Assembly (NCBI RefSeq): GCF_010500835.1
Contig: NZ_JAAAMJ010000007.1
Span: forward strand, 1-64,000
Direction of reading: 5' to 3'
Origin: Aurantimonas aggregata
Lineage (GTDB): Bacteria > Pseudomonadota > Alphaproteobacteria > Rhizobiales > Rhizobiaceae
DNA: 64,000 bases
Below the pieces are notes generated by a model. The model did not search any database. It had not been told where the DNA came from and saw only the letters and a list, made by a program, of their open reading frames with translations. Made by a program: the position numbers and the translations under genes. This document shows positions 1-64,000 of this stretch, one piece after another. How positions within the stretch are numbered: position 1 is the stretch's first letter; each line of letters begins with the position of its first letter.

Positions 1-40
1 CCATCGGTGGCCAAGCCGACGGAACCGCGGGAGCGCACTG

Positions 41-802
41 TTATGGAGACAAGAAGAGCCGCAATTCACAGAAAAAATGCCCACACCGCCACGCCATCTC
101 CCCATTACTGGATCTGCCCATAAGGCAGGAATTATAGGCGCAGCGGATAACGCCGCACGAGGCGCAGGCCTCGGTGTGGCCGCCCAGTTCCGCCGTGCGG
201 CAAAGCTCGATCGCGCTCATCACGCGCCGCTCGACGCGGCCCATGTGCCCCTCGTGCGCTTTGCGGTAACCGTCGGTACCGATACAGCGATAATAGCGCA
301 GCGTGTCCGTCGGATCGTACTTGCGGGTGTGAGGCGCGCGCTTGCCATAATAAGCGTAGCCGCAACGACGGCAGACCGTGAGGCCCTGCAGCAGCCAGTC
401 CGAGCTCGGCGTGCGTTGGCGCTTGCGCTTCCGGTTTTCCTCAAGCTGGGCACGGACCGCCTCGAATACGGTCGGATCGACGACCGGGGGAACAGGAATT
501 TCGATCCACTCTTCAGGCGGAACGGGAACGCGCGAAGTGGCGTGCGGCGAGGGTTGTGAGTGGCCGCGGATCGGCCGCAACCGCGGTCGTGGCGGCACGT
601 AGCGGGCTCGCCCGAAAGCGGCCCGTCCGATATAGGCGGGATTGGCGAGCATGCCGCGGATCGTGGAGGCGTACCAATGCGTCGTTCCTGCCCGCGTCCG
701 GCAGTCGATCCGCTCGAGCCGCCGGCATACCTCTCGCAGGCTCATGCGATCCAGGCCAACCCACGCGAAGATCAGACGAACAATATGTGCCTCCGCCTCC
801 AC
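41..802 (-). pseudogene. Mosaic fragment: serine recombinase C-terminal half joined to an IS91-like transposase piece
   Basis: The open frame starts at a GTG (802) directly after an in-frame TAG, so the N-terminal resolvase domain with the catalytic serine is absent. Residues about 1-125 look like the 'Recombinase' domain of large serine recombinases (IVRLIF, LANPAYIGRAAFG). Residues about 138-175 look like its zinc ribbon (CRRCG, YYRC), but the fourth cysteine is missing. From about residue 186 the sequence changes character: RRVMSAIELCRTAELGGHTE and CASCG...YNSC resemble the zinc-binding N-terminus of IS91-family transposases. That match also stops, after YNSC. I read it as a non-functional chimera of two mobile-element genes lying in an island. 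Family calls are from memory of motifs. Confidence 0.6.
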
Positions 803-855
803 GACCTAGAAGCGGGCCAGGCTGTAGCGCGACAATCTGGATGAGAACTGCGCGA

Positions 856-863
856 CAATCAGG
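856..863. repeat. Target-site duplication, left copy
   Basis: CAATCAGG, identical to 2635-2642 on the other side of the ISL3 element. Its presence on both sides indicates simple transposition into this site without later rearrangement. Confidence 0.92.
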
Positions 864-2634
864 GGCTCTTCCGCACTTTTGGTGCAGCGCGGGGATTCAC
901 AGGTGAGGCGAAGGAGTCCATAGGATTCGAATCGCAATCCATCTGGCAGACCGGTTTTGATCTACGAGACGCTTCGCTCGATCGTCCCGCCCTCACTGTT
1001 GGTCATCCAGATCCAGCCCGGTTCGGATCGCATCGTCCTTGTGGCAGAACCTGTCGCGGCCGATGCGTGCTGTCCGCGCTGTCATCGACGCTCGGGCCGT
1101 GTGCACAGTCGTTACATCCGGCAACTGGCGGATTTGCCGTGGCATGGGCGGGTCGTATGCGTCCACCTTCATGCCCGGCGCTTTCGCTGCGATAACTCGA
1201 CCTGTTCGCAGCGCATCTTCGTTGAGCGGCTGCCCGAAGTTCGCGTGCACGCCCGGCGAACGTTGCGGCTCGGCCAGAGCCAGCTGGCGATCGGTCTGGC
1301 CACGGGCGGTGAACCGGGTTCGCGACTGGCCGGCAAGCTGGCGATGCCGGTGAGCGGCGACACCTTGCTGCGGATGATCCACGCGGTCGAGGCCGAACCT
1401 TTCCCGCCTCCGCGGGTCGTTGGCATCGACGATTGGGCCTGGCGCCGCGGGCAGCGCTACGGGACGATCGTCTGCGATCTGGAGCGCAATCGCGTCATTG
1501 ATCTTCTGCCGGATCGAAACGCCAACACGGTCGCAAAATGGCTGCAAGGCCATCTCGGCATTGAGGTCGTGGCCCGAGACCGCGCCGGTTTCTATGCCGA
1601 AGGTGCCCGCCGCGGCGCGCCGCAAGCCGTACAGGTTGCTGACCGATGGCACCTTTTGCATAATCTTGGCGAGGCCTTGCGCACAGCGGCCGGACGGCAC
1701 CGGAAAGCCGTCAAGGCCGCAAGCCTTAAAGTCGCGTCGGACAAAATCGAACCCGAAGCCGCCGAAATGCCGCCGGCACGCGAGACGAAACCGGAGGCAC
1801 TCGGAAAGGAGCGGCGATCCGAGCGTCGGCAATGTTATGAGGAAATCCGACGTTGGCACGATCAAGGCCTTGTTCCCCGCCTCATCGCTCCGTTGGTCGG
1901 CATGGACAAACGAACGGTCGAAAGGTGGCTCGCTGCGGGCGGCGAGCCCGAGTATCGTCGCCGGCGTCCGAGAAACAACCTCATCGATCCGTTTCGACCT
2001 TATCTCGACCAGCGCTGGCGGGAGGGATGTCGAACGACGCCGAAGCTTTTGAAAGAGTTGGGCGAGCAAGGCTTCACGGGGAGTTTGGCGACGGTCGGTC
2101 GATGGACGACGGCGCGTCGTCTCAAGGCTTCCGCGCCCCCAGGAGAAACAGAGGCCCGCAAAGCGGCCCGGTGGCAACCTCCATCGACACGACAATGCGC
2201 CTGGATGTTGTCGCGCGACCCGGCAACGCTCGACAAGGACGAAAGCGCCTTCCTGACGCATCTCTTCGCCATCGAACCGAAATTGTCCGAAGTTGCGGCT
2301 CTGGGGCACAGGTTCGCCGAAATGATCCGCAACGGACAGGACGACAACCTCGATCCGTGGCTTGCCGACGCTGCGTTCAGCGATCTTGGATCCTTCGCAG
2401 TCGGCATCGGTCGTGATCTTGACGCCGTGCGAGCCTCGATGACCCATCCCTGGAGCACCAGCCCGGTCGAGGGGCAGATCAACCGGTTAAAGGTCATCAA
2501 GCGGCAAATGTACGGACGAGCCCATTATCCGCTCCTGAAGCAGCGCGTCCTCGCTGCCGCATAGGCCAAAAGGAAACCGCCGATTGAGTCCGATGAAAGG
2601 TCGGCGGCACCTTCACCAAAAGTGCGGAAGAGCC
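864..2634 (+). mobile_element. ISL3-family insertion sequence, complete
   Basis: The element is 1771 bp. Its left end (864-884) begins GGCTCTTCCGCACTTTTGG and is the exact reverse complement of its right end (2614-2634), a perfect 21-bp terminal inverted repeat. It is flanked by an identical 8-bp direct repeat, CAATCAGG, at 856-863 and 2635-2642, the target duplication size usual for ISL3. The single transposase gene at 957-2564 is intact. Perfect ends, a perfect duplication and an open transposase suggest a recent insertion and possible activity. It sits inside the degraded island next to a broken recombinase gene. Confidence 0.93.
957..2564 (+). CDS. ISL3-family transposase
   Basis: This 535-residue DDE-type transposase is predicted to move the surrounding element by cut-and-paste. 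The N-terminal zinc finger of the family is visible as CPRCH near residue 39 followed by CDNSTC. The catalytic core has the GIDDWAWRRGQRYGT block, an aspartate in VVARDRAGFYAEGA, the DRWHLLHNLGEAL block and the C-terminal glutamate in SPVEGQINRLKVIKRQMYGRA. A helix-turn-helix-like stretch (LIAPLVGMDKRTVERWLA) lies in the middle. Length is at the upper end for ISL3 transposases. The start is a TTG at 957, with no strong ribosome-binding site seen. The frame is uninterrupted. Confidence 0.92.
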   Translation: MIYETLRSIVPPSLLVIQIQPGSDRIVLVAEPVAADACCPRCHRRSGRVHSRYIRQLADLPWHGRVVCVHLHARRFRCDNSTCSQRIFVERLPEVRVHARRTLRLGQSQLAIGLATGGEPGSRLAGKLAMPVSGDTLLRMIHAVEAEPFPPPRVVGIDDWAWRRGQRYGTIVCDLERNRVIDLLPDRNANTVAKWLQGHLGIEVVARDRAGFYAEGARRGAPQAVQVADRWHLLHNLGEALRTAAGRHRKAVKAASLKVASDKIEPEAAEMPPARETKPEALGKERRSERRQCYEEIRRWHDQGLVPRLIAPLVGMDKRTVERWLAAGGEPEYRRRRPRNNLIDPFRPYLDQRWREGCRTTPKLLKELGEQGFTGSLATVGRWTTARRLKASAPPGETEARKAARWQPPSTRQCAWMLSRDPATLDKDESAFLTHLFAIEPKLSEVAALGHRFAEMIRNGQDDNLDPWLADAAFSDLGSFAVGIGRDLDAVRASMTHPWSTSPVEGQINRLKVIKRQMYGRAHYPLLKQRVLAAA

Positions 2635-2642
2635 CAATCAGG
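2635..2642. repeat. Target-site duplication, right copy
   Basis: CAATCAGG, identical to 856-863. The sequence joined across the insertion site (up to 863, then from 2643) does not restore an obvious gene. Confidence 0.92.
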
Positions 2643-2760
2643 ATGGCAAGGCGGCACTCGTGCATCCATCAGTCTCTCCCAAGGCGTCTACCGCCGGCGT
2701 GTATCAACTTCTGACGGAAGCGGCACCTGCTCAGGCATTTTATGGCCTAAGTTAGTTTCA
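2643..2760. other. Island remnant between the ISL3 element and the integrase
   Basis: This is 118 bp of sequence downstream of the integrase stop and outside the insertion sequence. No gene, hairpin or repeat is visible. Confidence 0.4.
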
Positions 2761-3978
2761 TCAGAGGAATGCGTCGATCTCAGTCTTCCTCCGCGCCCGC
2801 AAGCGCAACTCGTCACAGAGGTCCGCCCACGCCTGCGCCATCTCGATCCGCTCGGGGAGATAAAGGGCGCGGTTGTAGGTGCGTCGGACCTTGTTCGGGT
2901 CGACGTGCGCAAGCGAGACCTCGATCACGTCGTAGCGCCATCCTCGCTCATTGAGAATCGTTGAGGCTGAGGAGCGGAAACCGTGCGCCGTATGGATCCC
3001 CTTGCCGTAGCCAAGACGATCCAAAGCGACGCCGAACGCATTCTCTGAGAGAGGCCGATCCGGCTTGCGGCGTTGGGGGAAGACGAGAGGGCCTGTACCG
3101 CTGATCTCATGCTGGCGCTTAAGGATCTCGATTGCTTGATCGGACAAGGGTACGAGATGCTCCTTGCGCATCTTGGCTGTCCCTTTGGGAATCGTCCACA
3201 GCCGGTTTGCAAAATCGATCTCTGCCCAGCGTGCAGACCGGGTTTCCACCGGGCGGCCGTAGGTGAGTGCCGAGAATTGCAGGGCATGGCGCAAGCCAGG
3301 ATCGTCGTAGCTGTCGATCGCCCGCAACAAGACGCCGAACTCGCGCTCGACGGTGATCGCCGCCATACCTTCGGTCTCGACCTTGGGCAGCGTCCCCTTG
3401 AGAGCGTCGGCCGGGTTGCGCTCTGCGCGCTCGGTGCGGATCGCATAGTTGAAGACCGTCCCGATGACACCGCGCAGCCGCACTGCGCTTTCGCGTCGCC
3501 CGGAGGCAGCTACCTGCTGGAGAATTGGAAGAACGTCCGCCGCCCTCATCTCGGCAACGGCGAGGTCATGAAGCGGCGCCGCCAGCCTTTTGAGAAGCCA
3601 GTCATTCTTCGCCACCGTCTTCGCGGCAGGTTCAGTCTTCCGCAGGACCGACAGATACTCTTCGCAGAGTTCGCCGAAGGTCGGGCCATCTGATGCCTCG
3701 GCCGAAGTCTCGTCGAGTGTCGCCTTCGGCTCCGGATCGGCGCCACGCCGCACCAGATCCTTGATCCGATCCCGCTCGGCCCGAGCCTCTGAAAGACTCA
3801 TTTGCGGGAAGCGCCCGAGCGACTTACCACGCCGTTGACCATTGAAGCGGTACTCGAGCCGCCATGTGCGAACATCATTTGGCGTGACGAGCAGGGCCAA
3901 ACCCTCCCCATCGGTGTGCTTCTGTAGCTTGGACCCCGGCTTGATCGCGCGGAGGCTCATCTTATTCAGGGTGTTCAC
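2761..3978 (-). CDS. int: P4-type tyrosine recombinase (genomic-island integrase)
   Basis: This integrase inserts and excises mobile islands at tRNA genes. The N-terminal DUF4102-like domain reads MSLRAIKPGSKLQKHTDGEGLALLV. The catalytic residues of the tyrosine recombinase family can be placed: Arg in TYGRPVETRSARWAEID, His and Arg in HTAHGFRSSASTILNERG, His in LAHVD, and the nucleophilic Tyr in RRTYNRALYLPER. I chose the GTG at 3978 because AGGAAGAGA lies just upstream (3981-3989); a TTG at 4038 would add 20 residues that look untranslated. The protein is then 405 residues, normal for the family. The gene sits 285 bp from the 3' end of tRNA-Phe and reads away from it, the usual layout of an island in a tRNA gene. 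Confidence 0.93.
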   Translation of the reverse strand: MNTLNKMSLRAIKPGSKLQKHTDGEGLALLVTPNDVRTWRLEYRFNGQRRGKSLGRFPQMSLSEARAERDRIKDLVRRGADPEPKATLDETSAEASDGPTFGELCEEYLSVLRKTEPAAKTVAKNDWLLKRLAAPLHDLAVAEMRAADVLPILQQVAASGRRESAVRLRGVIGTVFNYAIRTERAERNPADALKGTLPKVETEGMAAITVEREFGVLLRAIDSYDDPGLRHALQFSALTYGRPVETRSARWAEIDFANRLWTIPKGTAKMRKEHLVPLSDQAIEILKRQHEISGTGPLVFPQRRKPDRPLSENAFGVALDRLGYGKGIHTAHGFRSSASTILNERGWRYDVIEVSLAHVDPNKVRRTYNRALYLPERIEMAQAWADLCDELRLRARRKTEIDAFL

Positions 3979-3992
3979 AATCTCTTCCTGCT

Positions 3993-4060
3993 GACGTAAC
4001 GGTGGAGCCACCATGACGTAATGACGTGGAGGAGGCAAACTGTTACGTCGCCATTACGTC
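3993..4060. promoter_or_regulatory. Cluster of four GACGTAA/TTACGTC repeats upstream of the integrase
   Basis: GACGTAA occurs at 3993-3999 and 4015-4021, and its reverse complement TTACGTC at 4043-4049 and 4054-4060, all within 68 bp just upstream of the integrase start. Such clusters can be arm-type integrase or excisionase sites, or an operator controlling int. Which one applies is inference. Confidence 0.45.
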
Positions 4061-4263
4061 CTTGGGCATGAGATAGGGTGAACGGAGTTGGAAGCGACTG
4101 AGACAGCCTGACACAGCCTGAGACGCTCGCGGGCGGCGAGGTGACGCGAGTATCAGGCAGCGTTTTCAGCGCACTAGAGTAGAAAAGCAGCTACTTTGAG
4201 CCGGCATGACACCGGTTGAAGGGGTGTGAGATGCGAGACTGCTGCTGAGGTAAATAAGGGGAT
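4039..4263. other. Integrase promoter and probable attachment region
   Basis: Non-coding DNA between int and tRNA-Phe. Besides half of the GACGTAA cluster it holds a direct repeat ACAGCCTGA at 4103-4111 and 4113-4121. The island-chromosome junction (att core) should lie at or next to 4264. The second att copy would be outside the window, so the core cannot be delimited. Confidence 0.45.
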
Positions 4264-4339
4264 TGGTGCCCAGGGACGGAGTCGAACCGCCGACACTGCG
4301 ATTTTCAGTCGCATGCTCTACCAACTGAGCTACCTGGGC
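4264..4339 (-). tRNA. tRNA-Phe (GAA)
   Basis: A complete 76-nt cloverleaf is visible on the minus strand. The acceptor GCCCAGG pairs with CCTGGGC, the T arm reads GTTCGACTC, the anticodon loop is CTGAAAA with anticodon GAA, and the CCA end is encoded (complement of 4264-4266). It is the likely integration target of the adjacent island, since the integrase lies just beyond its 3' end and the tRNA is intact. Confidence 0.96.
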
Positions 4340-4693
4340 GCCGCGGCCGCCGGGCGCTGCTTCGTGGCGAAGCCGGCCGGCGAGGGCTGGGGCCTTATAG
4401 AAAAGCTGCCGGACCCTGTCCAGCGTCTCATTGGCGGATGACGGGAAAAAGACACGGCGCGCCGGGCCGATTTTTCCCTGCGCCCTCTCAAACTGGCGAC
4501 AAAGCGCCAGCTGGCCGTCGCCGGCTGTTGACCTTCGCGGGAAAATCAAGGAAAGAGCGCGCATCGCTGTTGCAGCCTCTTCGGCGAGCGTTTCCCGGTT
4601 CGGAAGCACTCAGGGCGCCGGCGGTTGAAAGATCAGGGCTTTCCAGGTCCCTCTGCCCCGGTCGCGATCGGGGTCGCTCCCTGGAAGGCGGAT
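4340..4693. other. Intergenic region between tRNA-Phe and tRNA-Thr
   Basis: This 354-bp stretch has no convincing gene. It must hold the promoters of both divergent tRNA genes. The only structure I see is a nested inverted repeat at 4641-4686, listed separately. Confidence 0.5.
4641..4686. repeat. Nested inverted repeat just upstream of tRNA-Thr
   Basis: TTCCAGG (4641-4647) pairs with CCTGGAA (4680-4686). Inside it CCCCG (4656-4660) pairs with CGGGG (4669-4673). It ends 7 bp before the tRNA. It could be a processing hairpin in the precursor or chance in GC-rich DNA. Confidence 0.35.
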
Positions 4694-4768
<75 letters not shown>

Positions 4769-5083
4769 TCTCCCGCGATGTCGCTCCGCGATGGCGGTGA
4801 GCCTGCGTGATGTCCCCGCCGGATCCTGCGACCCGGTCGAAATTCATCCTGCCTTTTGTCAGCTCGGTAATTGCGCCGGCCGCCCGGCTTTCGTCGCACG
4901 GCGCGTAGCCGGAATAGCGGCAATGTTGCCGCAACGGCTGTCGCCGCCGACGGGCAGACGCCCAACATCCGTGTGCGCTGCACGCAATTGTGGCTGAAAC
5001 AGGAACCTATTCGCGCTTTACGGATTGTTACCTTCATACGCGCATTGTGTACCGAACAATGCGTGTCCAGAGAGGTGCTATCG
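4769..5083. other. Intergenic region after tRNA-Thr
   Basis: About 315 bp without a convincing gene, RNA or strong hairpin. Its last 100 bp are less GC-rich (for example around 5028-5060) and probably carry the promoter for the small gene at 5084. Confidence 0.4.
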
Positions 5084-5266
5084 ATGTCCGAACTTGCCAA
5101 CATTGTCTCCCATCCGGGGCGACGGTCGGAAGTTGCGCGCCATCTCGAGCGGCTCCGCGTTTTCCAGCCCATCAACGACCTGCCGGCGCAGCTCAGCGAA
5201 AAGCTGGAGCGGCTCGATCGGGCTGAAGTGCGGATGCGACAGGAGCGTGGGCGCGGCGCCCGGTAG
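5084..5266 (+). CDS. Small uncharacterised protein, 60 residues
   Basis: I do not recognise a family. The protein begins MSELANIVSHPGRR and is rich in Arg, Glu and Leu. Most of its length is predicted helical (EVARHLERLRVF, QLSEKLERLDRAEVRMRQER), and it has no signal peptide or membrane segment. I prefer the ATG at 5084 because AGAGAGG precedes it by about 8 bases and because upstream codons in the frame look non-coding. It lies alone between tRNA-Thr and the next small gene. It may be a small soluble regulator or scaffold, but nothing proves that. Confidence 0.5.
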   Translation: MSELANIVSHPGRRSEVARHLERLRVFQPINDLPAQLSEKLERLDRAEVRMRQERGRGAR

Positions 5267-5374
5267 GCGAAGCCTGACGGGGCGACCATGCCCGCTGGCA
5301 CGGACGGTGCTTTATTCGCGGTTGCTTCTGGTGTAACGGAGTTTCGCGATAATTTGCGGCTCCGGGGGTGCGCC

Positions 5375-5575
5375 ATGACCAAGAATCTCGACGCCGCGAT
5401 CGACTCGATCGGCGAACGGGTGACCCATATCTGCGAATTCCTGCATGATCTGGAGCCGGGCCAGCCGGTCGATGCGGCGGCGCTCGCCGATGCGGTGCAC
5501 GACTGCTCCAATGTCAGCCAGTCGATGAACAGCCTCAAGCGCGTGGTCAAGCGCCGCGACGACGTCGAGGGCTGA
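5375..5575 (+). CDS. Small uncharacterised protein, 66 residues
   Basis: No family is recognised. The sequence starts [20 protein letters not shown], is acidic at the front and basic near the end ([11 protein letters not shown]), has two cysteines, and looks fully helical without membrane segments. It precedes pncB by about 100 bp in the same direction and could share a transcript with it. The start codon is the first ATG that gives a compact frame; the ribosome-binding site (GGGGG) is poor. Coding character is supported by strong third-position GC. Confidence 0.5.
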
Positions 5576-5676
5576 GCCGACCCGCCACCGACGACGCACT
5601 GCCGAGCGCAGCCCGCGGGGATCGGTTCGCGCATGCGACCGGCCGCGTCCTCAAGCCCGCACAAGAGGAGCCCCGC

Positions 5677-6981
5677 ATGGTTGCGACGGACATCGCCACA
5701 CGGGTCTGGAACCATACGTTCAAGCTCGACACGATCGTGCGCAGCCTGCTCGACACGGATTTCTACAAGCTCCTGATGCTGCAGATGGTGCACGGGCTGC
5801 ATCCGGACGTTCAGGCGACGTTCTCGCTGCACAACCGCTCGCGGCAGGTGAAGCTTGCCGAGATCATCGACGAGCAGGAACTGCGCGACCATCTCGATCA
5901 CGCTCGCTCGCTCTCGTTCACCAAGCGCGAGATGATCTGGCTGGCGGGTAACAGCTTCTACGGCACGCGGCAGATCTTCCGGCCGGACTTCCTCGAATGG
6001 CTGCAGCATTTCCGCCTGCCGGAATACGAGCTGCGGCGGGTCGACGGGCAATTCGAGCTGGATTTCCACGGTCCCTGGACCCACACGATGATGTGGGAGA
6101 TCCCGGCGCTGGCGATCATCAACGAATTGCGCTCGCGCGCCGCGATGAAGGACTTCAAGCGCTTCGAGCTCGACGTGCTCTATGCCCGCGCCAAGGCCAA
6201 GATGTGGGAGAAGGTCGAGCGCCTGCAGGCGCTGCCGGACCTGCGCATCTCGGATTTCGGCACGCGGCGGCGGCATTCCTTCCTGTGGCAGCGCTGGTGC
6301 GTCGAGGCGCTGAAGGAGGGGCTCGGCGACCGGCTGATCGGCTCGTCCAACGTTCTCCTGGCGATGGAAACCGATCTCGAGGCGATCGGCACCAACGCGC
6401 ACGAGCTGCCGATGGTGCTGTCGGCGCTGGCCGAGGGCGACGAGGAACTGCGCCAGGCGCCCTACCAGGTGTTCCGGCAGTGGCAGAGCTATTATGGCGG
6501 CAATCTGCTGATCGTCCTGCCGGACACTTACGGGACGTCGGCCTTCCTCCGGCAGGCGCCGCCATGGCTGTCCTCCTGGACGGGTTTCCGGCCGGATTCG
6601 GCACCCCCCATCGAGGGCGGCGAGGAGATCATCGCCTGGTGGAAGCGCATGGGCGAGGACCCGCGCGAGAAGCTCCTGGTCTTCTCGGACGGCATGGACG
6701 CCGACACGATCGAGCGGACCTACCGGCATTTCGAGGGACGGGTGCGGATGAGCTTCGGCTGGGGCACCAACCTCACCAACGATTTCCGCGGCGTCTCGCC
6801 GGTGCCGACCAGCGGGCTCGACCCGATCTCGGTGGTCTGCAAGGTGACCGATGTCAACGGCCGGCCGGCGGTGAAGCTCTCGGACAACCCCGCCAAGGCG
6901 AGCGGCGACCCGCAGGCCGTGGCGCGCTACCGCCGGGTGTTCGGCGAAGCCGCCTATGCGGAGCGGGCGCTCGCCGTCTGA
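5677..6981 (+). CDS. pncB: Nicotinate phosphoribosyltransferase
   Basis: It converts nicotinate, PRPP and ATP to nicotinate mononucleotide in the cytoplasmic NAD salvage pathway. The 434-residue length fits bacterial PncB. Recognisable blocks are [13 protein letters not shown] at the N-terminus, [20 protein letters not shown] (His242, the likely phosphorylated histidine), VFSDGMD and GWGTNLTND (phosphate-binding loop). AGGAGCC lies just before the ATG. It is a stand-alone gene whose context gives no further clue. Confidence 0.96.
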
Positions 6982-7039
6982 GCCGACGCGACCGCCATCC
7001 GGCATTGCGAACGCCGTAAATCCCATGTGATCGGATACG

Positions 7040-7054
7040 ATAAGCCTTGCTTAT
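7040..7054. promoter_or_regulatory. Palindrome in the MarR-type regulator promoter (candidate operator)
   Basis: ATAAGC-CTT-GCTTAT is a perfect 6-bp inverted repeat with a 3-bp spacer, ending 27 bp before the regulator start codon. A second ATAAG half follows at about 7056. MarR proteins usually bind such AT-rich palindromes in their own promoters, so autoregulation of the operon is likely but inferred. Confidence 0.5.
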
Positions 7055-7081
7055 GATAAGCGGGGTTACTAGATCGCGTCC

Positions 7082-7561
7082 ATGAGCGAACAACCAAGCC
7101 TCGGATTCCTGCTGATCGATGCGGCGCGCCTCATTCGCCGCCGCTTCGAGCAGGAAAGCCGTGATCTTTCCATGACCTCGGCGCAGCTGCAGATCGTCGC
7201 CCGCCTCGCCAAGAACGAGGGGATCGGGCAGGCGGCGCTGGCGGCGCTGCTGGAACTCGAGCCGATGACCGTCTCCCGGCATGTCGACCGCATGGTCGCG
7301 GCCGGGCTGGTGGATCGCCGGCAGGATCCGAACGACCGGCGGGCCCGCCAGCTGTTCACCACCGAGCGGTGCCGGGCGCTGATCAAGCCGATGCGCGAAC
7401 GCGCCGCTGCCGTCTTCGAGGACGCGCAGAAGGGGCTGTCGGCGGCCGAGCGTCGCAATCTCGTTTTCGCGCTGGAAACCCTGATCGGCAATCTTTCGAC
7501 GATTGAGGCCGGCGAGAGCGTTCGCGGCGCGGTTCGCGAACCGTCAGAGGTGACTTCATGA
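7082..7561 (+). CDS. MarR-family transcriptional regulator
   Basis: A 159-residue winged-helix DNA-binding protein, probably a dimeric repressor released by a toxic ligand. The helix-turn-helix and wing are clear: LAALLELEPMTVSRHVDRMVAAGLVDRRQDPNDRRARQ at about residues 56-95. Helical dimerisation segments lie at both ends. Its stop codon overlaps the start of the efflux adaptor gene (ATGA at 7558), so regulator, adaptor and pump form one operon. The palindrome at 7040-7054 is a candidate operator. Confidence 0.92.
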   Translation: MSEQPSLGFLLIDAARLIRRRFEQESRDLSMTSAQLQIVARLAKNEGIGQAALAALLELEPMTVSRHVDRMVAAGLVDRRQDPNDRRARQLFTTERCRALIKPMRERAAAVFEDAQKGLSAAERRNLVFALETLIGNLSTIEAGESVRGAVREPSEVTS

Positions 7562-8886
7562 ATGGGCAACCACACAACGAAGAGCCGAACGGCGCCGAGC
7601 CGGTGGCCGAGCTGGCGATCGAACCGGCGCCGGCTGCCGAGGCCGGCGCGGCGGAGCCCGCGGCGCCGGCGACGCAGGCCGCGCCCCCGCCGGAACCGGC
7701 AAAGAAGAAGCGCCGCCCGCTCCGCACGCTGCTGATCGTCGCGCTGCCGCTCGCTCTGGCGCTGGGCGGCGCCTATTACTGGGTCACCGGTGGGCGCTAC
7801 ATCAACACCGAGGACGCTTATGTCCATCAGGACCGTGTCACGGTGATGCCGCAGGTGAGCGGCCAGATCGCCAGGGTCGCGGTCGCGGAGAACCAGACCG
7901 TCGAAGCCGGCGCGCTGCTCTTCACCATCGACGACAGCGTGTATCGCAACGCCGTCGAGCAGGATCAGGCCAATCTGGAATCGGCCCGGCTCGACGTCGA
8001 GAAGCTGAAGGCTGCCTATGCGCAGGCGGTGTCGGAGGCCGGGACGGCGCGCGATGCGCTGACCAATGCCGAAACCCGGAACCAGCGCCAGCAGACGCTG
8101 GTGCAGAAGGGCATCGTCAGCCAGTCCACCCTCGACGACGCCGACCTGGCGCTGCGCCAGGCGCGCGGCGCGCTGTCTTCTGCCGAAAGCCAGGTCCTCG
8201 CCGCGCGGGCGGCGCTGGCGGGCGACCCCGACATCGCCACGGACCAGCATCCGCTGGTGCTGGAGGCCTTCGCGCAGCTGCACGCCGCCGAGCTGGACCT
8301 CGCCCATACCGAGGTGACGGCGCCGGCGGCCGGGGTGATCAGCCAGACCGACCGGATGCAGGAAGGCCAGTACGTGACCCCGGCCTCGGCGGTGATGAGC
8401 CTGATGGAGACGCAGGACAGCTGGGTCGAGGCGAACTACAAGGAAACCGAGCTGACCGACATGCGCGTCGGCCAGCCGGTGGATGTCGAGCTCGACACCT
8501 ATCCGGACCACGTCCTGCACGCGACGGTCGGCTCGATCGGCGCCGGCACCGGCTCGGAATTCGCGCTGCTGCCGGCGCAAAACGCCACCGGCAACTGGGT
8601 GAAGGTGGTGCAGCGCATTCCCGTGCGCATCCGGGTCGAGGCCGACGACGACATGCCCGCCCTGCGCGCCGGCATGAGCGCCAGCGTCACCGTCGATACC
8701 GGTCACGCGCGAGGCGTGCCGGCGTTCCTCGAGCCCGTCGTCGCGGCGCTCGGCCTCGACCCGTATCTGCCGGCCGGACGGGCCGTCGCCGCCACCACCG
8801 ACGCCGAGGCACCGGACGTTGCCGCCATCGACGCCACCGCACGGGAAGGGGCCACCGCCGGTTCGGCGACGACCCCGGCACGATGA
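7558..8886 (+). CDS. HlyD/EmrA-family membrane fusion protein
   Basis: This is the periplasmic adaptor of a drug or solvent efflux pump. It has a long Ala/Pro-rich cytoplasmic N-terminus (about 50 residues), one membrane segment (TLLIVALPLALALGGAYYWV), then the lipoyl-like half (INTEDAYVHQDRVTVMPQVSGQIARVAVAENQTVEAG), an alpha-helical hairpin (about residues 140-230) and the beta-barrel region (DSWVEANYKETELTDMRVGQPVDVELD). At 442 residues it is longer than EmrA because of both tails. It overlaps the genes on both sides by 4 bp and should work with the transporter that follows. Substrate unknown. Confidence 0.93.
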   Translation: MNGQPHNEEPNGAEPVAELAIEPAPAAEAGAAEPAAPATQAAPPPEPAKKKRRPLRTLLIVALPLALALGGAYYWVTGGRYINTEDAYVHQDRVTVMPQVSGQIARVAVAENQTVEAGALLFTIDDSVYRNAVEQDQANLESARLDVEKLKAAYAQAVSEAGTARDALTNAETRNQRQQTLVQKGIVSQSTLDDADLALRQARGALSSAESQVLAARAALAGDPDIATDQHPLVLEAFAQLHAAELDLAHTEVTAPAAGVISQTDRMQEGQYVTPASAVMSLMETQDSWVEANYKETELTDMRVGQPVDVELDTYPDHVLHATVGSIGAGTGSEFALLPAQNATGNWVKVVQRIPVRIRVEADDDMPALRAGMSASVTVDTGHARGVPAFLEPVVAALGLDPYLPAGRAVAATTDAEAPDVAAIDATAREGATAGSATTPAR

Positions 8887-10433
8887 GCGCCGCGGCCGCG
8901 CCGGCCGCCGCCGGCCCGGACGGCGTCGTCGCCCACAAGGGCCTGATCACCGTCTCGATCATGCTGGCGACGATCATGCAGGTGCTCGACACCACGATCG
9001 CCAACGTCGCGCTGCCGAACATGCAGGGCTCGCTCGGGGCGGCGCAGGACCAGATCACCTGGGTGCTGACCTCCTACATCGTCGCCGCGGCGATCATGAC
9101 GCCGGTGACCGGCTGGCTCTCCGACCGGATCGGCCTGCGCGAGCTGTTCATCGCCTCGGCCGCCGGCTTCGTCGTCGCGTCGATGGCCTGCGGCTTTGCC
9201 ACCAGCCTCAACGAGATGATCTTCTTCCGGCTGCTGCAGGGCCTGTGCGGGGCGGCGCTCGTGCCGCTGTCGCAGACCGTGCTGCTCAACATCAACACCA
9301 GGGAACAGCACGGCTCGGCGATGGCGATCTGGGGCGCCGGCATCATGGTCGGCCCGATCGTCGGCCCGACGCTGGGCGGCTGGCTGACCGAGACGTTCAA
9401 CTGGCGCTGGGTGTTCTTCGTCAATTTGCCGATCGGCCTCCTGGCGCTGGCCGGGATGATCCTGTTCCTGCCCCGGACGCCGAAGCGCCAGCGCGGCTTC
9501 GACTTCTTCGGCTTCGCCATGCTGTCGCTGTTCATCGGCGCCTTGCAGCTGTTCCTCGACCGCGGCGAGCAGGTGGACTGGTTCTCGTCCCCCGAGTGCT
9601 GGATCGAGCTCGGCCTCGCCGTCTCCGGCCTGTGGGCCTTCGTGCTGCACATTACCGGGCGGGAGGGCGCCTTCATCGACCCGAAAATCTTCACCGACCG
9701 CAACCTCGTGATGGCGCTGGTGATGATCTTCGTCGTCGGCATGATCCTGCTCGCCGGCCTCGCGCTGCTGCCGCCGATGCTGCAGAACATCCTCGGCTAT
9801 CCGGTGGTGACGACCGGAATGGTGCTGGCGCCGCGCGGCGTCGGCACGATGATCTCGATGATCGTCGTCGGCCGGCTGATCGGCAAGGTCGACACGCGGC
9901 TCCTGATCTTCACCGGGCTGATGCTGACGGCGCTGTCGCTCTACCAGATGAGCGGCTTCTCGATCCTGATGGATTCGACGCCGATCATCGTGTCGGGCGT
10001 CGTGCAGGGACTGGGGCTGGGACTGGTCTTCGTGCCGCTGTCGACGCTCGCCTTCGCGACGCTGGCGCCGAAGTTCCGGCCGGACGCTGCCTCGCTGTTC
10101 AGCCTTTTGCGCAATATCGGCTCGTCGGTCGGCATCTCGATCGTGTCGGTGGAGCTTGCCCACAACATCATCATCAGCCGAGCCGATCTCGTCGCCGGGT
10201 TGAATCCGTTCAACCCGAACTTCACCAATGCCGTCGCGACGATGGGGATGGACCAGACAACGACGCTCGGCGTTCTCAACCAGCAGGTGCAGGCGCAGGC
10301 GGCGATGATCGCCTATGTCGACGACTTCAAGCTGATGATGATCATCACGCTCTGCGCCGTGCCGCTGCTGGCCTTCATGAAGCCGCCCGGCAGAAACGCC
10401 GATGCCGGCGGGCATGCCCCGGCGATGGAGTAG
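8883..10433 (+). CDS. DHA2-family (EmrB/QacA) MFS multidrug exporter
   Basis: This 516-residue inner-membrane proton antiporter has about 14 membrane segments. Diagnostic features are TIMQVLDTTIANVALPNMQGSL at the start, WVLTSYIVAAAIMTPVTGWLSDRIG (motif A region) and WGAGIMVGPIVGPTLGGWLTE (motif C, antiporter motif). Its ATG overlaps the adaptor's stop, so the two proteins should assemble together, with an outer-membrane channel encoded elsewhere. Control is likely by the upstream MarR-type protein. Which compounds it exports cannot be read from sequence. Confidence 0.94.
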   Translation: MSAAAAPAAAGPDGVVAHKGLITVSIMLATIMQVLDTTIANVALPNMQGSLGAAQDQITWVLTSYIVAAAIMTPVTGWLSDRIGLRELFIASAAGFVVASMACGFATSLNEMIFFRLLQGLCGAALVPLSQTVLLNINTREQHGSAMAIWGAGIMVGPIVGPTLGGWLTETFNWRWVFFVNLPIGLLALAGMILFLPRTPKRQRGFDFFGFAMLSLFIGALQLFLDRGEQVDWFSSPECWIELGLAVSGLWAFVLHITGREGAFIDPKIFTDRNLVMALVMIFVVGMILLAGLALLPPMLQNILGYPVVTTGMVLAPRGVGTMISMIVVGRLIGKVDTRLLIFTGLMLTALSLYQMSGFSILMDSTPIIVSGVVQGLGLGLVFVPLSTLAFATLAPKFRPDAASLFSLLRNIGSSVGISIVSVELAHNIIISRADLVAGLNPFNPNFTNAVATMGMDQTTTLGVLNQQVQAQAAMIAYVDDFKLMMIITLCAVPLLAFMKPPGRNADAGGHAPAME

Positions 10434-10620
10434 GGACTCTCCGCACAGCCGCCGGGGCAGGGCCGAAGGAACGGGCCGACCGTTGACGGTCCGTCGCGAG
10501 GAAATGATCGCCGGTCCGGAACAGGGGCCCTCTGCCGTCATTGGCCTTGCGAGGATGCCGGGTCCGGTACGGGCTGCGCCATTTCCCCAGTTCACGACGA
10601 CAATTCGAAGGATACCCACC

Positions 10621-11295
10621 ATGAAGATCCTGATGGTTCTGACGTCGCACGACCAGCTCGGCGATACCGGCAACAAGACCGGCTTCTGGCTCGAGGAATT
10701 CGCCGCGCCCTATTACGTCTTCAAGGACGCCGGCGCCGACATCACGCTGGCCTCGCCGAAGGGCGGCCAGCCGCCGCTCGATCCCAAGAGCGACGCCGAG
10801 GACGCGCAGACCGAAGCGACCAAGCGGTTCAAGGCCGATCCGGCGGCGCAGCAGGATCTGGCGAATACCAAGGTCCTGTCCACCGTCGGCGCCGACGGCT
10901 TCGACGCGATCTTCTATCCCGGTGGCCACGGGCCGCTCTGGGACCTCGCCGAGGATGCCGACAGTCGGAAGCTGATCGAGACGTTCGCGCAGAGCGACCG
11001 GCCGGTCGGTGCGGTCTGCCACGCACCGGCGATCTTCCGCCACACGACGGCGGCGGACGGAAAGTCGCTGGTCGCGGGCCGGACCGTCACCGGCTTCACC
11101 AACACCGAGGAAGAAGGCGTCGGCCTGACCGACATCGTGCCGTTCCTCGTCGAGGACATGCTGGTCGCCAATGGCGGCAACTACCAGAAGGGCGCCGACT
11201 GGGCGTCCTTCGTCGTCACCGACGGCAAGCTGGTGACCGGCCAGAACCCGGCCTCGTCCGAGGAAGCCGCTCGCAAGCTGCTGACCTTCCTCTAG
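10621..11295 (+). CDS. DJ-1/PfpI-family protein, Hsp31-like glyoxalase/chaperone
   Basis: A 224-residue member of the class I glutamine-amidotransferase-like superfamily. The nucleophile elbow is VGAVCHAPA, with the likely catalytic Cys followed by His. A conserved Glu lies early in KTGFWLEEFAAPYYVF, and FYPGGHGPLWDL is the oxyanion-side loop. This pattern matches Hsp31/GATase1-type proteins that act on methylglyoxal or repair glycated molecules. The ATG at 10621 is preferred over longer frames because the family begins MKILMVLTS and GAAGG lies upstream. A good terminator follows at 11344. Confidence 0.88.
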   Translation: MKILMVLTSHDQLGDTGNKTGFWLEEFAAPYYVFKDAGADITLASPKGGQPPLDPKSDAEDAQTEATKRFKADPAAQQDLANTKVLSTVGADGFDAIFYPGGHGPLWDLAEDADSRKLIETFAQSDRPVGAVCHAPAIFRHTTAADGKSLVAGRTVTGFTNTEEEGVGLTDIVPFLVEDMLVANGGNYQKGADWASFVVTDGKLVTGQNPASSEEAARKLLTFL

Positions 11296-11343
11296 CGCCA
11301 GACACCGGGCGCCATCGCGGCATTCCGCCCTGCCGTTCGAACC

Positions 11344-11373
11344 AGCCCGTCGGGACCGCCCGGCGGGCTTTTT
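11344..11373 (+). terminator. Rho-independent terminator after the DJ-1/PfpI gene
   Basis: AGCCCGTCGGG (11344-11354) pairs with CCCGGCGGGCT (11359-11369), with one G-T pair and loop ACCG, followed by a run of T to 11373. It lies between two convergent genes. Confidence 0.85.
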
Positions 11374-11377
11374 CGTC

Positions 11378-13144
11378 TCAGTCGCCGAGCGCGATGCCTT
11401 CGCGGCGGGGGTCGGCGCCGGCTTCGAGGCCGTCCGGGCGGATGACGATGGCGTGGAGACCGGAATCGAGGGGGGCCTCGTTGACCTCGAATCCGAGTGC
11501 GCGGAGCGAGCCGGAGAGCGCGGTCGCGGACGTTCCCGCTTCGACGTCGAAGGTGCCGAAGCGGTTGACCAGATGCGGCATGGCGACGGCTTCCTGCGCG
11601 TCCATCTCCCAGTCGATCAGCGCGACAAGCGCCTGCGCAACATAGCCGATGATGCGGCTGCCGCCGGGCGAGCCGATGGCGATCACCGGCTTGCCGTCCT
11701 GCATGACGATGGTCGGCGCCATCGATGAGCGCGGCCGCTTGCCGGGCGCGACGGCATTGGCGATCAGCCGGCCGTCGTCGTCGCGGGTCTCGAATGAGAA
11801 GTCGGTCAGCTCGTTGTTGAGCAGGAAACCGCCGGTCATCAGCCGTGAGCCGAAGCCGCTCTCGATGGTGGTGGTCATCGAGACGACGTTGCCGTCTGCG
11901 TCGACGATGGAGAAATGGCTGGTCGAGGGGAGCTCGATGGCAGTGTCGTCGCCGAGCAGCATCGCGTGGTCCCAGGGCGGGGAGCCGGGCACAACGGCGG
12001 CTTCGGCGAGCGCCGCGTCGCCGTCGAGGAGACGGGCTCGGGTCGCCAGATAGGCCGGGTCGAGAAGGCCCTTCAGCGGCATCGGCACGAAGTCGATGTC
12101 GGCCATGTAGCGGCCGCGATCGGCGAAGGCGAGGCGGGAGGCGTCGCCGATCAGCCGCCAGGCCTCGGGGCTTTCCGGCCCGAGCACGGCGATGTCGTGC
12201 GGTTCGATCAGGCCGAGGATCTGGCCGATGGTCAGCGCGCCGGAGGAGGGCGGACCCATGCCGCAGACGTCCATGTCACGATAATCGACGCAGACCGGTT
12301 CGCGCTCGACAACCTCGTAGGTTGCGAGGTCGGATAGGGCGAGCGTGCCGGGATTGCCCTCGGCGTTCCGCACCGTGTCGACGATCCCTTCGGCAACCGG
12401 GCCCTCGTAGAAGCCGGCCGGGCCCTCTGCGGCGACGGCGCGCAGCGTCTCGGCATAGGCCGGGTTCACCAGGCGGTGGCCGACCGGCAGGGCGGCGCCG
12501 TCGGGCCCGAGGAAATAGTCGCGCGTGGCGGCATGGCGGGAAATGTTCGCGGCGTCCTCGGCGATCAGCGCGTTGAGGCGGGGCGAGACGTCGAAGCCCT
12601 TTTCGGCAAGGTCGATCGCCGGCTGGACCACGTCGCGCCAGGCAAGTGCGCCATGGCGCTCGTGGGTGTCGAAGAGCAGCCGGACCGTGCCCGGCGTGCC
12701 GACCGAGCGCCCGCCGACCACGGCATCCATGAAGGCGAGAGGCTCGCCGGAATCGTCGAGGAAGAGCGTCGGCGTGGCGCCGGCGGGCGCCGTCTCGCGG
12801 CCGTCGAAGGTGGTCAGGCGGTCGTCCCCGGCATCGAAATAGACCAGGAAAGCACCGCCACCGAGGCCGGAGGATTGCGGCTCGACGAGGCCGAGCACCA
12901 GCTGCGTCGTCACCATCGCATCGATGGCGTTGCCGCCCTGGCGAAGGATTGCAAGGCCTGCCGCCGCCGCCAGCGGGTGCGCCGCCGCCACCATCTGCCG
13001 CTCGGCACGGACGAGACCGGCTTCGACGGACGGCGTCGCCGCCTCCGGCTCAAAGGCGTCGCTCGGCTGTTCCTGCGCGAAGGCCGACGGGGCAAGGCCG
13101 AGGCCGCATACCAATAGCCATGTGGCGAGTTTCCGGCGGGGCAT
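11378..13144 (-). CDS. ggt: Gamma-glutamyltransferase
   Basis: A periplasmic enzyme that hydrolyses or transfers the gamma-glutamyl group of glutathione and related amides. The 588-residue precursor has a signal peptide (LATWLLVCGLGLAPSAFAQE). It is expected to cut itself into two chains before Thr408 in ELPSTSHFSIVDADG, the conserved N-terminal nucleophile of the small subunit. Other family blocks are GGNAIDAMV, GLGGGAFLVYFD, DGRETAPAGA, MGPPSSGALTIGQIL and GSPGGSRIIGYV. It stands alone, divergent from the MxaD-like gene. A link to glutathione-dependent formaldehyde handling is possible but not shown. Confidence 0.95.
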   Translation of the reverse strand: MPRRKLATWLLVCGLGLAPSAFAQEQPSDAFEPEAATPSVEAGLVRAERQMVAAAHPLAAAAGLAILRQGGNAIDAMVTTQLVLGLVEPQSSGLGGGAFLVYFDAGDDRLTTFDGRETAPAGATPTLFLDDSGEPLAFMDAVVGGRSVGTPGTVRLLFDTHERHGALAWRDVVQPAIDLAEKGFDVSPRLNALIAEDAANISRHAATRDYFLGPDGAALPVGHRLVNPAYAETLRAVAAEGPAGFYEGPVAEGIVDTVRNAEGNPGTLALSDLATYEVVEREPVCVDYRDMDVCGMGPPSSGALTIGQILGLIEPHDIAVLGPESPEAWRLIGDASRLAFADRGRYMADIDFVPMPLKGLLDPAYLATRARLLDGDAALAEAAVVPGSPPWDHAMLLGDDTAIELPSTSHFSIVDADGNVVSMTTTIESGFGSRLMTGGFLLNNELTDFSFETRDDDGRLIANAVAPGKRPRSSMAPTIVMQDGKPVIAIGSPGGSRIIGYVAQALVALIDWEMDAQEAVAMPHLVNRFGTFDVEAGTSATALSGSLRALGFEVNEAPLDSGLHAIVIRPDGLEAGADPRREGIALGD

Positions 13145-13370
13145 CGGGCGTCTCCTCAGGCAGCTTCACCGTCAGCCTATGTCAGTCGGACGGGGACCGA
13201 AAGCCGGCCAAATCTGCCGATAGGGAAGGTGCGCGATTGCCCATCAAGGTTTCGCGAAACGACGTGGGGCAGGAGCAAATCCCCTTTTCGCCGGGCGAAC
13301 TTGGCAATAGGGTCCGCCCCGAATCGGGCCGCGGGAGCCGGACCGACAGTGATCAGCAGGAGGCTCGATC
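13145..13370. other. Divergent promoter region, ggt / MxaD-like operon
   Basis: A 226-bp non-coding gap between divergent genes. It should hold two promoters. I see no clear -35/-10 pair or strong palindrome. Confidence 0.35.
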
Positions 13371-13907
13371 GTGGCCATACGCATCATTTCCTTCATCATC
13401 GCCTTGTTCGTGATGCCGGGGCTCGCCCTCGCGCATGGCCCGACCCGCCAGAAGGCCAGCGAGACCGTCGAGATCGACGCGGCGCCGGAGCAGGTGTGGG
13501 CGGTCGTCGGCGCCTTCGGCGACATGGCCTGGCATCCGCGCGTGGCGATGACCGATTCGCCCAAGGGCGCGGAAGTCGGCGCCATCCGCACGCTCGGCTA
13601 CACGACCGGCGGGACGATGGAAGAGGAACTTTCCAAGCTCGACCCGGCCAAGATGACGCTCTCGACCTTCATCGGCCACGTGAATGTCGACGTGCTGCCG
13701 GCGACCAATTATTCCTCGACCATCACCGTCAAGCCGCTCGACGGCGGCGCGCGCTCCGAGGTCACCTGGCGCGCCGCCTTCTACCGCGGCTATCCGAACA
13801 ACGACCCGCCGGCCGAGCTCAACGACGAGGCGGCGGTGACCGGCGTCTCGACGTTCCTGCGCGAGGGTCTCGACAATCTGAAGACGGTCGTCGAAGCCGG
13901 CTCGTGA
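13371..13907 (+). CDS. Exported SRPBCC-fold protein, MxaD-like
   Basis: A 178-residue periplasmic protein with a clear signal peptide (IISFIIALFVMPGLALAHG) and one START/SRPBCC domain: ASETVEIDAAPEQVWAVVGAFGDMAWHPRV at the front and a long C-terminal helix (VSTFLREGLDNLKTVVEAG). In methylotrophs such proteins (MxaD) sit in methanol-oxidation clusters and are reported to help electron transfer from methanol dehydrogenase to its cytochrome. The first codon is a GTG, with a GGAGG-containing site upstream. It overlaps the propeller gene by 4 bp, so both are co-translated. Confidence 0.8.
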   Translation: MAIRIISFIIALFVMPGLALAHGPTRQKASETVEIDAAPEQVWAVVGAFGDMAWHPRVAMTDSPKGAEVGAIRTLGYTTGGTMEEELSKLDPAKMTLSTFIGHVNVDVLPATNYSSTITVKPLDGGARSEVTWRAAFYRGYPNNDPPAELNDEAAVTGVSTFLREGLDNLKTVVEAGS

Positions 13908-14884
13908 GCCGGCGTCGCGGCATCGCGGCGCGTGCCGGCCTGCTCGTCGCCGGCCTGCTGCTGGCGGACGCCAGCACGGCCGCGGCCGGCGATCTCGCCT
14001 ATGTGACCAGCCAGGAAGCCGAGGAACTGTCGATCGTCGATCTCGACACGATGACCGTTCGCTCGACCATCGCGATCCCCGGCAAGCCGGCCGGCATCGC
14101 CCTCTCGGCTGACGGCATGCGCGCCTATGTCTCGCGCCCCGAGGCCAAGGCGATCAGCGTCGTCGACACGGCGTCGGGCACGGTGGTCCGCGAGATCGAT
14201 ACCGGCGGCGGCCCGCTCGGCATCGCGGTGCATCCGTCCGGCGCGCCGGTCTATGTCGCCGACTGGTTCTCGCATTCGCTGCTGGTCGTCGACCCGCAAG
14301 CCGGCAAGGTCGTCGGCTCCTTCGAGACCGGCGAATCGCCCTCCGGCGTCGCGGTCTCCGGGGACGGCGCGGTGATCGTCACCGCCGACCGCGATTCCGA
14401 CCAGGTCTCCTTCATCGACAGCGCGACGGGGGATGCCATCGCCCGCGTTGCGGTGGGCGCGCGGCCGTTCGGCGTGGCGTTCTCGCCGGACGGGACGCGG
14501 GTCTATGCGACCAATGTCGGCGGCGACAGCGTCACCATCGTCGATGCCGAGAGCCACGCGGTGCTCGACACCGTCGATGTCGGCTCGCACCCCTATGCCG
14601 CCGCCGAGACGCGCGGCAAGGTGTTCGTCACCGACCAGTACGGCAGCACCGTCACGGTGTTCGACGCGGCGACGCGCGAACGCTTGACGGTGCTGGAGAC
14701 CGGCGAATATCCGGAAGGGATCGACGTCGGCAGCGACGGGCGTTTTGTCTATGTCGCCAACTGGTTCGACGATACGCTCGCCAAGATCGACGCCGAGACG
14801 CTGGAGATCGTCGGCCACGTCACGGTTGGGGAAGGCCCGCGCGCCTTCGGCGCGTTCGTCGGGGCCGACCCCGCGACCCCATAG
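13904..14884 (+). CDS. Exported YVTN-type beta-propeller protein
   Basis: A 326-residue periplasmic protein with a signal peptide (GLLVAGLLLADASTAAAG) and about seven repeats of roughly 42 residues, each with a core like GxPxGIAxSxDGxxxYVxxxxxxSVxVVD (for example GARPFGVAFSPDGTRVYATN). It belongs to the propeller proteins found with PQQ-dependent alcohol oxidation. A scaffold or protein-binding role is plausible; no catalytic residues can be named. The start is a GTG at 13904 overlapping the MxaD-like stop. A second propeller of the same kind lies at 26091-27065. Confidence 0.85.
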   Translation: MSRRRGIAARAGLLVAGLLLADASTAAAGDLAYVTSQEAEELSIVDLDTMTVRSTIAIPGKPAGIALSADGMRAYVSRPEAKAISVVDTASGTVVREIDTGGGPLGIAVHPSGAPVYVADWFSHSLLVVDPQAGKVVGSFETGESPSGVAVSGDGAVIVTADRDSDQVSFIDSATGDAIARVAVGARPFGVAFSPDGTRVYATNVGGDSVTIVDAESHAVLDTVDVGSHPYAAAETRGKVFVTDQYGSTVTVFDAATRERLTVLETGEYPEGIDVGSDGRFVYVANWFDDTLAKIDAETLEIVGHVTVGEGPRAFGAFVGADPATP

Positions 14885-14901
14885 CCAGGGAGGAATTCAT
14901 C

Positions 14902-15336
14902 ATGCCGAACCCATTGCGACTGGCCGCCATTGCGGCGATCGCGACGCTCGCCGGGATCGCGACCGCGACGGCCCAGATGGTGGTGCCGCCGAGCACCGTC
15001 GTCGGCCCGGGCGGCGCCACGCGGGTGCCGGGCATGGGCAGCACGCCCTCGGCAGCCGCCGCCGACTATCCGACGGCCGTGATCGCCGACTACGTGTTCG
15101 GCTGCATGTCGAGCAACGGCAATACCCGCACCGCGCTGGAGCAATGTTCCTGCTCGTTCGACGTGGTGGCATCGCTGCTGCCGTACGACCGCTATGTCGA
15201 GGCCTCGACCTTCCTGTCGATGCAGCAGGTCAGCGGCGAGAAGGGCGCGCTGTTCCGCGGCGGCGTCGAGCAGAAGGCCACGATCGACGATCTGCGCCGT
15301 GCGCAGGCCGAAGCCGAGATCCGCTGCTTCGACTGA
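14902..15336 (+). CDS. Exported Cys-containing protein of the methanol-oxidation cluster, function unknown
   Basis: 144 residues with a signal peptide (LAAIAAIATLAGIATATAQ) and a mature part of about 120 residues. Four cysteines (in VFGCMSSNG, EQCSCSFD and the final RCFD) could form two disulfides in the periplasm. The rest is predicted mostly helical. It follows the propeller gene by 17 bp with a good ribosome-binding site (GGGAGGAATT), so it belongs to the MxaD-like/propeller operon. I do not know a defined function; similar small exported proteins occur beside xox genes in related bacteria as far as I recall. Confidence 0.7.
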   Translation: MPNPLRLAAIAAIATLAGIATATAQMVVPPSTVVGPGGATRVPGMGSTPSAAAADYPTAVIADYVFGCMSSNGNTRTALEQCSCSFDVVASLLPYDRYVEASTFLSMQQVSGEKGALFRGGVEQKATIDDLRRAQAEAEIRCFD

Positions 15337-15376
15337 CGCGGCTGAGCGGCAGCGGGCCTGCCATCAAGCCTTGGCC

Positions 15377-16222
15377 TCAGGACTGGCCGGGGGTGAAGCT
15401 CTTCTCGAAGACGTTGCCGTCGGTATCCACCGCGCGGGCATGGAAGGCCGCCGCTTCGCCGGCGTAATCGAAGCGGAAGCTGGGATCCTCCGAAATCGAG
15501 ATGCCGCCGGTCATCGAGAACAGGGGCTCGCCGTTCCGGGTGATCGCCAGTTCGCTGATGAAGTGCGCCGGGATGTAGAGCAGCGTCACCTGGTCCTTCT
15601 GCAGCCCGGAATTGTTCGGGTGGCGGATCATCAGCTGCGCCTCGTGCCGGTCCGCGTCCGCCGCCGCCTCGAAGAAGCGCAGCTTCATCTGGCCCATCTC
15701 GCTGGCGGCGACTTCCGGATCCTTCGCCGCCGGCGCGGCGCAGCCGCCGGCTGCCTTCACGAACCGGCTGGTCACGTAGAGCGTGCCGTCGGCGGCTTCG
15801 GCGACGGCGTGGATGTCGGTGTATTCGTTGACCCGGACGCGCGTCGACAGCTGCGTCACGCCAGCATTTTCGGCGATGTCGAAGGTCGCGGCGACGGGCG
15901 CCGGGTTCTCGTCGATCACCAGCGTCACCTTGCGGATGTCGTGGCCCGGATCGAGGGTGAGGGTGATCGGCACGATCGCCGGATCGGTGGCGCGAGCCGG
16001 CGCGTCGAGGCTGATCGCCTCGCTGCCCTCGACCAGCGGGCGCTCGCCGAACAGGTCGGCCCTGAGGCTGGTCCAAGTGGACGGGCTCGCCGCGGCGGCG
16101 GCTTCCGGCGTGAGCGGCGCCTCGGCCCTGGCGGCCGGCGCGGCGAGGACCAGGGCGAGACAGGCGAGCGACAGGCTCGCGCCCCACGCCAGGCCATGGC
16201 GCTTTTCGTCAGCATTCGACAT
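15377..16222 (-). CDS. Quinoprotein dehydrogenase-associated SoxYZ-like carrier protein
   Basis: An exported 281-residue protein that fuses a SoxY-like and a SoxZ-like domain. After the signal peptide (SLSLACLALVLAAPAARAE) the SoxY-like half ends in the carrier motif KAAGGCAAP, whose Cys would carry a covalent adduct in SoxY. The SoxZ-like half begins around EVAASEMGQMKLRFFE and ends FEKSFTPGQS. This fused form is known from PQQ-dehydrogenase gene neighbourhoods rather than sulfur oxidation, and no other sox gene is present here. It is paired with the zinc hydrolase gene upstream (16351), reported as part of a 'quinoprotein relay' set. The cargo is not known. Confidence 0.85.
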   Translation of the reverse strand: MSNADEKRHGLAWGASLSLACLALVLAAPAARAEAPLTPEAAAAASPSTWTSLRADLFGERPLVEGSEAISLDAPARATDPAIVPITLTLDPGHDIRKVTLVIDENPAPVAATFDIAENAGVTQLSTRVRVNEYTDIHAVAEAADGTLYVTSRFVKAAGGCAAPAAKDPEVAASEMGQMKLRFFEAAADADRHEAQLMIRHPNNSGLQKDQVTLLYIPAHFISELAITRNGEPLFSMTGGISISEDPSFRFDYAGEAAAFHARAVDTDGNVFEKSFTPGQS

Positions 16223-16350
16223 CGAAACCTCCCGTTTCCGTGGCGCGTGCCCGTTCGCCGGTCTTCTTGCCCCCTAATGTGAGCCTGCCGGGGGCATCGG
16301 GCAAGCGGCATGGCGATCGCCGGTGTCGCCGGGGTACTGCGGGTCGCCCG

Positions 16351-17286
16351 CTATTCCCACTCGAGCTCGGCGAAGGACGCGGTGGCGTTGCGCGGATTGT
16401 AGGCGTCGAAAAGCTGCCATTGGCCCGCCAGGCTTGCGGCGGCCGTGGTCACCGCTTCGGCGATCGGTACGCCCGCGGCGATGGCGGCGCGCAGGTCGGC
16501 GGCCAGCGTCTCCAGATATTCGGTCTGGGCTTCGAGCGCCTGCGGCCATGGCGCGCTGGGAGGCCCGTGTCCCGGCACGACGCGTTGCGCGTCGATCGCG
16601 GCAAGGGCCGGGGTCTGGGCGAGCCAGCCCTTGATCGAGCCGTCGATCACCGGGACGTGCTCCATGAAGACCAGATCGCCGGCGAACAGTGTGGCGGTCG
16701 CCTCGTCGAGCACGGTGAGGTCGTTGTCGGTGTGGGCGGTGTCCCAGGCCGTCAGCAGAAGGGTCCGGCCGCCGAGATCGATTCGCCGCTCGCCCTCGAC
16801 CGTCTCGTCCGGCAGGGTGACCGTGACGGCGTCCGCGAGTTCGGGACCCAGCTGCTCGCGCATCGACTGACGATAGAACTCGGCCCGGGCCGACAGGGCG
16901 GCCGGCAGGCGACGATGCCCGATGATCGTCGCGCCGAGGCCGGCGAAGACCTGGTTGCCGAAGACATGGTCCGGGTGCATGTGCGTGTTGATCAGATAGC
17001 GCACGGGCAGGTCGGTGACGCGCCGGATGGCGGCGAGTGCCGATTCGGCCACCGCGACGCTGCCGCCGCTGTCGATCATCGCCACCGCCGCGTCGCCGAC
17101 CACGAAGCCGATATTGGCGACGTCGCCGCGATTGCCGGGGGTGGTCTCCGCCACCGCCCCTTCATGGACGAAGACGCCGGGGGCGACCTCGGCCATCGAG
17201 AGCGGCTCGGCCGCAGCCGCCCCGGCGGTGGCAGCGAGGAGGCCTGCGAAACAGGCGGCGAAAAGGCGCGGACGGATCGGGATCAT
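16351..17286 (-). CDS. Quinoprotein relay system zinc metallohydrolase (metallo-beta-lactamase fold)
   Basis: An exported 311-residue protein of the metallo-beta-lactamase superfamily, related to SoxH. The signal peptide is LFAACFAGLLAATAGAAAAE. Metal ligands are seen in NTHMHPDH (HxHxDH), the Asp in LFAGDLVFME and the His in VVPGHGPP, consistent with a two-zinc hydrolase site. It lies 128 bp upstream of the SoxYZ-like carrier in the same direction and divergent from xoxF, so it likely acts on a thioester-like group on that carrier. Substrate unproven. Confidence 0.85.
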   Translation of the reverse strand: MIPIRPRLFAACFAGLLAATAGAAAAEPLSMAEVAPGVFVHEGAVAETTPGNRGDVANIGFVVGDAAVAMIDSGGSVAVAESALAAIRRVTDLPVRYLINTHMHPDHVFGNQVFAGLGATIIGHRRLPAALSARAEFYRQSMREQLGPELADAVTVTLPDETVEGERRIDLGGRTLLLTAWDTAHTDNDLTVLDEATATLFAGDLVFMEHVPVIDGSIKGWLAQTPALAAIDAQRVVPGHGPPSAPWPQALEAQTEYLETLAADLRAAIAAGVPIAEAVTTAAASLAGQWQLFDAYNPRNATASFAELEWE

Positions 17287-17937
17287 GCCGTCATGTGATC
17301 CGCTTCGACCCGGCTAGGCAAGTCGGGGACGGTGAACGGCCCGGGGGCTCCTGCGTCAAGCTGTCCGCGATGCCGGCGTTCTTTCCATGGTCGAATGGTG
17401 CCGTGATGATCGACCCGTGCGCATGGCTGCGAATCGCCACAGAAGGCCGCTGCCAAAGATGTTGAGCATATAATCTTAATAACGATTGCAGATGCGCCCG
17501 CGACGAATTGGGGCGAAAATCCATAAAAGCTTCAGCCGGCTACAAAAAGACGCCGAGTGCCGTCCGCCATGTCATGGCTGAGACAGAAGCGGCCGACAGT
17601 TCATCATGTCGGGACGTGACGAGGTCGTCCGGCCGCATGAGTTTTATCGCAATGCAGGATAAGATTGCTGCAGTGCACCTACAAGTTTCCGTTTTAGCGC
17701 TTGCGCAGGAATATTTCCCGATCTAGCATCCTCCATGGTTTCCGGCTTCAAGGTCGGGGTGTTGGGAGCACCTCGAATCTCGAAGGCCACGGTAGGGCGT
17801 TCGATCAACGGTGCCCACCAAGACCCCTATTGGCGGTCGTGACACGCTGCCGGAAACCTTCCCCCAGTTCGCTAAATGTCGTCATCGGCAATCCTGCCTT
17901 TGGACGCCATCGGGATATGTCTTTGGGAGGACAGTTG
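17287..17937. promoter_or_regulatory. Long divergent region upstream of xoxF
   Basis: 651 bp between the zinc hydrolase and xoxF, less GC-rich in its middle (17460-17720). It contains a perfect TATAAT at 17469-17474 and no convincing gene. If transcription starts near 17481 the xoxF leader would be about 455 nt, long enough for regulation. A ribosome-binding site GGGAGGA lies at 17924-17930. Confidence 0.5.
17469..17474 (+). promoter_or_regulatory. Candidate -10 element for xoxF
   Basis: Exact TATAAT in an AT-richer patch. No good -35 hexamer lies 16-18 bp upstream, so an activator would be needed or the match is fortuitous. Confidence 0.3.
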
Positions 17938-19821
17938 ATGTTGAAAACCATTACGAAGGCGGCGCTCGCCTCGAGCCTGCTCGTTTCGTTCGGGGCGGTC
18001 GCCTCGGCGAACGATGCGCTGATCGATCTTCAGGGCGACGCCAAGCAGTGGGTCATGCCCACCGGCAACTACGCCAACCAGCGCTATTCGACGCTGGAAG
18101 CCATCAACAAGGACAATGTCGGCGACATGGTCCCGGCCTGGACCTTCTCGACCGGCGTGCTGCGCGGTCATGAAGGCAACCCGCTGGTGATCGGCGACAC
18201 GATGTTCGTCCACACCCCATTCCCCAACATCGTCTACGCGCTCGACCTGAACGACGAGGGTTCGATCAAGTGGCGCTATGAGCCCAAGCAGGATCCGAGC
18301 GTCATCCCGGTGATGTGCTGCGACACCGTCAACCGCGGCGTCGCCTATGCCCCGGCAGAGGGAGCGGACAGTCGCGCCCTGGTCATCCTCCACCAGGCCG
18401 ACACCACCGTCGTGGCGCTCGACGCCGAGACCGGCGAGCAGGTCTGGTCCGTCCAGAACGGCGACGCGTCGAAGGGCGAGACCGGCACGGCGGCCCCGAT
18501 GGTCGTCAAGGACAAGGTCTATATCGGCATTTCCGGCGGCGAGTTCGGCGTACGCGGTTCGCTGACCGCCTACAACCTCTCGGACGGCAGCCAGGCCTGG
18601 CGCGCCTATTCGACCGGCCCGGACGACGAGATGCTGTTCGATCCCGAGCAGACGATGTCGCTCGGCGAGCCGGTCGGCGCCGATTCCTCGCTGAACAGCT
18701 GGGAAGGCGACCAGTGGCAGATCGGCGGTGGCACGACCTGGGGCTGGTTCGCCTTCGATCCGGAGCTGAACCTGATCTATTACGGCACCGGCAACCCCTC
18801 GACCTGGAACCCGTCCCAGCGGCCGGGCGACAACAAATGGTCGATGACCATCATGGCCCGCGACGCCGACACCGGCATGGCCAAGTGGGTCTACCAGATG
18901 ACCCCGCATGACGAGTGGGACTTCGACGGCGTCAACGAGATGATCCTCGCGGACATCGACGTCGGCGGCACCGAACGCAAGGCGCTCGTCCACTTCGACC
19001 GCAACGGCTTCGCCTACACGATGGATCGCGAGACCGGCGAGCTGCTGGTCGCCAAGAAGTACGATCCGGCTGTCAACTGGGCGACCGAAGTCGTCATGGA
19101 CAAGGATTCGGACCAGTACGGCCGGCCGCAGGTGGTCGCCGAGTACTCGACCGAGCAGAACGGCGAAGACGTGAACTCCACCGGCATCTGCCCGGCGGCG
19201 CTCGGCACCAAGGACCAGCAGCCTGCGGCGTTCTCGCCGGAGACCAACCTGTTCTACGTGCCGACCAACCACGTCTGCATGGACTACGAGCCGTTCCGCG
19301 TCGCCTACACGGCGGGCCAGCCCTATGTGGGTGCCACCCTGTCGATGTATCCGGCACCGGACAGCCACGGCGGCATGGGCAACTTCATTGCCTGGGACGC
19401 CGGCACGGGCGAGATCAAGTGGTCGCTGCCCGAGCAGTTCTCGGTGTGGTCCGGCGCCCTGGCGACGGCCGGCGGGATCGTGTTCTACGGCACGCTCGAA
19501 GGCTTCCTGAAGGCGGTCGATGCCGAGACGGGCGACGAACTCTATAAGTTCAAGACCCCGTCGGGCATCATCGGCAACGTGATGACCTACGAGCATGAAG
19601 GCCAGCAGTATGTCGGCATCCTGTCCGGCATCGGCGGCTGGGCCGGCATCGGCCTCGCGGCCGGCCTCACCGATCCCAACGCCGGTCTCGGCGCGGTCGG
19701 CGGCTATGCTGCCCTGTCGAAGTATACGGCGCTCGGCGGTCAGCTGACGGTCTTCACCGTCCCTGACCAGACCGCCTCGGCGGCCCCGGCTGACGCAGCC
19801 GCGCCTGCGGCCAACAACTAA
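17938..19821 (+). CDS. xoxF: Lanthanide-dependent methanol dehydrogenase, XoxF type
   Basis: A periplasmic PQQ enzyme that oxidises methanol (and often formaldehyde) and passes electrons to XoxG. The 627-residue precursor starts at ATG 17938 after GGGAGGA and has a signal peptide ending near VASAND. Key residues: adjacent Cys127-Cys128 (the PQQ disulfide), Glu202 in GGEFGVRG, Asn286 in GTGNPSTWN, catalytic Asp328 and the extra Asp330 in HDEWDFDG. Asp330 is the lanthanide ligand that separates XoxF from calcium-type MxaF, which has Ala there. Overall wording resembles the XoxF5 clade. The last 20 residues are an Ala/Pro tail. A terminator follows. Confidence 0.96.
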
Positions 19822-19833
19822 GCCTGCGATAAA

Positions 19834-19865
19834 GGGCCTCGCTCCACCGGGAGCGGGGCCCTTTT
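19834..19865 (+). terminator. Rho-independent terminator after xoxF
   Basis: GGGCCTCGCTCC (19834-19845), loop ACCG, GGAGCGGGGCCC (19850-19861), one G-T pair, then TTTT. It may be partial, so that xoxG and xoxJ are expressed at a lower level than xoxF. Confidence 0.88.
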
Positions 19866-20009
19866 CACGACTTGAGGGCCCGTCGTCAGGCACCGACCTC
19901 GACGCCGGGCCCTCGCCTTTGGGAAAAGGGGTGGTACGCGATCCTGCGGGGCGTATCGACCGAAGCTCGGACCGCTAGAGCGGCCCGTTTGTCAATTCGT
20001 GAGGTTTGC

Positions 20010-20801
20010 ATGACGTATAGACTGATCGCCCTTGCCAGTACCGTGTTCCTCTCGACGACCAGTCTGGCCGGCGCCCAGGGCACCGGCACGACCGTCGTTC
20101 CGGCGGGACAGGAAGCACCGGCTGCGGGCGCGACGGCGCAGGCCGGGGGCGGGGCTGCCGCAACCAGCACGGCGCCGGCTGCTGCCGAGACGCCGGCCGC
20201 TGCTGCGACCGCAGCACCCGCTGCCGCTGAAGCGCCGGCCGCGGAAGAAGCGCCTGCCGCCGCCGAAGCGCCGGCCGCAGCGCCTGCCGCGGATGGCGCC
20301 GTGGCCATGGCGAGTGCCGAGGGCATGCAGCCCGACGCACATCCGTCCAAGGACACGGCGACGGAAGGCAACGAGCCCACCGAAGGCGACATGGGCAAGT
20401 GGGTCGATCCGGCCGGCAATCCCACCTACAATTTCAACGAGGACGGGACAGTCGACTGGTACGCCTGGCGCGGTTCGAAGAAATACGGCGCCAACTGCCT
20501 GCAGTGCCATGGTCCCGACGGCATGGGCTCGTCCTTTGCCCCGAACCTCACCGAGTCGCTGCAGAATCTGAGCTATTTCGACTTCGTCGGGATCGTGGTC
20601 AGCGGCCAGCAGAACCAGTGGACGTCGCCCAACTCGATCATGCCGGCCTGGGGCGAGGATCCGAACGTCATGTGCTCGCTCGACGCGATCTACATCTATC
20701 TGCGCGGACGCGCCGATGGCGTGATCGGCCGCGGCGAGCCACCGCGCCCGCCGAAGAACGACGAAGGCCAGAAGGCGGAGTACGACTGCCTGGGGTTCTG
20801 A
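20010..20801 (+). CDS. xoxG: XoxG-like c-type cytochrome, methanol-metabolism related
   Basis: The probable periplasmic electron acceptor of XoxF. The 263-residue precursor has a signal peptide (LIALASTVFLSTTSLAGAQ), then a low-complexity Ala/Pro/Glu linker (about residues 35-100), then one cytochrome c domain with the heme site CLQCH (Cys163, Cys166, His167) and the likely sixth ligand Met211 in SIMPAWGED. Two further cysteines (VMCSL and near the C-terminus in YDCLGF) fit the 'four-cysteine' methanol cytochrome family. I chose ATG 20010 with GAGG upstream. It lies between xoxF and xoxJ, the common xoxFGJ arrangement. Confidence 0.92.
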   Translation: MTYRLIALASTVFLSTTSLAGAQGTGTTVVPAGQEAPAAGATAQAGGGAAATSTAPAAAETPAAAATAAPAAAEAPAAEEAPAAAEAPAAAPAADGAVAMASAEGMQPDAHPSKDTATEGNEPTEGDMGKWVDPAGNPTYNFNEDGTVDWYAWRGSKKYGANCLQCHGPDGMGSSFAPNLTESLQNLSYFDFVGIVVSGQQNQWTSPNSIMPAWGEDPNVMCSLDAIYIYLRGRADGVIGRGEPPRPPKNDEGQKAEYDCLGF

Positions 20802-20805
20802 TGTG

Positions 20806-21726
20806 ATGAAACGACTTATTCCAGTCGTCGCCGGCATTGCGAGCATCTTGCTCGCGATGCCGCATGCGGCACAGGCGCAGGATCGCGAGTTCGGCGGCGA
20901 GATCGAGCTCGTCGACCCCGACGTGTTGCGGGTCTGCGCCGACCCGAACAACATGCCCTTCTCCAACCAGGCGGAAGAAGGCTTCGAGCAGGCCGTCGCC
21001 CGCTTCCTGGCCGAGAAGCTCGGCCGGCAATCGGTGTCCTACGCCTATTTCCCGCAGGCCACCGGCTTCGTGCGGATGACGCTCGGCGCCAATGCCTGCG
21101 ACCTCATCATCAGCTATCCGCAGGGTGACGAGCTCGTCCAGAACACCAACGCCTACTACCGGACGGCCTATGCGCTGGTCTATCCGGCGGACGGCGATCT
21201 CGATGGCGTCGAATCGCTGTCGGACCCGAAGCTGAAGGACAAGCGCGTCGGCATCATCGCCGGCACGCCGCCGGGCAGCTATCTGGCGCGGGCGGGGCTG
21301 ATGGGCCGGGCCAAGGCCTACCAGCTGATGATCGACACGCGGATCGACAATTCCGCCAAGGCGATGATCGACGACCTGGCCGCGGGCGAGATCGATGCCG
21401 CGGTGCTCTGGGGCCCGATGGCCGGCTACTACGCCAAGCAGGCCGAGCGTGACTATACCGTCGTGCCGCTGCACAAGGAGGAGGGCGGGGCCGCCATGGC
21501 CTTCCGGATTACCATGGGCGTGCGCCCGGCGGACCAGGAATGGAAGCGGACGCTGAACCGGGCGATCGCGCAGTACCAGGACGAGATCAACGAGATCCTC
21601 CTGTCCTACGGCGTGCCGCTGCTCGACGAAGAGGATCGGCCGATCCTGTCGAAGGCCGGGACGGATCCGCAGGCGACTCCGGGACCCGGGGAGGCGGGCG
21701 GAGCTCCTGCCGGCGACGCGCAATGA
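20806..21726 (+). CDS. xoxJ: XoxJ-like periplasmic binding protein
   Basis: A 306-residue exported protein with the type II solute-binding fold (signal peptide LIPVVAGIASILLAMPHAAQAQ; then LRVCADPNNMPFSNQAEEGFEQAVARFLAEKLG). It belongs to the MxaJ/XoxJ proteins linked to quinoprotein dehydrogenases, thought to help activate methanol dehydrogenase rather than serve transport. Two cysteines (RVCAD, NACDL) may bridge. The start is ATG 20806 or the GTG three bases earlier; it follows xoxG by 4 bp. Its stop overlaps the next gene's ATG. The C-terminal 25 residues are Gly/Pro/Ala rich. Confidence 0.92.
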   Translation: MKRLIPVVAGIASILLAMPHAAQAQDREFGGEIELVDPDVLRVCADPNNMPFSNQAEEGFEQAVARFLAEKLGRQSVSYAYFPQATGFVRMTLGANACDLIISYPQGDELVQNTNAYYRTAYALVYPADGDLDGVESLSDPKLKDKRVGIIAGTPPGSYLARAGLMGRAKAYQLMIDTRIDNSAKAMIDDLAAGEIDAAVLWGPMAGYYAKQAERDYTVVPLHKEEGGAAMAFRITMGVRPADQEWKRTLNRAIAQYQDEINEILLSYGVPLLDEEDRPILSKAGTDPQATPGPGEAGGAPAGDAQ

Positions 21727-22337
21727 ACCGGCCGCGGCCAGCGCAGATGCGCCGGGCCGCGGCAGGCTTCGCGGTCGTCCTGATCGCGCTCTTCATGTCT
21801 GGATACGCATCGACGGCTCGCGCCGCAGAGGCAGCAACGACTGCGACGCCCCCGGTGACCGAGCCGGACGACTACCGGATGGACGATTATCGCGCCCCGG
21901 TCCCGTCGACGCTTGCCGGCGGCACGGTCGTCGATACCGCCGCGGCGAAGGCGCTGCACGACCGGGGCGTGCCCTTCATCGACGTGCTGCCCCGCCCGCC
22001 GCGTCCGCAGAACCTGCCAGAAGACACGATCTGGCGTCCGAATCCGCGGGAAAACATCCCCGGCTCGCTGTGGCTCGTGGATACGGGCTACGGCGCCTTG
22101 GCCCCGGTGATGGAACGCTACTTCTTCGATGGGCTGGCCGCGGCGACCGTGGGCGACAGGGCTGCGCCGGTGGTGATCTATTGCCAGCGCGACTGCTGGA
22201 TGAGCTGGAACGCCGCCCGACGGGCGATCGCTGCCGGCTATACGGCAGTCCACTGGTACCCCGACGGCACGGAGGGCTGGGCCGAGGCGGGCCTGCCGCT
22301 CGTCGCGGCCGAGCCGGAGCCCCGTCCGGACGAGTAA
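21723..22337 (+). CDS. Rhodanese-like exported protein of PQQ-dependent catabolism ('CXXCW' family)
   Basis: A 204-residue exported protein with a signal peptide (VVLIALFMSGYASTARAAE). The fold looks rhodanese-like: AAKALHDRGVPFIDVLPRPPRP, then GSLWLVDTGYG and the signature VVIYCQRDCWMSWNAARRAIAAGY, where the two cysteines and CW define a small family found with PQQ alcohol dehydrogenase systems. It is translationally coupled to xoxJ by a 4-bp overlap. A role in thiol or disulfide chemistry of the dehydrogenase is plausible; the reaction is unknown. Confidence 0.82.
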   Translation: MNRPRPAQMRRAAAGFAVVLIALFMSGYASTARAAEAATTATPPVTEPDDYRMDDYRAPVPSTLAGGTVVDTAAAKALHDRGVPFIDVLPRPPRPQNLPEDTIWRPNPRENIPGSLWLVDTGYGALAPVMERYFFDGLAAATVGDRAAPVVIYCQRDCWMSWNAARRAIAAGYTAVHWYPDGTEGWAEAGLPLVAAEPEPRPDE

Positions 22338-22361
22338 CGCCCGGACGGATTGGTCGAACGA

Positions 22362-22616
22362 TCAGCCGGCGGGCGAGGCGTCGCCTTCTTCCTCGAAGCT
22401 GACGGCGACGTCGGCATTGGCCGACAGGCGCACCTTGTCGCCCTCGACCTCGGCGACCAGCGCCATCGGGATGAAATGGTGATGGCCGCGATGCGAACCT
22501 TCGCCGGCATCCGCCTTGGTCAGCTTGATTCGGTCGGCCTCGACGCGGTCGACAGTGCCGACATGCGTTCCGTCGGCGCCGATGACTTCCATGTGCGGCT
22601 TGATATCGTCGTGCAT
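22362..22616 (-). CDS. DUF2171-type small protein
   Basis: 84 residues, no signal peptide, predicted all-beta (MEVIGADGTHVGTVDRVEADRIKLTKAD), similar to the PRC-barrel-like DUF2171 proteins common in Hyphomicrobiales. The middle is His-rich (SHRGHHHFIP) and the end acidic (FEEEGDAS). The start at 22616 is supported by AAGGAGAAGA just upstream. It is the last gene of the minus-strand set, convergent with the rhodanese-like gene. Function unknown; possibly a stress-related cytoplasmic protein. Confidence 0.72.
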   Translation of the reverse strand: MHDDIKPHMEVIGADGTHVGTVDRVEADRIKLTKADAGEGSHRGHHHFIPMALVAEVEGDKVRLSANADVAVSFEEEGDASPAG

Positions 22617-22689
22617 CGTCTTCTCCTTGCGGGCGGTTGCGCCGCCTTCTACAACCCGCGAGGCGGCTAAGGGATGCATGGGCGGCGCC

Positions 22690-23532
22690 TCAAAGCGCGC
22701 GGCTGATCGCCCGGCCGAGCGCGAAGGCCCGCTGCTCGATCATCGTCGGGACCTCGCAGACATAGGTCAGCGAAGCCCGCCGCTCGTTGAAGATCCGCGT
22801 GTCCCAGACCATCGACTGGCGTGCGTCCTCGACGGCGGCGGCATCGGCGCCTTGCTCGCGCTGCAGAGCGAAGAAGCTGGCATTCTCCTGCCGAAGCCGC
22901 GTCGCCAGCTCCTTCTGCTTGGCGCCGTAGCGCTCGATCCCTTCCATGACCTGGCTGCGCTCGGCATTCAGCGCGGCCAGCAGATCCTCGAACAGCGCCG
23001 CCGCGGCGGCATCGCGCTCCTCCTCGGGAAGCGAGGTAACGAAATCGGCGACCATCGCTTCGGCCTCGGCGAGCGGCAGGCGGCGGGCGATGACGGTACC
23101 GACCAGCGTGCGCATCGCTGGCGTGCGCTGCACGTCGTCGGCCAAAGCGAGGTCCGGCCCAGCCCAGAGCTGGGCGGGGGTCAGCGTTTCGACCCGGCGC
23201 TGGACGCAGGGCCAGTCTGTGGTGCCTTGCTGCGGGGCGATGGCAAAGCTCATCGGGTCGGACGCCGGCGCACCCTGGTCCGCGGTTCCTGCTTCCGGCG
23301 CATTGGTCGGCGCAGGACCTGGAACGACGAAGCCTTCGGGGATTTCCTGCGGCTGCGCGCCGGGCGCCAGCGCCGGGCTTTCCGGGGCGTTGGTGGGTGC
23401 GGGCCCAGGGACGACGAAGCCCTCCGGAACGTCGCGAGGCTGTGCGCCGTCCTGGGCGCCGGCCGGCATCAGGGCCAGACCGGTCGCGAAAACGGTGGCC
23501 CAGAGGGCGATGCGTGTGGATCGAGCGGACAT
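22690..23532 (-). CDS. Exported protein with an N-terminal tandem repeat, function unknown
   Basis: 280 residues starting at ATG 23532 after GGGAGGAGA-like sequence. It has a signal peptide (LWATVFATGLALMPAGAQ), then two copies of a 23-residue unit (residues about 29-51 and 58-80) with the core PEGFVVPGPAPTNAPE, nearly identical in both. The rest is helical with WPCVQRRVETLTPAQLWAGP and a coiled-coil-like stretch (about residues 175-225), ending with a second Cys in TYVCEVP that may bridge the first. It lies 59 bp after the PQQ-linked ABC permease and is probably in that operon. I know no family function. Confidence 0.68.
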   Translation of the reverse strand: MSARSTRIALWATVFATGLALMPAGAQDGAQPRDVPEGFVVPGPAPTNAPESPALAPGAQPQEIPEGFVVPGPAPTNAPEAGTADQGAPASDPMSFAIAPQQGTTDWPCVQRRVETLTPAQLWAGPDLALADDVQRTPAMRTLVGTVIARRLPLAEAEAMVADFVTSLPEEERDAAAAALFEDLLAALNAERSQVMEGIERYGAKQKELATRLRQENASFFALQREQGADAAAVEDARQSMVWDTRIFNERRASLTYVCEVPTMIEQRAFALGRAISRAL

Positions 23533-23591
23533 GGGCTCTCCTCCCTTGTGGTCATCGGAGCGACCGTTCCCGGCGTTCGCTCCCGAAAGTC

Positions 23592-24446
23592 TCAGGCGGC
23601 CTGCCGCTTCCGGCTGATCAGCCCGCGCGACGGGTCGTAGGCAAGAATCGCGGCGCCGAGAAACGCGATGGTGCAGCCGAGGACGATCGCGAAGGCCTCG
23701 AGATTGAACTGACGATAGAGCGCGAAGCGCACGAGTTCCACCGCGTGGGTGAAGGGATTGAACAGGCAGATCGTGTAGAGCAGCGGGCTCGATTCCTGCA
23801 CCCGCCACAGCGGGTAGAGGGCCGAAGAGGCGAAATACATTGGGAAGATCACGAAGTTCATGATGCCGGCGAAATTCTCCAGCTGCTGCACCAGCGAGGA
23901 GAGCAGCATGCCGAGCGCGCCGAGCATCAGCCCGGCGAGGATCAGTGCCGGCAGGACGTAGAGATAGCCCTCCCAGGGCGGCTTCACGTCCCAGAACCAG
24001 GCGATGACGAAGAACACGTAGACCTGGAGGATGCCGACCGCGACGCCGGCGACGAGCTTGGAGACCAGCAGGAACCAGCGCGGCAGCGGCGAGACCAGGA
24101 GCGTCTTCATCGTCCCGGTCTCGCGGTCGTAGACCATCGAGAGCGAGGACTGCATGCCGTTGAACAGCAGGATCATGCCGACGAGGCCGGGGGTGATGTA
24201 CACCTCGTAGAGGATGTAGGTGACGTAGGGCGGCACGATCGAGACGCCGAGCACCTGGCGGAAGCCAGCGGCGAAGATGAACAGCCAGAGCAGCGGGCGC
24301 ACCAGCGCCGAGACGAAGCGGCCGCGCTGATGCAGGAAGCGCAACGCCTCGCGCCAGACGATGCCACGGCAGCAGACGACGTAGGCCGACAGCGGAAAGC
24401 CGCGCGGCGTGGCGTCGTCGGGCCGGGCAGGGGCGATGCTGCTCAC
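23592..24446 (-). CDS. ABC-2 type permease of the PQQ-linked alcohol ABC system
   Basis: The 284-residue inner-membrane subunit of an ABC exporter-type system has about six membrane segments (for example FVSALVRPLLWLFIFAAGF and VAGVAVGILQVYVFFVIAWFW). The conserved ABC-2 loop GTMKTLLVSPLPRWFLLVSKL is present. It resembles the PedC-type permeases found with PQQ alcohol dehydrogenases. It starts at a GTG overlapping the stop of the ATPase gene (4 bp), so both are coupled. The transported molecule is not known. Confidence 0.86.
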   Translation of the reverse strand: MSSIAPARPDDATPRGFPLSAYVVCCRGIVWREALRFLHQRGRFVSALVRPLLWLFIFAAGFRQVLGVSIVPPYVTYILYEVYITPGLVGMILLFNGMQSSLSMVYDRETGTMKTLLVSPLPRWFLLVSKLVAGVAVGILQVYVFFVIAWFWDVKPPWEGYLYVLPALILAGLMLGALGMLLSSLVQQLENFAGIMNFVIFPMYFASSALYPLWRVQESSPLLYTICLFNPFTHAVELVRFALYRQFNLEAFAIVLGCTIAFLGAAILAYDPSRGLISRKRQAA

Positions 24447-25237
24447 GAGGCCAACTCCAGATCGGGCTGGCGGCTGGCAAGACCGGTCAGGCGGGAGAAG
24501 GCGTCGCGGATCGAGCCGGCGCTTTCGGCCTCCACCACGTCCGGCACCAGCCCCTCGGCCAATACCTTGCCGTGATGCAGCACCACGACGCGGTCGGTTT
24601 CGTCGATCTCGTCGATCAGATGCGTCGCCCAGAGGACGCTGACGTTCTCGTCCTTCACCAGTCGCCGGACCTCGGCGACGATCTCGGCGCGCGAGCGGAT
24701 GTCGAGGCCGACGGTCGGCTCGTCGAGCAGGATCAGGCGCGGCCGGTGCATGAAGGCGCGGACGATCTCGACCCGCCGAAGCTGGCCGCCGGAGAGATTG
24801 CGGGCCTTGTCGCCCAGCCGGTCGAGGAGTTCCGAGCCGGCGAGAATTTCCTCGATGCGCCGGTTGGCGGCAGCGCCGGAGATGCCGTGCAGGGCGGCGT
24901 GATATTTCAGGTTCTGGCGGATCGAGAGCTCGAGGTCGAGCGTGCGCGCCTGGAACACCACGCCGAGCCGGCGCAGCGCCTCGCCGGGGCGCTCGCCGAG
25001 ATCGTGGCCGAGAATGCGGATGGTGCCCTCGCGGACGTTGAACAGCCGGGTGACCAGCGAGAACAGCGTCGACTTGCCGGCGCCATTGGGTCCGAGCAGC
25101 GCGGTGAACGAGCCCTGCGGTACCGTGAAGGAGACGTCGTCCAGCGCCTTGCGGGCGCCATAGGCATGGCTGACGCCGGCGACATCAAGGGCGGGCGGGG
25201 CGACGGCGGTTTCGAAAGCAGGGGCGATGCTGGCCAT
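24443..25237 (-). CDS. ABC transporter ATPase of the PQQ-linked system
   Basis: A 264-residue ATPase with Walker A GPNGAGKST, the signature LSGGQLRRVEI, Walker B LILLDEPTVGLD and the switch His in WATHLIDE. It drives the permease encoded next. I set the start at ATG 25237 (MASIAPAFETAV); a longer frame would add about 30 Arg-rich residues without support. The set ATPase-permease-propeller-binding protein in this region matches the ABC system named after PQQ-dependent catabolism. Confidence 0.92.
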   Translation of the reverse strand: MASIAPAFETAVAPPALDVAGVSHAYGARKALDDVSFTVPQGSFTALLGPNGAGKSTLFSLVTRLFNVREGTIRILGHDLGERPGEALRRLGVVFQARTLDLELSIRQNLKYHAALHGISGAAANRRIEEILAGSELLDRLGDKARNLSGGQLRRVEIVRAFMHRPRLILLDEPTVGLDIRSRAEIVAEVRRLVKDENVSVLWATHLIDEIDETDRVVVLHHGKVLAEGLVPDVVEAESAGSIRDAFSRLTGLASRQPDLELAS

Positions 25238-25395
25238 CACTGTCCGTTGCGATTGATCGGTCCGGCGTACCCTAGCCTGCCTCGCGGCGCGAAGACAGAA
25301 CCGGGGTCGTTGCCGGAAAGCGAAGGCCCGCACACCGTGGAGGGATGCGGGCCGGACGCAGGCTCTTGTTGCATGGATCGGCCGTCAGGCGCGGA

Positions 25396-26022
25396 TCACG
25401 GGACGACGGTGATCGTCCCCTTCATGTCCTGGTCGCCTTCCAGTCCTTCGACGTACCACTCGTAGCGGCCCGGGCGAATGGTCTGGAACGACACGCTGAT
25501 CGTGCCATGGGCGTCGTATTCGAGCCAGGCCGGCGCGCCGGCCATGTGGATCTCGAGGTCTTCGATGACGATCTGGTTCATCCAGACGTTGCGGAAGAAG
25601 CCGGGCGCGTTGAACTTGTACTCGACGTCGCCTTCGGACGAGATGTCCCAGCGATAGGCCTGATTGGAGCGCAGGTAGATGTCGTTGTGGCTGACCGCGA
25701 AAGGCTCGCCGCCCTGGCCGAGGACCAGCGGCGTGACGATCTGCGAGGAGAGCGTCGCGGCCGGCAGGCCGATCTGGTCGCCGTTGAGGGCGCTCGCCGG
25801 CATCATCTCCGAACCGGCGGGAATGTTCAGTTGGTCGGCCGTCGGCACCATCGCGGCGCGGTCGCTGCCGGCATCGTCATCATCATCGTCGTCGTCATCA
25901 TCGTCTTCGTCCGCGGCCGCGGCCGCGGCGGGGGTGCCGCCGGCGGCATCCTGCGCGGACGCGACGGTGATCGGCGCAAAGGCGAGCGTCGCCGCCATCA
26001 GCGAGAGCCAGAGTGGTTTCAT
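25396..26022 (-). CDS. Exported protein with a poly-aspartate run and a cupredoxin-like C-terminus
   Basis: 208 residues starting at ATG 26022 after GGGAGGAC. A signal peptide (LSLMAATLAFAPITVASAQ) is followed by an Ala stretch and then Asp38-Glu39 and eleven more Asp (residues 40-50). The C-terminal about 110 residues look like a beta-sandwich ending RPGRYEWYVEGLEGDQDMKGTITV, which resembles the end of cupredoxins, but the usual Cys and His copper ligands are missing. It lies between the propeller and the ABC ATPase on the minus strand. Metal binding by the acidic run is inference. No defined family function known to me. Confidence 0.75.
   Translation of the reverse strand: MKPLWLSLMAATLAFAPITVASAQDAAGGTPAAAAAADEDDDDDDDDDDDAGSDRAAMVPTADQLNIPAGSEMMPASALNGDQIGLPAATLSSQIVTPLVLGQGGEPFAVSHNDIYLRSNQAYRWDISSEGDVEYKFNAPGFFRNVWMNQIVIEDLEIHMAGAPAWLEYDAHGTISVSFQTIRPGRYEWYVEGLEGDQDMKGTITVVP
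25873..25911. repeat. Trinucleotide tract coding the acidic run
   Basis: 39 bp made of GTC and ATC (one TTC) triplets on the plus strand, read as GAC/GAT/GAA codons on the minus strand. Mixed codons show the Asp run is not one pure microsatellite, though length change by slippage is possible. Confidence 0.85.
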
Positions 26023-26090
26023 GGGTGAAGTCCTCCCTTCCATTGGGTAAAATGTCGAGGGCAGCCCCGCCTCCCGGGACTGCCGCAATC

Positions 26091-27065
26091 TCAGCTGTCC
26101 GGCGTGACGGCGACGCCCCAGGGCTCCTGGCCGACCTGCACCGACTTGATCACCTCGCCGGCATCCACGTCGACGATCGAGATGTCGTTGGAGATGCCGT
26201 TGGTGGTGAACAGGTGCTTCTGGTCGGGCGAGAAGGCGAGCTGCCAGACGCGCTGGCCGACGAGGAGATAGTCGAGCACCTCGTAGGTGTTCGCGTCCAC
26301 GACGGCGACGCGGTTGGCAGGTCCGAGCGCCACGTACGCCTTGGTGCCGTCGTCGGTGATGCGCACGCCGACCGGCTGGATCGCCTCGGGCCGGATGCCC
26401 TGGATCTCGAACGTGACCTTGTGCTTGATCTCCTTGGTCTCGGCGTCGATGACGCTGACCGTGCCGCCGATCTCGGCGCTGACCCAGATCTCGGAACCGT
26501 CCGCCTTGTACTGGGCGAAGCGAGGCCGCGAATCGACCAGCACGTTGGCGGTGATCTGCTGGCTGTCGCGGTCGATGAAGTGGGCCATGTTCGTCGTTTC
26601 CGACGTGTTCACGATGGTCTGGCCGTCGGGCGAGATGCCCATGCCCTCGGGCTCGACGCCGACCGGGATCTCGGCGAGGCGGGTGCCGGTCTCCAGATCG
26701 ATCGCGGTGACGAGATTGTCGTCCTCGTTCGCGGCATAGAGGCGGGTGCCGTCCGGCGAGACCACCAGCAGCTCGGGATCGGGGCCGGAAGGCAGGGTGC
26801 GGATGAACTCGTAGGTCTCGGTGTCGTAGACCTGGATCGTGTCGTTGTCGCTGGCGCAGATATAGAGGTGCTTGCCGTCCGGGCTGACCGCGATGCCGCG
26901 GGGCCGCTGGCCGACGGCGAAGGTCTCGATGACCTCGAAATTCTCCGAGTCGAGCACGGTGATGTCGTTGCCCTTCTCGTTGGATACGAAGATCTTGTAG
27001 GCGAAAGCGGGACTCGCCGATAAGGCAAGGGTCGCGGCAAGGGCCGCAATCGTCAGTCGTCTCAA
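26091..27065 (-). CDS. Exported YVTN beta-propeller protein associated with PQQ-dependent catabolism
   Basis: A 324-residue periplasmic propeller: signal peptide (LTIAALAATLALSASPAFAY), then about seven repeats such as GQRPRGIAVSPDGKHLYICASDNDTIQVYD and VGQEPWGVAVTPDS at the end. It matches the family that accompanies the PQQ-linked ABC genes. The start is a TTG at 27065 preceded by GGGAGG; the ATG close by is out of frame. It heads the group propeller, poly-Asp protein, ATPase, permease. A docking role between periplasmic partners is likely but unproven. Confidence 0.88.
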   Translation of the reverse strand: MRRLTIAALAATLALSASPAFAYKIFVSNEKGNDITVLDSENFEVIETFAVGQRPRGIAVSPDGKHLYICASDNDTIQVYDTETYEFIRTLPSGPDPELLVVSPDGTRLYAANEDDNLVTAIDLETGTRLAEIPVGVEPEGMGISPDGQTIVNTSETTNMAHFIDRDSQQITANVLVDSRPRFAQYKADGSEIWVSAEIGGTVSVIDAETKEIKHKVTFEIQGIRPEAIQPVGVRITDDGTKAYVALGPANRVAVVDANTYEVLDYLLVGQRVWQLAFSPDQKHLFTTNGISNDISIVDVDAGEVIKSVQVGQEPWGVAVTPDS

Positions 27066-27444
27066 TTCATCCTCCCGGCGGGATCGGTGATCCCGTCTCC
27101 TGAAAACCTCCCGGCAGGATGCCGACAAGCCAGACCTTGCAACGAACGAGCCGCCGTCGGCCCCGTTCGATATGCCCGCATCGCCTCGCAGAGTGAAGGC
27201 GCGTTGCGAGCCATCGACAAGCCGGCGTCGGCTGATCGGCTCTGCCGCCCTCCCGCCCGACATCCGGTGCCCACCGTGTCGGGCCCGCCGCGATCCTGAC
27301 GATCCGGCGAAGCGACCCGGCCGCCCCCGACCCCGCTGCCTTTGGGAGGGGCAGGAGGCCGGGAAACGACCGTTGCGCGAAGCTAGCCCGGATAAATCAG
27401 CGCGGACAACGGGATAAGTTCCCTTCTTCCTTGCTGGCCGGCGC
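27066..27444. other. Intergenic region upstream of the propeller/ABC operon
   Basis: 379 bp between two minus-strand genes. It should contain the promoter for the propeller-ABC group. No convincing gene, strong hairpin or clear promoter hexamers are visible. Confidence 0.4.
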
Positions 27445-28083
27445 TTACGGCGTTTCGCGGCCGAGCATCCGCCCGCCTTTTGTCTCCAGCGCAAAGCGGA
27501 CGAGATCGGAGGTGCGCTCGACGCCGAGCTTCTCCTTCATGCGGGTGGAGGTGTTGGCGATGGTCTTGTAGGCGACGCCGAGCCCGTCGGCGATGTCGGC
27601 GAGGCTCTTGCCCTCGCCCAGCATGTGCAGGATCTGCAGCTCGCGCCGCGACAGGTCGCGCGCCCCGCCGCCATGTGCCTCGTGCTCGGCCATCATCGCG
27701 GCGGTTTCGGTGTCGACATAGGCGATGCCCTCGTACGCCTTCTCGATCGCCACCAGCAATTCGTCCGACGGCGCGCTCTTCGACACGTAGCCAAGCGCCC
27801 CGTCGCGCTGGGCGGACACGGCGTAGACGATGTCGGAATACATCGAGAAGACGACGACGCGGGCCTTCGGATCGTCGGCGCGCAGCCGCCGCAGCGCGTC
27901 GAGGCCGCTGCCATTCTTCAAATTGATGTCGAGCACGACGACGTCCGGGCGGAAGCGCCGGAATGCCGCCAGCGCCTCCGAGGGGCTCTCGGCCTCGGCG
28001 ATCTCGATGGCTGGCAGCACCTCGACGAGCCGGCGCACCCCATCGCGCACCACGGTGTGATCATCGACGATCAGGATCTTCAT
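27445..28083 (-). CDS. NarL/FixJ-type response regulator
   Basis: A 212-residue regulator with an N-terminal receiver domain (VDDHTVVRDGVRRL; phospho-acceptor Asp52 in VVVLDINLKNGSG; Lys in YVSKSAP) and a C-terminal LuxR-type helix-turn-helix (LSRRELQILHMLGEGKSLADIADGLGVAYKTIANTSTRMKEKLGV). It overlaps its partner kinase by 4 bp. Placed inside the methanol/PQQ region, it probably controls xox or PQQ-linked genes, like other alcohol-responsive NarL-type regulators. The target promoters are unknown. Confidence 0.9.
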   Translation of the reverse strand: MKILIVDDHTVVRDGVRRLVEVLPAIEIAEAESPSEALAAFRRFRPDVVVLDINLKNGSGLDALRRLRADDPKARVVVFSMYSDIVYAVSAQRDGALGYVSKSAPSDELLVAIEKAYEGIAYVDTETAAMMAEHEAHGGGARDLSRRELQILHMLGEGKSLADIADGLGVAYKTIANTSTRMKEKLGVERTSDLVRFALETKGGRMLGRETP

Positions 28084-29510
28084 GCCGCTCTTTCCCCTTC
28101 ATCTGCCGCGTCGTCCGCGGCGGCGCGATCGCCCAGCGGCACGTTCCCCGTCAGCCGGACCCCCGGCGGCAACGCCACCTGCGAGACGGCGAGTTCGCCG
28201 CCGGCCGCCTCGAGGCGCTCGCGCATGCCGATCAGGCCGAAGCCGCCCACCGGGCCGCCCGCGGGCAGGCCGCCGCCGTCGTCGACGATCTCGAAGCACA
28301 GACGCCCGTCCTTCGGCGCGACCCGCACCGCGATGCGCGTCGGGTGGCCGTGCCGCAGGGCATTGTTGACCGCCTCGCGGATCACCCGCTGCAGCAGGGT
28401 CTCCGTCGCCCCGCCCCAGTCGCCGTCGGCGATGTCGGCGACGAAGGCGACCTCGGGATGCCGGCGGGCGAGCTCCTCCAGCATGGTCTCCACCGCGACC
28501 TTCAGGCCGAGACCGGGCAGGAGGCCGGGGCGCAGGTCGCCGAGAATCCGCCGGACCTCGCGCCTCGCACGGTGCGCCGCCTGCTTGATCGCCTCGGCGC
28601 GCTCGGCGAGCGGCGCTTGCGTCCCGTCGCGCCTGGCCAGCCGTGCAATCGCCGATGCATCAACGTCGATGGCGAAGAGCAGCGGCCCGACCTCGTCGTG
28701 CAGGTCGCGGGCGAGGTCAGCGCGCTCCTCATCCTGCAGCCGCAGCAATTGTTCCGAAAGGCGGCGGTTGCGGGCGGATACCTCGTCGAGCTGGTTCGAC
28801 ATCTTGTTGAAGCCGGCGGCCAAAGCGCGCATTTCCGGCGGCCCGAAGGCCTCCACCGCGGTGCCGTAGTCGCCCTTGCCGATGCGGCCGAACCCGGCCT
28901 GGATCGAATCCAGCGGGCGAAGCGACCGATCGGCGACGACCCAGACGGCGACGAAGGCGATCAGCACGAACAGGCTGAGGATGGCAAAGCCGACCGACAA
29001 TTCGGTCCAGGTATCGGCCAGTTCGTTGCGCGGGTCGATCGAGACGACCGCCCCGGTCATCGGCAGGGCGCTGCCCGACAGGGGCATGACGGTCACGGAG
29101 GGATCCGGGGCAAGGAGCTGCACGAACCAGGAAGGCAGGGCGCCGCCGTCCTGCGCCGGCAGCGAGAAACTGCGGACGGCGCCGGTCGCGTCGATCAGCA
29201 TGATCTGGACGTGGCGATCGCCGTTGAAGGCGCGCACGAAGCTCGCCAGCTTGCCCGGCACGTCGCGCGAGGCCGGCAGCTCGGCGATCAGCTGCGCGAC
29301 GCGGTTGGAGGCGACGCTGCGCGCCGCGGTCAGTTCGGCGGCGATGTTCTCCGTCGCCAGCCGGAAGGTCAGCACGCTGCCGATCGCCAGGATGACGAGG
29401 AAGGCGATGGTCAGCGTGACGGCGAGGCGGGCTTTGAGGGACACGGGAGCGCGGCGGCCAATCCTGTTGCGACGAGTTGCGGGGGCGGGGCTCGGCGCGC
29501 CGCGACCCAT
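28080..29510 (-). CDS. Membrane sensor histidine kinase (HisKA_3 type)
   Basis: The kinase partner of the preceding regulator. In the longest form (476 residues) it has membrane helix 1 (about 31-51), a periplasmic sensor loop of about 120 residues, helix 2 (about 172-193), a HAMP-like segment, the phosphorylation site DLARDLHDEVGPLLFAI (His271) and a Bergerat ATPase domain (IREAVNNALRHGHPTRIAV, DDGGGLPAG, GFGLIGMRERLEAAGG). The first 22 residues are basic and Pro-rich, and a GTG at 29444 (VSLKARLAV) may be the true start. What it senses is unknown; position suggests a C1 compound, a lanthanide or redox state. Confidence 0.88.
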   Translation of the reverse strand: MGRGAPSPAPATRRNRIGRRAPVSLKARLAVTLTIAFLVILAIGSVLTFRLATENIAAELTAARSVASNRVAQLIAELPASRDVPGKLASFVRAFNGDRHVQIMLIDATGAVRSFSLPAQDGGALPSWFVQLLAPDPSVTVMPLSGSALPMTGAVVSIDPRNELADTWTELSVGFAILSLFVLIAFVAVWVVADRSLRPLDSIQAGFGRIGKGDYGTAVEAFGPPEMRALAAGFNKMSNQLDEVSARNRRLSEQLLRLQDEERADLARDLHDEVGPLLFAIDVDASAIARLARRDGTQAPLAERAEAIKQAAHRARREVRRILGDLRPGLLPGLGLKVAVETMLEELARRHPEVAFVADIADGDWGGATETLLQRVIREAVNNALRHGHPTRIAVRVAPKDGRLCFEIVDDGGGLPAGGPVGGFGLIGMRERLEAAGGELAVSQVALPPGVRLTGNVPLGDRAAADDAADEGERAA

Positions 29511-29580
29511 TCTCGCACGCCGAAAAGCGCCGTGCGACCCGCTCCCGTCAAGTCCCTGGCCGGGCGGCCCGAGGCTTCGG

Positions 29581-30834
29581 CTAGTCGTCGAAGCTGCACT
29601 CGGTCTCGGGCTCGTCGACGCCGAGCGTGTCGAGTTCGGAGACCTGGTGCAGGAAGCCCTCCTGCGGCGAGGCCGAGACCACCGAATCCTCGGTGCCGAG
29701 CAGGATGGGCTGGCGCAGCTGCCAGTCCCAGTTGCGGAAGGTCAGGCGCTGGCCCTTGAAGGCGGCGATGGCGAAATCCTCGCCCTTGATGAATTCGGCG
29801 AGCGCCGCGGGGTCGGTCGACTGCGTCCGCGACGCGGCCTCGCCGATCACCCGGATCGCCGTCCAGACCTGCATGTCCTTCGACTGCATGCGCCGCTCGG
29901 CCATGTCCTCGAAGCGGTTCTGGATCTGCGCGCCGCCCCACTGCTCGCTGGCCGGATGCCACGAGCCGGCGGTGAGGCCCGCGGTGCCGGCGACCGGCCG
30001 CGGCACCCAGTTGCGCCAGGGGACGTAGGTGCCGAACACCTCGCTCTCGTCGGCGACGAGCAGCACGTCGTGATCCGGCAGATCCTGCAGGAACACCGGG
30101 ATCTGGCGCTGCACCAGCGCCTGGCCGGAATCGGTGGCGCGCGCACCGCCCGCGTCCTCGAAGATCTTCTCGCCGACGATCGTCCCGCCGAACTTTGTCG
30201 CCGATTTCTTCATCGCTTCGGCGAAGAGCTGGTCGCCCTCGTGCTCGCCTGCGACGAGCGCCCAGTTCCGCCACTGCTTCCACATCAGATACTGGGCGAT
30301 GCCGTCGGTCAGCATGGCGCGGGACGGTGCGGTGTGCAGCAAGTTGGCCCGGCAGGCCTCGCCGCGCAGCCGGTCGTCGAGCGACCCGGCGTTGAACACC
30401 AGCGTGTCGGTCTCGCCCGCCAGCTCGGCGACGGCCAGCGTGTCGTCGGCGGACAGGTCGGTGACGATGTACTGTAGACCGTCCGCCAGCATCTGGCGCG
30501 CCGCGGCCGCGGCGTCGTCGCCCGGTGCCAGCGTGACGACCTCGAGCTCGAATTGCTGGCCCATGAACGAGCCGGTGGTGTTGTTGTCGGCGATAGCGAG
30601 ATTGGCGCCGGCAAGGCCGATGTCCTCCGGCGGGATGTCGAGCACCGACAGGGCCAAGGTGCGCTCGTAGGTGCGCAGGAACCCGATCCGCACCGACTGC
30701 ATCTGGTTCTGGCCGGGCGTGGTCGCGGTAGCACCTGCCGCCGGCGCGGTATCCTGGGCGAGACCCGGCATCGGCGCCAGCATCGCGGCACCGAGAAGCA
30801 GGGATCCGAACGTGTTTCTGAGCATCGCGTGCAA
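29581..30834 (-). CDS. Periplasmic binding protein of the PQQ-linked ABC system
   Basis: A 417-residue exported protein with a signal peptide (GSLLLGAAMLAPMPGLAQ), related to the branched-chain amino-acid type binding proteins but of the group tied to PQQ-dependent alcohol dehydrogenases (VRIGFLRTYERTLALSVL, SADDTLAVAELAG, LLHTAPSRAMLTDGIAQYLMWKQWRNW). TTG 30834 is favoured by GGGAGGAAG upstream; ATG 30825 is the alternative. It stands upstream of the kinase gene in the same direction and divergent from the DUF3280 gene. Ligand unknown. Confidence 0.88.
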   Translation of the reverse strand: MHAMLRNTFGSLLLGAAMLAPMPGLAQDTAPAAGATATTPGQNQMQSVRIGFLRTYERTLALSVLDIPPEDIGLAGANLAIADNNTTGSFMGQQFELEVVTLAPGDDAAAAARQMLADGLQYIVTDLSADDTLAVAELAGETDTLVFNAGSLDDRLRGEACRANLLHTAPSRAMLTDGIAQYLMWKQWRNWALVAGEHEGDQLFAEAMKKSATKFGGTIVGEKIFEDAGGARATDSGQALVQRQIPVFLQDLPDHDVLLVADESEVFGTYVPWRNWVPRPVAGTAGLTAGSWHPASEQWGGAQIQNRFEDMAERRMQSKDMQVWTAIRVIGEAASRTQSTDPAALAEFIKGEDFAIAAFKGQRLTFRNWDWQLRQPILLGTEDSVVSASPQEGFLHQVSELDTLGVDEPETECSFDD

Positions 30835-30960
30835 GGCACTTCCTCCCGGGGCGACGCCTCCCAGCGTAAGCCCTTCTTACAAAATCGTCTTTGCTCCCCG
30901 TCATCCTTCACGCTAAGTCTGCCCGGTCGAACGGTGGGCCGTGCGTAGAGGAGGACCGGG

Positions 30961-31509
30961 ATGATCGAATTCCTATTGTGTCGCGGAGCCCACCGCGGAA
31001 GACAAGCACGACTTTTTCCCGTTGTTGTTCTCGCCGTTCTCTTCGCCGGTCCGGCTTTCGCCGCCGACAGGACGGTGGCGGTGTTCGATTTCGAGCTGAT
31101 CGATTCCAGTCTCGAAGGCTCGATGATGGGCGAGAATCCGGCGGAGCAGGCGCGGCTCGCGACCATGGCGCCGCGGCTGCGCGACGACATCGGCGGGCTC
31201 GACGGCTACACGATCGTCGACATCGCGCCGGTGCGCGACAAGGCGCTGTCGCACCATCTGGAGAGCTGCGGCAACTGCGCGCTGAGCTTCGCCAGGGAAG
31301 TCGGCGCCGAGATCGCCGTCACCGGATCGGTGCAGAAGGTCTCGAACCTGATCCTCAACATCAACGCCTATGCCTTCGACGTCGAGACCGGCCGGCCGCT
31401 CGCCCGCGGCAGCGCCGACATCCGCTCCAACAGCGACGAGAGCTGGCGGCGCGGGCTCGCCTATCTCTGGGAGAACGTTCTCGCCGGGCAGCTCGAGGAC
31501 GCGCGTTGA
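30961..31509 (+). CDS. Exported DUF2380/DUF3280-type protein
   Basis: A 182-residue exported protein with a signal peptide (LFPVVVLAVLFAGPAFAAD). The mature part begins RTVAVFDFELIDSSLEG and contains ESCGNCALSFAREVGAEIAVTGSVQKVSNLILNINAY, a pattern I associate with DUF2380/DUF3280 proteins in methylotroph gene clusters. The fold recalls TolB N-terminal-like alpha/beta domains. The CGNC pair could be redox active. It overlaps the MfnB-FolB gene by 4 bp, linking methanol oxidation to cofactor synthesis genes. Function not established. Confidence 0.78.
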   Translation: MIEFLLCRGAHRGRQARLFPVVVLAVLFAGPAFAADRTVAVFDFELIDSSLEGSMMGENPAEQARLATMAPRLRDDIGGLDGYTIVDIAPVRDKALSHHLESCGNCALSFAREVGAEIAVTGSVQKVSNLILNINAYAFDVETGRPLARGSADIRSNSDESWRRGLAYLWENVLAGQLEDAR

Positions 31510-32579
31510 TCCGGCTGCTGGCCAGCGTCACCGGGCCGGAGGAAGCGGCTATCGTCATCGAAGGGGGGGCCGATTTCGTCGACCTCAAGGACCCGCGCCT
31601 CGGCGCATTGGGTGCGGCGACGCCGGCGGTGCTGGACGCGACGCTGCGCGCCGTCGCCGGGCGGCGTCCGGTCTCGGCGGTGGCGGGCGACCTGCCGATG
31701 GAGCCGGACATCGTCGTGCGCGAGGTGACCGCGCGGCTGGCGGCGGACTACGTGAAGATCGGGCTGTTTCCGGCAAGCCGGGAGGCGCGGAGTGCCGTCA
31801 TCGAGGCGCTGCGGCCGCTGGCCAAGCGCACCCGCCTGATCGCCGTGTTCTTCGCCGATGGTGACCCGGATTTCGCGCTCCTCCCGCTGCTGGCCGAGGC
31901 CGGTTTCGCCGGGGCTATGATCGACACGCTGGGCAAGTCGAGCGGCCGGCTGACCGCCTCGCTCTCGCCGGCCAAGCTCGGGGAGTTCGTGCGGCGGACG
32001 CGCGAACTGGGGCTGATGAGCGGGCTCGCCGGCTCGCTCGAGCCGCCGGACGTGGCGCGGCTTGCCGTCCTCAAGCCCGATTATCTCGGCTTTCGCGGTG
32101 CGCTGACGGAGGGGCCGCGCGACGGGCCGGTGACGCTGGCGGCGGTGCAGGCGATCCGCGCGTTGATCCCGGTGGAGGGGAGCGCCGGTGGCGAACCAAC
32201 CGCGGTGGGCGCGGGCGACAGCATCTTCGTGCGCGATTTCGACCTGGCGCTGGAGATCGGCGCCTATGGCCACGAGCGCGGGCGGAAGCAGCTTGTGCGG
32301 TTCTCGGTCGAGGCGGAGATCGACCCGATCGCGCCCGATGCCCGGTCGATCGGCGGGGTCTATTCCTACGACGTCATCATCGACGCGATCCGCGCTTTGG
32401 CGGAAAGCGGCCATACCGATCTCGTCGAGACGCTGGCGCTCGAACTCGCGCGGACGATCCTCGCCGACGCCCGCGTACGCGAGGTGACCGTCCGGGTCGA
32501 GAAGCTGGAACTCGGGCCACGGTCCGTCGGCGTCGAGATCACCCGACGGCGCGAGGCGGGCGACGCGCCTCGAGCCTGA
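31506..32579 (+). CDS. Fused MfnB-like (furan phosphate synthase) and FolB-like (dihydroneopterin aldolase) protein
   Basis: A 357-residue two-domain protein. Residues 1 to about 235 match DUF556/MfnB, which makes the furan precursor of methanofuran from glyceraldehyde 3-phosphate (ASVTGPEEAAIVIEGGADFVDLKDPRLGALGA with the likely Schiff-base Lys28; VKIGLF). Residues about 240-350 match dihydroneopterin aldolase (DSIFVRDFDLALEIGAYGHERGRKQLVRFSVE and VRVEKLELGPRSVGVEI), the pterin branch of H4MPT. So one polypeptide covers steps for both cofactors. The start is a TTG at 31506 overlapping the previous stop. The next genes are the same pathway. Confidence 0.87.
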   Translation: MIRLLASVTGPEEAAIVIEGGADFVDLKDPRLGALGAATPAVLDATLRAVAGRRPVSAVAGDLPMEPDIVVREVTARLAADYVKIGLFPASREARSAVIEALRPLAKRTRLIAVFFADGDPDFALLPLLAEAGFAGAMIDTLGKSSGRLTASLSPAKLGEFVRRTRELGLMSGLAGSLEPPDVARLAVLKPDYLGFRGALTEGPRDGPVTLAAVQAIRALIPVEGSAGGEPTAVGAGDSIFVRDFDLALEIGAYGHERGRKQLVRFSVEAEIDPIAPDARSIGGVYSYDVIIDAIRALAESGHTDLVETLALELARTILADARVREVTVRVEKLELGPRSVGVEITRRREAGDAPRA

Positions 32580-32725
32580 TTCTCCGGCAGGTTGCGGCGC
32601 CCGGGCCTTTACGTTTCCGCAACGGGATCGATTTGTTTCCTGAAGCCAGGAAGCGGCCGGGACAGGTCGCCGTGGATGCATGCCGACCGGCGTGCCAGGG
32701 AAACGCGACAGGGAAGGGCGAGGGC

Positions 32726-33367
32726 ATGAAGGATATCGTGGTCGTGAAATTCGGCGGCAGCTGCGTCGCCTCTCCCGATCTCGCGCGCTGGGTCAGGGCG
32801 GTGGAGAAGGCGCGCATTCCCGTCGTGATCGTTCCCGGCGGCGGGCCTTTCGCCAACACCGTCCGCCGCTACCAGCAGCGCATCGGCTACGACGACGAAG
32901 CGGCGCACGAAATGGCGATCCTTGCCATGGAGCAATTCGGCTGCGCCTTGGCCAGTATCGGCACCCGCATGGTGAGGGCGGGCACGACCGAGGCCATCTT
33001 CGCGGCCCTTTCGGACGGCAAGATCCCGGTCTGGATGCCGCGCGACATGGTGCTCGCCGATCCGGCGATCCCGAAGGACTGGTGCGTCACCTCCGACAGC
33101 CTTGCGGCCTGGCTGGCCGGCCGGCTGGAAGGCGCGCGCCTCTGCCTCGTCAAGCAGATCGACGTGCCGGACAGCGCCACGGTGGACGCGCTGGTCGGCG
33201 CGCATCTCGTCGACGAGTGTTTCGCCAGGCTGCTGGAACCGGTTACGCCGGTGTATTTCGCCGGCCCGGCCGATCTGGCCTCGGCCGGGCTGCGGCTGGA
33301 AGAGGGCGAGGTGCCCGGCCAATGCGTGGCAGGCCAGCCTGCGGCGGTTCCGGCTCTGGCCGGATGA
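32726..33367 (+). CDS. Amino-acid-kinase-fold protein, MfnE-like
   Basis: 213 residues of the aspartate/glutamate kinase fold: VVVKFGGSCVASPDL at the start and VIVPGGGPFANTVRR as the glycine loop, ending early compared with aspartokinase and without an ACT domain. In methanogens MfnE phosphorylates the aminomethylfuran phosphate made after MfnB. The gene follows the MfnB fusion here, so the same role in bacterial methanofuran synthesis is likely. The start at ATG 32726 has AGGG upstream. The following gene begins within about 100 bp. Confidence 0.83.
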   Translation: MKDIVVVKFGGSCVASPDLARWVRAVEKARIPVVIVPGGGPFANTVRRYQQRIGYDDEAAHEMAILAMEQFGCALASIGTRMVRAGTTEAIFAALSDGKIPVWMPRDMVLADPAIPKDWCVTSDSLAAWLAGRLEGARLCLVKQIDVPDSATVDALVGAHLVDECFARLLEPVTPVYFAGPADLASAGLRLEEGEVPGQCVAGQPAAVPALAG

Positions 33368-33467
33368 GGCGTCACGGAGGGAGGCCGAAAGCCATATTCG
33401 CGCGACGCGGCGCGCCGATCCGCGCACCCGGCTTTCCATCGGCGCCCGGATGGTCGACATAGCCGGC

Positions 33468-34868
33468 ATGGCGACGGAACGACTGCTCTTTGTCACCGGG
33501 CATCTGGCCCGGCCCCGGCTCGAACGGGTGCTGACCGGCCTCGGCGAAACCGCGTTCGCCTGGGCGATCGCCGATATCGGCGTGAAGGTCGCGGCGCTCG
33601 CCACCGGCGAGATCATCGAGCGGCGCCTGAAGCGGCCGGTCGAGGCGGACCGCGTCATCCTGCCCGGCCGCTGCCGCGCCGATCTCGACCAGCTGGCGGC
33701 GAGCTTCGGCGTGCCGTTCGTGCGCGGGCCGGACGAGCTCGCCGACCTGCCGGCCTTTCTCGGCCGCAAGGGCACGCCGCCGGACCTGTCGCGCCACGAC
33801 ATGCGGATCTTCGCGGAGATCGTCGACGCGTCCGCGCTGTCGGTCGACGAGATCGTCCGCCGGGCCGAACCCATGCGGGCCGCCGGTGCCGACGTGATCG
33901 ATCTCGGCTGCCTGCCCGACACGCCGTTCGCGCATCTGGAGGCGTCCGTGCAGGCGCTTAAGGCGGCGGGGCACCGCGTCAGTGTCGATTCCGCCAATCC
34001 GGACGAGCTGTCGCGCGGCAACCGCGCCGGGGCGGACTTCCTGCTGAGCCTCACCGAGGAGACGCTGTCGATTGCCCGCGACGGCAACGCCGTGCCGATC
34101 CTGGTGCCGGCGAGGCCGCACGACTTTGCCTCGCTGGAACGGGCGATCGGCAAGGCTCGCGACATGGGCATCGACTTCATCGCCGACCCGATCCTCGACC
34201 CGATCCATTTCGGCTTTGCCGCCTCGCTGGTGCGCTATCACCGGCTGCGCGAATCCTTCCCGGATGTCGAAATCCTGATGGGGACGGGCAACCTCACCGA
34301 GCTCACCGACGCCGACACGTCGGGGATCACCGCGACCCTGCTCGGCATCTGCTCGGAACTGTCGATCCGCAACCTCCTCGTCGTGCATGTCAGCCCGCAC
34401 ACGCGGGCGACGGTGGAGGAGCACGACGCGGCGCGCCGGATGATGTTCGCCGCGCGCGAGGATGGCGCGCTGCCGCGCGGCTATTCGGCGGCGCTGCTGC
34501 AGGTCCACGACCTGAAGCCGTTTGCGGTGACTCCGGCCGAACTCGTCGAGCAGGCCGCGACCATCAAGGACCGCAACTACCGGATCGAGACGGCCGAGGA
34601 CGGGATTCATCTCTACAATCGCGACGGCCACTTCATCGAGACCGACGCCTTCGAGTTCTTCCCGCACCTGGAGGTGGAGAACGATACCGGTCATGCCTTC
34701 TATCTCGGGGCGGAGTTGCAGAAGGCCGAGATCGCCTGGCGCCTCGGCAAGCGCTACGCGCAGGACACGGCGCTCGACTTCGGCGCCGCGGCGCCGCCGC
34801 GCGAGGACGACCGCACCCGGCTGGAAGCCGCCGGCCATACGCTGAAGGCGAAGAAGCCGCCCGCCTGA
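33468..34868 (+). CDS. Dihydropteroate synthase-like protein of the H4MPT cluster
   Basis: A 466-residue protein with a separate N-terminal domain (MATERLLFVTGHLARPRLERVLTGL) and a pterin-binding TIM barrel related to dihydropteroate synthase (VRRAEPMRAAGADVIDLGCLPDTPF, HRVSVDSANPDEL, GIDFIADPILDPIHFGFAASLVRYHRL, EILMGTGNLTELTDADTSG). Such proteins are conserved in methylotroph H4MPT gene clusters and are needed for the cofactor in some species. A role joining the pterin to the aminobenzene part is likely but unproven. ATG 33468 is preferred; ATG 33450 is possible. Confidence 0.84.
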   Translation: MATERLLFVTGHLARPRLERVLTGLGETAFAWAIADIGVKVAALATGEIIERRLKRPVEADRVILPGRCRADLDQLAASFGVPFVRGPDELADLPAFLGRKGTPPDLSRHDMRIFAEIVDASALSVDEIVRRAEPMRAAGADVIDLGCLPDTPFAHLEASVQALKAAGHRVSVDSANPDELSRGNRAGADFLLSLTEETLSIARDGNAVPILVPARPHDFASLERAIGKARDMGIDFIADPILDPIHFGFAASLVRYHRLRESFPDVEILMGTGNLTELTDADTSGITATLLGICSELSIRNLLVVHVSPHTRATVEEHDAARRMMFAAREDGALPRGYSAALLQVHDLKPFAVTPAELVEQAATIKDRNYRIETAEDGIHLYNRDGHFIETDAFEFFPHLEVENDTGHAFYLGAELQKAEIAWRLGKRYAQDTALDFGAAAPPREDDRTRLEAAGHTLKAKKPPA

Positions 34869-34911
34869 GCGGCCGGTCGTCCAGGACAACTCAGACAGCA
34901 GAGAGCCCGCG

Positions 34912-35487
34912 ATGCCCCTTATCCGCGAGACCATCCTCACCACGATCTCGGACGACGGCGCGGTCCACATCGCGCCGCTCGGCATCATAGAGGACGGCGA
35001 CCACTGGATCATCGCGCCGTTCCGCCCGTCGACGACGCTCGCCAATATCGAGGCGACGGGGATCGCCGTGGTCAACTACACCGACGAGGCGAAGATCTTC
35101 GCCGGCTGCCTGACCGGGCGCCGCGACTGGCCGCTCGCGGCGGTGCCGGATTGCCGCGTGCCGCGGCTGGAGGCGGCGCTGTCGCACGACGTGCTCGAAG
35201 TGGTCTCGGTGAAGGAGGACGCGACGCGGCCGCGCTTTTCCTGCCGGGTGGCGGCCTCCGGCCAGCACCGGCCGTTCCAGGGCATGAACCGCGCCAAGGC
35301 GGCGGTGCTGGAGGCGGCGATCCTGGTCAGTCGGCTGCATATGCTGCCGGCCGAGAAGATCGAGGACGAGATCGCGTATCTCAAGATCGCCATCGACAAG
35401 ACCGCCGGCCCCGACGAGGAACAGGCCTGGTACTGGCTGCTGGAGAAGGTGATCGACCATCTGGCGAGGGTGGAGGGGGAGGGCTGA
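34912..35487 (+). CDS. DUF447-family protein of the H4MPT cluster
   Basis: 191 residues with a split-barrel flavin-binding look (MPLIRETILTTISDDGAVHIAPLGIIEDGDHWIIAPFRPSTTLANIEATGIAVVNYTD), matching DUF447 proteins shared by methanogens and methylotrophs. The second half is helical (AKAAVLEAAILVSRLHMLPAEKIEDEIAYL). It follows the DHPS-like gene by 43 bp with AGAGAG before the ATG. It may be a flavin-dependent step in H4MPT or methanofuran biosynthesis. The reaction is not known. Confidence 0.82.
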   Translation: MPLIRETILTTISDDGAVHIAPLGIIEDGDHWIIAPFRPSTTLANIEATGIAVVNYTDEAKIFAGCLTGRRDWPLAAVPDCRVPRLEAALSHDVLEVVSVKEDATRPRFSCRVAASGQHRPFQGMNRAKAAVLEAAILVSRLHMLPAEKIEDEIAYLKIAIDKTAGPDEEQAWYWLLEKVIDHLARVEGEG

Positions 35488-35658
35488 GCTTCCAGCCCCC
35501 GACGCCGCGAGCTTGCCAGATCGCACGCCTCAGCAGTGAACACAGCGTCGCAGCGTCGAACCAATCCCGCTCCTGCTCGTTGATCCCCTGATTTCGAACC
35601 GTTCCAGACTGGCGCCGCGCGGGCCGGTCACCGGGACGATGGGACAGGGGACTTCACA

Positions 35659-36180
35659 GTGATCAATCTCACCATCAACGGCACCGAGCACCAGCTCGAC
35701 GTGGACGTCAGGACGACGCTGCTCGATGCGCTGCGCGACCATCTGGCGCTGACCGGGACGAAGAAGGGCTGCGACCACGGCCAGTGCGGCGCCTGCACGG
35801 TGCTGGTCGACGGGCGGCGGATCAATTCCTGCCTGACGCTGGCGGTGATGCACGAGGGCGACGCGATCACCACGATCGAGGGGCTCGGCACGCCGGGCAA
35901 CCTCAACCCGATGCAGGAGGCCTTCCTGCATCATGACGGCTTCCAGTGCGGCTACTGCACGCCCGGCCAGATCGTCTCGGCGACCGGCATGCTGGACGAG
36001 GTCGGCAAGGGCTGGCCGAGCAATGTCAGCGCCAGCCTCGACGGCGGCGCCGAACTCTCCGACGAAGAGATCTCCGAGCGGATGAGCGGCAATCTCTGCC
36101 GCTGCTCGGCCTATCCGAACATCGTCGACGCCATCCGGACGGCCAGCGGCAAGGCCGCCAAGACGGGGGAATCGGCATGA
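35659..36180 (+). CDS. paoA: Aldehyde oxidoreductase, [2Fe-2S] subunit (PaoA type)
   Basis: The small subunit of a xanthine-oxidase family molybdenum enzyme, 173 residues. It carries the plant-type cluster motif [22 protein letters not shown] and the second cluster motif CGYCTPGQ...[11 protein letters not shown]. No long signal peptide is visible, in contrast to E. coli PaoA, so the enzyme may be cytoplasmic. The start is a GTG at 35659. It overlaps the FAD subunit gene by 4 bp. Order iron-sulfur, FAD, molybdenum matches paoABC; the gene name is given by that order and the FAD-subunit features. Confidence 0.86.
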
Positions 36181-37169
36181 AATCCTTCGAGTACAACCGC
36201 GCCGCCGACGTCTCCGACGCCGTCCGCCTCTCCGGCACCACGATGGGACGGTTCATCGCCGGGGGCACCAATCTCCTCGACCTGATGAAGCTGGAAGTCG
36301 AGACGCCAGACGGGCTGATCGACATCAGCCGCCTGCCGCTGAAGGACATCACGGTCGAAGACGACGGCCGATTGCGGATCGGGGCGATGGTCGCCAATTC
36401 CGATCTCGCCGCCGACGAGCGCGTGCGCCGCGACTATCCGGTGCTGTCGCGGGCGCTTCTCGCCGGCGCCTCCGGGCAACTGCGCAACAAGGCGACGACC
36501 GGCGGCAATTTGCTGCAGCGCACTCGCTGCTATTATTTCTATGACACGACGGCGCCCTGCAACAAGCGCGAGCCGGGCTCCGGCTGTGGCGCCATCGGCG
36601 GCTTCAATCGCATCCACGCGATCCTCGGCGCCAGCGACAAGTGCATCGCCACGCATCCGTCCGACATGGCGGTGGCGATGCGCGCGCTCGGCGCGACGGT
36701 CGAGACGCGCAAGACCGACGGCTCGACCGCGGAAGTCCCGATCGAGGATTTCCACCGGCTGCCGGACGAGACGCCGGAGATCGAGACCAATCTCGAGCCG
36801 GGCGAGCTGATCACCGCGGTCCTGCTGCCGAAGCCTGTCGGCGGCGTGCAGCTCTACCGCAAGGTGCGCGACCGGGCGTCCTACGCCTTCGCGCTCGTCT
36901 CGGTGGCGGCGGTCATCCGCATGGACGGCGGCAAGATCGCCGAAGCAAGCTTGGCGTTCGGGGGGCTCGCCCACAAGCCATGGCGCGATGCGGCGGTGGA
37001 AGCTGCACTGGTCGGCCAGACGCCATCGAAGGCGCTTTTCGCCAAGGCTGCCGACATCCTCCTGAAGGATGCCACGGGCCAGGGCGAGAACGATTTCAAG
37101 ATTCCGCTGACGCGGCGCACGCTCGCTGCCGTGCTGCGCGAAGCGACCACCGAGGGAGCGACCGCATGA
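36177..37169 (+). CDS. paoB: Aldehyde oxidoreductase, FAD subunit (PaoB type)
   Basis: 330 residues of the FAD-binding subunit: [21 protein letters not shown] binds FAD, ending with the CO-dehydrogenase flavoprotein C-terminal fold. It has the insertion [31 protein letters not shown], whose cysteines carry an extra [4Fe-4S] cluster in PaoB-type enzymes and are absent from most xanthine dehydrogenases. Coupled by overlap to both neighbours. Confidence 0.88.
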
Positions 37170-39394
37170 ACACCCATGTGATGGACAAGGCGATCGGCGA
37201 GACCCGTCTCGACCGCGACACGCAGGGCGTCATCGGCAAGCCCGCCGACCGCTATGAGGGGCCGTTGAAGGTGACGGGCACGGCGCCTTACGCCTACGAG
37301 CACCTGAAGGGCGAGGAGGTCGGTTACGGCTTCGTCGTCACGGCCGGCATCGGCAAGGGCAAGATCGTCTCGGTGGATACGCTGGCGGCACTTTCGGCGC
37401 CGGGCGTGCTGGCGGTGGTCGACGGCGACAAGATCCTGCGTGCATCGGCGCAGCCGATGAGCCCGGCGGCGCAGACGATCAACGGCGAGGTCTTCCATTA
37501 CGGCCAGCCGGTGGCACTGGTCGTCGCGAAGAGCTTCGAGGCCGCCCGCCATGCCGCCAAGCTGGTGACCATCGAATACGAGCCGACCGAGGGACGTTAC
37601 GACCTCGCCAAGGTGCAGCATACCGGCGTGCCGTCACAGCGGGGCGTCATGCCCTCGGACACCGGGCGCGGCGATTTCGAGAAAGCGTTCGAAGCGGCTG
37701 AGGTGAAGTTCGACCAGACCTACACGACGCCCAGCCAGCATTCGGCGGCGATGGAGCCGCAGGCCACGGTCGCCAAGTGGGACGGTGACCAGCTGACGGT
37801 GTGGTCGTCCTGCCAGCTGCTGGAGACCAACGTCCAGCAGATCGCGAGCGGTGTCGGCGTGCCGGTCAAGAATGTCCGGCTGCTCAGCCCCTATATTGGC
37901 GGCGGCTTCGGCAACAAGCTCGGCATCGGACCCGACGGCGTGCTGGCGGCGCTCGGCGCCAAGGCGGCCGGCCGGCCGGTCAAGCTGGCGCTGACGCGGC
38001 AGACGGTGTTCCAGGCGACGTCGCGCCGTTCGGAGACCATCCAGCGGATCCGCATCGGTACCACCAAGGCGGGACAGATCACCGCCTTCGCCCACGAGAC
38101 CTGGGCGGCCAATTCCCCCGGCAACGGCTTCTTCGAGCCGGCCGGCGTTTCCAGCGTGTTCCTTTATGCCGGCAAGGATCGCAAGATCACCCACCGGCTG
38201 TGCGAGACGGACGTGCTGATGACGTCGGCGGTTCGCGCGCCGGGCGAGGCTGTCGGCATGCTGGCGCTGGAGAATGCCATGGACGAGATGGCGGAAAAAC
38301 TGGGTCTCGACCCGGTGGCTTTCCGGCGAATGAACGAGCCGGATGTCATGCCGCAGGACGATCTGCCGTTCTCCTCGCGCATGCTCGTCGAGTGCTACGC
38401 CGAGGGCGCCAGGCTGTTCGGCTGGGACAAGCGGCCCGCCAAGCCCGGCACCGTTCGCGATGGCGAATGGCTGATCGGCTACGGCATGGCGTCGGCGTCG
38501 CGGGCGAACTCGCTGATGAAATCGTCGGCGGAAGTCGAGCTGTCGCCGGACGGTCGCGCCACGGTGCGCACCGCCATGACCGACATCGGCACCGGCACCT
38601 ACACGATCCTGCAGCAGATCGCCGGCGAGATGCTCGGCCTGCCGCTCGATCGGGTCGACGTCGTGCTCGGCGACACGTCGCTGCCGGCTTCGTCCGGCTC
38701 GGGCGGCTCATGGGGTGCCAACAGCGCCGGCTCCTCGGTCTATGTCGCCTGCGAAGAGCTGATCGGCACGCTGGCCAAGCGGCTCGGCGTCGACGCGGAC
38801 GGGCTGACGCTGAAGGACGGCTTCGCCATCGCCGGCAACCGGCAGATCCCGTATGCGGAGATTCTCGCCGGCGAAAGCCTGTCGGCAACCGGCACGATCG
38901 AGCCGGGCAAGACCTCCAAGTCGCACCACCAGGCGAGCTATGGCGCGCATTTCTGCGAAGTGGCGGTCAATTCCGTCACCGGCGAAACGCGCGTTCGGCG
39001 GCTCCTGACGGTCGCGGCGGCGGGTCGGATCCTCAACGAGAAGACCGCCAAGTCGCAGTGCTATGGCGGCCAGATCTGGGGCATCGGCTCGGCGCTGACC
39101 GAGGAGCTGGTGACGGACAAGCGCACCGGTCTCCTGGTCAATCACGACCTCGCCGAGTACCACGTGCCGGTCAATCTCGACATTCCCCAGCTCGAGGTGG
39201 TGCTGCTGGAAGAGCGCGACCCGCATGCAAGCCCGCTGGCCGGCAAGGGCATCGGCGAACTGGCGCTGGCCGGCGTCGGCGCCGCCGTGACCAACGCGAT
39301 CTACAATGCGTGCGGCGCACGGGTGCGGAGCTACCCGATGACGCTCGACAAGGTACTCGCCGGCATGCCCGACGAGATTGCCGACGCTGCATGA
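37166..39394 (+). CDS. paoC: Aldehyde oxidoreductase, molybdenum-cofactor subunit (PaoC type)
   Basis: The 742-residue catalytic subunit oxidises aldehydes to acids. Family features are [30 protein letters not shown] (cofactor loop), [42 protein letters not shown] and the catalytic Glu in [15 protein letters not shown]. The natural aldehyde is not evident. The position between C1 cofactor genes allows a role against formaldehyde or other aldehydes from methylotrophic growth, but that is inference. A strong terminator follows at 39401. Confidence 0.9.
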
Positions 39395-39400
39395 CCGGGC

Positions 39401-39447
39401 CGGGAACGGGCGACATCACGTCGCCCGTTCCCGCTGACAGGCGGTTT
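39401..39447 (+). terminator. Strong hairpin, probable terminator after paoC
   Basis: CGGGAACGGGCGAC (39401-39414), loop ATCAC, GTCGCCCGTTCCCG (39420-39433): a perfect 14-bp stem. A TTTT run comes 10 bases later. It also separates the convergent GGDEF gene. Confidence 0.75.
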
Positions 39448-39458
39448 TAGGCAACTCG

Positions 39459-40478
39459 TCAGGCGGCGCGGTTGCTGCGCCGCTCCAACATCATGGTCGG
39501 CTCGAACATCCGGTGGGTGTTGCGGCCGCTTTCCTTGGCCGCATAGAGGGCCATGTCGGCACGGACGAACAGGTCGGCCGCGCTGCAGTCGCCAACTCGT
39601 GCGATGCCGATCGAGGCACCGATGGTGGACTGTATGCCGCCGCATCCGATCGGCCGCCCCAGCGCGCTGACGATGGTTTCGGCGAGAGTCGTGACGGCGT
39701 CGTCGGACGTCGTCGGACCGACGAGAAGCGCGAACTCGTCGCCGCCGATGCGGGCGACGAGTTCGGCGTCACCCCCTAGCTCCTTCAACCGCGTCGCGAT
39801 GACCTTCAGGCAGTCGTCGCCGATGGCATGCCCGAAACTGTCGTTGATCGCCTTGAAGCCATCGAGATCGACCAGCAGGAGAGCGCCCGTTGCGCCTTCA
39901 GCGAGCGTCGCAAGTCCGGCCTGGAAGCGACTGCGGTTGGCAAGGCCGGTCATGACATCGAATTCGGCCAGATAGCGGGTCTGTTCGAGGAGGAGCTTTT
40001 CCTCGGTGATGTCCTGCTTCATTCCGAAGATCCGGACCGGTTTGCCATCCTCGGACTCGACCGTGGCGGTGATCCGGATCCAGCGGCGCTTGCCGGCGGC
40101 GCTGACGATCTCGGTTTCGAGCGTGAACCCGCTGCTTTCCTCGATCGCACGGCTGCGGAGCGTCTCGAGCGCCTGGCGGGAGTCCGGCGGATAGCATTCG
40201 AGGGTCAGTTCGCGGACCGGCGGCACGCCGCGCGGCAGGTCGAAGATGTCGTAGACCACGTCGGTCCAGGTGAGCGCATGGTCGGCCAGGTTGCATTCCC
40301 AGACCCCAATCCGGGCAGCGGCAGAGGCGCGCTCGAAGACTTCCCGGCTGCGGGCGAGAGCCGCCGCCTGTCGACGGATCAACGCCTCCTGCGCCGCGAC
40401 CCTGCGATGCAGGGCAGCCAGCGCCTCCGGCTCCGCAGTTCGAACGGCAGCGCTCGATCTCACGACAGACCTGGCCAT
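39459..40478 (-). CDS. PAS-GGDEF protein, probable diguanylate cyclase
   Basis: 339 residues from ATG 40478 (a TTG at 40529 would add 17). An N-terminal helix (LAALHRRVAAQEALIRRQAAALARSREVFERA) leads into a PAS/PAC domain (ARIGVWECNLADHALTWTDVVYDIFDL to RIFGMKQDITEEK) and a GGDEF domain with DVMTGLANRSRFQ and the active-site motif RIGGDEFALLV. The signature GGDEF is intact, so synthesis of cyclic di-GMP is expected. No membrane segment is seen. It is unrelated in operon terms to its neighbours. Confidence 0.9.
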   Translation of the reverse strand: MARSVVRSSAAVRTAEPEALAALHRRVAAQEALIRRQAAALARSREVFERASAAARIGVWECNLADHALTWTDVVYDIFDLPRGVPPVRELTLECYPPDSRQALETLRSRAIEESSGFTLETEIVSAAGKRRWIRITATVESEDGKPVRIFGMKQDITEEKLLLEQTRYLAEFDVMTGLANRSRFQAGLATLAEGATGALLLVDLDGFKAINDSFGHAIGDDCLKVIATRLKELGGDAELVARIGGDEFALLVGPTTSDDAVTTLAETIVSALGRPIGCGGIQSTIGASIGIARVGDCSAADLFVRADMALYAAKESGRNTHRMFEPTMMLERRSNRAA

Positions 40479-40721
40479 GGCGGACGGCAGAACCGGTTCA
40501 TCATGGTGCAACGCCTGACTGCAATGCAAATGACAGATGGCAAGAGCGTGCAGCGCGGCCGAATCCGTTGCCGCAGGCTGCAGGTCTCGTCGGATGTTCT
40601 GCCATCGATCCTCGCGTCCGTTCTCGTAACCGAGCCCAATCTATCGGCGACAGGGTTAACGCGTCGTTAGCCGGCCACGCAAGTGCTCGGCTGGTCAGGG
40701 GGCGGCCACTCGCCGTGTCGC

Positions 40722-41258
40722 TCAGGACTCGGCGGAGCCTACGACGCCCGGCACATGATAGGCCGCCATGTGCCGGACGTAGTCGGCCTTGCCGAGATCG
40801 ACGCCAAGATGCCGCAGGATCGCGTAGGCGGTGACCACGTGAAAATAGAACTGCGGCAGCGCCCAGTCGCGGACGAACTCCGCTCCGCTCATCCGGAACG
40901 CCATGCCGTTCGGCAGACGGAGGTCGACGACGCGCTCCGCACCGGCATCGATATCCTGCGCCGACGCCGCGCGAAGCGCTGAGCGGGTCTCGGCGATCTG
41001 GGACTGCATCGCCGCTATCGTATCCTGGCGTGCCAGGGGCGGGGGCACGTCCTTGTCCTGCAGCCGGGCGAGCGCCTCCACCACCTGGATGCAGCTGAAG
41101 CGGACCTGGTCGGCGAGCGGCAACATGTCGGGCGCGAGCCGCGCGTCGAGCATGTCCGGCGCGGCGTCGCCCAGATGGGTCTCCGCCTTCTCGAGGAAGC
41201 CGGAGAGCGATCCCAGCATCTGGGTGAAGGTCGGGACAACAAGCGTATAGAGCGACAT
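40722..41258 (-). CDS. DUF1993-family protein
   Basis: 178 residues, predicted four-helix bundle related to DinB-like folds: MSLYTLVVPTFTQMLGSLSGFLEKAETHL at the start, VRFSCIQVVEALARLQD in the middle, FYFHVVTAYAILRHLGVDLGKADYVRHM at the end. GAGGAAAG precedes the ATG. The family has no settled function. It lies 56 bp downstream of the MfnF-like gene in the same direction and may be transcribed with it. Confidence 0.82.
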   Translation of the reverse strand: MSLYTLVVPTFTQMLGSLSGFLEKAETHLGDAAPDMLDARLAPDMLPLADQVRFSCIQVVEALARLQDKDVPPPLARQDTIAAMQSQIAETRSALRAASAQDIDAGAERVVDLRLPNGMAFRMSGAEFVRDWALPQFYFHVVTAYAILRHLGVDLGKADYVRHMAAYHVPGVVGSAES

Positions 41259-41314
41259 GGTCTTTCCTCCTCGGTACCGGTTTCTGCGCGGCGCCGCCGC
41301 TGGCGATCGTCCGC

Positions 41315-42343
41315 TCAGCCGCGCCGGGCGGCGAGCAGCGCCAGCGCCGCCGCCGGGGCTGCCCGACAGACGGCTTCCCGGCTTTCAGCCGGGCAGTCCA
41401 GAAGGTCGGAGAAGTCGACGACGCCGCGATCGAGCCGCGCCGCCAGCCGGCGCAGCACAGGCCGGCCCGCACCGGCGATGACCACCGGCGCGTCGTCGGT
41501 CAGATCCTCCCGCGACAGGACCCGCAGCGCCGCGTCGTGGATGCGGCGGACCTGCGCCTCGGCGAAGGCGTGTCCCAGCCATTCCCAGGCGCCGTCGGTG
41601 CCGTCCGAGGCATCCATGCCGATCATGCGGGCGAGGCGCCGGCGCGAGCCCTCCAGCGTCTTCGCCTGGCCGTCGGCGGCGGGATAGAGGTCGTCGGCCT
41701 CGTCGAGCGTGCCGACGACGCGCTGCACGTCGGCCATGCTGGCGAAGAACTCGTTCATCACCGGCACGAGGCGGCCGGAAAACGGCACCTCGCTGGCGAC
41801 GGCCATGAGCGCGGTGCGGGTGAAACCCTGATAGACCAGCTCGCCCGCCGCCAGCCGTTCGGCGTCGGTGGCGGCGGTGGCCCGCACCGTCCCGCCGGCG
41901 ACCGGGATGATGTCGGTGGTGGTCGAGCCCATGTCGAGGAACAGCGCCTCCTCGATGGCGCCGGCGGCGAGCGTGGCGCTCGCATGCCAGTTCGCCGAGG
42001 CGATCCGGGCGACGTGTTCGCCGGCCGCCTCGGGGCTGACGAACCCCGCATCGCCGGCATAGACCGCGACGTCGCCCGACAGCTTATCCGCGAACAGCCG
42101 CGTCAGCGCCGCGACGCCCTCGCTGCGCGAGGAAAAGACATCGGAGAGTTCGCCGGTCATGGTGACGGCGTGGCGGTCGACCGCCTCGACCTCGGCGAGG
42201 ATCGTCGCCAGCGCGTCGTCGAGCCGGTCGAGGCCCTGCCAGATCGGGCTCGGTTCCTGCCAGACCTTCACGATACGGTCCCCGTCGGCGAGCGCCGCCT
42301 TCAGATGCGCGCCGCCCACGTCCCACCCCAGCACTCTCGTCAT
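41315..42343 (-). CDS. Hydantoinase/oxoprolinase-fold protein, MfnF-like
   Basis: 342 residues of the actin-like ATPase fold: GWDVGGAHLKAAL (phosphate 1), FLDMGSTTTDIIPV (phosphate 2) and VVIAGAGRPVLRRLA (adenosine). Proteins of this kind in H4MPT/methanofuran gene sets include archaeal MfnF, which couples the furan unit to the glutamyl-tyramine unit of methanofuran. The neighbourhood and the presence of MfnB- and MfnE-like genes make that role likely here. It is divergent from the HisA/F-like gene over 71 bp. Confidence 0.82.
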   Translation of the reverse strand: MTRVLGWDVGGAHLKAALADGDRIVKVWQEPSPIWQGLDRLDDALATILAEVEAVDRHAVTMTGELSDVFSSRSEGVAALTRLFADKLSGDVAVYAGDAGFVSPEAAGEHVARIASANWHASATLAAGAIEEALFLDMGSTTTDIIPVAGGTVRATAATDAERLAAGELVYQGFTRTALMAVASEVPFSGRLVPVMNEFFASMADVQRVVGTLDEADDLYPAADGQAKTLEGSRRRLARMIGMDASDGTDGAWEWLGHAFAEAQVRRIHDAALRVLSREDLTDDAPVVIAGAGRPVLRRLAARLDRGVVDFSDLLDCPAESREAVCRAAPAAALALLAARRG

Positions 42344-42414
42344 GCCTTGCCCGTCCGTTTCTGCTACGGCCCTTCCTATAGCATCGAACGACGGCGGCGC
42401 GAGCCGAAGGCAAC

Positions 42415-43110
42415 ATGCAGATCATTCCGGTACTCGACATCAAGGACGGCGTCGTGGTTCGCGGCGCCGGCGGCGACCGGGCCAATTACCGGCCGATCGT
42501 CACCCCGCTCGCCGCCGGCGCCGAACCGGTGGCGGTGGCGAAGGGGCTGATGACGCTGGCGGATTTTCCCGCGATCTACATCGCCGATCTCGACGGCATC
42601 GAGGGCAGGGCCCCGAACGCGGCGGCGCTGGCGGACCTCCTGCAGGCGTTTCCGCAGACGCAGTTCTGGATCGATGCCGGGGTTCGGACGCGGTCGGATG
42701 TGGAAGGGATCCTCCAGGTGCCGCGCCAGGTCGCGGTGATCGGATCGGAATCGATCGACGATGCGTCCGTCGCGGCGGGCTTTGCCGGCGAGGGCCGGGC
42801 GGTGCTGTCGCTCGACTTCCGGGGCGATGAATTTCTGGGCCCGGCCGATCTTCTGGAAGACGCCGCATGCTGGCCGCAGCGCGTCGTCGTCATGACGCTG
42901 GCGAAGGTCGGCAGCGGCGCCGGGCCGGACCTCGCACGGCTGGCGGATATCGCCGGGCGGGCGGGAGGACGCAGCGTTTTCGCCGCGGGTGGCGTCCGTC
43001 ATTCCGGTGACGTCGCGGCGCTCTGGGCTGCCGGCATCGCCGGCGCGCTGGTGTCCACGGCGCTGCATGACGGGCGGCTCGACGTCGCCAGCCTCAAGCA
43101 GGGCGCCTAG
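42415..43110 (+). CDS. HisA/HisF-related TIM-barrel protein
   Basis: 231 residues similar to phosphoribosylformimino isomerases (MQIIPVLDIKDGVVVRGAGGDRANYRPI, FPAIYIADLDGIEGRAPN, FAAGGVRHSGDVAALWAAGIAGALVSTAL). It is not HisA itself, since the histidine genes are absent and the central region (QTQFWIDAGVRTRSD) differs. Such paralogs are common in archaeal and bacterial H4MPT gene clusters, where the step is undefined. ATG 42415 has AAGG upstream. Confidence 0.8.
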   Translation: MQIIPVLDIKDGVVVRGAGGDRANYRPIVTPLAAGAEPVAVAKGLMTLADFPAIYIADLDGIEGRAPNAAALADLLQAFPQTQFWIDAGVRTRSDVEGILQVPRQVAVIGSESIDDASVAAGFAGEGRAVLSLDFRGDEFLGPADLLEDAACWPQRVVVMTLAKVGSGAGPDLARLADIAGRAGGRSVFAAGGVRHSGDVAALWAAGIAGALVSTALHDGRLDVASLKQGA

Positions 43111-43153
43111 TCCATCCGCTGACACGCCGCCATGTGCCGCAACGCTTCGGCCA

Positions 43154-43178
43154 CGAAAAAGGGGCCACGGGGCCCCTT
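43154..43178 (-). terminator. Terminator downstream of fae
   Basis: AAGGGGCC (43159-43166), loop ACGG, GGCCCCTT (43171-43178). A run of five A at 43156-43160 gives the T tract on the minus strand, so it should end transcripts coming from fae. It may also work weakly for the plus-strand gene ending at 43110. Confidence 0.8.
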
Positions 43179-43297
43179 CCTGTCGTCGTCCTCGGATGGA
43201 AGACCGGGTTCTACTGGAACCCGAATTTGGCGGCCAATCGCCGGAGAAGGCCGGCGGGCATCGCCGGCTTGGTGTCTTCCCCGGGATGGTCTCTTGT

Positions 43298-43807
43298 CTA
43301 AGCCCCGGCGAACGGATGGGATGCGGTACCCTTCTTGGCTACGACTTCGGCGGCGGTCGGCGTGCCCTTGATGGCGCGCTCGATGGATTCCATCGTCGCC
43401 TGGTAGTTGTAGTCGCGGATCTTGGCGTCGTCCTCGGCTTCCCAGTGGATGAAGACGCCGACGCAGATGAACAGGTCGTCGGCTTCGGCAGCCGGGATGA
43501 TGCCCTTCTCGACGGAATCGGCGACGGCGCGCGCGACGGCGGTCTGGGCTGGGCCGAACATCTGGACGGCCTGCTTGGCGCCCTTGATGGTGACCTTGTT
43601 GAACATCACGGTGTTCGGCTTGCAGGGAAGGTTCGGCGCGACCACGGCGAGGAGGGTGGTGAAGCCGTCCTTGTTGTTGGTCAGCGAGTTACAGAATGCC
43701 GATTCCGCGGCCGAACCCCGGGGTCCGATGATCAGGTCGATGTGGGCAACTTCGTTGCCTTCGCCGACGAGCGATTCGCCGACCATCACTTTGTTGATGG
43801 TTGCCAT
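43298..43807 (-). CDS. fae: Formaldehyde-activating enzyme
   Basis: It joins formaldehyde to tetrahydromethanopterin to give methylene-H4MPT in the cytoplasm, the entry of the pathway and the main formaldehyde detoxifier. It has 169 residues from ATG 43807, with GGAGGAACTG just upstream. The conserved His22 lies in [17 protein letters not shown]; other marks are [46 protein letters not shown] and FIHWEAEDD. It is separated by about 240 bp from the mch-mtdB operon in the same direction and ends at its own terminator, which suits its usual very high expression. Confidence 0.97.
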
Positions 43808-44048
43808 GAGCAGTTCCTCCAAAAATACGTTGCGCTAACCTGCCCGGCGTTGTTGCCGGCCGGCTAAGAACTTCCGAATCCAGAAAGGCCAACCATTCGC
43901 CACGACCTGTGGGGTCGTAACGGTGCCGTCCTCCCTTTCGCCAGACCCTTCGGTCCGGCAACGGCTACCCTTGTTGGCGGCGTCCCCCAGGGGACCGGTT
44001 AGCCAGATAGCGCCGGAGTCAAGATGGACCCCGATGGCCGACAGTCAA

Positions 44049-44912
44049 TCATTCCCACCATGCTTCCGCAAGGAATCTCGCAAAAAGACTGGCAACCGTC
44101 AGGTCGGCGGAGGTCCCGGGATTGAGCTTCTCGCGCTTCAGTTGAGCGTCGAAGGCGAGGGCTGCCGACAGCGCGTCGGCGGGCTCGGTGATCAGCCCCA
44201 GGCCATGGGTGAAATCGGCCATGCGCAGGCGCAATGCCTCGGCGCACGGCTCGCCATATTTGCGCGCGACGTGGCTGTCGGGAAAGCAGCTGGCGAAGGC
44301 GAGATAGGCGTCCAGCGCGGGGCCGAGCCCGGGGGCGGCGGGCGCCCCTTCCGAGGCCCTCAGCGCCGGGAGGCCGATGTCGAAGATGTCCGCGAACCCG
44401 TCGGCATATTGGCGCGCGACGAGATCGCGGCCGCTGGCGAGCCGCATCGCCGCGACGAGGCCGATCGACGGCGGTTGGCGGACGTCGTGCTCGGCGGCTT
44501 CCCCAAGGCCGCCGGGGGAGGCGAGGGCGATGGCCGCGAAGGCGTCCGCCGCATCCTTCGCCGTGAGTTTCGCGAGCACCTGCGCCAGCGCCGCGCGCAA
44601 GGCCTCCACGCCACGTCCGCTCGCGGTCTCGGCGGCGGCGGCGAGCGGCGCGGCGAGCAGCAGGATGCCGAGATTGGCGTTGACGCCGACCGATGTCCAA
44701 CTGGCTTGCGTCGCCCCGAGAATGCGCGCGCCGACCCCGGCGCCCGGTTGCGCAACGAACGGCGCCGCTGCCGCGGCCGCTGCCTCGAAGGTGGCGGCTT
44801 CCATGCCGTGGCCGGGGGCGAAGCGATGGACGTTGCCGGGCTTGACCGCGTCCAGTTCGGCGCGGCAGGCGGCGAGGAAGGCGGCCTCGATGGCGCCTGG
44901 CTCGAGGCTCAT
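44049..44912 (-). CDS. CitG/MdcB-like triphosphoribosyl-dephospho-CoA synthase family protein
   Basis: A 287-residue helical protein of the CitG family (FLAACRAELDAVKPGNVHRFAPGHGM; GVNANLGILLLAAPLA, which holds the family's TNxxxG-like loop; FPDSHVARKYG). No citrate lyase or malonate decarboxylase genes are near. In methylotrophs this paralog is regularly found beside mch and mtdB and is presumed to act in cofactor synthesis. Substrate unknown. It overlaps the ATP-grasp gene by 4 bp and is the last gene of the mtdB-mch operon. Confidence 0.82.
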   Translation of the reverse strand: MSLEPGAIEAAFLAACRAELDAVKPGNVHRFAPGHGMEAATFEAAAAAAAPFVAQPGAGVGARILGATQASWTSVGVNANLGILLLAAPLAAAAETASGRGVEALRAALAQVLAKLTAKDAADAFAAIALASPGGLGEAAEHDVRQPPSIGLVAAMRLASGRDLVARQYADGFADIFDIGLPALRASEGAPAAPGLGPALDAYLAFASCFPDSHVARKYGEPCAEALRLRMADFTHGLGLITEPADALSAALAFDAQLKREKLNPGTSADLTVASLFARFLAEAWWE

Positions 44913-45865
44913 GACGCCGCGAGGGGCTCGGCCGCCGCCGCCGCACTCCGGCCGGTCGCCGCGATCCGCGCCAGAAGATCGGTTGCGCGGATGCCGGCGA
45001 TGTCCTTGCCGCTGGCGCGTTTCAGCCCGGTCCAGGCCGGCATCGAATTCACCTCGATGACCTGCGCGCGCCCGGCCTCGTCGCGCAGCAGGTCGACGCC
45101 GCAGAAATCGCCGCCGACGGCTTGGGTCGCGGCGATCGCCAGGGCCTCGAATTCGGGGTCCGGCGGCATCGGCAGCGCCTCGGCGCCCTGCTTGATGTTG
45201 GTGATCCAGCCGGCGGATTCGCGCCGCATGGCGGCGACGACTCGCCCGTCGGAGACGAGGATGCGGATGTCGGCGAAGCGGCCGTTCGTGGCCACGCCGG
45301 CGAAATGCTGCAGATAGTAGACGCCGCCGGCGGTCTCGGACTCCGCCGGCAGGTCGGCCTCGGCGGCGATCAGCTTCAGCCCTTTGCCCTGCGCCCCGAA
45401 CAGCGGCTTCAGCACCATCGGCCGGGCCTCGCGGGCGATGAGCCGGGCCGCCTCCGCTCTTGTCTCGACAGCGTAGCTGCGGGGGCTGGGAACGCCGGCG
45501 CGCGCCAGCAGGAAGCTGGTCGTCGACTTGTCGACACAGTTCTCGACGGCTTTTGCATCGTTGGACACGATGACGCCGACGCGCGACAGCGCATGCAGCA
45601 CGCCGAGCCGCCGCGTCACCTGCTCGAAGCTGCCGGCGTCCATCGTCCGCAGGCACACCGCGTCCGGCAGGGCGTCCGGGAAGCCCGGTATCGCCAGCCC
45701 GTGCGGCGCGCCGGTGTCGAAGCCGATCGCCGCAAGCTCGACGACGCGGATCTCGGCGCCGCGATCGCCGAAGGCGCGGATCAGTTCGCGTGCATGCCGG
45801 TCGATCCCCGCGGTGACGAGGAGGATTCGCGGGACTTTTTTGGCCTGCGGCGCCGGGATCTGCAT
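44909..45865 (-). CDS. RimK-type ATP-grasp ligase of the H4MPT cluster
   Basis: 318 residues with an ATP-grasp fold: NCVDKSTTSFLLARAGVPSPRSYAV (ATP-grasp entry), RPMVLKPLFGAQGKGLKLI (glycine loop), GGDFCGVDLLRD and QVIEVNSMPAWTGLKRASG (metal ligands). It is closest in style to RimK/LysX/MptN-type enzymes, which add glutamate to a carboxylate, so glutamylation of H4MPT or methanofuran is likely. It follows mch by 7 bp. Which cofactor it acts on is not decided by sequence. Confidence 0.85.
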   Translation of the reverse strand: MQIPAPQAKKVPRILLVTAGIDRHARELIRAFGDRGAEIRVVELAAIGFDTGAPHGLAIPGFPDALPDAVCLRTMDAGSFEQVTRRLGVLHALSRVGVIVSNDAKAVENCVDKSTTSFLLARAGVPSPRSYAVETRAEAARLIAREARPMVLKPLFGAQGKGLKLIAAEADLPAESETAGGVYYLQHFAGVATNGRFADIRILVSDGRVVAAMRRESAGWITNIKQGAEALPMPPDPEFEALAIAATQAVGGDFCGVDLLRDEAGRAQVIEVNSMPAWTGLKRASGKDIAGIRATDLLARIAATGRSAAAAAEPLAAS

Positions 45866-45872
45866 GGTCGGC

Positions 45873-46844
45873 TCAGCCGAAGGAGGCGTCGACGAGGGCG
45901 GCGTGGATTTCCCCGCCCCGGAACGTCTCGCCGGTCTCGAGCGCCACCACGGCGACTTCCGCCGGCGAGAACAGCATCGGGTCGATCTTGTAGAAATCGC
46001 CGTCATACTGGCGAAAGATTTCGGCGAAGGGCGTGCCGTGGTCGCTGGCGGTGGAACTCGGCAGATTCTCGGCGAGACGCCGGGCCTCCGACGCCGGGCC
46101 GTTGACGTGCAGCAGGATCCGCCCGCCATAGATGACGGCGTCGTTGGTGCGGCCCATGGCGGTGATGAAGTCCGGATGCGGCGGCGGCAGCGGCGCCGTG
46201 CCCATGCCCTCGACGATCTGCGTCAGGTCGAATTTCAGCTCGTGCGCCTTGTGCAGCGCCACCTCGACGACGCGCCCGACGATCTGCACCGAGCCGGCAA
46301 GGCTCTGGGTCGGGGCGTAGACGATGGTGAGGTTTTCCGGCGCGACGTCGCAATCGGCGGCGATGCGGCGGACCAGCGGCTCCGGCGGCGGGCCGCCGGC
46401 CTCCAGCACCAGCACGGCGAATTCGCTGCGGTCGGCATAGGCGATGTCCTTGAACAGCGCCTCGCGGCCGGCCAGCGCCCGGGCGGGGCCGGAGCCCATG
46501 GAGAAATAGCTCTCCTCGCCTTCCTCGCTGACGAGCTGCCAGCCGGCATACTGGCTGCCGAGGCAGGCGATGACGGGGCTCGCGGTGCGCGCCGTCAGCG
46601 TGAACGGCCAGCGCGCCAGACCGGGCGACGTGCCGATCGCCACCTCGCCGAGGCCGCCGAGGCAGATCTCGGTCATCAGCCGCCCGGCCTCGAGGCTGCC
46701 CTGGACGCTGGCGCCGGCATCGATCAGCGTTTCGCCGGCAGCGCCGGTGGCGAACGCGACGCGCAGTTCGGCGGCCCGCGCCCGCATCGTCTCGATCAGC
46801 GGGAGCGCCCCCGCATTGACCGACAAGGTTTCCGTCCGGCTCAT
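45873..46844 (-). CDS. mch: Methenyl-tetrahydromethanopterin cyclohydrolase
   Basis: It converts methenyl-H4MPT to N5-formyl-H4MPT in the formaldehyde oxidation pathway. 323 residues, the usual size. Blocks are GAGETLIDAG-like (residues about 35-45), EICLGGLGEVAIG, SPVIACLGSQYAGWQL, FSMGSGPARALAGRE, VYAPTQSLAGSVQIVGRVVEVALHK and ITAMGRTNDAVIYGGRI. It overlaps the upstream ATP-grasp gene by 4 bp within the operon starting at the beta-RFAP synthase or mtdB. Confidence 0.96.
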   Translation of the reverse strand: MSRTETLSVNAGALPLIETMRARAAELRVAFATGAAGETLIDAGASVQGSLEAGRLMTEICLGGLGEVAIGTSPGLARWPFTLTARTASPVIACLGSQYAGWQLVSEEGEESYFSMGSGPARALAGREALFKDIAYADRSEFAVLVLEAGGPPPEPLVRRIAADCDVAPENLTIVYAPTQSLAGSVQIVGRVVEVALHKAHELKFDLTQIVEGMGTAPLPPPHPDFITAMGRTNDAVIYGGRILLHVNGPASEARRLAENLPSSTASDHGTPFAEIFRQYDGDFYKIDPMLFSPAEVAVVALETGETFRGGEIHAALVDASFG

Positions 46845-47956
46845 GCCGCTTTCCTCTCGAATCGTTCTCTCAATTCCGCCACGCGCCGTTCGAACAGCGC
46901 CGTTGCGGCCTCTTCCGTTTCCGCCTCGGCGACCACCGTGCACAGCGGCTGGCCGGCGGCAAAGCTTGCCGGCGGCGTCGTGCGGTCGCGGCTGAAATCC
47001 GGCCAGGCAAAGCCCGCCGGCAGATTGATGTCGCTGTCCGCCCAGGCAAGGCCCGCGGCGCGGATCGCCCCGGGGCCTGATACACGCTCCGGCAGTTCGC
47101 CGCGACAGGCCGCCAGATGCAGCGCCAGCAGCGGTTGGGCCGCGCTCTCGAAGACGTCGAGCGTCGCGCCGGCCCTTGCGTTGATCTCCAGCAGCTCCGG
47201 CCCGTCCGCTGAGAGGACGAAATCGGCGCTGGCGAGGCCGACGAGCGGCAACCGCGCGTGGATCGCCGCGACCGCGGCCTGCATTGCGGGCCCTCGCGGT
47301 CCCGGATCCGCGAGCGGCCCCACCGCGCCGCCATAGCGGTAGGGCTCGGCGGTGGACGGGGCGGTCCACTGCCGCGTGAAGCCGAGGAAGGCGCAGCGTT
47401 CGCCGGCCGCCACGAAGGCGAGCGAGACGTGATCGCCGGCGACGAAGCGCTGGTAATACCGGTCCGGCGCCGGCGGATGATCACCCGCCACGACATGGCT
47501 GCCGCCAGCGCCGCCGATCTTCTTCGACAGCCAGTTGGCGGGATCGGCGGGCGGATCACGGCTGATCGGCGGATGCGGAACACCGGCCTCCGCACACAAT
47601 GCGGCGAAGGCTTCCGGGTATTTCAGCCGTCGCTGCGTGCTGGCATCCGTCCCGAGGATCGGCCAGCGCGCACCGATCGCCGCCAGCAGTTCCGGCCGGT
47701 CCTCGAAGCCCGCACCGTAGACGAAGCCCACCGGCGCCATGCCGTCCGCCAGGCGTTCGAGCGCCACGATCAGCGCGTCGGCGTCGAACCCGTCCGGGTA
47801 GTGGCCGTGCAGCACCTCGCTGCGAAGGGCGGCGGCCGCCAGGTCGCTGTCGCCGAAGAAGTCGAGCGCCAGCGCGTCGATCCCTGCGAGCCGGGCGCTC
47901 TCGGCGATCTGCCGCGCCGAGAAGGCAGCGACGAGGACGGAAGGCCGGTCGCTCAC
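46841..47956 (-). CDS. Second ATP-grasp protein of the H4MPT cluster
   Basis: 371 residues, a divergent ATP-grasp fold: LKYPEAFAALCAEAGVPHPPIS, WLSKKIGGAGGSHV (glycine loop), YYQRFVAGDHVSLAFVA and ELLEINARAGATLDVFE (metal-binding Glu-Asn). It differs from the RimK-like gene two positions downstream. Archaeal MfnD, the tyramine-glutamate ligase of methanofuran synthesis, is also an ATP-grasp enzyme, so this gene is one candidate for that step. It overlaps mtdB and mch by 4 bp on each side. Substrates not proven. Confidence 0.82.
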   Translation of the reverse strand: MSDRPSVLVAAFSARQIAESARLAGIDALALDFFGDSDLAAAALRSEVLHGHYPDGFDADALIVALERLADGMAPVGFVYGAGFEDRPELLAAIGARWPILGTDASTQRRLKYPEAFAALCAEAGVPHPPISRDPPADPANWLSKKIGGAGGSHVVAGDHPPAPDRYYQRFVAGDHVSLAFVAAGERCAFLGFTRQWTAPSTAEPYRYGGAVGPLADPGPRGPAMQAAVAAIHARLPLVGLASADFVLSADGPELLEINARAGATLDVFESAAQPLLALHLAACRGELPERVSGPGAIRAAGLAWADSDINLPAGFAWPDFSRDRTTPPASFAAGQPLCTVVAEAETEEAATALFERRVAELRERFERKAA

Positions 47957-48849
47957 GACACGAGCGTTCGCGCAAGCTGGAAGGCGTCGCGGAAGTCGAG
48001 AACCTGCGGTTCCTTCGCCTCGATCATGCGCTTCAGCAGCCCATATTCGGTCTTGGACTTCATCGGCCCGACGGCCAGCGCGCCGATGCCGAGTGCGTCA
48101 GTGCCCGGGATCGGCTCCTCGTCGGCCATCACGTCGATGCCATCGAGCCCCAGTGGCGGCACGGCATTGACGTCGGCCGCCACGAGCAGCCGCGTCGCGG
48201 CCTTCAACTGGTCGGCGCCGAGCACCTGGACGCCTGCCTTGGCGGCCGAGAGGATCACCTCGACCTCCTTGACGATCGCCGTGTTCTTCTCGTCGCTCGA
48301 CCCGTCCACCGCCTCGACGTCGGCGCCGAAGCGTTCCTTCATCTCCCGGGCGCGCGCCTCGACCCGCTCCAGTCCGCTATAGCCGACGATCTTGACCTTC
48401 GCGCCTTCCAGCGCGGCGATCACGGCGGCGCAGTAGCCGACGACGCCGGTGGCGCCGAAGACGGCGATGGTGACGTCCTTGAGCGCCTTCTGCTTCTTGT
48501 TCTTCAGGGTCCGTTCGACGCAGGCGACCATCGCCGCGGCCGTGGTGAACGAACCGGCCGGGTCGGCCATGATGTTGCAGCCGAAGGGCGGCACCAGTGC
48601 CTTCCTGGCCGCATCGATCATGTCGAGCGCCAGCACCGCGTCGTCGCCGCCGAAAAACACGGCGCTCCGCACGCCGACATTGGGCGGGCGCGAGAAGATG
48701 ATGTCCTGGACGAGATCGCCGATGTCGCCCAATTCGACCTTCTCATAGGGCAATACCGCGTCATAGCCGGCGTCGAGCGCCATGTTCACGTCGAACGGGC
48801 TGACGTGCTTGTGCGGCGTCAGCATGTGCAGGATGTTCTTGTCGGCCAT
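47953..48849 (-). CDS. mtdB: NAD(P)-dependent methylene-tetrahydromethanopterin dehydrogenase
   Basis: It oxidises methylene-H4MPT to methenyl-H4MPT. 298 residues, with the N-terminal pterin domain (ILHMLTPHKHVSPFDVNMALDAGYD, DIIFSRPPNVGVRSAVFFGGDD) and a Rossmann domain (VTIAVFGATGVVGYCAAVIAALEGAKVKIVGYSGLER). The sequence fits MtdB rather than MtdA because it ends in PMKSKTEYGLLKRMIEA and lies with mch, though coenzyme preference cannot be read safely. GGAGGAAAA precedes the ATG. It is coupled to the ATP-grasp gene. Confidence 0.93.
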   Translation of the reverse strand: MADKNILHMLTPHKHVSPFDVNMALDAGYDAVLPYEKVELGDIGDLVQDIIFSRPPNVGVRSAVFFGGDDAVLALDMIDAARKALVPPFGCNIMADPAGSFTTAAAMVACVERTLKNKKQKALKDVTIAVFGATGVVGYCAAVIAALEGAKVKIVGYSGLERVEARAREMKERFGADVEAVDGSSDEKNTAIVKEVEVILSAAKAGVQVLGADQLKAATRLLVAADVNAVPPLGLDGIDVMADEEPIPGTDALGIGALAVGPMKSKTEYGLLKRMIEAKEPQVLDFRDAFQLARTLVS

Positions 48850-48920
48850 GGTTTTCCTCCAGTTCGCTATCGGTTACCCGCGATACGGGCGTCGGAATTG
48901 TCGATGTGGGGCGGCGGACT

Positions 48921-49904
48921 TCAGCCGGTGCCGGCGACGCGCCGGAGCGGCGAGCGCTCGATGCGCGCGCCGCCATTGCGGCCGGCGACGACGCGCAGCG
49001 TCAGCCCCGCCTCCGCCACCGCGTCAGAGACGGTGCGCGACAGCCGATCGGCTTCTTCCGGCGAGGCCGCGAAGGCAAAGCCGGTCGGGCCCCAGGAACT
49101 CTGCCCGATCCCGTGGGCACCTTCGGCGGCGAGCATGGCGCATATCCGCGCCACCGCCGGGCTGGTGAAGACACCGCCCTGGGCCGGAGCAAAATGGCTG
49201 CCGACCATCTGCTGGATCGTCGCGATGGCAGCGCCGAAACCGGCGATGTCGGCCTCCGCCAGCGCGGGCAGCGCCTCGAGCAGCACGAGGCGGCAGATCA
49301 GGGCCGTGTCGATCTCGGCGAAGGCCGGCAGGCTGGCGAAGGCCTTGAGCTCGTCCTCGCCGTGAAACCCTTCGGTGCGGGGGTCGAGGACCAGCAGCAC
49401 CCGCCAGGCGTCGGGAAACGGCAGCCGGGCGATGATCGGCGGCGGCGCGTCGGTCGGCCCCTTGCCGCCGTCGACCGCCACGCCGCCGGCGCTGAGGAAA
49501 GCGGCGCCGAGGCCGGAGCGATTGCCCCGCCCGAGCCGCGCGGCATCGCCGGCGGGGTCCGGCGCCAGGCCCTCGATCGCCCGCAAGGCGGTCGCGACGG
49601 CCAGAGCGAGCTGGGTGCCGGAACCGAGCCCGGCATGCGGCGGGATGGTTTCCAGAAACGTGAGTTCATAGCGCCGGTCGCCGAGGCCGAGATGCCGGCG
49701 CATGGCCTGGAGATGGCCGAGGGCGCGCTCGGCCTCCGGCCCGTCGGCCCGATCCTCGGGCGCATGGCGGATCGACAGGCGGGTCGCCGGCTCGGCCAGC
49801 GCCAGCCCGATTCCGCCGAATCGCCGGCCCGATCGGCCGCCCGGATCGAGGAAGCCGAGATGCAGGCGCGCGGGCGCCGAGACGCTGACGACGTCCTCTG
49901 TCAA
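48921..49904 (-). CDS. mptG: Beta-ribofuranosylaminobenzene 5'-phosphate synthase
   Basis: It makes the C-ribosyl aminobenzene link, the first committed step of H4MPT synthesis, from PRPP and p-hydroxy- or p-aminobenzoate. 327 residues of the GHMP-kinase-like fold: VSVSAPARLHLGFLDPGGRSGRRFGGIGLAL at the start and TIPPHAGLGSGTQLALAVATAL as the phosphate loop. The start is a TTG at 49904 with AGGGGA upstream. It lies 71 bp before mtdB in the same direction and is divergent from the carbinolamine dehydratase gene. Confidence 0.92.
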   Translation of the reverse strand: MTEDVVSVSAPARLHLGFLDPGGRSGRRFGGIGLALAEPATRLSIRHAPEDRADGPEAERALGHLQAMRRHLGLGDRRYELTFLETIPPHAGLGSGTQLALAVATALRAIEGLAPDPAGDAARLGRGNRSGLGAAFLSAGGVAVDGGKGPTDAPPPIIARLPFPDAWRVLLVLDPRTEGFHGEDELKAFASLPAFAEIDTALICRLVLLEALPALAEADIAGFGAAIATIQQMVGSHFAPAQGGVFTSPAVARICAMLAAEGAHGIGQSSWGPTGFAFAASPEEADRLSRTVSDAVAEAGLTLRVVAGRNGGARIERSPLRRVAGTG

Positions 49905-49976
49905 TTTGTCCCCTGCCTTCCGGGTGCCCGCACCCTATTATCGGGGCAAGCACGGATGCGGCAAGGGGAGATGGCC

Positions 49977-50348
49977 ATGGCAGCGAAGACCTACACCGAC
50001 CAGGAGGTCACCGAACGGCTGGCGAAGGAGCTGCCGACATGGCGGCTCGAGGACGGCTGGATCCGGCGGACCTACAAGACGCATGGCTGGAAGGGCACGC
50101 TGATGGTGATCAACACGGTCGGCCATCTCGCCGAGGCGGCGTTCCACCATCCCGACATCACCGCGTCCTACGCCTGGGTCGAGGTGCGGCTGATGAACCA
50201 CGCCGCCAAGGGCATCACGGACGCCGATTTCGCGCTGGCCAAAAAGATCGAGGAAGTCGTCAGCTGGCAGCCGGGCAAGGAAGACGGGCCGCTTTCCGGC
50301 ACGCCGGACGACCCGCGCTTTGCCTATATCAAGTACGACAAGCACTAG
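49977..50348 (+). CDS. Pterin-4a-carbinolamine dehydratase-like protein
   Basis: 123 residues of the DCoH fold: LAKELPTWRLEDGWIRRTYKTHGWKGTLMVINTVGHLAEAAFHHPDITASYAWVEVRLMNHAAKGITDADFALAKKIEE. The conserved His residues of the family appear in AFHHPD and LMNHAA. No aromatic amino acid hydroxylase is near; in methylotroph clusters this homolog is assigned to H4MPT or pterin metabolism. Of the two adjacent ATGs I take 49977, which leaves six bases after GGGGAG. It heads the fhc operon. Confidence 0.86.
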   Translation: MAAKTYTDQEVTERLAKELPTWRLEDGWIRRTYKTHGWKGTLMVINTVGHLAEAAFHHPDITASYAWVEVRLMNHAAKGITDADFALAKKIEEVVSWQPGKEDGPLSGTPDDPRFAYIKYDKH

Positions 50349-50422
50349 GCCGGACGGCGGGGACCTTTGACCTCACCGGTCGGGGCGGTATCTTGGCGCC
50401 AGGGCACAGGAAGCGATTCGTT

Positions 50423-51538
50423 TTGAACCATGCATGGATCGACGGCCGGCCGGGATCGGAGCCGGAAGCCGTCGCTGCTGCGGCAGCGCTCATCGGTGGC
50501 AGCCGGTTGCCGGTGGTGACGGGCCTTGCGACCGACATCGCCGGAATCCGGGCCGCCCTCGGCCTTGCCAGGATCGCCGGGGCGGTGATCGACCATCAGG
50601 CATCCGCCGCGATCTATCCGGCGGTCACCGCGATCCGCGACAGCGGCATGATGATCGGCGCCCCCGCCGAGATCCGTCGGCGCGCCGACCGCGTGCTGAT
50701 CGTCGGCGACGCCTTCGCGACGTCGCCCGACCTGCCGGACTTCCTGTTCAGGCATGAGCCCGACCTCGGCAAGGCGACGCGCGGCAAGCGCGAGATCCGC
50801 TGGCTCGGCGGACCCGAGAGCAGTGCCGACATTCCGGGCGCCATCGAGCCCGTCGTCTGCCCGGCGGACGGCATCGCCGACGCGCTGGCGATGATCCGCG
50901 CCGCCGCCGCCGGTCATCGCTTCGGCGAGGGGCCGATCGCCGGTGAGCAGGCCGAGGCTGTCGCCGCATGGATGAAGGAGGCCGGCTTCGGCTGCGCGAT
51001 CTTCGCCGTCGCCGGCATGGACGAGCTGGCCATCGAGATGCTGGCCGGCCTCGTCTTCGACCTCAACGCCGAAACCCGCTTCACCAGCCTGCCGCTGTTC
51101 GGGCCGGGCCAGGCCTTCGGCGCCGCATTGGCGGCGACCTGGACGACCGGCTTTCCGCTGCGGGTCGGCTTCGGGCGCGGCTTTGCCGACCATGACCCCG
51201 ACCTCCACGAGGCCGGGCAGCTGATCGCCTCGGGCGAAGCCGATCTCGCCATCCACGTTTCGGGTCTTGCCGGCGCGGCCTCGCCGGAGCCGGAATGGTC
51301 GGGCCGGCTGCCGGTTATCGCCATCGGTGGGGGCGCGGCGAGCTGGGCCAATCCGCCAAAGATCCGTTTCGACGCGGCAATGGCGGGGCGCGATCATGAC
51401 GGCGTCCTCCACAACGAGCGCTTCGGCAGCTTCGTGCCGTTCGCGGCGACACAAACCGGAACGCTGCCGCGTGCCGCCGATCTGCTTGCGGCCATCGCTG
51501 CCGCCCTCGGTGACGTGACGACGGGAGCGGCCGCATGA
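50423..51538 (+). CDS. fhcB: Formyltransferase/hydrolase complex subunit B (FwdB/FhcB)
   Basis: 371 residues, the B subunit of the complex that turns formyl-H4MPT into formate via formylmethanofuran. It is homologous to the molybdopterin subunit of formylmethanofuran dehydrogenase, but only two cysteines are present (EPVVCPADG and GFGCAIF) and there is no N-terminal Cys cluster, so it cannot bind the [4Fe-4S] centre and redox activity is not expected. The start is a TTG at 50423 with AGGAAG upstream. It is first of fhcB-A-D-C. Confidence 0.9.
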   Translation: MNHAWIDGRPGSEPEAVAAAAALIGGSRLPVVTGLATDIAGIRAALGLARIAGAVIDHQASAAIYPAVTAIRDSGMMIGAPAEIRRRADRVLIVGDAFATSPDLPDFLFRHEPDLGKATRGKREIRWLGGPESSADIPGAIEPVVCPADGIADALAMIRAAAAGHRFGEGPIAGEQAEAVAAWMKEAGFGCAIFAVAGMDELAIEMLAGLVFDLNAETRFTSLPLFGPGQAFGAALAATWTTGFPLRVGFGRGFADHDPDLHEAGQLIASGEADLAIHVSGLAGAASPEPEWSGRLPVIAIGGGAASWANPPKIRFDAAMAGRDHDGVLHNERFGSFVPFAATQTGTLPRAADLLAAIAAALGDVTTGAAA

Positions 51539-51563
51539 ACACGACGACCAACGAGGCCTGCTC

Positions 51564-53204
51564 ATGCTGACGCGTCTGAAGGACGGGCACGTCGTCGATC
51601 CCGCCAATGGCGTCGACGCGGTCGTCGACCTCTATGTCGAGGACGGCGTCGTGGTGGATGCGCCGGACGACGGACGGGAAGCGGGCGAGACGATCGACTG
51701 CAAGGGCCTGATCGTCATGGCCGGCGCGATCGACATCCATTCCCACATCGCCGGCGGCCACGTGAACACGGCGCGGCTGCTGCTGCCGGAATTTCATCGG
51801 GCGTTCCAGGCGCGGCCGGACGCGACGGCGCTGTCGCGCGTCGGGTGGACGACCGAGGAGACGGGCCTGCGCTACGCCGAGATGGGCTTCACCACTGTCG
51901 TCGAGCCGGCGATGGCGCCGTCGGCGGCGCTGCACGCGCATCTCGAACTCGCCGATATCCCGATCATCGACAAGGCGACGCTGGTCGTGCTCGGCAACGA
52001 CGATTTCCTGATGGCGATGATCCGCGACGGCGAGAGCGAGAACGCCATCGAGGACTATGTCGCCTGGACCGTCTCGGCATCGCGGGCGCTGGGAGTCAAA
52101 TGCATCAATGCCGGCGGCTCGGCGGCGTTCAAGGAAAATGTCCGCAAGTATGATTTCGACGACGAGGTGCCGGATTACGGCGTCACCTCGCGGCGGATCG
52201 TCAAGACGCTGCAGGCGGCGGTGACCGGGCTCGGCATCCCGCATCCGCTGCACGTCCACTGCAACAATCTCGGCGTTCCGGGCGATTCCGCGGCCTCGGC
52301 CGTGGCCACCATCGAGGCGGCCGAGGGCCAACCGTTGCATCTGGCGCATCTGCAGTTCTACGGCTACGGCACCGGTGGCGAGCGCCGCTTCTCCTCCGAG
52401 GGCCAGCGGCTCGCGGAACTGGTGAACCGCACCAAGGAAGTGACGGTCGACATCGGCCAGGTGATGTTCGGCCAGACGGTGACGATCTCCTCCGACGAGC
52501 TGCGGCAGTTCGTCGGCCGGGCGCAGGCGAGCCCCGGCAAGGCGGTGATCTACGACCACGAGGCGAATGGCGGCGGCATCGTGCCGATGGACTACAAGCG
52601 CTCGAACTATTTCAACGCGCTGCAATGGGCGATCGGGCTGGAGCTGTTCCTGCTGATCGACGACCCGTCGCGGGTGTTCTTCACCACCGACCATCCGAAC
52701 GGCGCGCCGTTCACCGCCTATCCGGAGATCTTCGCGCTGCTGATGGACCGGAACGTGCGCCAACGCTGGCTGGAGGCGCTGCCGAAATCCGTGCTGGCGA
52801 TGACGACGCTCGCCGAGATCACCCGCGAATACACGCTGGCCGAGATCGCCACGATGACTCGCGCGGCGCCGGCGCGGCTGCTCGGCACGCCGGATCGCGG
52901 CCATCTCGGCACGGGGGCCGTCGGCGACATCGCGGTCTATCGGCCGGGCGCCGACAAGGCGGCGATGTTCGGCAGAGCCGCCTACGTCTTCAAGGACGGG
53001 ACGCTGGTGGTGAAGGACGGGACGGTGGTGAACCGCACGACGGGGCGGACGCTGACGGTGCGGCCGGAGTCCGACAAGGCAATGGCGCGGCGGCTGGAGA
53101 CCTATTTCGACGACCGCTATGGCCTGCCGGCCAAGTGGTTCGAGGTGCCGGAGCACGCCATCGGGCGCGATGAACCGTTCAAGGTGGTGGCATGCCGGAC
53201 ATGA
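51564..53204 (+). CDS. fhcA: Formyltransferase/hydrolase complex subunit A (FwdA/FhcA)
   Basis: A 546-residue amidohydrolase-type subunit that hydrolyses formylmethanofuran to formate. Metal-site blocks are [69 protein letters not shown] and [17 protein letters not shown]. The length and all these blocks match FwdA/FhcA. The end overlaps the fhcD start by 13 bp. Confidence 0.95.
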
Positions 53205-54112
53205 AGACCGCCGCGACGATCAACGGCGTCGTCATCGACGACACCTTCGCCGAAGCCTTCCCGATGAGCGGGACGGCGATCCAGGTGACGGCCGACAGCG
53301 AGAAATGGGCGCTGGAAGCCGCGCGCTCCTTCACCGGCTTTGCGACTTCGGTCATCGCCTGCGGCTGCGAGGCGGGGATCGACCGGATCGTGCCGCCGGC
53401 GGAGACCCGCGACGGCCGGCCGGGCGTGCGCATCCTCTTGTTCGCCATGGACAGAGCCGGGCTTGCCAAGCAGCTCGGCACGCGGCTCGGCCAGTGCATC
53501 CTGACCAGCCCGTCTTCGGCCTGCTATGCGGACCACGCGGGCGAGACGAAGATCGATCTCGGCTCGGCGATCCGCTATTTCGCCGATGGCTGGCAGATCT
53601 CCAAGAAGTTCGGCGACAAGCATTTCTGGCGCATGCCGGTGATGGAGGGCGAGTTCCTCTGCGAGGCGAAGACCGGAATGACCTCGGATGGCGTCGGCGG
53701 CGGCAATCTCCTGTTCCTCGCCCGCACGGCCCGCCAGGCGCTGGCGGCGGCCGAGGTCGCGGTCGCGGCGATGCGCGACGTGCCGGACGTGATCATGCCG
53801 TTTCCCGGCGGAATCGTGCGCTCTGGCTCCAAGGTCGGCGGCAAGTACAAGGGCATGATGGCCTCGACCAACGACGCCTACTGCCCGACGCTGAAGGGCG
53901 TCACGCCGTCGGCGCTTGGCCCGGAGATCGGCTCGGTGCTGGAGATCGTCATCGATGGGCTCAGCGCCGATGCCGTCGCCGCGGCGATGCGCGCGGGCTT
54001 GAAGGCGGCCGTCGATCTCGGGCCGGAGGACGGCGCGCTGCGGATCGGCGCCGGCAATTACGGCGGCAATCTCGGGCCGCATCACTTCCACCTCAAGGAT
54101 ATCGTGCCATGA
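53192..54112 (+). CDS. fhcD: Formylmethanofuran:tetrahydromethanopterin N-formyltransferase
   Basis: 306 residues of the Ftr family: it moves the formyl group between H4MPT and methanofuran within the complex. Typical stretches are INGVVIDDTFAEAFPM, ATSVIACGCEAGID, QCILTSPSSACYAD, FWRMPVMEGEF, GGIVRSGSKVGGKYKGMMASTNDAYCPTLK and IGAGNYGGNLGPHHFHL. The start at 53192 lies inside the end of fhcA; it overlaps fhcC by 4 bp, so the subunits are co-translated. Confidence 0.95.
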   Translation: MPDMKTAATINGVVIDDTFAEAFPMSGTAIQVTADSEKWALEAARSFTGFATSVIACGCEAGIDRIVPPAETRDGRPGVRILLFAMDRAGLAKQLGTRLGQCILTSPSSACYADHAGETKIDLGSAIRYFADGWQISKKFGDKHFWRMPVMEGEFLCEAKTGMTSDGVGGGNLLFLARTARQALAAAEVAVAAMRDVPDVIMPFPGGIVRSGSKVGGKYKGMMASTNDAYCPTLKGVTPSALGPEIGSVLEIVIDGLSADAVAAAMRAGLKAAVDLGPEDGALRIGAGNYGGNLGPHHFHLKDIVP

Positions 54113-54918
54113 GCGGCCTGACCTTCCGCAAGAAGGCCGAGCCCGAGCAGCGGCTCGACCTCTCGGTGTTGACGCCGGCCCGGCTCTCGGGCCTGTCGAC
54201 AGCCGAAATAGCGGCGCTGCCGGTGGGCACGACGCGGCTGCTCGTAACGGTCGGCGACGTGTTCGCCGTCGACGGCAGCGACGCCGCGTCGATCCGCTTC
54301 GAGGGCGGATCGGACCGGTTCGACCGGGTCGGCGAGGCACTGGACGGCGGCGAGATCCACGTCGAGGGCGACGCCGGATGGCGCGTCGGCCGGCTGATGC
54401 AGAGCGGGCGGCTGACGGTGTCCGGAACGGTCGGCGGCCTTGCCGGCTCCGGCATGGGCGGCGGCTTCCTGTCGATCGGCGGCAATGCCGGCCAGCGTCT
54501 GGGCGGACCCATGCCCGGCGAGATGGCCGGCATGCGCGGCGGCGCGATCCGCGTCGGGGGCAGCGCCGGCAGCCGCGCCGCCGACCGGATGCGCCGGGGG
54601 ACGATCCTCGTCGCCGGCGAGCTCGGCGAAGATGCCGGCAGCCGGATGATCGCCGGGACGCTGATCGCCGGCGGCATCGCCCGCGGCACGCCCGGCCGGC
54701 TGATGAAGCGCGGCACGCTGATCCTCTGCGGCGGGGCCGAGCGCCTCGGGCCGACCTTTCTCGATAACGGCCCGGCCGATCTCCTGATCCTGCTTGTGAT
54801 GGCGCGGGAGCTCGACGCCGGCGCGCTGGCGCCACTGCCCTTCGACGGCGCACCGATGCGCCGGATCGGCGGCGACACGGCGGTGCTCGGCAAGGGCGAG
54901 ATCTTCCTGCCGGTGTAG
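54109..54918 (+). CDS. fhcC: Formyltransferase/hydrolase complex subunit C (FwdC/FhcC)
   Basis: 269 residues forming a right-handed parallel beta-helix (GltB3-like), with repeated glycine turns such as GGLAGSGMGGGFLSIGGNAGQRLGGPMPGEMAGMRGGAI and DRMRRGTILVAGELGEDAGSRM. It is structural, holding subunits A and B together. The GC-rich glycine repeats are a family property. It closes the operon. Confidence 0.94.
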   Translation: MSGLTFRKKAEPEQRLDLSVLTPARLSGLSTAEIAALPVGTTRLLVTVGDVFAVDGSDAASIRFEGGSDRFDRVGEALDGGEIHVEGDAGWRVGRLMQSGRLTVSGTVGGLAGSGMGGGFLSIGGNAGQRLGGPMPGEMAGMRGGAIRVGGSAGSRAADRMRRGTILVAGELGEDAGSRMIAGTLIAGGIARGTPGRLMKRGTLILCGGAERLGPTFLDNGPADLLILLVMARELDAGALAPLPFDGAPMRRIGGDTAVLGKGEIFLPV

Positions 54919-55110
54919 CGGGCGAGCGTCCTGGCGTCGCGTCCGGACGCTGATCGCATGGGCCATCTCTCAGTTGGCGCCTGCCACATCCTGTCGCAGC
55001 CTGCTGCCGCGCGCTTCTTCCGGCCCTAGAATGGCATCCGGACGACGTCTTCTCCGTAGCTGAGGCACGCGGCATGACGCCGGCAGGGCACCGCATCCGG
55101 GAGTGACACG
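54919..55110. other. Intergenic region after fhcC
   Basis: 192 bp with a short palindrome (GCGTCCGGACGC near 54940) but no T tract; no gene seen. It probably holds the promoter of the small gene at 55111. Confidence 0.35.
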
Positions 55111-55317
55111 ATGATCGACCTGATCCTGACCGTCTGCATGGTCTCAGACCCCTCGTCCTGCCGCGAGGAGCGGCTCGCCTATGAAAGCCGCGGCTCGCTG
55201 GCGCAATGCATGATGCTGTCGACGCCATACGTCGCCGCCTGGGTGGGAGACCACCCGCAATGGACGGTCAAGCGGTGGGAGTGCGGCTGGCCGGAAGAGC
55301 GCAAGCAGCCGATCTGA
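55111..55317 (+). CDS. Small conserved Cys-containing protein, 68 residues
   Basis: It begins MIDLILTVCMVSDPSSCREERL and continues SLAQCMMLSTPYVAAWVGDHPQWTVKRWECGWPE. Four cysteines (9, 17 and two later) suggest two disulfides, and the hydrophobic start could direct export. Similar short proteins are widespread in rhizobial genomes as I recall them, always without assigned function. A site GGAGTGAC lies before the ATG. It stands alone between fhcC and urtA. Confidence 0.7.
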   Translation: MIDLILTVCMVSDPSSCREERLAYESRGSLAQCMMLSTPYVAAWVGDHPQWTVKRWECGWPEERKQPI

Positions 55318-55439
55318 TCGTGACGCGTCGGGTGCGCTGAAAGATTGCGCAGCTGCCTGTTTCGTGGGCGCAGCTTCGGGCGGGATGACATGCCTGCCGA
55401 ATTATTGAGCGCGAGGCAGGCCGCGTGACTCCATACTGG

Positions 55440-55456
55440 GCACCGTGCGGCGGTGC
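55440..55456. promoter_or_regulatory. Palindrome upstream of the urt promoter
   Basis: GCACCG-TGCGG-CGGTGC, a perfect 6-bp inverted repeat with 5-bp centre, ending 23 bp before the sigma-54 motif. It recalls an NtrC site (GCACC..GGTGC), but the arms are two bases farther apart than the consensus, so it is only a candidate activator site. Confidence 0.35.
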
Positions 55457-55478
55457 CGGCCCGTGCATCTGCCGAGAA

Positions 55479-55494
55479 TGGCACAGGGTTTGCT
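55479..55494 (+). promoter_or_regulatory. Sigma-54 type promoter of the urt operon
   Basis: TGGCACAGGGTTTGCT has the invariant GG and GC of sigma-54 promoters exactly 10 bases apart, and matches TGGCAC-N5-TTGCT in full. It lies 54 bp before the urtA start. This implies activation by an enhancer-binding protein, most simply NtrC, under nitrogen limitation. Confidence 0.75.
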
Positions 55495-55547
55495 CCGTTT
55501 CATTCGTAACCCGACCCCGTCGGGGCCGAAACGAGTGGAGATGGCGC

Positions 55548-56861
55548 ATGAACTCACCCTTCAAATGGATCCGGGGCCTTGCTGCCGCGGCGGCAATGAC
55601 TGGCGTGGCGCTCAGCGGAGCTGCCGCCCAGGACGCCCCCAGCGGCGAGCCGATCAAGGTCGGCGTGCTGCATTCGCTTTCCGGCACGATGGCCATCTCC
55701 GAGACGACCCTCAAGGACGTCATGCTGATGCTCATCGACGAGCAGAACAAGAAGGGCGGCCTGCTCGGCCGGCCGCTCGAGGCGGTCGTCGTCGATCCGG
55801 CCTCCGACTGGCCGCTGTTCGCCGAGCGGATGCGCGACCTCGTGTCGGCGCAGGACGTCGCGGCGGTGTTCTGCTGCTGGACGTCGGTGTCGCGCAAGTC
55901 GATCCTGCCGGTCGCCGAGGAGCTGAACACCGTGGTGTTCTACCCGGTCCAGTACGAGGGCGAGGAATCGTCGCGCAACATCTTCTACACCGGCGCCGCC
56001 CCCAACCAGCAGGCGATCCCGGCCGTCGACTATCTGATGGAGGAAGGCGTCGAGCGCTGGGTGCTCGAGGGCACCGACTACGTCTATCCGCGCACCACCA
56101 ACAAGATCCTCGAGCAGTATCTGATGGACAAGGGCGTCGCCGCCGAGGACATCAAGATCAACTACACGCCGTTCGGCTTCTCCGACTGGCAGACCGAGGT
56201 CGCCGCGATCAAGGAATTCGGCTCGGCCGGCAAGAAGACTGCGGTCGTCTCGACGGTCAACGGTGACGCCAACGTGCCATTCTACAAGGAACTCGCCAAC
56301 CAGGGCATCGCCGCGACCGATATCCCGGTGGTGGCGTTCTCGGTCGGCGAGGAAGAACTGGCCGGCATCGACACCGGCCCGCTGGTCGGGCATCTCGCCG
56401 CCTGGAACTACTTCATGTCGGTCGATACGCCGGAAAACGCCGAGTTCATCGAGAAGTGGAAAGCCTTCATCGGCAACGATGAGCGCGTCACCAACGACCC
56501 GATGGAAGCGCATTACATCGGCTTCAACATGTGGGTGAAGGCGGTCGAGAAAGCCGGCACGACCGAGGCCGACGCGGTGATCGCCGCCCTGCCGGGCATC
56601 GAGCAGGCGAACCTCACCGGCGGCGTCTCGACGATGCTGCCGAACCACCACATCACCAAGCCCGTGCTGATCGGCGAGATCAACGACGAAGGCCAGTTCG
56701 ACATCGTCAGCGAGACCGAGGAACTGGTTCCCGGCGACGCCTGGTCGGACTTCCTGCCGGAATCCAAGCCCCTCGAGGCTGACTGGACCGACCCGATCAA
56801 CTGCGGCAACTACAACACTGAGACGAAGACCTGCGGCGGCGCGGCGGCTGCGGCTCAGTAA
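55548..56861 (+). CDS. urtA: Urea ABC transporter, substrate-binding protein
   Basis: A 437-residue periplasmic protein that captures urea. The signal peptide is GLAAAAAMTGVALSGAAAQ. The mature protein has the UrtA hallmarks IKVGVLHSLSGTMAISETTLKDVMLMLIDEQNKKGGLLGR, VFCCWTSVSRKSILPV, VFYPVQYEGEESSRNIFYTGAAPNQQ and GEEELAGIDTGPLVGHLAAWNYF. ATG 55548 is preferred because the signal peptide follows directly. It is the first gene of urtABCDE, behind a sigma-54 promoter, with a hairpin between it and urtB. Confidence 0.96.
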   Translation: MNSPFKWIRGLAAAAAMTGVALSGAAAQDAPSGEPIKVGVLHSLSGTMAISETTLKDVMLMLIDEQNKKGGLLGRPLEAVVVDPASDWPLFAERMRDLVSAQDVAAVFCCWTSVSRKSILPVAEELNTVVFYPVQYEGEESSRNIFYTGAAPNQQAIPAVDYLMEEGVERWVLEGTDYVYPRTTNKILEQYLMDKGVAAEDIKINYTPFGFSDWQTEVAAIKEFGSAGKKTAVVSTVNGDANVPFYKELANQGIAATDIPVVAFSVGEEELAGIDTGPLVGHLAAWNYFMSVDTPENAEFIEKWKAFIGNDERVTNDPMEAHYIGFNMWVKAVEKAGTTEADAVIAALPGIEQANLTGGVSTMLPNHHITKPVLIGEINDEGQFDIVSETEELVPGDAWSDFLPESKPLEADWTDPINCGNYNTETKTCGGAAAAAQ

Positions 56862-56881
56862 GCACGCCAAGGTCTGACGAG

Positions 56882-56904
56882 GCCCGCTTCTCCCAAGAGC
56901 GGGC
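56882..56904 (+). terminator. Intra-operon hairpin between urtA and urtB
   Basis: GCCCGCT (56882-56888) pairs with AGCGGGC (56898-56904) with a 9-base loop; only two T follow. Such hairpins after binding-protein genes usually attenuate or stabilise the upstream message, giving more UrtA than membrane subunits. Confidence 0.55.
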
Positions 56905-56965
56905 TTCCAGCGGGGGCGGCCATGCGGCCGTCCCCGCCACTGTCTCAACCGGTACAGGACTATTC

Positions 56966-58594
56966 ATGGCCCTTCTTGCGCGCTGGTGCCTCGCTTTCCT
57001 CCTGCTGGTGCCGGGCACGATCGTGATGTCGGCGGCCGCGAACGCGCAGGGCGGAGATGCCGCGGCGATCATCCAGAAATTCGGCGGCAAGCAGAGCTTT
57101 TCGGACACCGAGGCGGTGATCGCCGAGCTCGCCGCCACCGGCAATGCCGACGTGGCGCGGGCGCTGCGCGCGCTCGGCGACGGCAGCCTCTATTGGCGCG
57201 AGAGCGACGAGGCGGTGTTCATCGGCCAGGGCAGCGATCCCGTCACGCTGCTCGATCCGCTGACTGGCGAGGAGGCGGGCACGGCGCCGGCCGGCGATCT
57301 CACCAAGGTCCGCATCAAGAATTCCATCCGCAACGACATCACCACGGCGCTCGGATCGCTGACGCTTGGATCTCCCGATCGGGCGCAGCGCATGCGGGCC
57401 GCCTCGACGCTGTTTTCCGACGGCGATCCGGCGATGATAGCGCCGCTCGAGGCGGCGATCGCCAAGGAAGAGGACGCGGCCGTCCAGGCGCGCATGGAGG
57501 AGGCGCTGGCCGCCGCCGTGCTCGCTTCCGACCGGCCGGCCGCGGAAAAGGCCGAGGCCGCCGCGGTGATGGAAGGGCGCGGCGACCGCGAGGCGCTGAC
57601 GATGCTCATCCGCTTTGCCGGCGCCACCGACGACCTGGAAGCCAAGGCGGCCGCGGAGCGGGCGATCGCCGCGATCGAGGGCAACATCGCCTTCTGGTAC
57701 CAGATGCAGAACATCTGGTACGGCCTGTCGCTCGGCTCGGTGCTGCTGCTGGCCGCGATCGGCCTGGCCATCACCTTCGGCGTGATGGGCGTCATCAACA
57801 TGGCGCATGGCGAAATGGTGATGCTCGGCGCCTACACAACCTTCGTCGTCCAGGAGGCGATCCGCACCAGCGCGCCAGAGCTCTTCGCCTGGTCGCTGGC
57901 GATCGCCCTGCCGCTGGCGTTTCTCGTCTCCGGCACGGTCGGTCTGGTGATGGAGCGCTTTCTCATTCGCTTCCTCTACGGCCGGCCGCTGGAGACGCTG
58001 CTGGCGACCTTCGGCGTCTCGCTGATCCTGCAGCAGGCGGTCCGCACCATCTTCGGCCCGACCAACCGCGAGGTCGGCAATCCCGAATGGATGTCCGGCG
58101 CCTTCGAGGTCGGGATGATGGCGATCACCTGGAACCGGCTGTGGATCATAGTCTTCTCGCTGGTGGTGTTCGCCGGCCTCCTGGTCGTGCTCAACCGCAC
58201 CTCGCTCGGCCTGCAGATGCGCGCCGTCACCCAGAACCGCAAGATGGCCTCGGCCATGGGCATCCGCACGCCCTGGGTCGACGCGCTGACTTTCGCGCTC
58301 GGCTCCGGCATCGCCGGCATCGCCGGGGTGGCGCTCAGCCAGATCGACAATGTCTCGCCGGATCTCGGCCAGGGCTACATCATCGATTCCTTCATGGTCG
58401 TGGTGTTCGGCGGCGTCGGCAATCTCTGGGGCACGCTGGTCGGGGCGATGAGCCTCGGCATCCTCAACAAGTTCCTCGAGCCCTATGCGGGCGCGGTGCT
58501 CGGCAAGATCGTCGTGCTGGTGCTGATCATCCTGTTCATCCAGAAACGGCCCCGCGGCCTGTTCGCCCAGAAGGGGAGGTTCGTCGACGCATGA
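56966..58594 (+). CDS. urtB: Urea ABC transporter, permease UrtB
   Basis: A 542-residue LivH-type permease. It has a signal-like N-terminus (LAFLLLVPGTIVMSAAANAQ) and a periplasmic helical domain of about 200 residues (AALEAAIAKEEDAAVQARMEEALAAAVLA and similar), a known feature of UrtB. The membrane part begins at SLGSVLLLAAIGLAITFGVMGVINMAHGEMVMLGAY and ends with the conserved loop SQIDNVSPDLGQGYIIDSFMVVVFGGVGNLWGT. Its end overlaps urtC by 4 bp. Confidence 0.95.
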   Translation: MALLARWCLAFLLLVPGTIVMSAAANAQGGDAAAIIQKFGGKQSFSDTEAVIAELAATGNADVARALRALGDGSLYWRESDEAVFIGQGSDPVTLLDPLTGEEAGTAPAGDLTKVRIKNSIRNDITTALGSLTLGSPDRAQRMRAASTLFSDGDPAMIAPLEAAIAKEEDAAVQARMEEALAAAVLASDRPAAEKAEAAAVMEGRGDREALTMLIRFAGATDDLEAKAAAERAIAAIEGNIAFWYQMQNIWYGLSLGSVLLLAAIGLAITFGVMGVINMAHGEMVMLGAYTTFVVQEAIRTSAPELFAWSLAIALPLAFLVSGTVGLVMERFLIRFLYGRPLETLLATFGVSLILQQAVRTIFGPTNREVGNPEWMSGAFEVGMMAITWNRLWIIVFSLVVFAGLLVVLNRTSLGLQMRAVTQNRKMASAMGIRTPWVDALTFALGSGIAGIAGVALSQIDNVSPDLGQGYIIDSFMVVVFGGVGNLWGTLVGAMSLGILNKFLEPYAGAVLGKIVVLVLIILFIQKRPRGLFAQKGRFVDA

Positions 58595-59751
58595 TCCTCG
58601 CGCGATTCCTCGGCCCAAGGGTCTGGTTCCTGGTCGTCGCGCTGGTGGCTGCGGCGGTGCTGGTGCCGGCGGCAAGCCTGTGGCTCCCGGCGGACCATCC
58701 GCTGCACGTGCCGCCCTATCTCGTGCCGCTGATCGGCAAATACATCTGCTTTGCGCTGCTGGCGCTCTCGCTCGATCTCGTCTGGGGCTATGTCGGCATC
58801 TTGTCGCTCGGCCACGGCGCGTTCTTCGCGCTCGGCGGCTACGCCATGGGCATGTACCTGATGCGCCAGATCGGCCCGCGCGGCGTCTATGGCAACCCGG
58901 TGCTGCCCGACTTCATGGTGTTCCTCAACTGGCAGGAACTGCCCTGGTACTGGACCGGCTTCGACCAGTTCTGGTTCGCGGCGATCATGGTGGTGCTGGT
59001 GCCGGGCGTCCTCGCCTTCGTCTTCGGCTATTTCGCCTTCCGCAGCCGCGTCACCGGCGTGTATCTCTCGATCATCACCCAGGCGATGACCTATGCGCTG
59101 TTGCTGGCGTTCTTTCGCAACGACATGGGGTTCGGCGGCAATAACGGCCTGACCGACTTCAAGGACATTCTCGGCTACCCGATCCAGGCGGCGACGACGC
59201 GGGCGGCGCTGTTTTCTGCGAGTTGCATCGCGCTTGCCGTCGCCGTCCTGTTCGTCGGCTGGATCACCCGCTCCAAGCTCGGCAAGCTGATGGTGGCGGT
59301 GCGCGACGCCGAAAGCCGCACCCGCTTCATCGGCTGGCGGCCGGAGCACGTGAAGCTGTTCGCCTTCACCGTCTCGGCGGTGATGGCGGGGATCGCCGGC
59401 GCGCTCTACGTGCCGCAGGTCGGCATCATCAATCCCGGCGAGTTCGCGCCGGTGAACTCGATCGAGGTCGTGGTCTGGGCGGCGGTCGGCGGCCGCGCGA
59501 CGCTGATCGGGCCGATCCTCGGTGCGCTCCTCGTCAATTTCGCCAAGAGCACCTTCACCGCCATCGCGCCGGAATACTGGCTGTTCGTCCTCGGCGGCCT
59601 GTTCGTCTTCGTCACGCTGTTCATGCCGCGGGGCATCGTCGGCACGTTCGATCATGGCTGGGGCGGCTGGCGCGCCCGCCGTGCGGCGCGCGAGGCGGAA
59701 AAGGGCGAGGCCGCGGACGGTCGCATCGCCGCGACGAGCCCGGCGGAGTAG
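58591..59751 (+). CDS. urtC: Urea ABC transporter, permease UrtC
   Basis: A 386-residue LivM-type permease with about ten membrane segments: YICFALLALSLDLVWGYVGILSLGHGAFFALGGYAMGMYLM, FRSRVTGVYLSIITQAMTYALLLAFF, RNDMGFGGNNGLTDFKDILG (UrtC-type loop) and VVWAAVGGRATLIGPILGALLVN. It forms the channel with UrtB. It ends 3 bp before urtD. Confidence 0.95.
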   Translation: MILARFLGPRVWFLVVALVAAAVLVPAASLWLPADHPLHVPPYLVPLIGKYICFALLALSLDLVWGYVGILSLGHGAFFALGGYAMGMYLMRQIGPRGVYGNPVLPDFMVFLNWQELPWYWTGFDQFWFAAIMVVLVPGVLAFVFGYFAFRSRVTGVYLSIITQAMTYALLLAFFRNDMGFGGNNGLTDFKDILGYPIQAATTRAALFSASCIALAVAVLFVGWITRSKLGKLMVAVRDAESRTRFIGWRPEHVKLFAFTVSAVMAGIAGALYVPQVGIINPGEFAPVNSIEVVVWAAVGGRATLIGPILGALLVNFAKSTFTAIAPEYWLFVLGGLFVFVTLFMPRGIVGTFDHGWGGWRARRAAREAEKGEAADGRIAATSPAE

Positions 59752-59754
59752 GCG

Positions 59755-60603
59755 ATGAACATGATCGAACCCACGCCACAAGCCACGCCGGCCGTCGTCT
59801 CGCCGCACCCTTACGCGAGCGCGCGCCGCGACGAGGCCCTGCGCAATCCGCCGGGCGCGGCGCGGCGGGAAACGCTTCTCTATCTCGACGGCGTCAACAA
59901 GAGCTTCGACGGCTTCAAGGCGATCAACAATTTGTCGCTGGTGCTGGTGCGCGGCGAGATGCGCGCGATCATCGGCCCCAACGGCGCCGGCAAGACGACG
60001 ATGATGGACATCATCACCGGCAAGACGAAGCCGGATTCCGGCGAGGTCTATTTCAACGGCGACGTCGATCTCACCCGCCACGACGAGGCGGCGATCGCCG
60101 GCATGGGGATCGGCCGAAAGTTCCAGAAGCCGACCGTGTTCGAGGGCCACACGGTGGAGGACAATCTCCGCCTGTCGCTGGCCGGCTCGCGCTCGATCTT
60201 CGCCGCGCTCGTCCATCGCAAGGACGACGGCGAGCGGGCGGCGATCGCGAGGATCCTCGACACGACGCGCCTGTCGGCCAAGCGCCGGACGCTGGCAGCG
60301 GACCTCTCGCATGGCCAGAAGCAGTGGCTGGAGATCGGCATGCTGCTTGCCCAGGATCCGGAACTCCTGCTGGTCGACGAGCCGGTCGCCGGCATGACCG
60401 ACGCCGAGACCGAGGAAACCGCGCGGCTGCTGCGCGAGATTGCCGAGACCCGCTCGGTCGTGGTGGTCGAGCACGACATGCATTTCGTCCGCGAGCTGGC
60501 GGTGAAGGTCACCTGCCTGCACGAGGGCTCGGTGCTGTCGGAAGGCACGCTCGACCACGTCTCGAAGGACCCGCGGGTGATCGAGGTGTATCTTGGGCGG
60601 TAA
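59755..60603 (+). CDS. urtD: Urea ABC transporter, ATPase UrtD
   Basis: A 282-residue LivG-type ATPase: Walker A GPNGAGKTT, the LivG-specific GIGRKFQKPTVFEGHTVEDNL, signature LSHGQKQWLEIGM (LSHGQ as usual in UrtD), Walker B LLLVDEPVAGMTD, switch VVVEHDMHFV. About 40 extra residues precede the domain. It is followed by an unusual 375-bp gap before urtE. Confidence 0.95.
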   Translation: MNMIEPTPQATPAVVSPHPYASARRDEALRNPPGAARRETLLYLDGVNKSFDGFKAINNLSLVLVRGEMRAIIGPNGAGKTTMMDIITGKTKPDSGEVYFNGDVDLTRHDEAAIAGMGIGRKFQKPTVFEGHTVEDNLRLSLAGSRSIFAALVHRKDDGERAAIARILDTTRLSAKRRTLAADLSHGQKQWLEIGMLLAQDPELLLVDEPVAGMTDAETEETARLLREIAETRSVVVVEHDMHFVRELAVKVTCLHEGSVLSEGTLDHVSKDPRVIEVYLGR

Positions 60604-60706
60604 GGGCGGTGGCGGCGACTTGGGTGGCGCGGCCGCTGAGGACGGTGCGGGCGGCGTGGTCGGCGTCGGCACCGAGGTCTCCGTCGGGATGCCGCCTCCT
60701 CCGCGT

Positions 60707-60739
60707 CGTCATCCTCGGGCCCCGTCCCGAGGATCCAGG
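60707..60739 (+). repeat. Palindromic intergenic element, copy 1
   Basis: 33 bp containing ATCCTCGGG-CCCCGT-CCCGAGGAT, itself a hairpin. The whole unit is repeated exactly in inverse orientation at 60827-60859. This pattern (CCTCGGG...CCCGAGG between GTCAT and CCAGG) resembles the short palindromic elements scattered in Hyphomicrobiales genomes. Confidence 0.85.
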
Positions 60740-60826
60740 ACGGGGGAGGTGGCGAGCCTTGGGCGGACTGTCGTCCGTCCCATGTCGCGGAGCCATTCGG
60801 CGGCGCGCGACCGGTGGCGACGTTGC

Positions 60827-60859
60827 CCTGGATCCTCGGGACGGGGCCCGAGGATGACG
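60827..60859 (-). repeat. Palindromic intergenic element, copy 2 (inverted)
   Basis: An exact reverse complement of 60707-60739 over 33 bp, 87 bp away. The two copies can pair into one long stem in the urt message, or each can fold alone. Confidence 0.85.
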
Positions 60860-60867
60860 AACTGCAG

Positions 60868-60882
60868 GGGCCCGAGGATGAG
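60868..60882 (-). repeat. Palindromic intergenic element, partial third copy
   Basis: GGGCCCGAGGATGAG repeats the end of copy 2 (60844-60858, one base different), suggesting local duplication or an abortive copy. Confidence 0.55.
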
Positions 60883-60978
60883 GAAAGAGCAAGGCCCGTG
60901 GGGCACGAAGGGCCGGCAACGTCCGACATCGACGCCGCCTCAACCCCGCGACAACGCCGTCGCAGCCAGGAACCAGCC

Positions 60979-61674
60979 ATGCTGACCGTCTCCAATGTCG
61001 ACCTTTACTACGGCGCCGCGCAGGCGCTGCGGGGCGTGTCGCTGGGCGCGAAAAAGGGCGAGATCACCTGCGTCCTCGGGCGCAACGGCGTCGGCAAAAC
61101 CTCGCTCTTGCGGGCCATCGTCGGCCAGCAGCCGATCAGGGCGGGCGAGATCGCACTGGACGGCCAGAGCCTCGGCCGGCAGGCGCCGTACAACCGGGCG
61201 CGCAAGGGCATCGGCTTCGTGCCGCAGGGCCGCGAGATCTTCCCGCTCCTGACGGTGCGCGAGAACCTGCAGACCGGCTTCGCGCCGCTGAAATCCGCCG
61301 ACCGGACGATCCCCGACCATGTCTTCGAGCTGTTCCCGGTGCTGAAGGACATGCTCGGGCGGCGCGGCGGCGATCTTTCCGGCGGCCAGCAGCAGCAGCT
61401 CGCCATCGGCCGGGCGCTGGTGACGCGGCCGCAGCTTCTGGTGCTCGACGAGCCGACCGAAGGCATCCAGCCGTCGATCATCAAGGATATCGGCCGGGCG
61501 ATCCGCTACCTGAAGGAGCACTCGGGCCTCGCGATCCTCCTGGTCGAGCAGTATCTCGATTTCTGCCGCGAGCTCGCCGACAAGGTCTACATCATGGATC
61601 GCGGCGAAATCGTCTTCGAGGGCCCTGCGGAGGGCCTCGACGACCCGGCGGTGCGCCGTCACCTGACGGTCTGA
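60979..61674 (+). CDS. urtE: Urea ABC transporter, ATPase UrtE
   Basis: A 231-residue LivF-type ATPase: MLTVSNVDLYYGAAQALRGVSL, Walker A GRNGVGKTS, GIGFVPQGREIFPLLTVRENL (typical of UrtE), signature LSGGQQQQLAIGRAL, Walker B LLVLDEPTEGIQPS and switch LLVEQYLDF. ATG 60979 has AGGA upstream. Despite the repeat-filled gap it is intact and should complete the transporter. Confidence 0.95.
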   Translation: MLTVSNVDLYYGAAQALRGVSLGAKKGEITCVLGRNGVGKTSLLRAIVGQQPIRAGEIALDGQSLGRQAPYNRARKGIGFVPQGREIFPLLTVRENLQTGFAPLKSADRTIPDHVFELFPVLKDMLGRRGGDLSGGQQQQLAIGRALVTRPQLLVLDEPTEGIQPSIIKDIGRAIRYLKEHSGLAILLVEQYLDFCRELADKVYIMDRGEIVFEGPAEGLDDPAVRRHLTV

Positions 61675-61782
61675 CGATCGTCTTGGAAGCGACGCAGCGG
61701 CATGCTAGCAATCGCCGACCGCCCGCACCCGGGATGACCCCGGCCGCCACAGGCTGTGCCGCGGTCCCGGGAGGGTCGGCCG

Positions 61783-62238
61783 TTGCGCTTCGTGTTCCTG
61801 TTGCTTGCCCTTGCGGCATTCGGTTCCTCTGCGCGCGCAGAGGAGCTGGTCAAGGCCAGCGATACCGACACGATCGTCGATCTCGCCAGGGGCTTCGGAT
61901 CCGCCACGATCGAGAAGGGCGACACGACCTACATCAAGGGCCGGATCGACGGCACGGTCTACGCGATCTTCTTCTACGACTGCGACGCGGAAGGCGCCGA
62001 CTGCAAGAGCATCCAGTTCTATGCGTCGTGGGACGATGCGGTGGTGAAGCCCGACGCGATCAGCGCCTGGAACCGGGACAAGCGCTTCGCCAAGGCCTAC
62101 ATGGACAACGAGGACGATCCGGTGCTGGAGATGGACGTCAACATGCGCCACGGCGTTGCCCGCGCCAATCTCGAGGACACGATCGACTGGTGGCGGATCT
62201 CGCTGGAGAAGTTCAAGTCGGACGTGCTGGAACTCTAA
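61783..62238 (+). CDS. Exported YbjN-domain protein
   Basis: 151 residues starting at TTG 61783, supported by GGGAGGG seven bases upstream, with a signal peptide (RFVFLLLALAAFGSSARAEE). The mature part, ELVKASDTDTIVDLARGFGSATIEKGDTTYIKGRIDGTVYAIFFYDCD followed by FYASWDDAVVKPDAISAWNRDKRFAKAYMDNEDDPVLEMDVNM, fits the YbjN fold (chaperone-like alpha/beta). Two Cys in DCDAEGADC could form a disulfide. Such genes are not a known urease part; it lies between urtE and ureD in the same direction. Function unknown. Confidence 0.78.
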   Translation: MRFVFLLLALAAFGSSARAEELVKASDTDTIVDLARGFGSATIEKGDTTYIKGRIDGTVYAIFFYDCDAEGADCKSIQFYASWDDAVVKPDAISAWNRDKRFAKAYMDNEDDPVLEMDVNMRHGVARANLEDTIDWWRISLEKFKSDVLEL

Positions 62239-62296
62239 CCGCGGCAGCGCCGGTCGGGCCGGAGGCCGCGGCGCCGCGGCCGTCGATGGTGCGGCA

Positions 62297-63136
62297 ATGA
62301 CGTCTGCCGTTGTTGCCGAAAGCACGCCGTCGGATGCGTTTCCTTCGATGCAGCGCGCGGCAGGCGCCGTCGCAGCCGACTTCCGCCTCGTCGCCGGCCG
62401 CTCGCGATTGCAACGCCTGCACCAGGCCGGCTGCCTGAAGCTGCGTTTTCCGCGGCTGCCGGCCGCCGAGGCCGAAGCGGTGCTGATCAACACCGCAGGC
62501 GGGCTGACCGGCGGCGATCGGCTCGACCAGCAGTTCGGCGTGGCAACAGGCGCGCATTTCACCGTCACCACCCAGGCCTGCGAGCGGGTCTACCGCGCCT
62601 CGTCGGGACATGCAGGGGTGACGACGCGCGTCCAGATCGGCGAGGACGCCGGGTTTGCCTGGCTGCCGCAGGAGACGATCCTGTTCGAGGCCGGCGCGGT
62701 TCGCCGTTCCCTGACGGTCGAGGCCGAGGCGTCGTCCCGCTTCGTGCTGTGCGAGAGCATCATTCTCGGCCGCGAACGGATGGGCGAGACCGTCGAGAGC
62801 GGCCTGCTGCACGAGCGCTGGCGGGTCCGCGTCGACGGCAGGCTGGCCTTCGCCGACGACCTGCATTTGTCCGGCGCCATCGCGGCGGGTACGGCGGGAC
62901 CCGCCAGCCTTTCCGCAAACCGCGCGCTGGCCACCGTCGTCGCCCATGCTCCGGCCATCGAGACGAAGCTCGCCGCCGTCCGGGCGCTGGTGGGCGCCAG
63001 CGGCGGCGCCAGCCTCGTCGGCGGGCTCATGGTAGTCCGCCTGCTGGCACCGACCGGCTTTGCGCTGCGCAAGCGGCTGATTCCGGTGCTCGCGGCACTG
63101 GCAAACGCGCCGGTGCCGCGCGTATGGTCGCTGTAA
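62297..63136 (+). CDS. ureD: Urease accessory protein UreD
   Basis: A 279-residue cytoplasmic chaperone needed for nickel loading of urease with UreF and UreG. Features are AAGAVAADFRLVAGRSRLQRLHQAGCLKLRFPR, VLINTAGGLTGGDRLDQQFGV, TTQACERVYRASSG, WLPQETILFEAGAVRRSL and ESIILGRERMGETV. ATG 62297 is chosen by similarity to family length. It is followed by ureA after 21 bp. Confidence 0.94.
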   Translation: MTSAVVAESTPSDAFPSMQRAAGAVAADFRLVAGRSRLQRLHQAGCLKLRFPRLPAAEAEAVLINTAGGLTGGDRLDQQFGVATGAHFTVTTQACERVYRASSGHAGVTTRVQIGEDAGFAWLPQETILFEAGAVRRSLTVEAEASSRFVLCESIILGRERMGETVESGLLHERWRVRVDGRLAFADDLHLSGAIAAGTAGPASLSANRALATVVAHAPAIETKLAAVRALVGASGGASLVGGLMVVRLLAPTGFALRKRLIPVLAALANAPVPRVWSL

Positions 63137-63157
63137 CGACACGATGAGGAATCAGGA

Positions 63158-63460
63158 ATGCAGCTGACCCCCCGCGAGAAGGACAAGCTCCTCGTCTCCA
63201 TGGCCGCGCAGGTCGCCCGCCGCCGCCTCGAACGGGGCGTGAAGCTCAACCATCCGGAAGCGATCGCGCTGATCACCGACTTCGTGGTCGAGGGCGCGCG
63301 CGACGGCCGTCCCGTCGCCGAGCTGATGGAAGCCGGCGCCCACGTCATCACCCGCGATCAGGTGATGGAGGGCATCGCCGAGATGATCCACGACGTGCAG
63401 ATCGAGGCGACGTTTCCCGACGGGACCAAGCTGGTGACGGTGCACGAGCCGATCCGCTGA
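63158..63460 (+). CDS. ureA: Urease gamma subunit
   Basis: A 100-residue structural subunit of urease: [43 protein letters not shown], then [43 protein letters not shown], full family length with AGGAAT before the ATG. The beta and catalytic alpha subunits should lie to the right, outside the window. Confidence 0.96.
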
Positions 63461-63475
63461 CGCCGACGTGACGGT

Positions 63476-63730
63476 TCAGCGGGCGCCGCCGGCGTCCGCG
63501 TCCATAGCCGTGTCGCCGCCCTCGAGCGCCGACACGGCGATGGGATCGCCCTCTGCAGCGACCTCCAACGGCCTGCCGCCGACGAAGCGGTAGCCCTGCT
63601 CGACCCGCGAATAATAGCCGGCGCCGGTGACGCCGCCGAGCGTCACCGTGCGCACCAGCAGCGGCTCGGCATGGCCGGCCGGCAGGCACGCAGCGAAAAG
63701 CGTCGCCGCGATCACGGATGATCTCAGCAT
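63476..63730 (-). CDS. Small exported protein, function unknown
   Basis: 84 residues on the strand opposite ureA: a signal peptide (LRSSVIAATLFAACLPAGHAE), then LLVRTVTLGGVTGAGYYSRVEQGYRFVGGRPLEVAAEGDPI, predicted beta, and an acidic end. It interrupts the usual ureA-ureB order, and no family is recognised. The coding call rests on the signal peptide and compact frame. Confidence 0.55.
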   Translation of the reverse strand: MLRSSVIAATLFAACLPAGHAEPLLVRTVTLGGVTGAGYYSRVEQGYRFVGGRPLEVAAEGDPIAVSALEGGDTAMDADAGGAR

Positions 63731-64000
63731 CTGTCGACTCCAACCTGTTGTCGGCAGCAGGCACCGGTCGTTGATCGCCGGTGCTCCAGCCTGCCTATGC
63801 GTCTCGAGCGGCCCTTATCTGTCGAGGCGGGCCGGTTCGAGAGCCTTCTAGCGGGCCGCTGGTTTCCGGAAGTTTGCGGTGCGGTGACGATCTGGCGATA
63901 TCGTTTCGCAATTGTTTCGACGCTGGCGGGGCTGCCTCGCGTGCGCTGCGAGAAAGGCTTTGACAGCCAGAAGGCGGGCTTACATGATCGCCCCACCCCC
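63731..64000. other. Right edge, no gene seen
   Basis: 270 bp with lower GC in places and no convincing frame, RNA or repeat. The promoter of the small exported gene should be here. Confidence 0.4.

Follow-up and report, generated by a model that had tools for sequence, protein, structure and literature searches.

LutC of the lanthanide-import cluster in Aurantimonas aggregata, a predicted cupredoxin-like protein with a lineage-specific poly-aspartate run

Introduction

In the lut cluster of Methylorubrum extorquens AM1 the genes run in the order lutA, B, C, D, E, F, G, H, and LutD, the product of META1p1781, binds lanthanides, as set out in the available part of the published text (PMC7391723). 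The same part of that text reports that lutE and lutF are required for La-dependent methanol growth, that deletion of lutD causes no significant growth defect, and that deletion of lutC leads, with La, to a 9 h lag and growth at 0.11 per hour, which was called a small defect (PMC7391723). Since lutC is missing from the list of complemented AM1 mutants given there, polarity of the lutC mutant is possible (PMC7391723). LutC is already known, in this sense, as a gene with a mild phenotype. LutB is named as a YVTN propeller in the accessible portion of a further account (PMC9291206).

A related operon, PedA1A2BC of Pseudomonas putida, is required for La-dependent growth at low La, according to the excerpted text of its description (PMC6839425). 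By that published description it matches the gene set considered here; as described, it consists of four genes in which the propeller adjoins the ATPase, and hence it would be without a lutC-type gene.

Landiscernin (LanD, the same protein as LutD; PDB 9c8w and 9c8x) is, like LutC, exported and associated with lanthanide handling, and its gene adjoins lutC in the lut cluster; it has about 60 mature residues and no sequence match to LutC. Lanmodulin (LanM) is likewise an exported, Asp-rich protein of lanthanide users, which makes it comparable to the A. aggregata protein described below; lanmodulin is an EF-hand protein, whereas a Pfam scan of the A. aggregata protein up to E 1 returned no EF-hand.

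Results

The lut cluster of A. aggregata

The window is the whole 64,000-nucleotide stretch of A. aggregata DNA that was analysed (contig NZ_JAAAMJ010000007.1, positions 1 to 64,000). The genes that place the protein of interest are:

17953-19821, plus strand: XoxF-type PQQ methanol/ethanol dehydrogenase (TIGR03075, E 2.6e-225; the name XoxF is taken from the neighbourhood)
20803-21726, plus strand: XoxJ-like protein (TIGR03871, E 5.7e-89)
22690-23499, minus strand: lutG-like exported protein (35-37% identity to the ORF after the permease in four Methylobacterium-like loci; start uncertain)
23592-24446, minus strand: lutF ortholog, ABC permease (TIGR03861, E 1.6e-120)
24443-25333, minus strand: lutE ortholog, ABC ATPase (TIGR03864, E 2.7e-102; ORF, with the true start probably nearer 25234)
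25396-26022, minus strand: lutC ortholog, exported protein of 208 aa (ORF; homologs at the same operon position; cupredoxin model)
26091-27239, minus strand: lutB ortholog, PQQ-associated beta-propeller (TIGR03866, E 1.9e-153; start uncertain)
27445-28083, minus strand: response regulator between lutA and lutB (named from sequence)
28080-29510, minus strand: sensor histidine kinase between lutA and lutB (named from sequence)
29581-30834, minus strand: lutA ortholog, substrate-binding protein (TIGR03863, E 2.8e-144)

The order on the one strand is thus the TIGR03863 protein, histidine kinase, response regulator, TIGR03866 propeller, lutC, TIGR03864 ATPase, TIGR03861 permease and exported protein, and at lower coordinates lie xoxF, an xoxG-like cytochrome (named by sequence), xoxJ and other quinoprotein accessory genes. 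A preliminary description of this DNA had put the gene beside a propeller and an ABC transporter of the PQQ system, and the TIGR03866, TIGR03864 and TIGR03861 matches, with TIGR03075 nearby, bear this out. A scan for promoters and terminators found nothing above shuffled sequence.

Some features of the neighbourhood are recorded here in their own right. The xoxG-like cytochrome (19872-20801) has a long Ala/Pro/Glu-rich linker ahead of its heme domain, and the lutG-like exported protein contains the stretch PEGFVVPGPAPTNAPE twice near its N-terminus. Elsewhere in the same genome (G000:C17:10232-10480), and also in genome G001, there is a member of PF02315, the small subunit family of calcium methanol dehydrogenase, which is missing from 12 of the 14 genus and family genomes tested.

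Identity of the exported protein

Homologs were sought in 100 relatives and in 385 genomes of the class, the A. aggregata genome included, with matches in 30 and 28 genomes, respectively. Seven loci (L030 and L052-L057) without a LutC domain in tblastn at 1e-6 were dropped, as were L058 and L059, which are second views of loci with tandem copies, and identical sequences were merged. Among the remaining 52 loci a propeller, ATPase or permease lies within 1.5 kb of LutC in 43 and not in 8, and in one (L020) the sole importer match within 1.5 kb is an ATPase match of 30%. Tandem or multiple LutC matches occur in some Alphaproteobacteria (L032/L058, L048/L059, G596 and G620), with up to six per genome, some of them weak.

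Seven stretches around LanM or LutC, from Methylobacterium-like and other genomes, were inspected; four contain a lut cluster (L080, L081, L082 and L085) and three contain LanM without one. LanM lies near the lut cluster in three of the four and is 71-72% identical to the AM1 protein. In all four clusters a homolog of the window protein, at 43-50% identity, is found behind the propeller and ahead of a small ORF and the ATPase. The small ORF of L082 matches landiscernin (PDB 9c8w, E 1.6e-16), and those of the other three loci were assigned as LanD by their similarity to it. The position of lutC in AM1 itself was obtained by elimination, as META1p1780 by gene order, with the Methylobacterium-like loci serving as the comparison. 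Because the homolog in these clusters adjoins the landiscernin ORF, and because of the AM1 gene order, identification of the window protein as the LutC ortholog of a lanthanide-import (lut) cluster is well supported by position and sequence comparison. The initial impression that no described protein has this layout was mistaken, since by position and homology the protein is the LutC of a lut import operon. It is not LutD/LanD: a search with the LutC profile returned no landiscernin chain up to E 1, and in the Methylobacterium-like clusters LanD is the product of the ORF that follows LutC.

No Pfam or NCBIfam family scored above its cut-off for the window LutC or for 30 LutC sequences, the best matches below cut-off among the 30 being Cupredoxin_1 (E 0.027) and plastocyanin (E 0.0022). 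Where LutC is annotated, it is called 'hypothetical protein' among the matches listed (60 of 75 plasmid records).

Parts of the LutC protein

The lutC ORF opens with an ATG at 26022 and encodes the following parts, all on the minus strand:

25954-26022, minus strand: signal peptide, residues 1-23, cut between ASA and Q (judged by eye; model confidence low)
25873-25911, minus strand: acidic run DEDDDDDDDDDDD, residues 38-50 (from sequence, genome pattern search and codons)
25747-25872, minus strand: lineage-specific N-terminal extension, residues 51-92, with the motif MPASALNGDQIGLP (from sequence; model confident from residue 61)
25399-25746, minus strand: cupredoxin-like domain, residues 93-208 (alignment, AlphaFold2 model and Foldseek)

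The N-terminal sequence is MKPLWLSLMAATLAFAPITVASA, then the putative signal-peptide cut, then QDAAGGTPAAAAAADEDDDDDDDDDDDAGS. An exported protein with 13 consecutive acidic residues had been described at this position; a signal peptide is recognizable by eye, and the run does read D-E-D11, beginning ~14 residues past the end of the signal peptide as set by eye. The window LutC differs from the Methylobacterium-like LutCs in having the run and an extra 42-residue extension and in having no LanD behind it; the latter proteins have no acidic run, and lutD/lanD comes next. What is shared with the AM1-type LutC is the slot between the LutB propeller and the ABC ATPase and, in the case of the L082 homolog, the predicted fold.

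A predicted cupredoxin fold without the copper Cys and second His

In an AlphaFold2 model of the window LutC the ten-residue means of model confidence are 88-97 from residue 61 onward and 45-52 across the acidic run. A Foldseek search with this model returned laccases, copper nitrite reductases, AcoP and Cupredoxin_1, and the predicted model of the Methylobacterium-like LutC from L082 gave the same kind of matches, so a cupredoxin fold is well supported at the level of predicted structure. A LutC profile search of the PDB listed plastocyanins, auracyanin and nitrite reductases along with unrelated proteins, at E values no better than 0.18. A single-sequence PDB match to v31Bagel8, whose E of 8e-6 is a sum over repeated copies of a single 30-residue stretch, was taken as chance, together with similar chains.

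LutC has the same predicted fold as the cupredoxins AcoP (7z3b), Cupredoxin_1 (4hcf) and the nitrite reductase domains; unlike these, it has the copper Cys and the second His replaced and four carboxylates fixed instead. In a weak plastocyanin profile alignment (E 0.28) the copper Cys and second His positions fall on V191 and L194 of the window LutC, and with this placement the former is Cys in 8 of 181 LutC domains and the latter is His in 2 of 181, that is, the second His is nearly always lost. Position 200 is Met in 120 of the 181. The suggestion of a cupredoxin stripped of its copper ligands thus holds for the fold and for the loss of the Cys and second His; placement of the first His is uncertain.

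The near-invariant carboxylates are E134 (177/181 LutC domains), E157 (179/181), E168 (178/181) and D/E170 (180/181). Strand order in the model would put E134, E168 and D170 at the pole of the former copper site, and the set E134, E157, E168 and D/E170 may form a docking or metal-binding face near this old copper pole.

The acidic run in related LutCs

A search of the 4.86 Mb A. aggregata assembly (95 contigs) for ten consecutive GAN triplets returned the lutC run only, in 4 overlapping matches. For wider comparison, a contig scan confirmed 135 stretches, of which the best 80 were taken as named loci, some representing several loci per assembly; the genera among these best 80 include Aurantimonas, Jiella, Fulvimarina, Aureimonas, Mesorhizobium, Phyllobacterium, Ensifer, Rhizobium and others. 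Near the 80 loci, runs of at least five Asp outside LutC number 2 in 1.55 million residues, counted in six-frame stop-to-stop frames of at least 100 aa. The uniqueness of the GAN pattern in its own genome and the rarity of such runs near related loci argue that the run in the window LutC is not due to chance.

The neighbourhood of these loci resembles that of the window. Among the best 80 of 135, both propeller and ATPase are in the flanks of 74, and XoxF is within the flanks of 37, in agreement with the lanthanide context first suggested for this gene. Relatives (at least 40% identity) of the histidine kinase and response regulator are found in the flanks of 30 and 31, respectively, of the same best 80 of 135 loci, and the kinase/regulator pair at 27445-29510 of the window could be lanthanide-responsive.

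A run of at least three Asp precedes the LutC domain in 79 of the 80 named loci (best 80 of 135), the exception, with two Asp, being L160. Within this set the runs reach at least four Asp in 74 loci, at least five in 67 and at least eight in 24, the starts of L115 and L116 having been reset for these counts; run length spans 2 to 14 Asp over all the named loci and 5 to 14 within the genus, and the longest run starts at a median of residue 29 (range 23-77). In a first tree of LutC sequences, one branch (SH-aLRT 99) has the run in 73 of its 74 rows, and a separate, distant LutC group (G484, G797, L023 and L049) also has it, which amounts to at least one further origin. The run is missing from most distant LutCs and from all 25 LanD-linked LutCs. 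Conservation in homologs, proposed at the outset as a check, is therefore found among the close relatives and fails in the LanD-linked and most of the distant proteins.

The codons of the window run are a mixture of GAC, GAT and GAA. Across related LutCs the runs contain GAC 371 times, GAT 242, GAG 6 and GAA 5, a D:E ratio of 613:11, as against 652:531 in the LutC domain, both being counts over related rows that are not independent. Identical Asp codons are neighbours in 261 of 512 cases, with 267 expected (again over related, non-independent rows), and with this lack of an excess codon slippage is not supported as the origin of the run. Retention of Asp at the protein level is well supported by these sequence counts.

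LanD linkage and its relation to the run

In 397 genomes of the order, scanned for LanD by scoring the 14 best candidates per genome, LutC is present in 86 and LanD in 28, of which 25 are strong (E 2e-23 or better). The weak matches in G788, G644 and G700 (E 4e-6 to 3e-5), where LutC was not found, were left uncounted. All 25 strong LanD genes are on the same strand as LutC, 15-182 bp behind its domain. One LutC-LanD pair, L019/L092 of G092, has no propeller or ATPase match within 1.5 kb, which suggests that LutC and LanD may remain linked even where the importer genes are elsewhere.

None of the 25 LanD-linked LutCs in these 397 genomes has an Asp run, and runs of at least four Asp are found in 6 of the 86 LutC genomes, 0 of them with LanD. 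Neither a run of that length nor LanD is present in 55 of the 86, so neither is needed for LutC. Taken as a plain table over the 86 genomes, the tendency of run and LanD to exclude each other does not reach significance (Fisher p 0.17). On the strength of these two figures, a general replacement of LanM or LanD by the run was discarded. One genome, G069, has a LanM match (E 7e-18) and neither LanD nor run.

In a second tree, built from these 86 LutCs plus 18 rows picked from the earlier loci, one branch (SH-aLRT 95) contains 43 LutCs, of which 25 are LanD-linked, 16 have a run (4 from the sample and 12 among the added rows), 2 have neither and 0 have both. As drawn, this tree has several weak forks and places LanD-linked LutCs to more than one side of the branch with the run, so that the simplest reading would be that a single branch both lost LanD and gained the run. 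Well-supported branches force one change of LanD only, and the proposed swap probably corresponds to about one evolutionary event.

Absence of the known lanthanide proteins from run-bearing genomes was also assessed. By tblastn at 1e-4, neither LanM nor LanD was found in the available flanks of the 80 named loci (best 80 of 135). LanD was not found in the A. aggregata genome, and the protein there that matches LanM best (E 4.5e-6) is an EF-hand protein of a general kind. A clean absence is blurred by three run-bearing genomes: G003 has a LanD match of E 0.008 inside a 707-residue frame, and in G022 and G042 EF-hand sequences match LanM at E 1.6e-10 and 2.3e-7, with a stop in frame in both cases.

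Discussion

The comparison described above leads to a proposal that we judge to be evenly balanced between right and wrong: LutC handles periplasmic lanthanide for the ABC importer, and the run is a low-affinity, metal-holding tail that succeeds LanD in cis. LutC would act in the periplasm as an accessory to the Lut lanthanide ABC importer; in this lineage it carries a poly-aspartate tail. This tail, presumably flexible and at or near the mature N-terminus, would loosely bind several Ln3+ (or Ca2+) ions via its carboxylates and so concentrate them locally around LutA, LutB and LutEF of the importer. The nearest related lineages encode LanD as a small protein of its own directly behind LutC, and the tail occurs where LanD is absent. 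That metal is bound, that the carboxylate set has a function and that the tail has replaced LanD are what we infer from the conserved sequences and their distribution. The AM1 lutC deletion, in the part of the text available, is reported to cause only a small defect in growth with La (PMC7391723); LutC therefore more probably acts in import or in handling lanthanide within the periplasm than in bringing it directly to XoxF, although the latter is possible.

Some unrelated systems offer precedents for parts of this proposal. Calsequestrin, the protein of a eukaryotic Ca2+ store, has a disordered, Asp/Glu-rich acidic tail that acts as a high-capacity, low-affinity metal store; it is unrelated to LutC, and the likeness lies in the acidic tail as a proposed metal store. 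FtrB (8vuk), a fold match to LutC by Foldseek, is, we assume, a cupredoxin-like protein of a bacterial iron-uptake system whose operon and transporter differ from those of LutC; the likeness is in the idea of a cupredoxin as an accessory to metal import.

A more specific and rather doubtful extension is that LutC and LanD are a metal-handling pair. LanD presumably has an open coordination site, and the carboxylate face of LutC at the dead copper centre would complete the coordination of the Ln3+ that LanD holds; the rhizobial/aurantimonad line would have lost LanD and carried the poly-aspartate tail in cis instead, so that a cupredoxin would have become a lanthanide chaperone.

The main rival to the metal-holding tail, though one that we regard as unlikely, is a tail that serves purely as an electrostatic docking tether for a positive partner (LutA, LutB, the permease, XoxF or XoxG) and has no part in metal binding. 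The tail is charge-rich and variable in length, it is modelled with low confidence as expected of a flexible stretch, and its operon encodes periplasmic partners, all of which would suit a tether; however, the bias for Asp over Glu (613:11) is unexpected if charge alone mattered, and the split between the tail and the lanthanide-binding LanD also speaks against a tether.

It is improbable that the tail is an aid to secretion or solubility, in which an acidic start of the mature protein helps Sec export or keeps the protein soluble. The run does lie close behind the signal peptide (median start at residue 29 in the best 80 of 135 loci), but in the six other proteins of the window whose N-termini are of exported type the acidic runs do not exceed 4 residues, the search of the 4.86 Mb assembly found no second run of ten, and the LanD-linked LutCs do without one.

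There is still less to recommend a codon-repeat expansion without function: close relatives do differ in run length (5 to 14 within the genus), yet GAC and GAT are mixed with no excess of identical neighbours, the run is found in 79 of 80 loci from many genera (best 80 of 135), and it has at least one further origin. Least probable of all is that LutC has kept a copper or redox function, or that Cu2+ or Mn2+ is the metal bound by the tail, for which one could cite the cupredoxin fold, the Met at position 200 (120/181), the Cys at the copper position in 8/181 and the names of several relatives that recall manganese oxidation, but against which stand the scarcity of that Cys (just 8/181) and of the second His (2/181) and the use of related operons for lanthanides in the two studied organisms, as far as the available texts describe them (PMC7391723; PMC6839425).

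In the open-licence literature searched, we found no account of LutC as a cupredoxin or of a poly-Asp lanthanide protein. Relative to the literature searched, the LutC fold, its carboxylate set, the linkage to LanD across genomes and the run are new.

The findings bear on how lanthanides cross the periplasm to reach their importer, and they concern a little-known protein. LutC now has a predicted fold, a conserved set of carboxylates, tight linkage to LanD and a natural variant that has a tail and lacks LanD. With this tailed, LanD-less variant the parts played by LutC and LanD can be put to a direct test, and the tail itself is a simple candidate for rare-earth capture.
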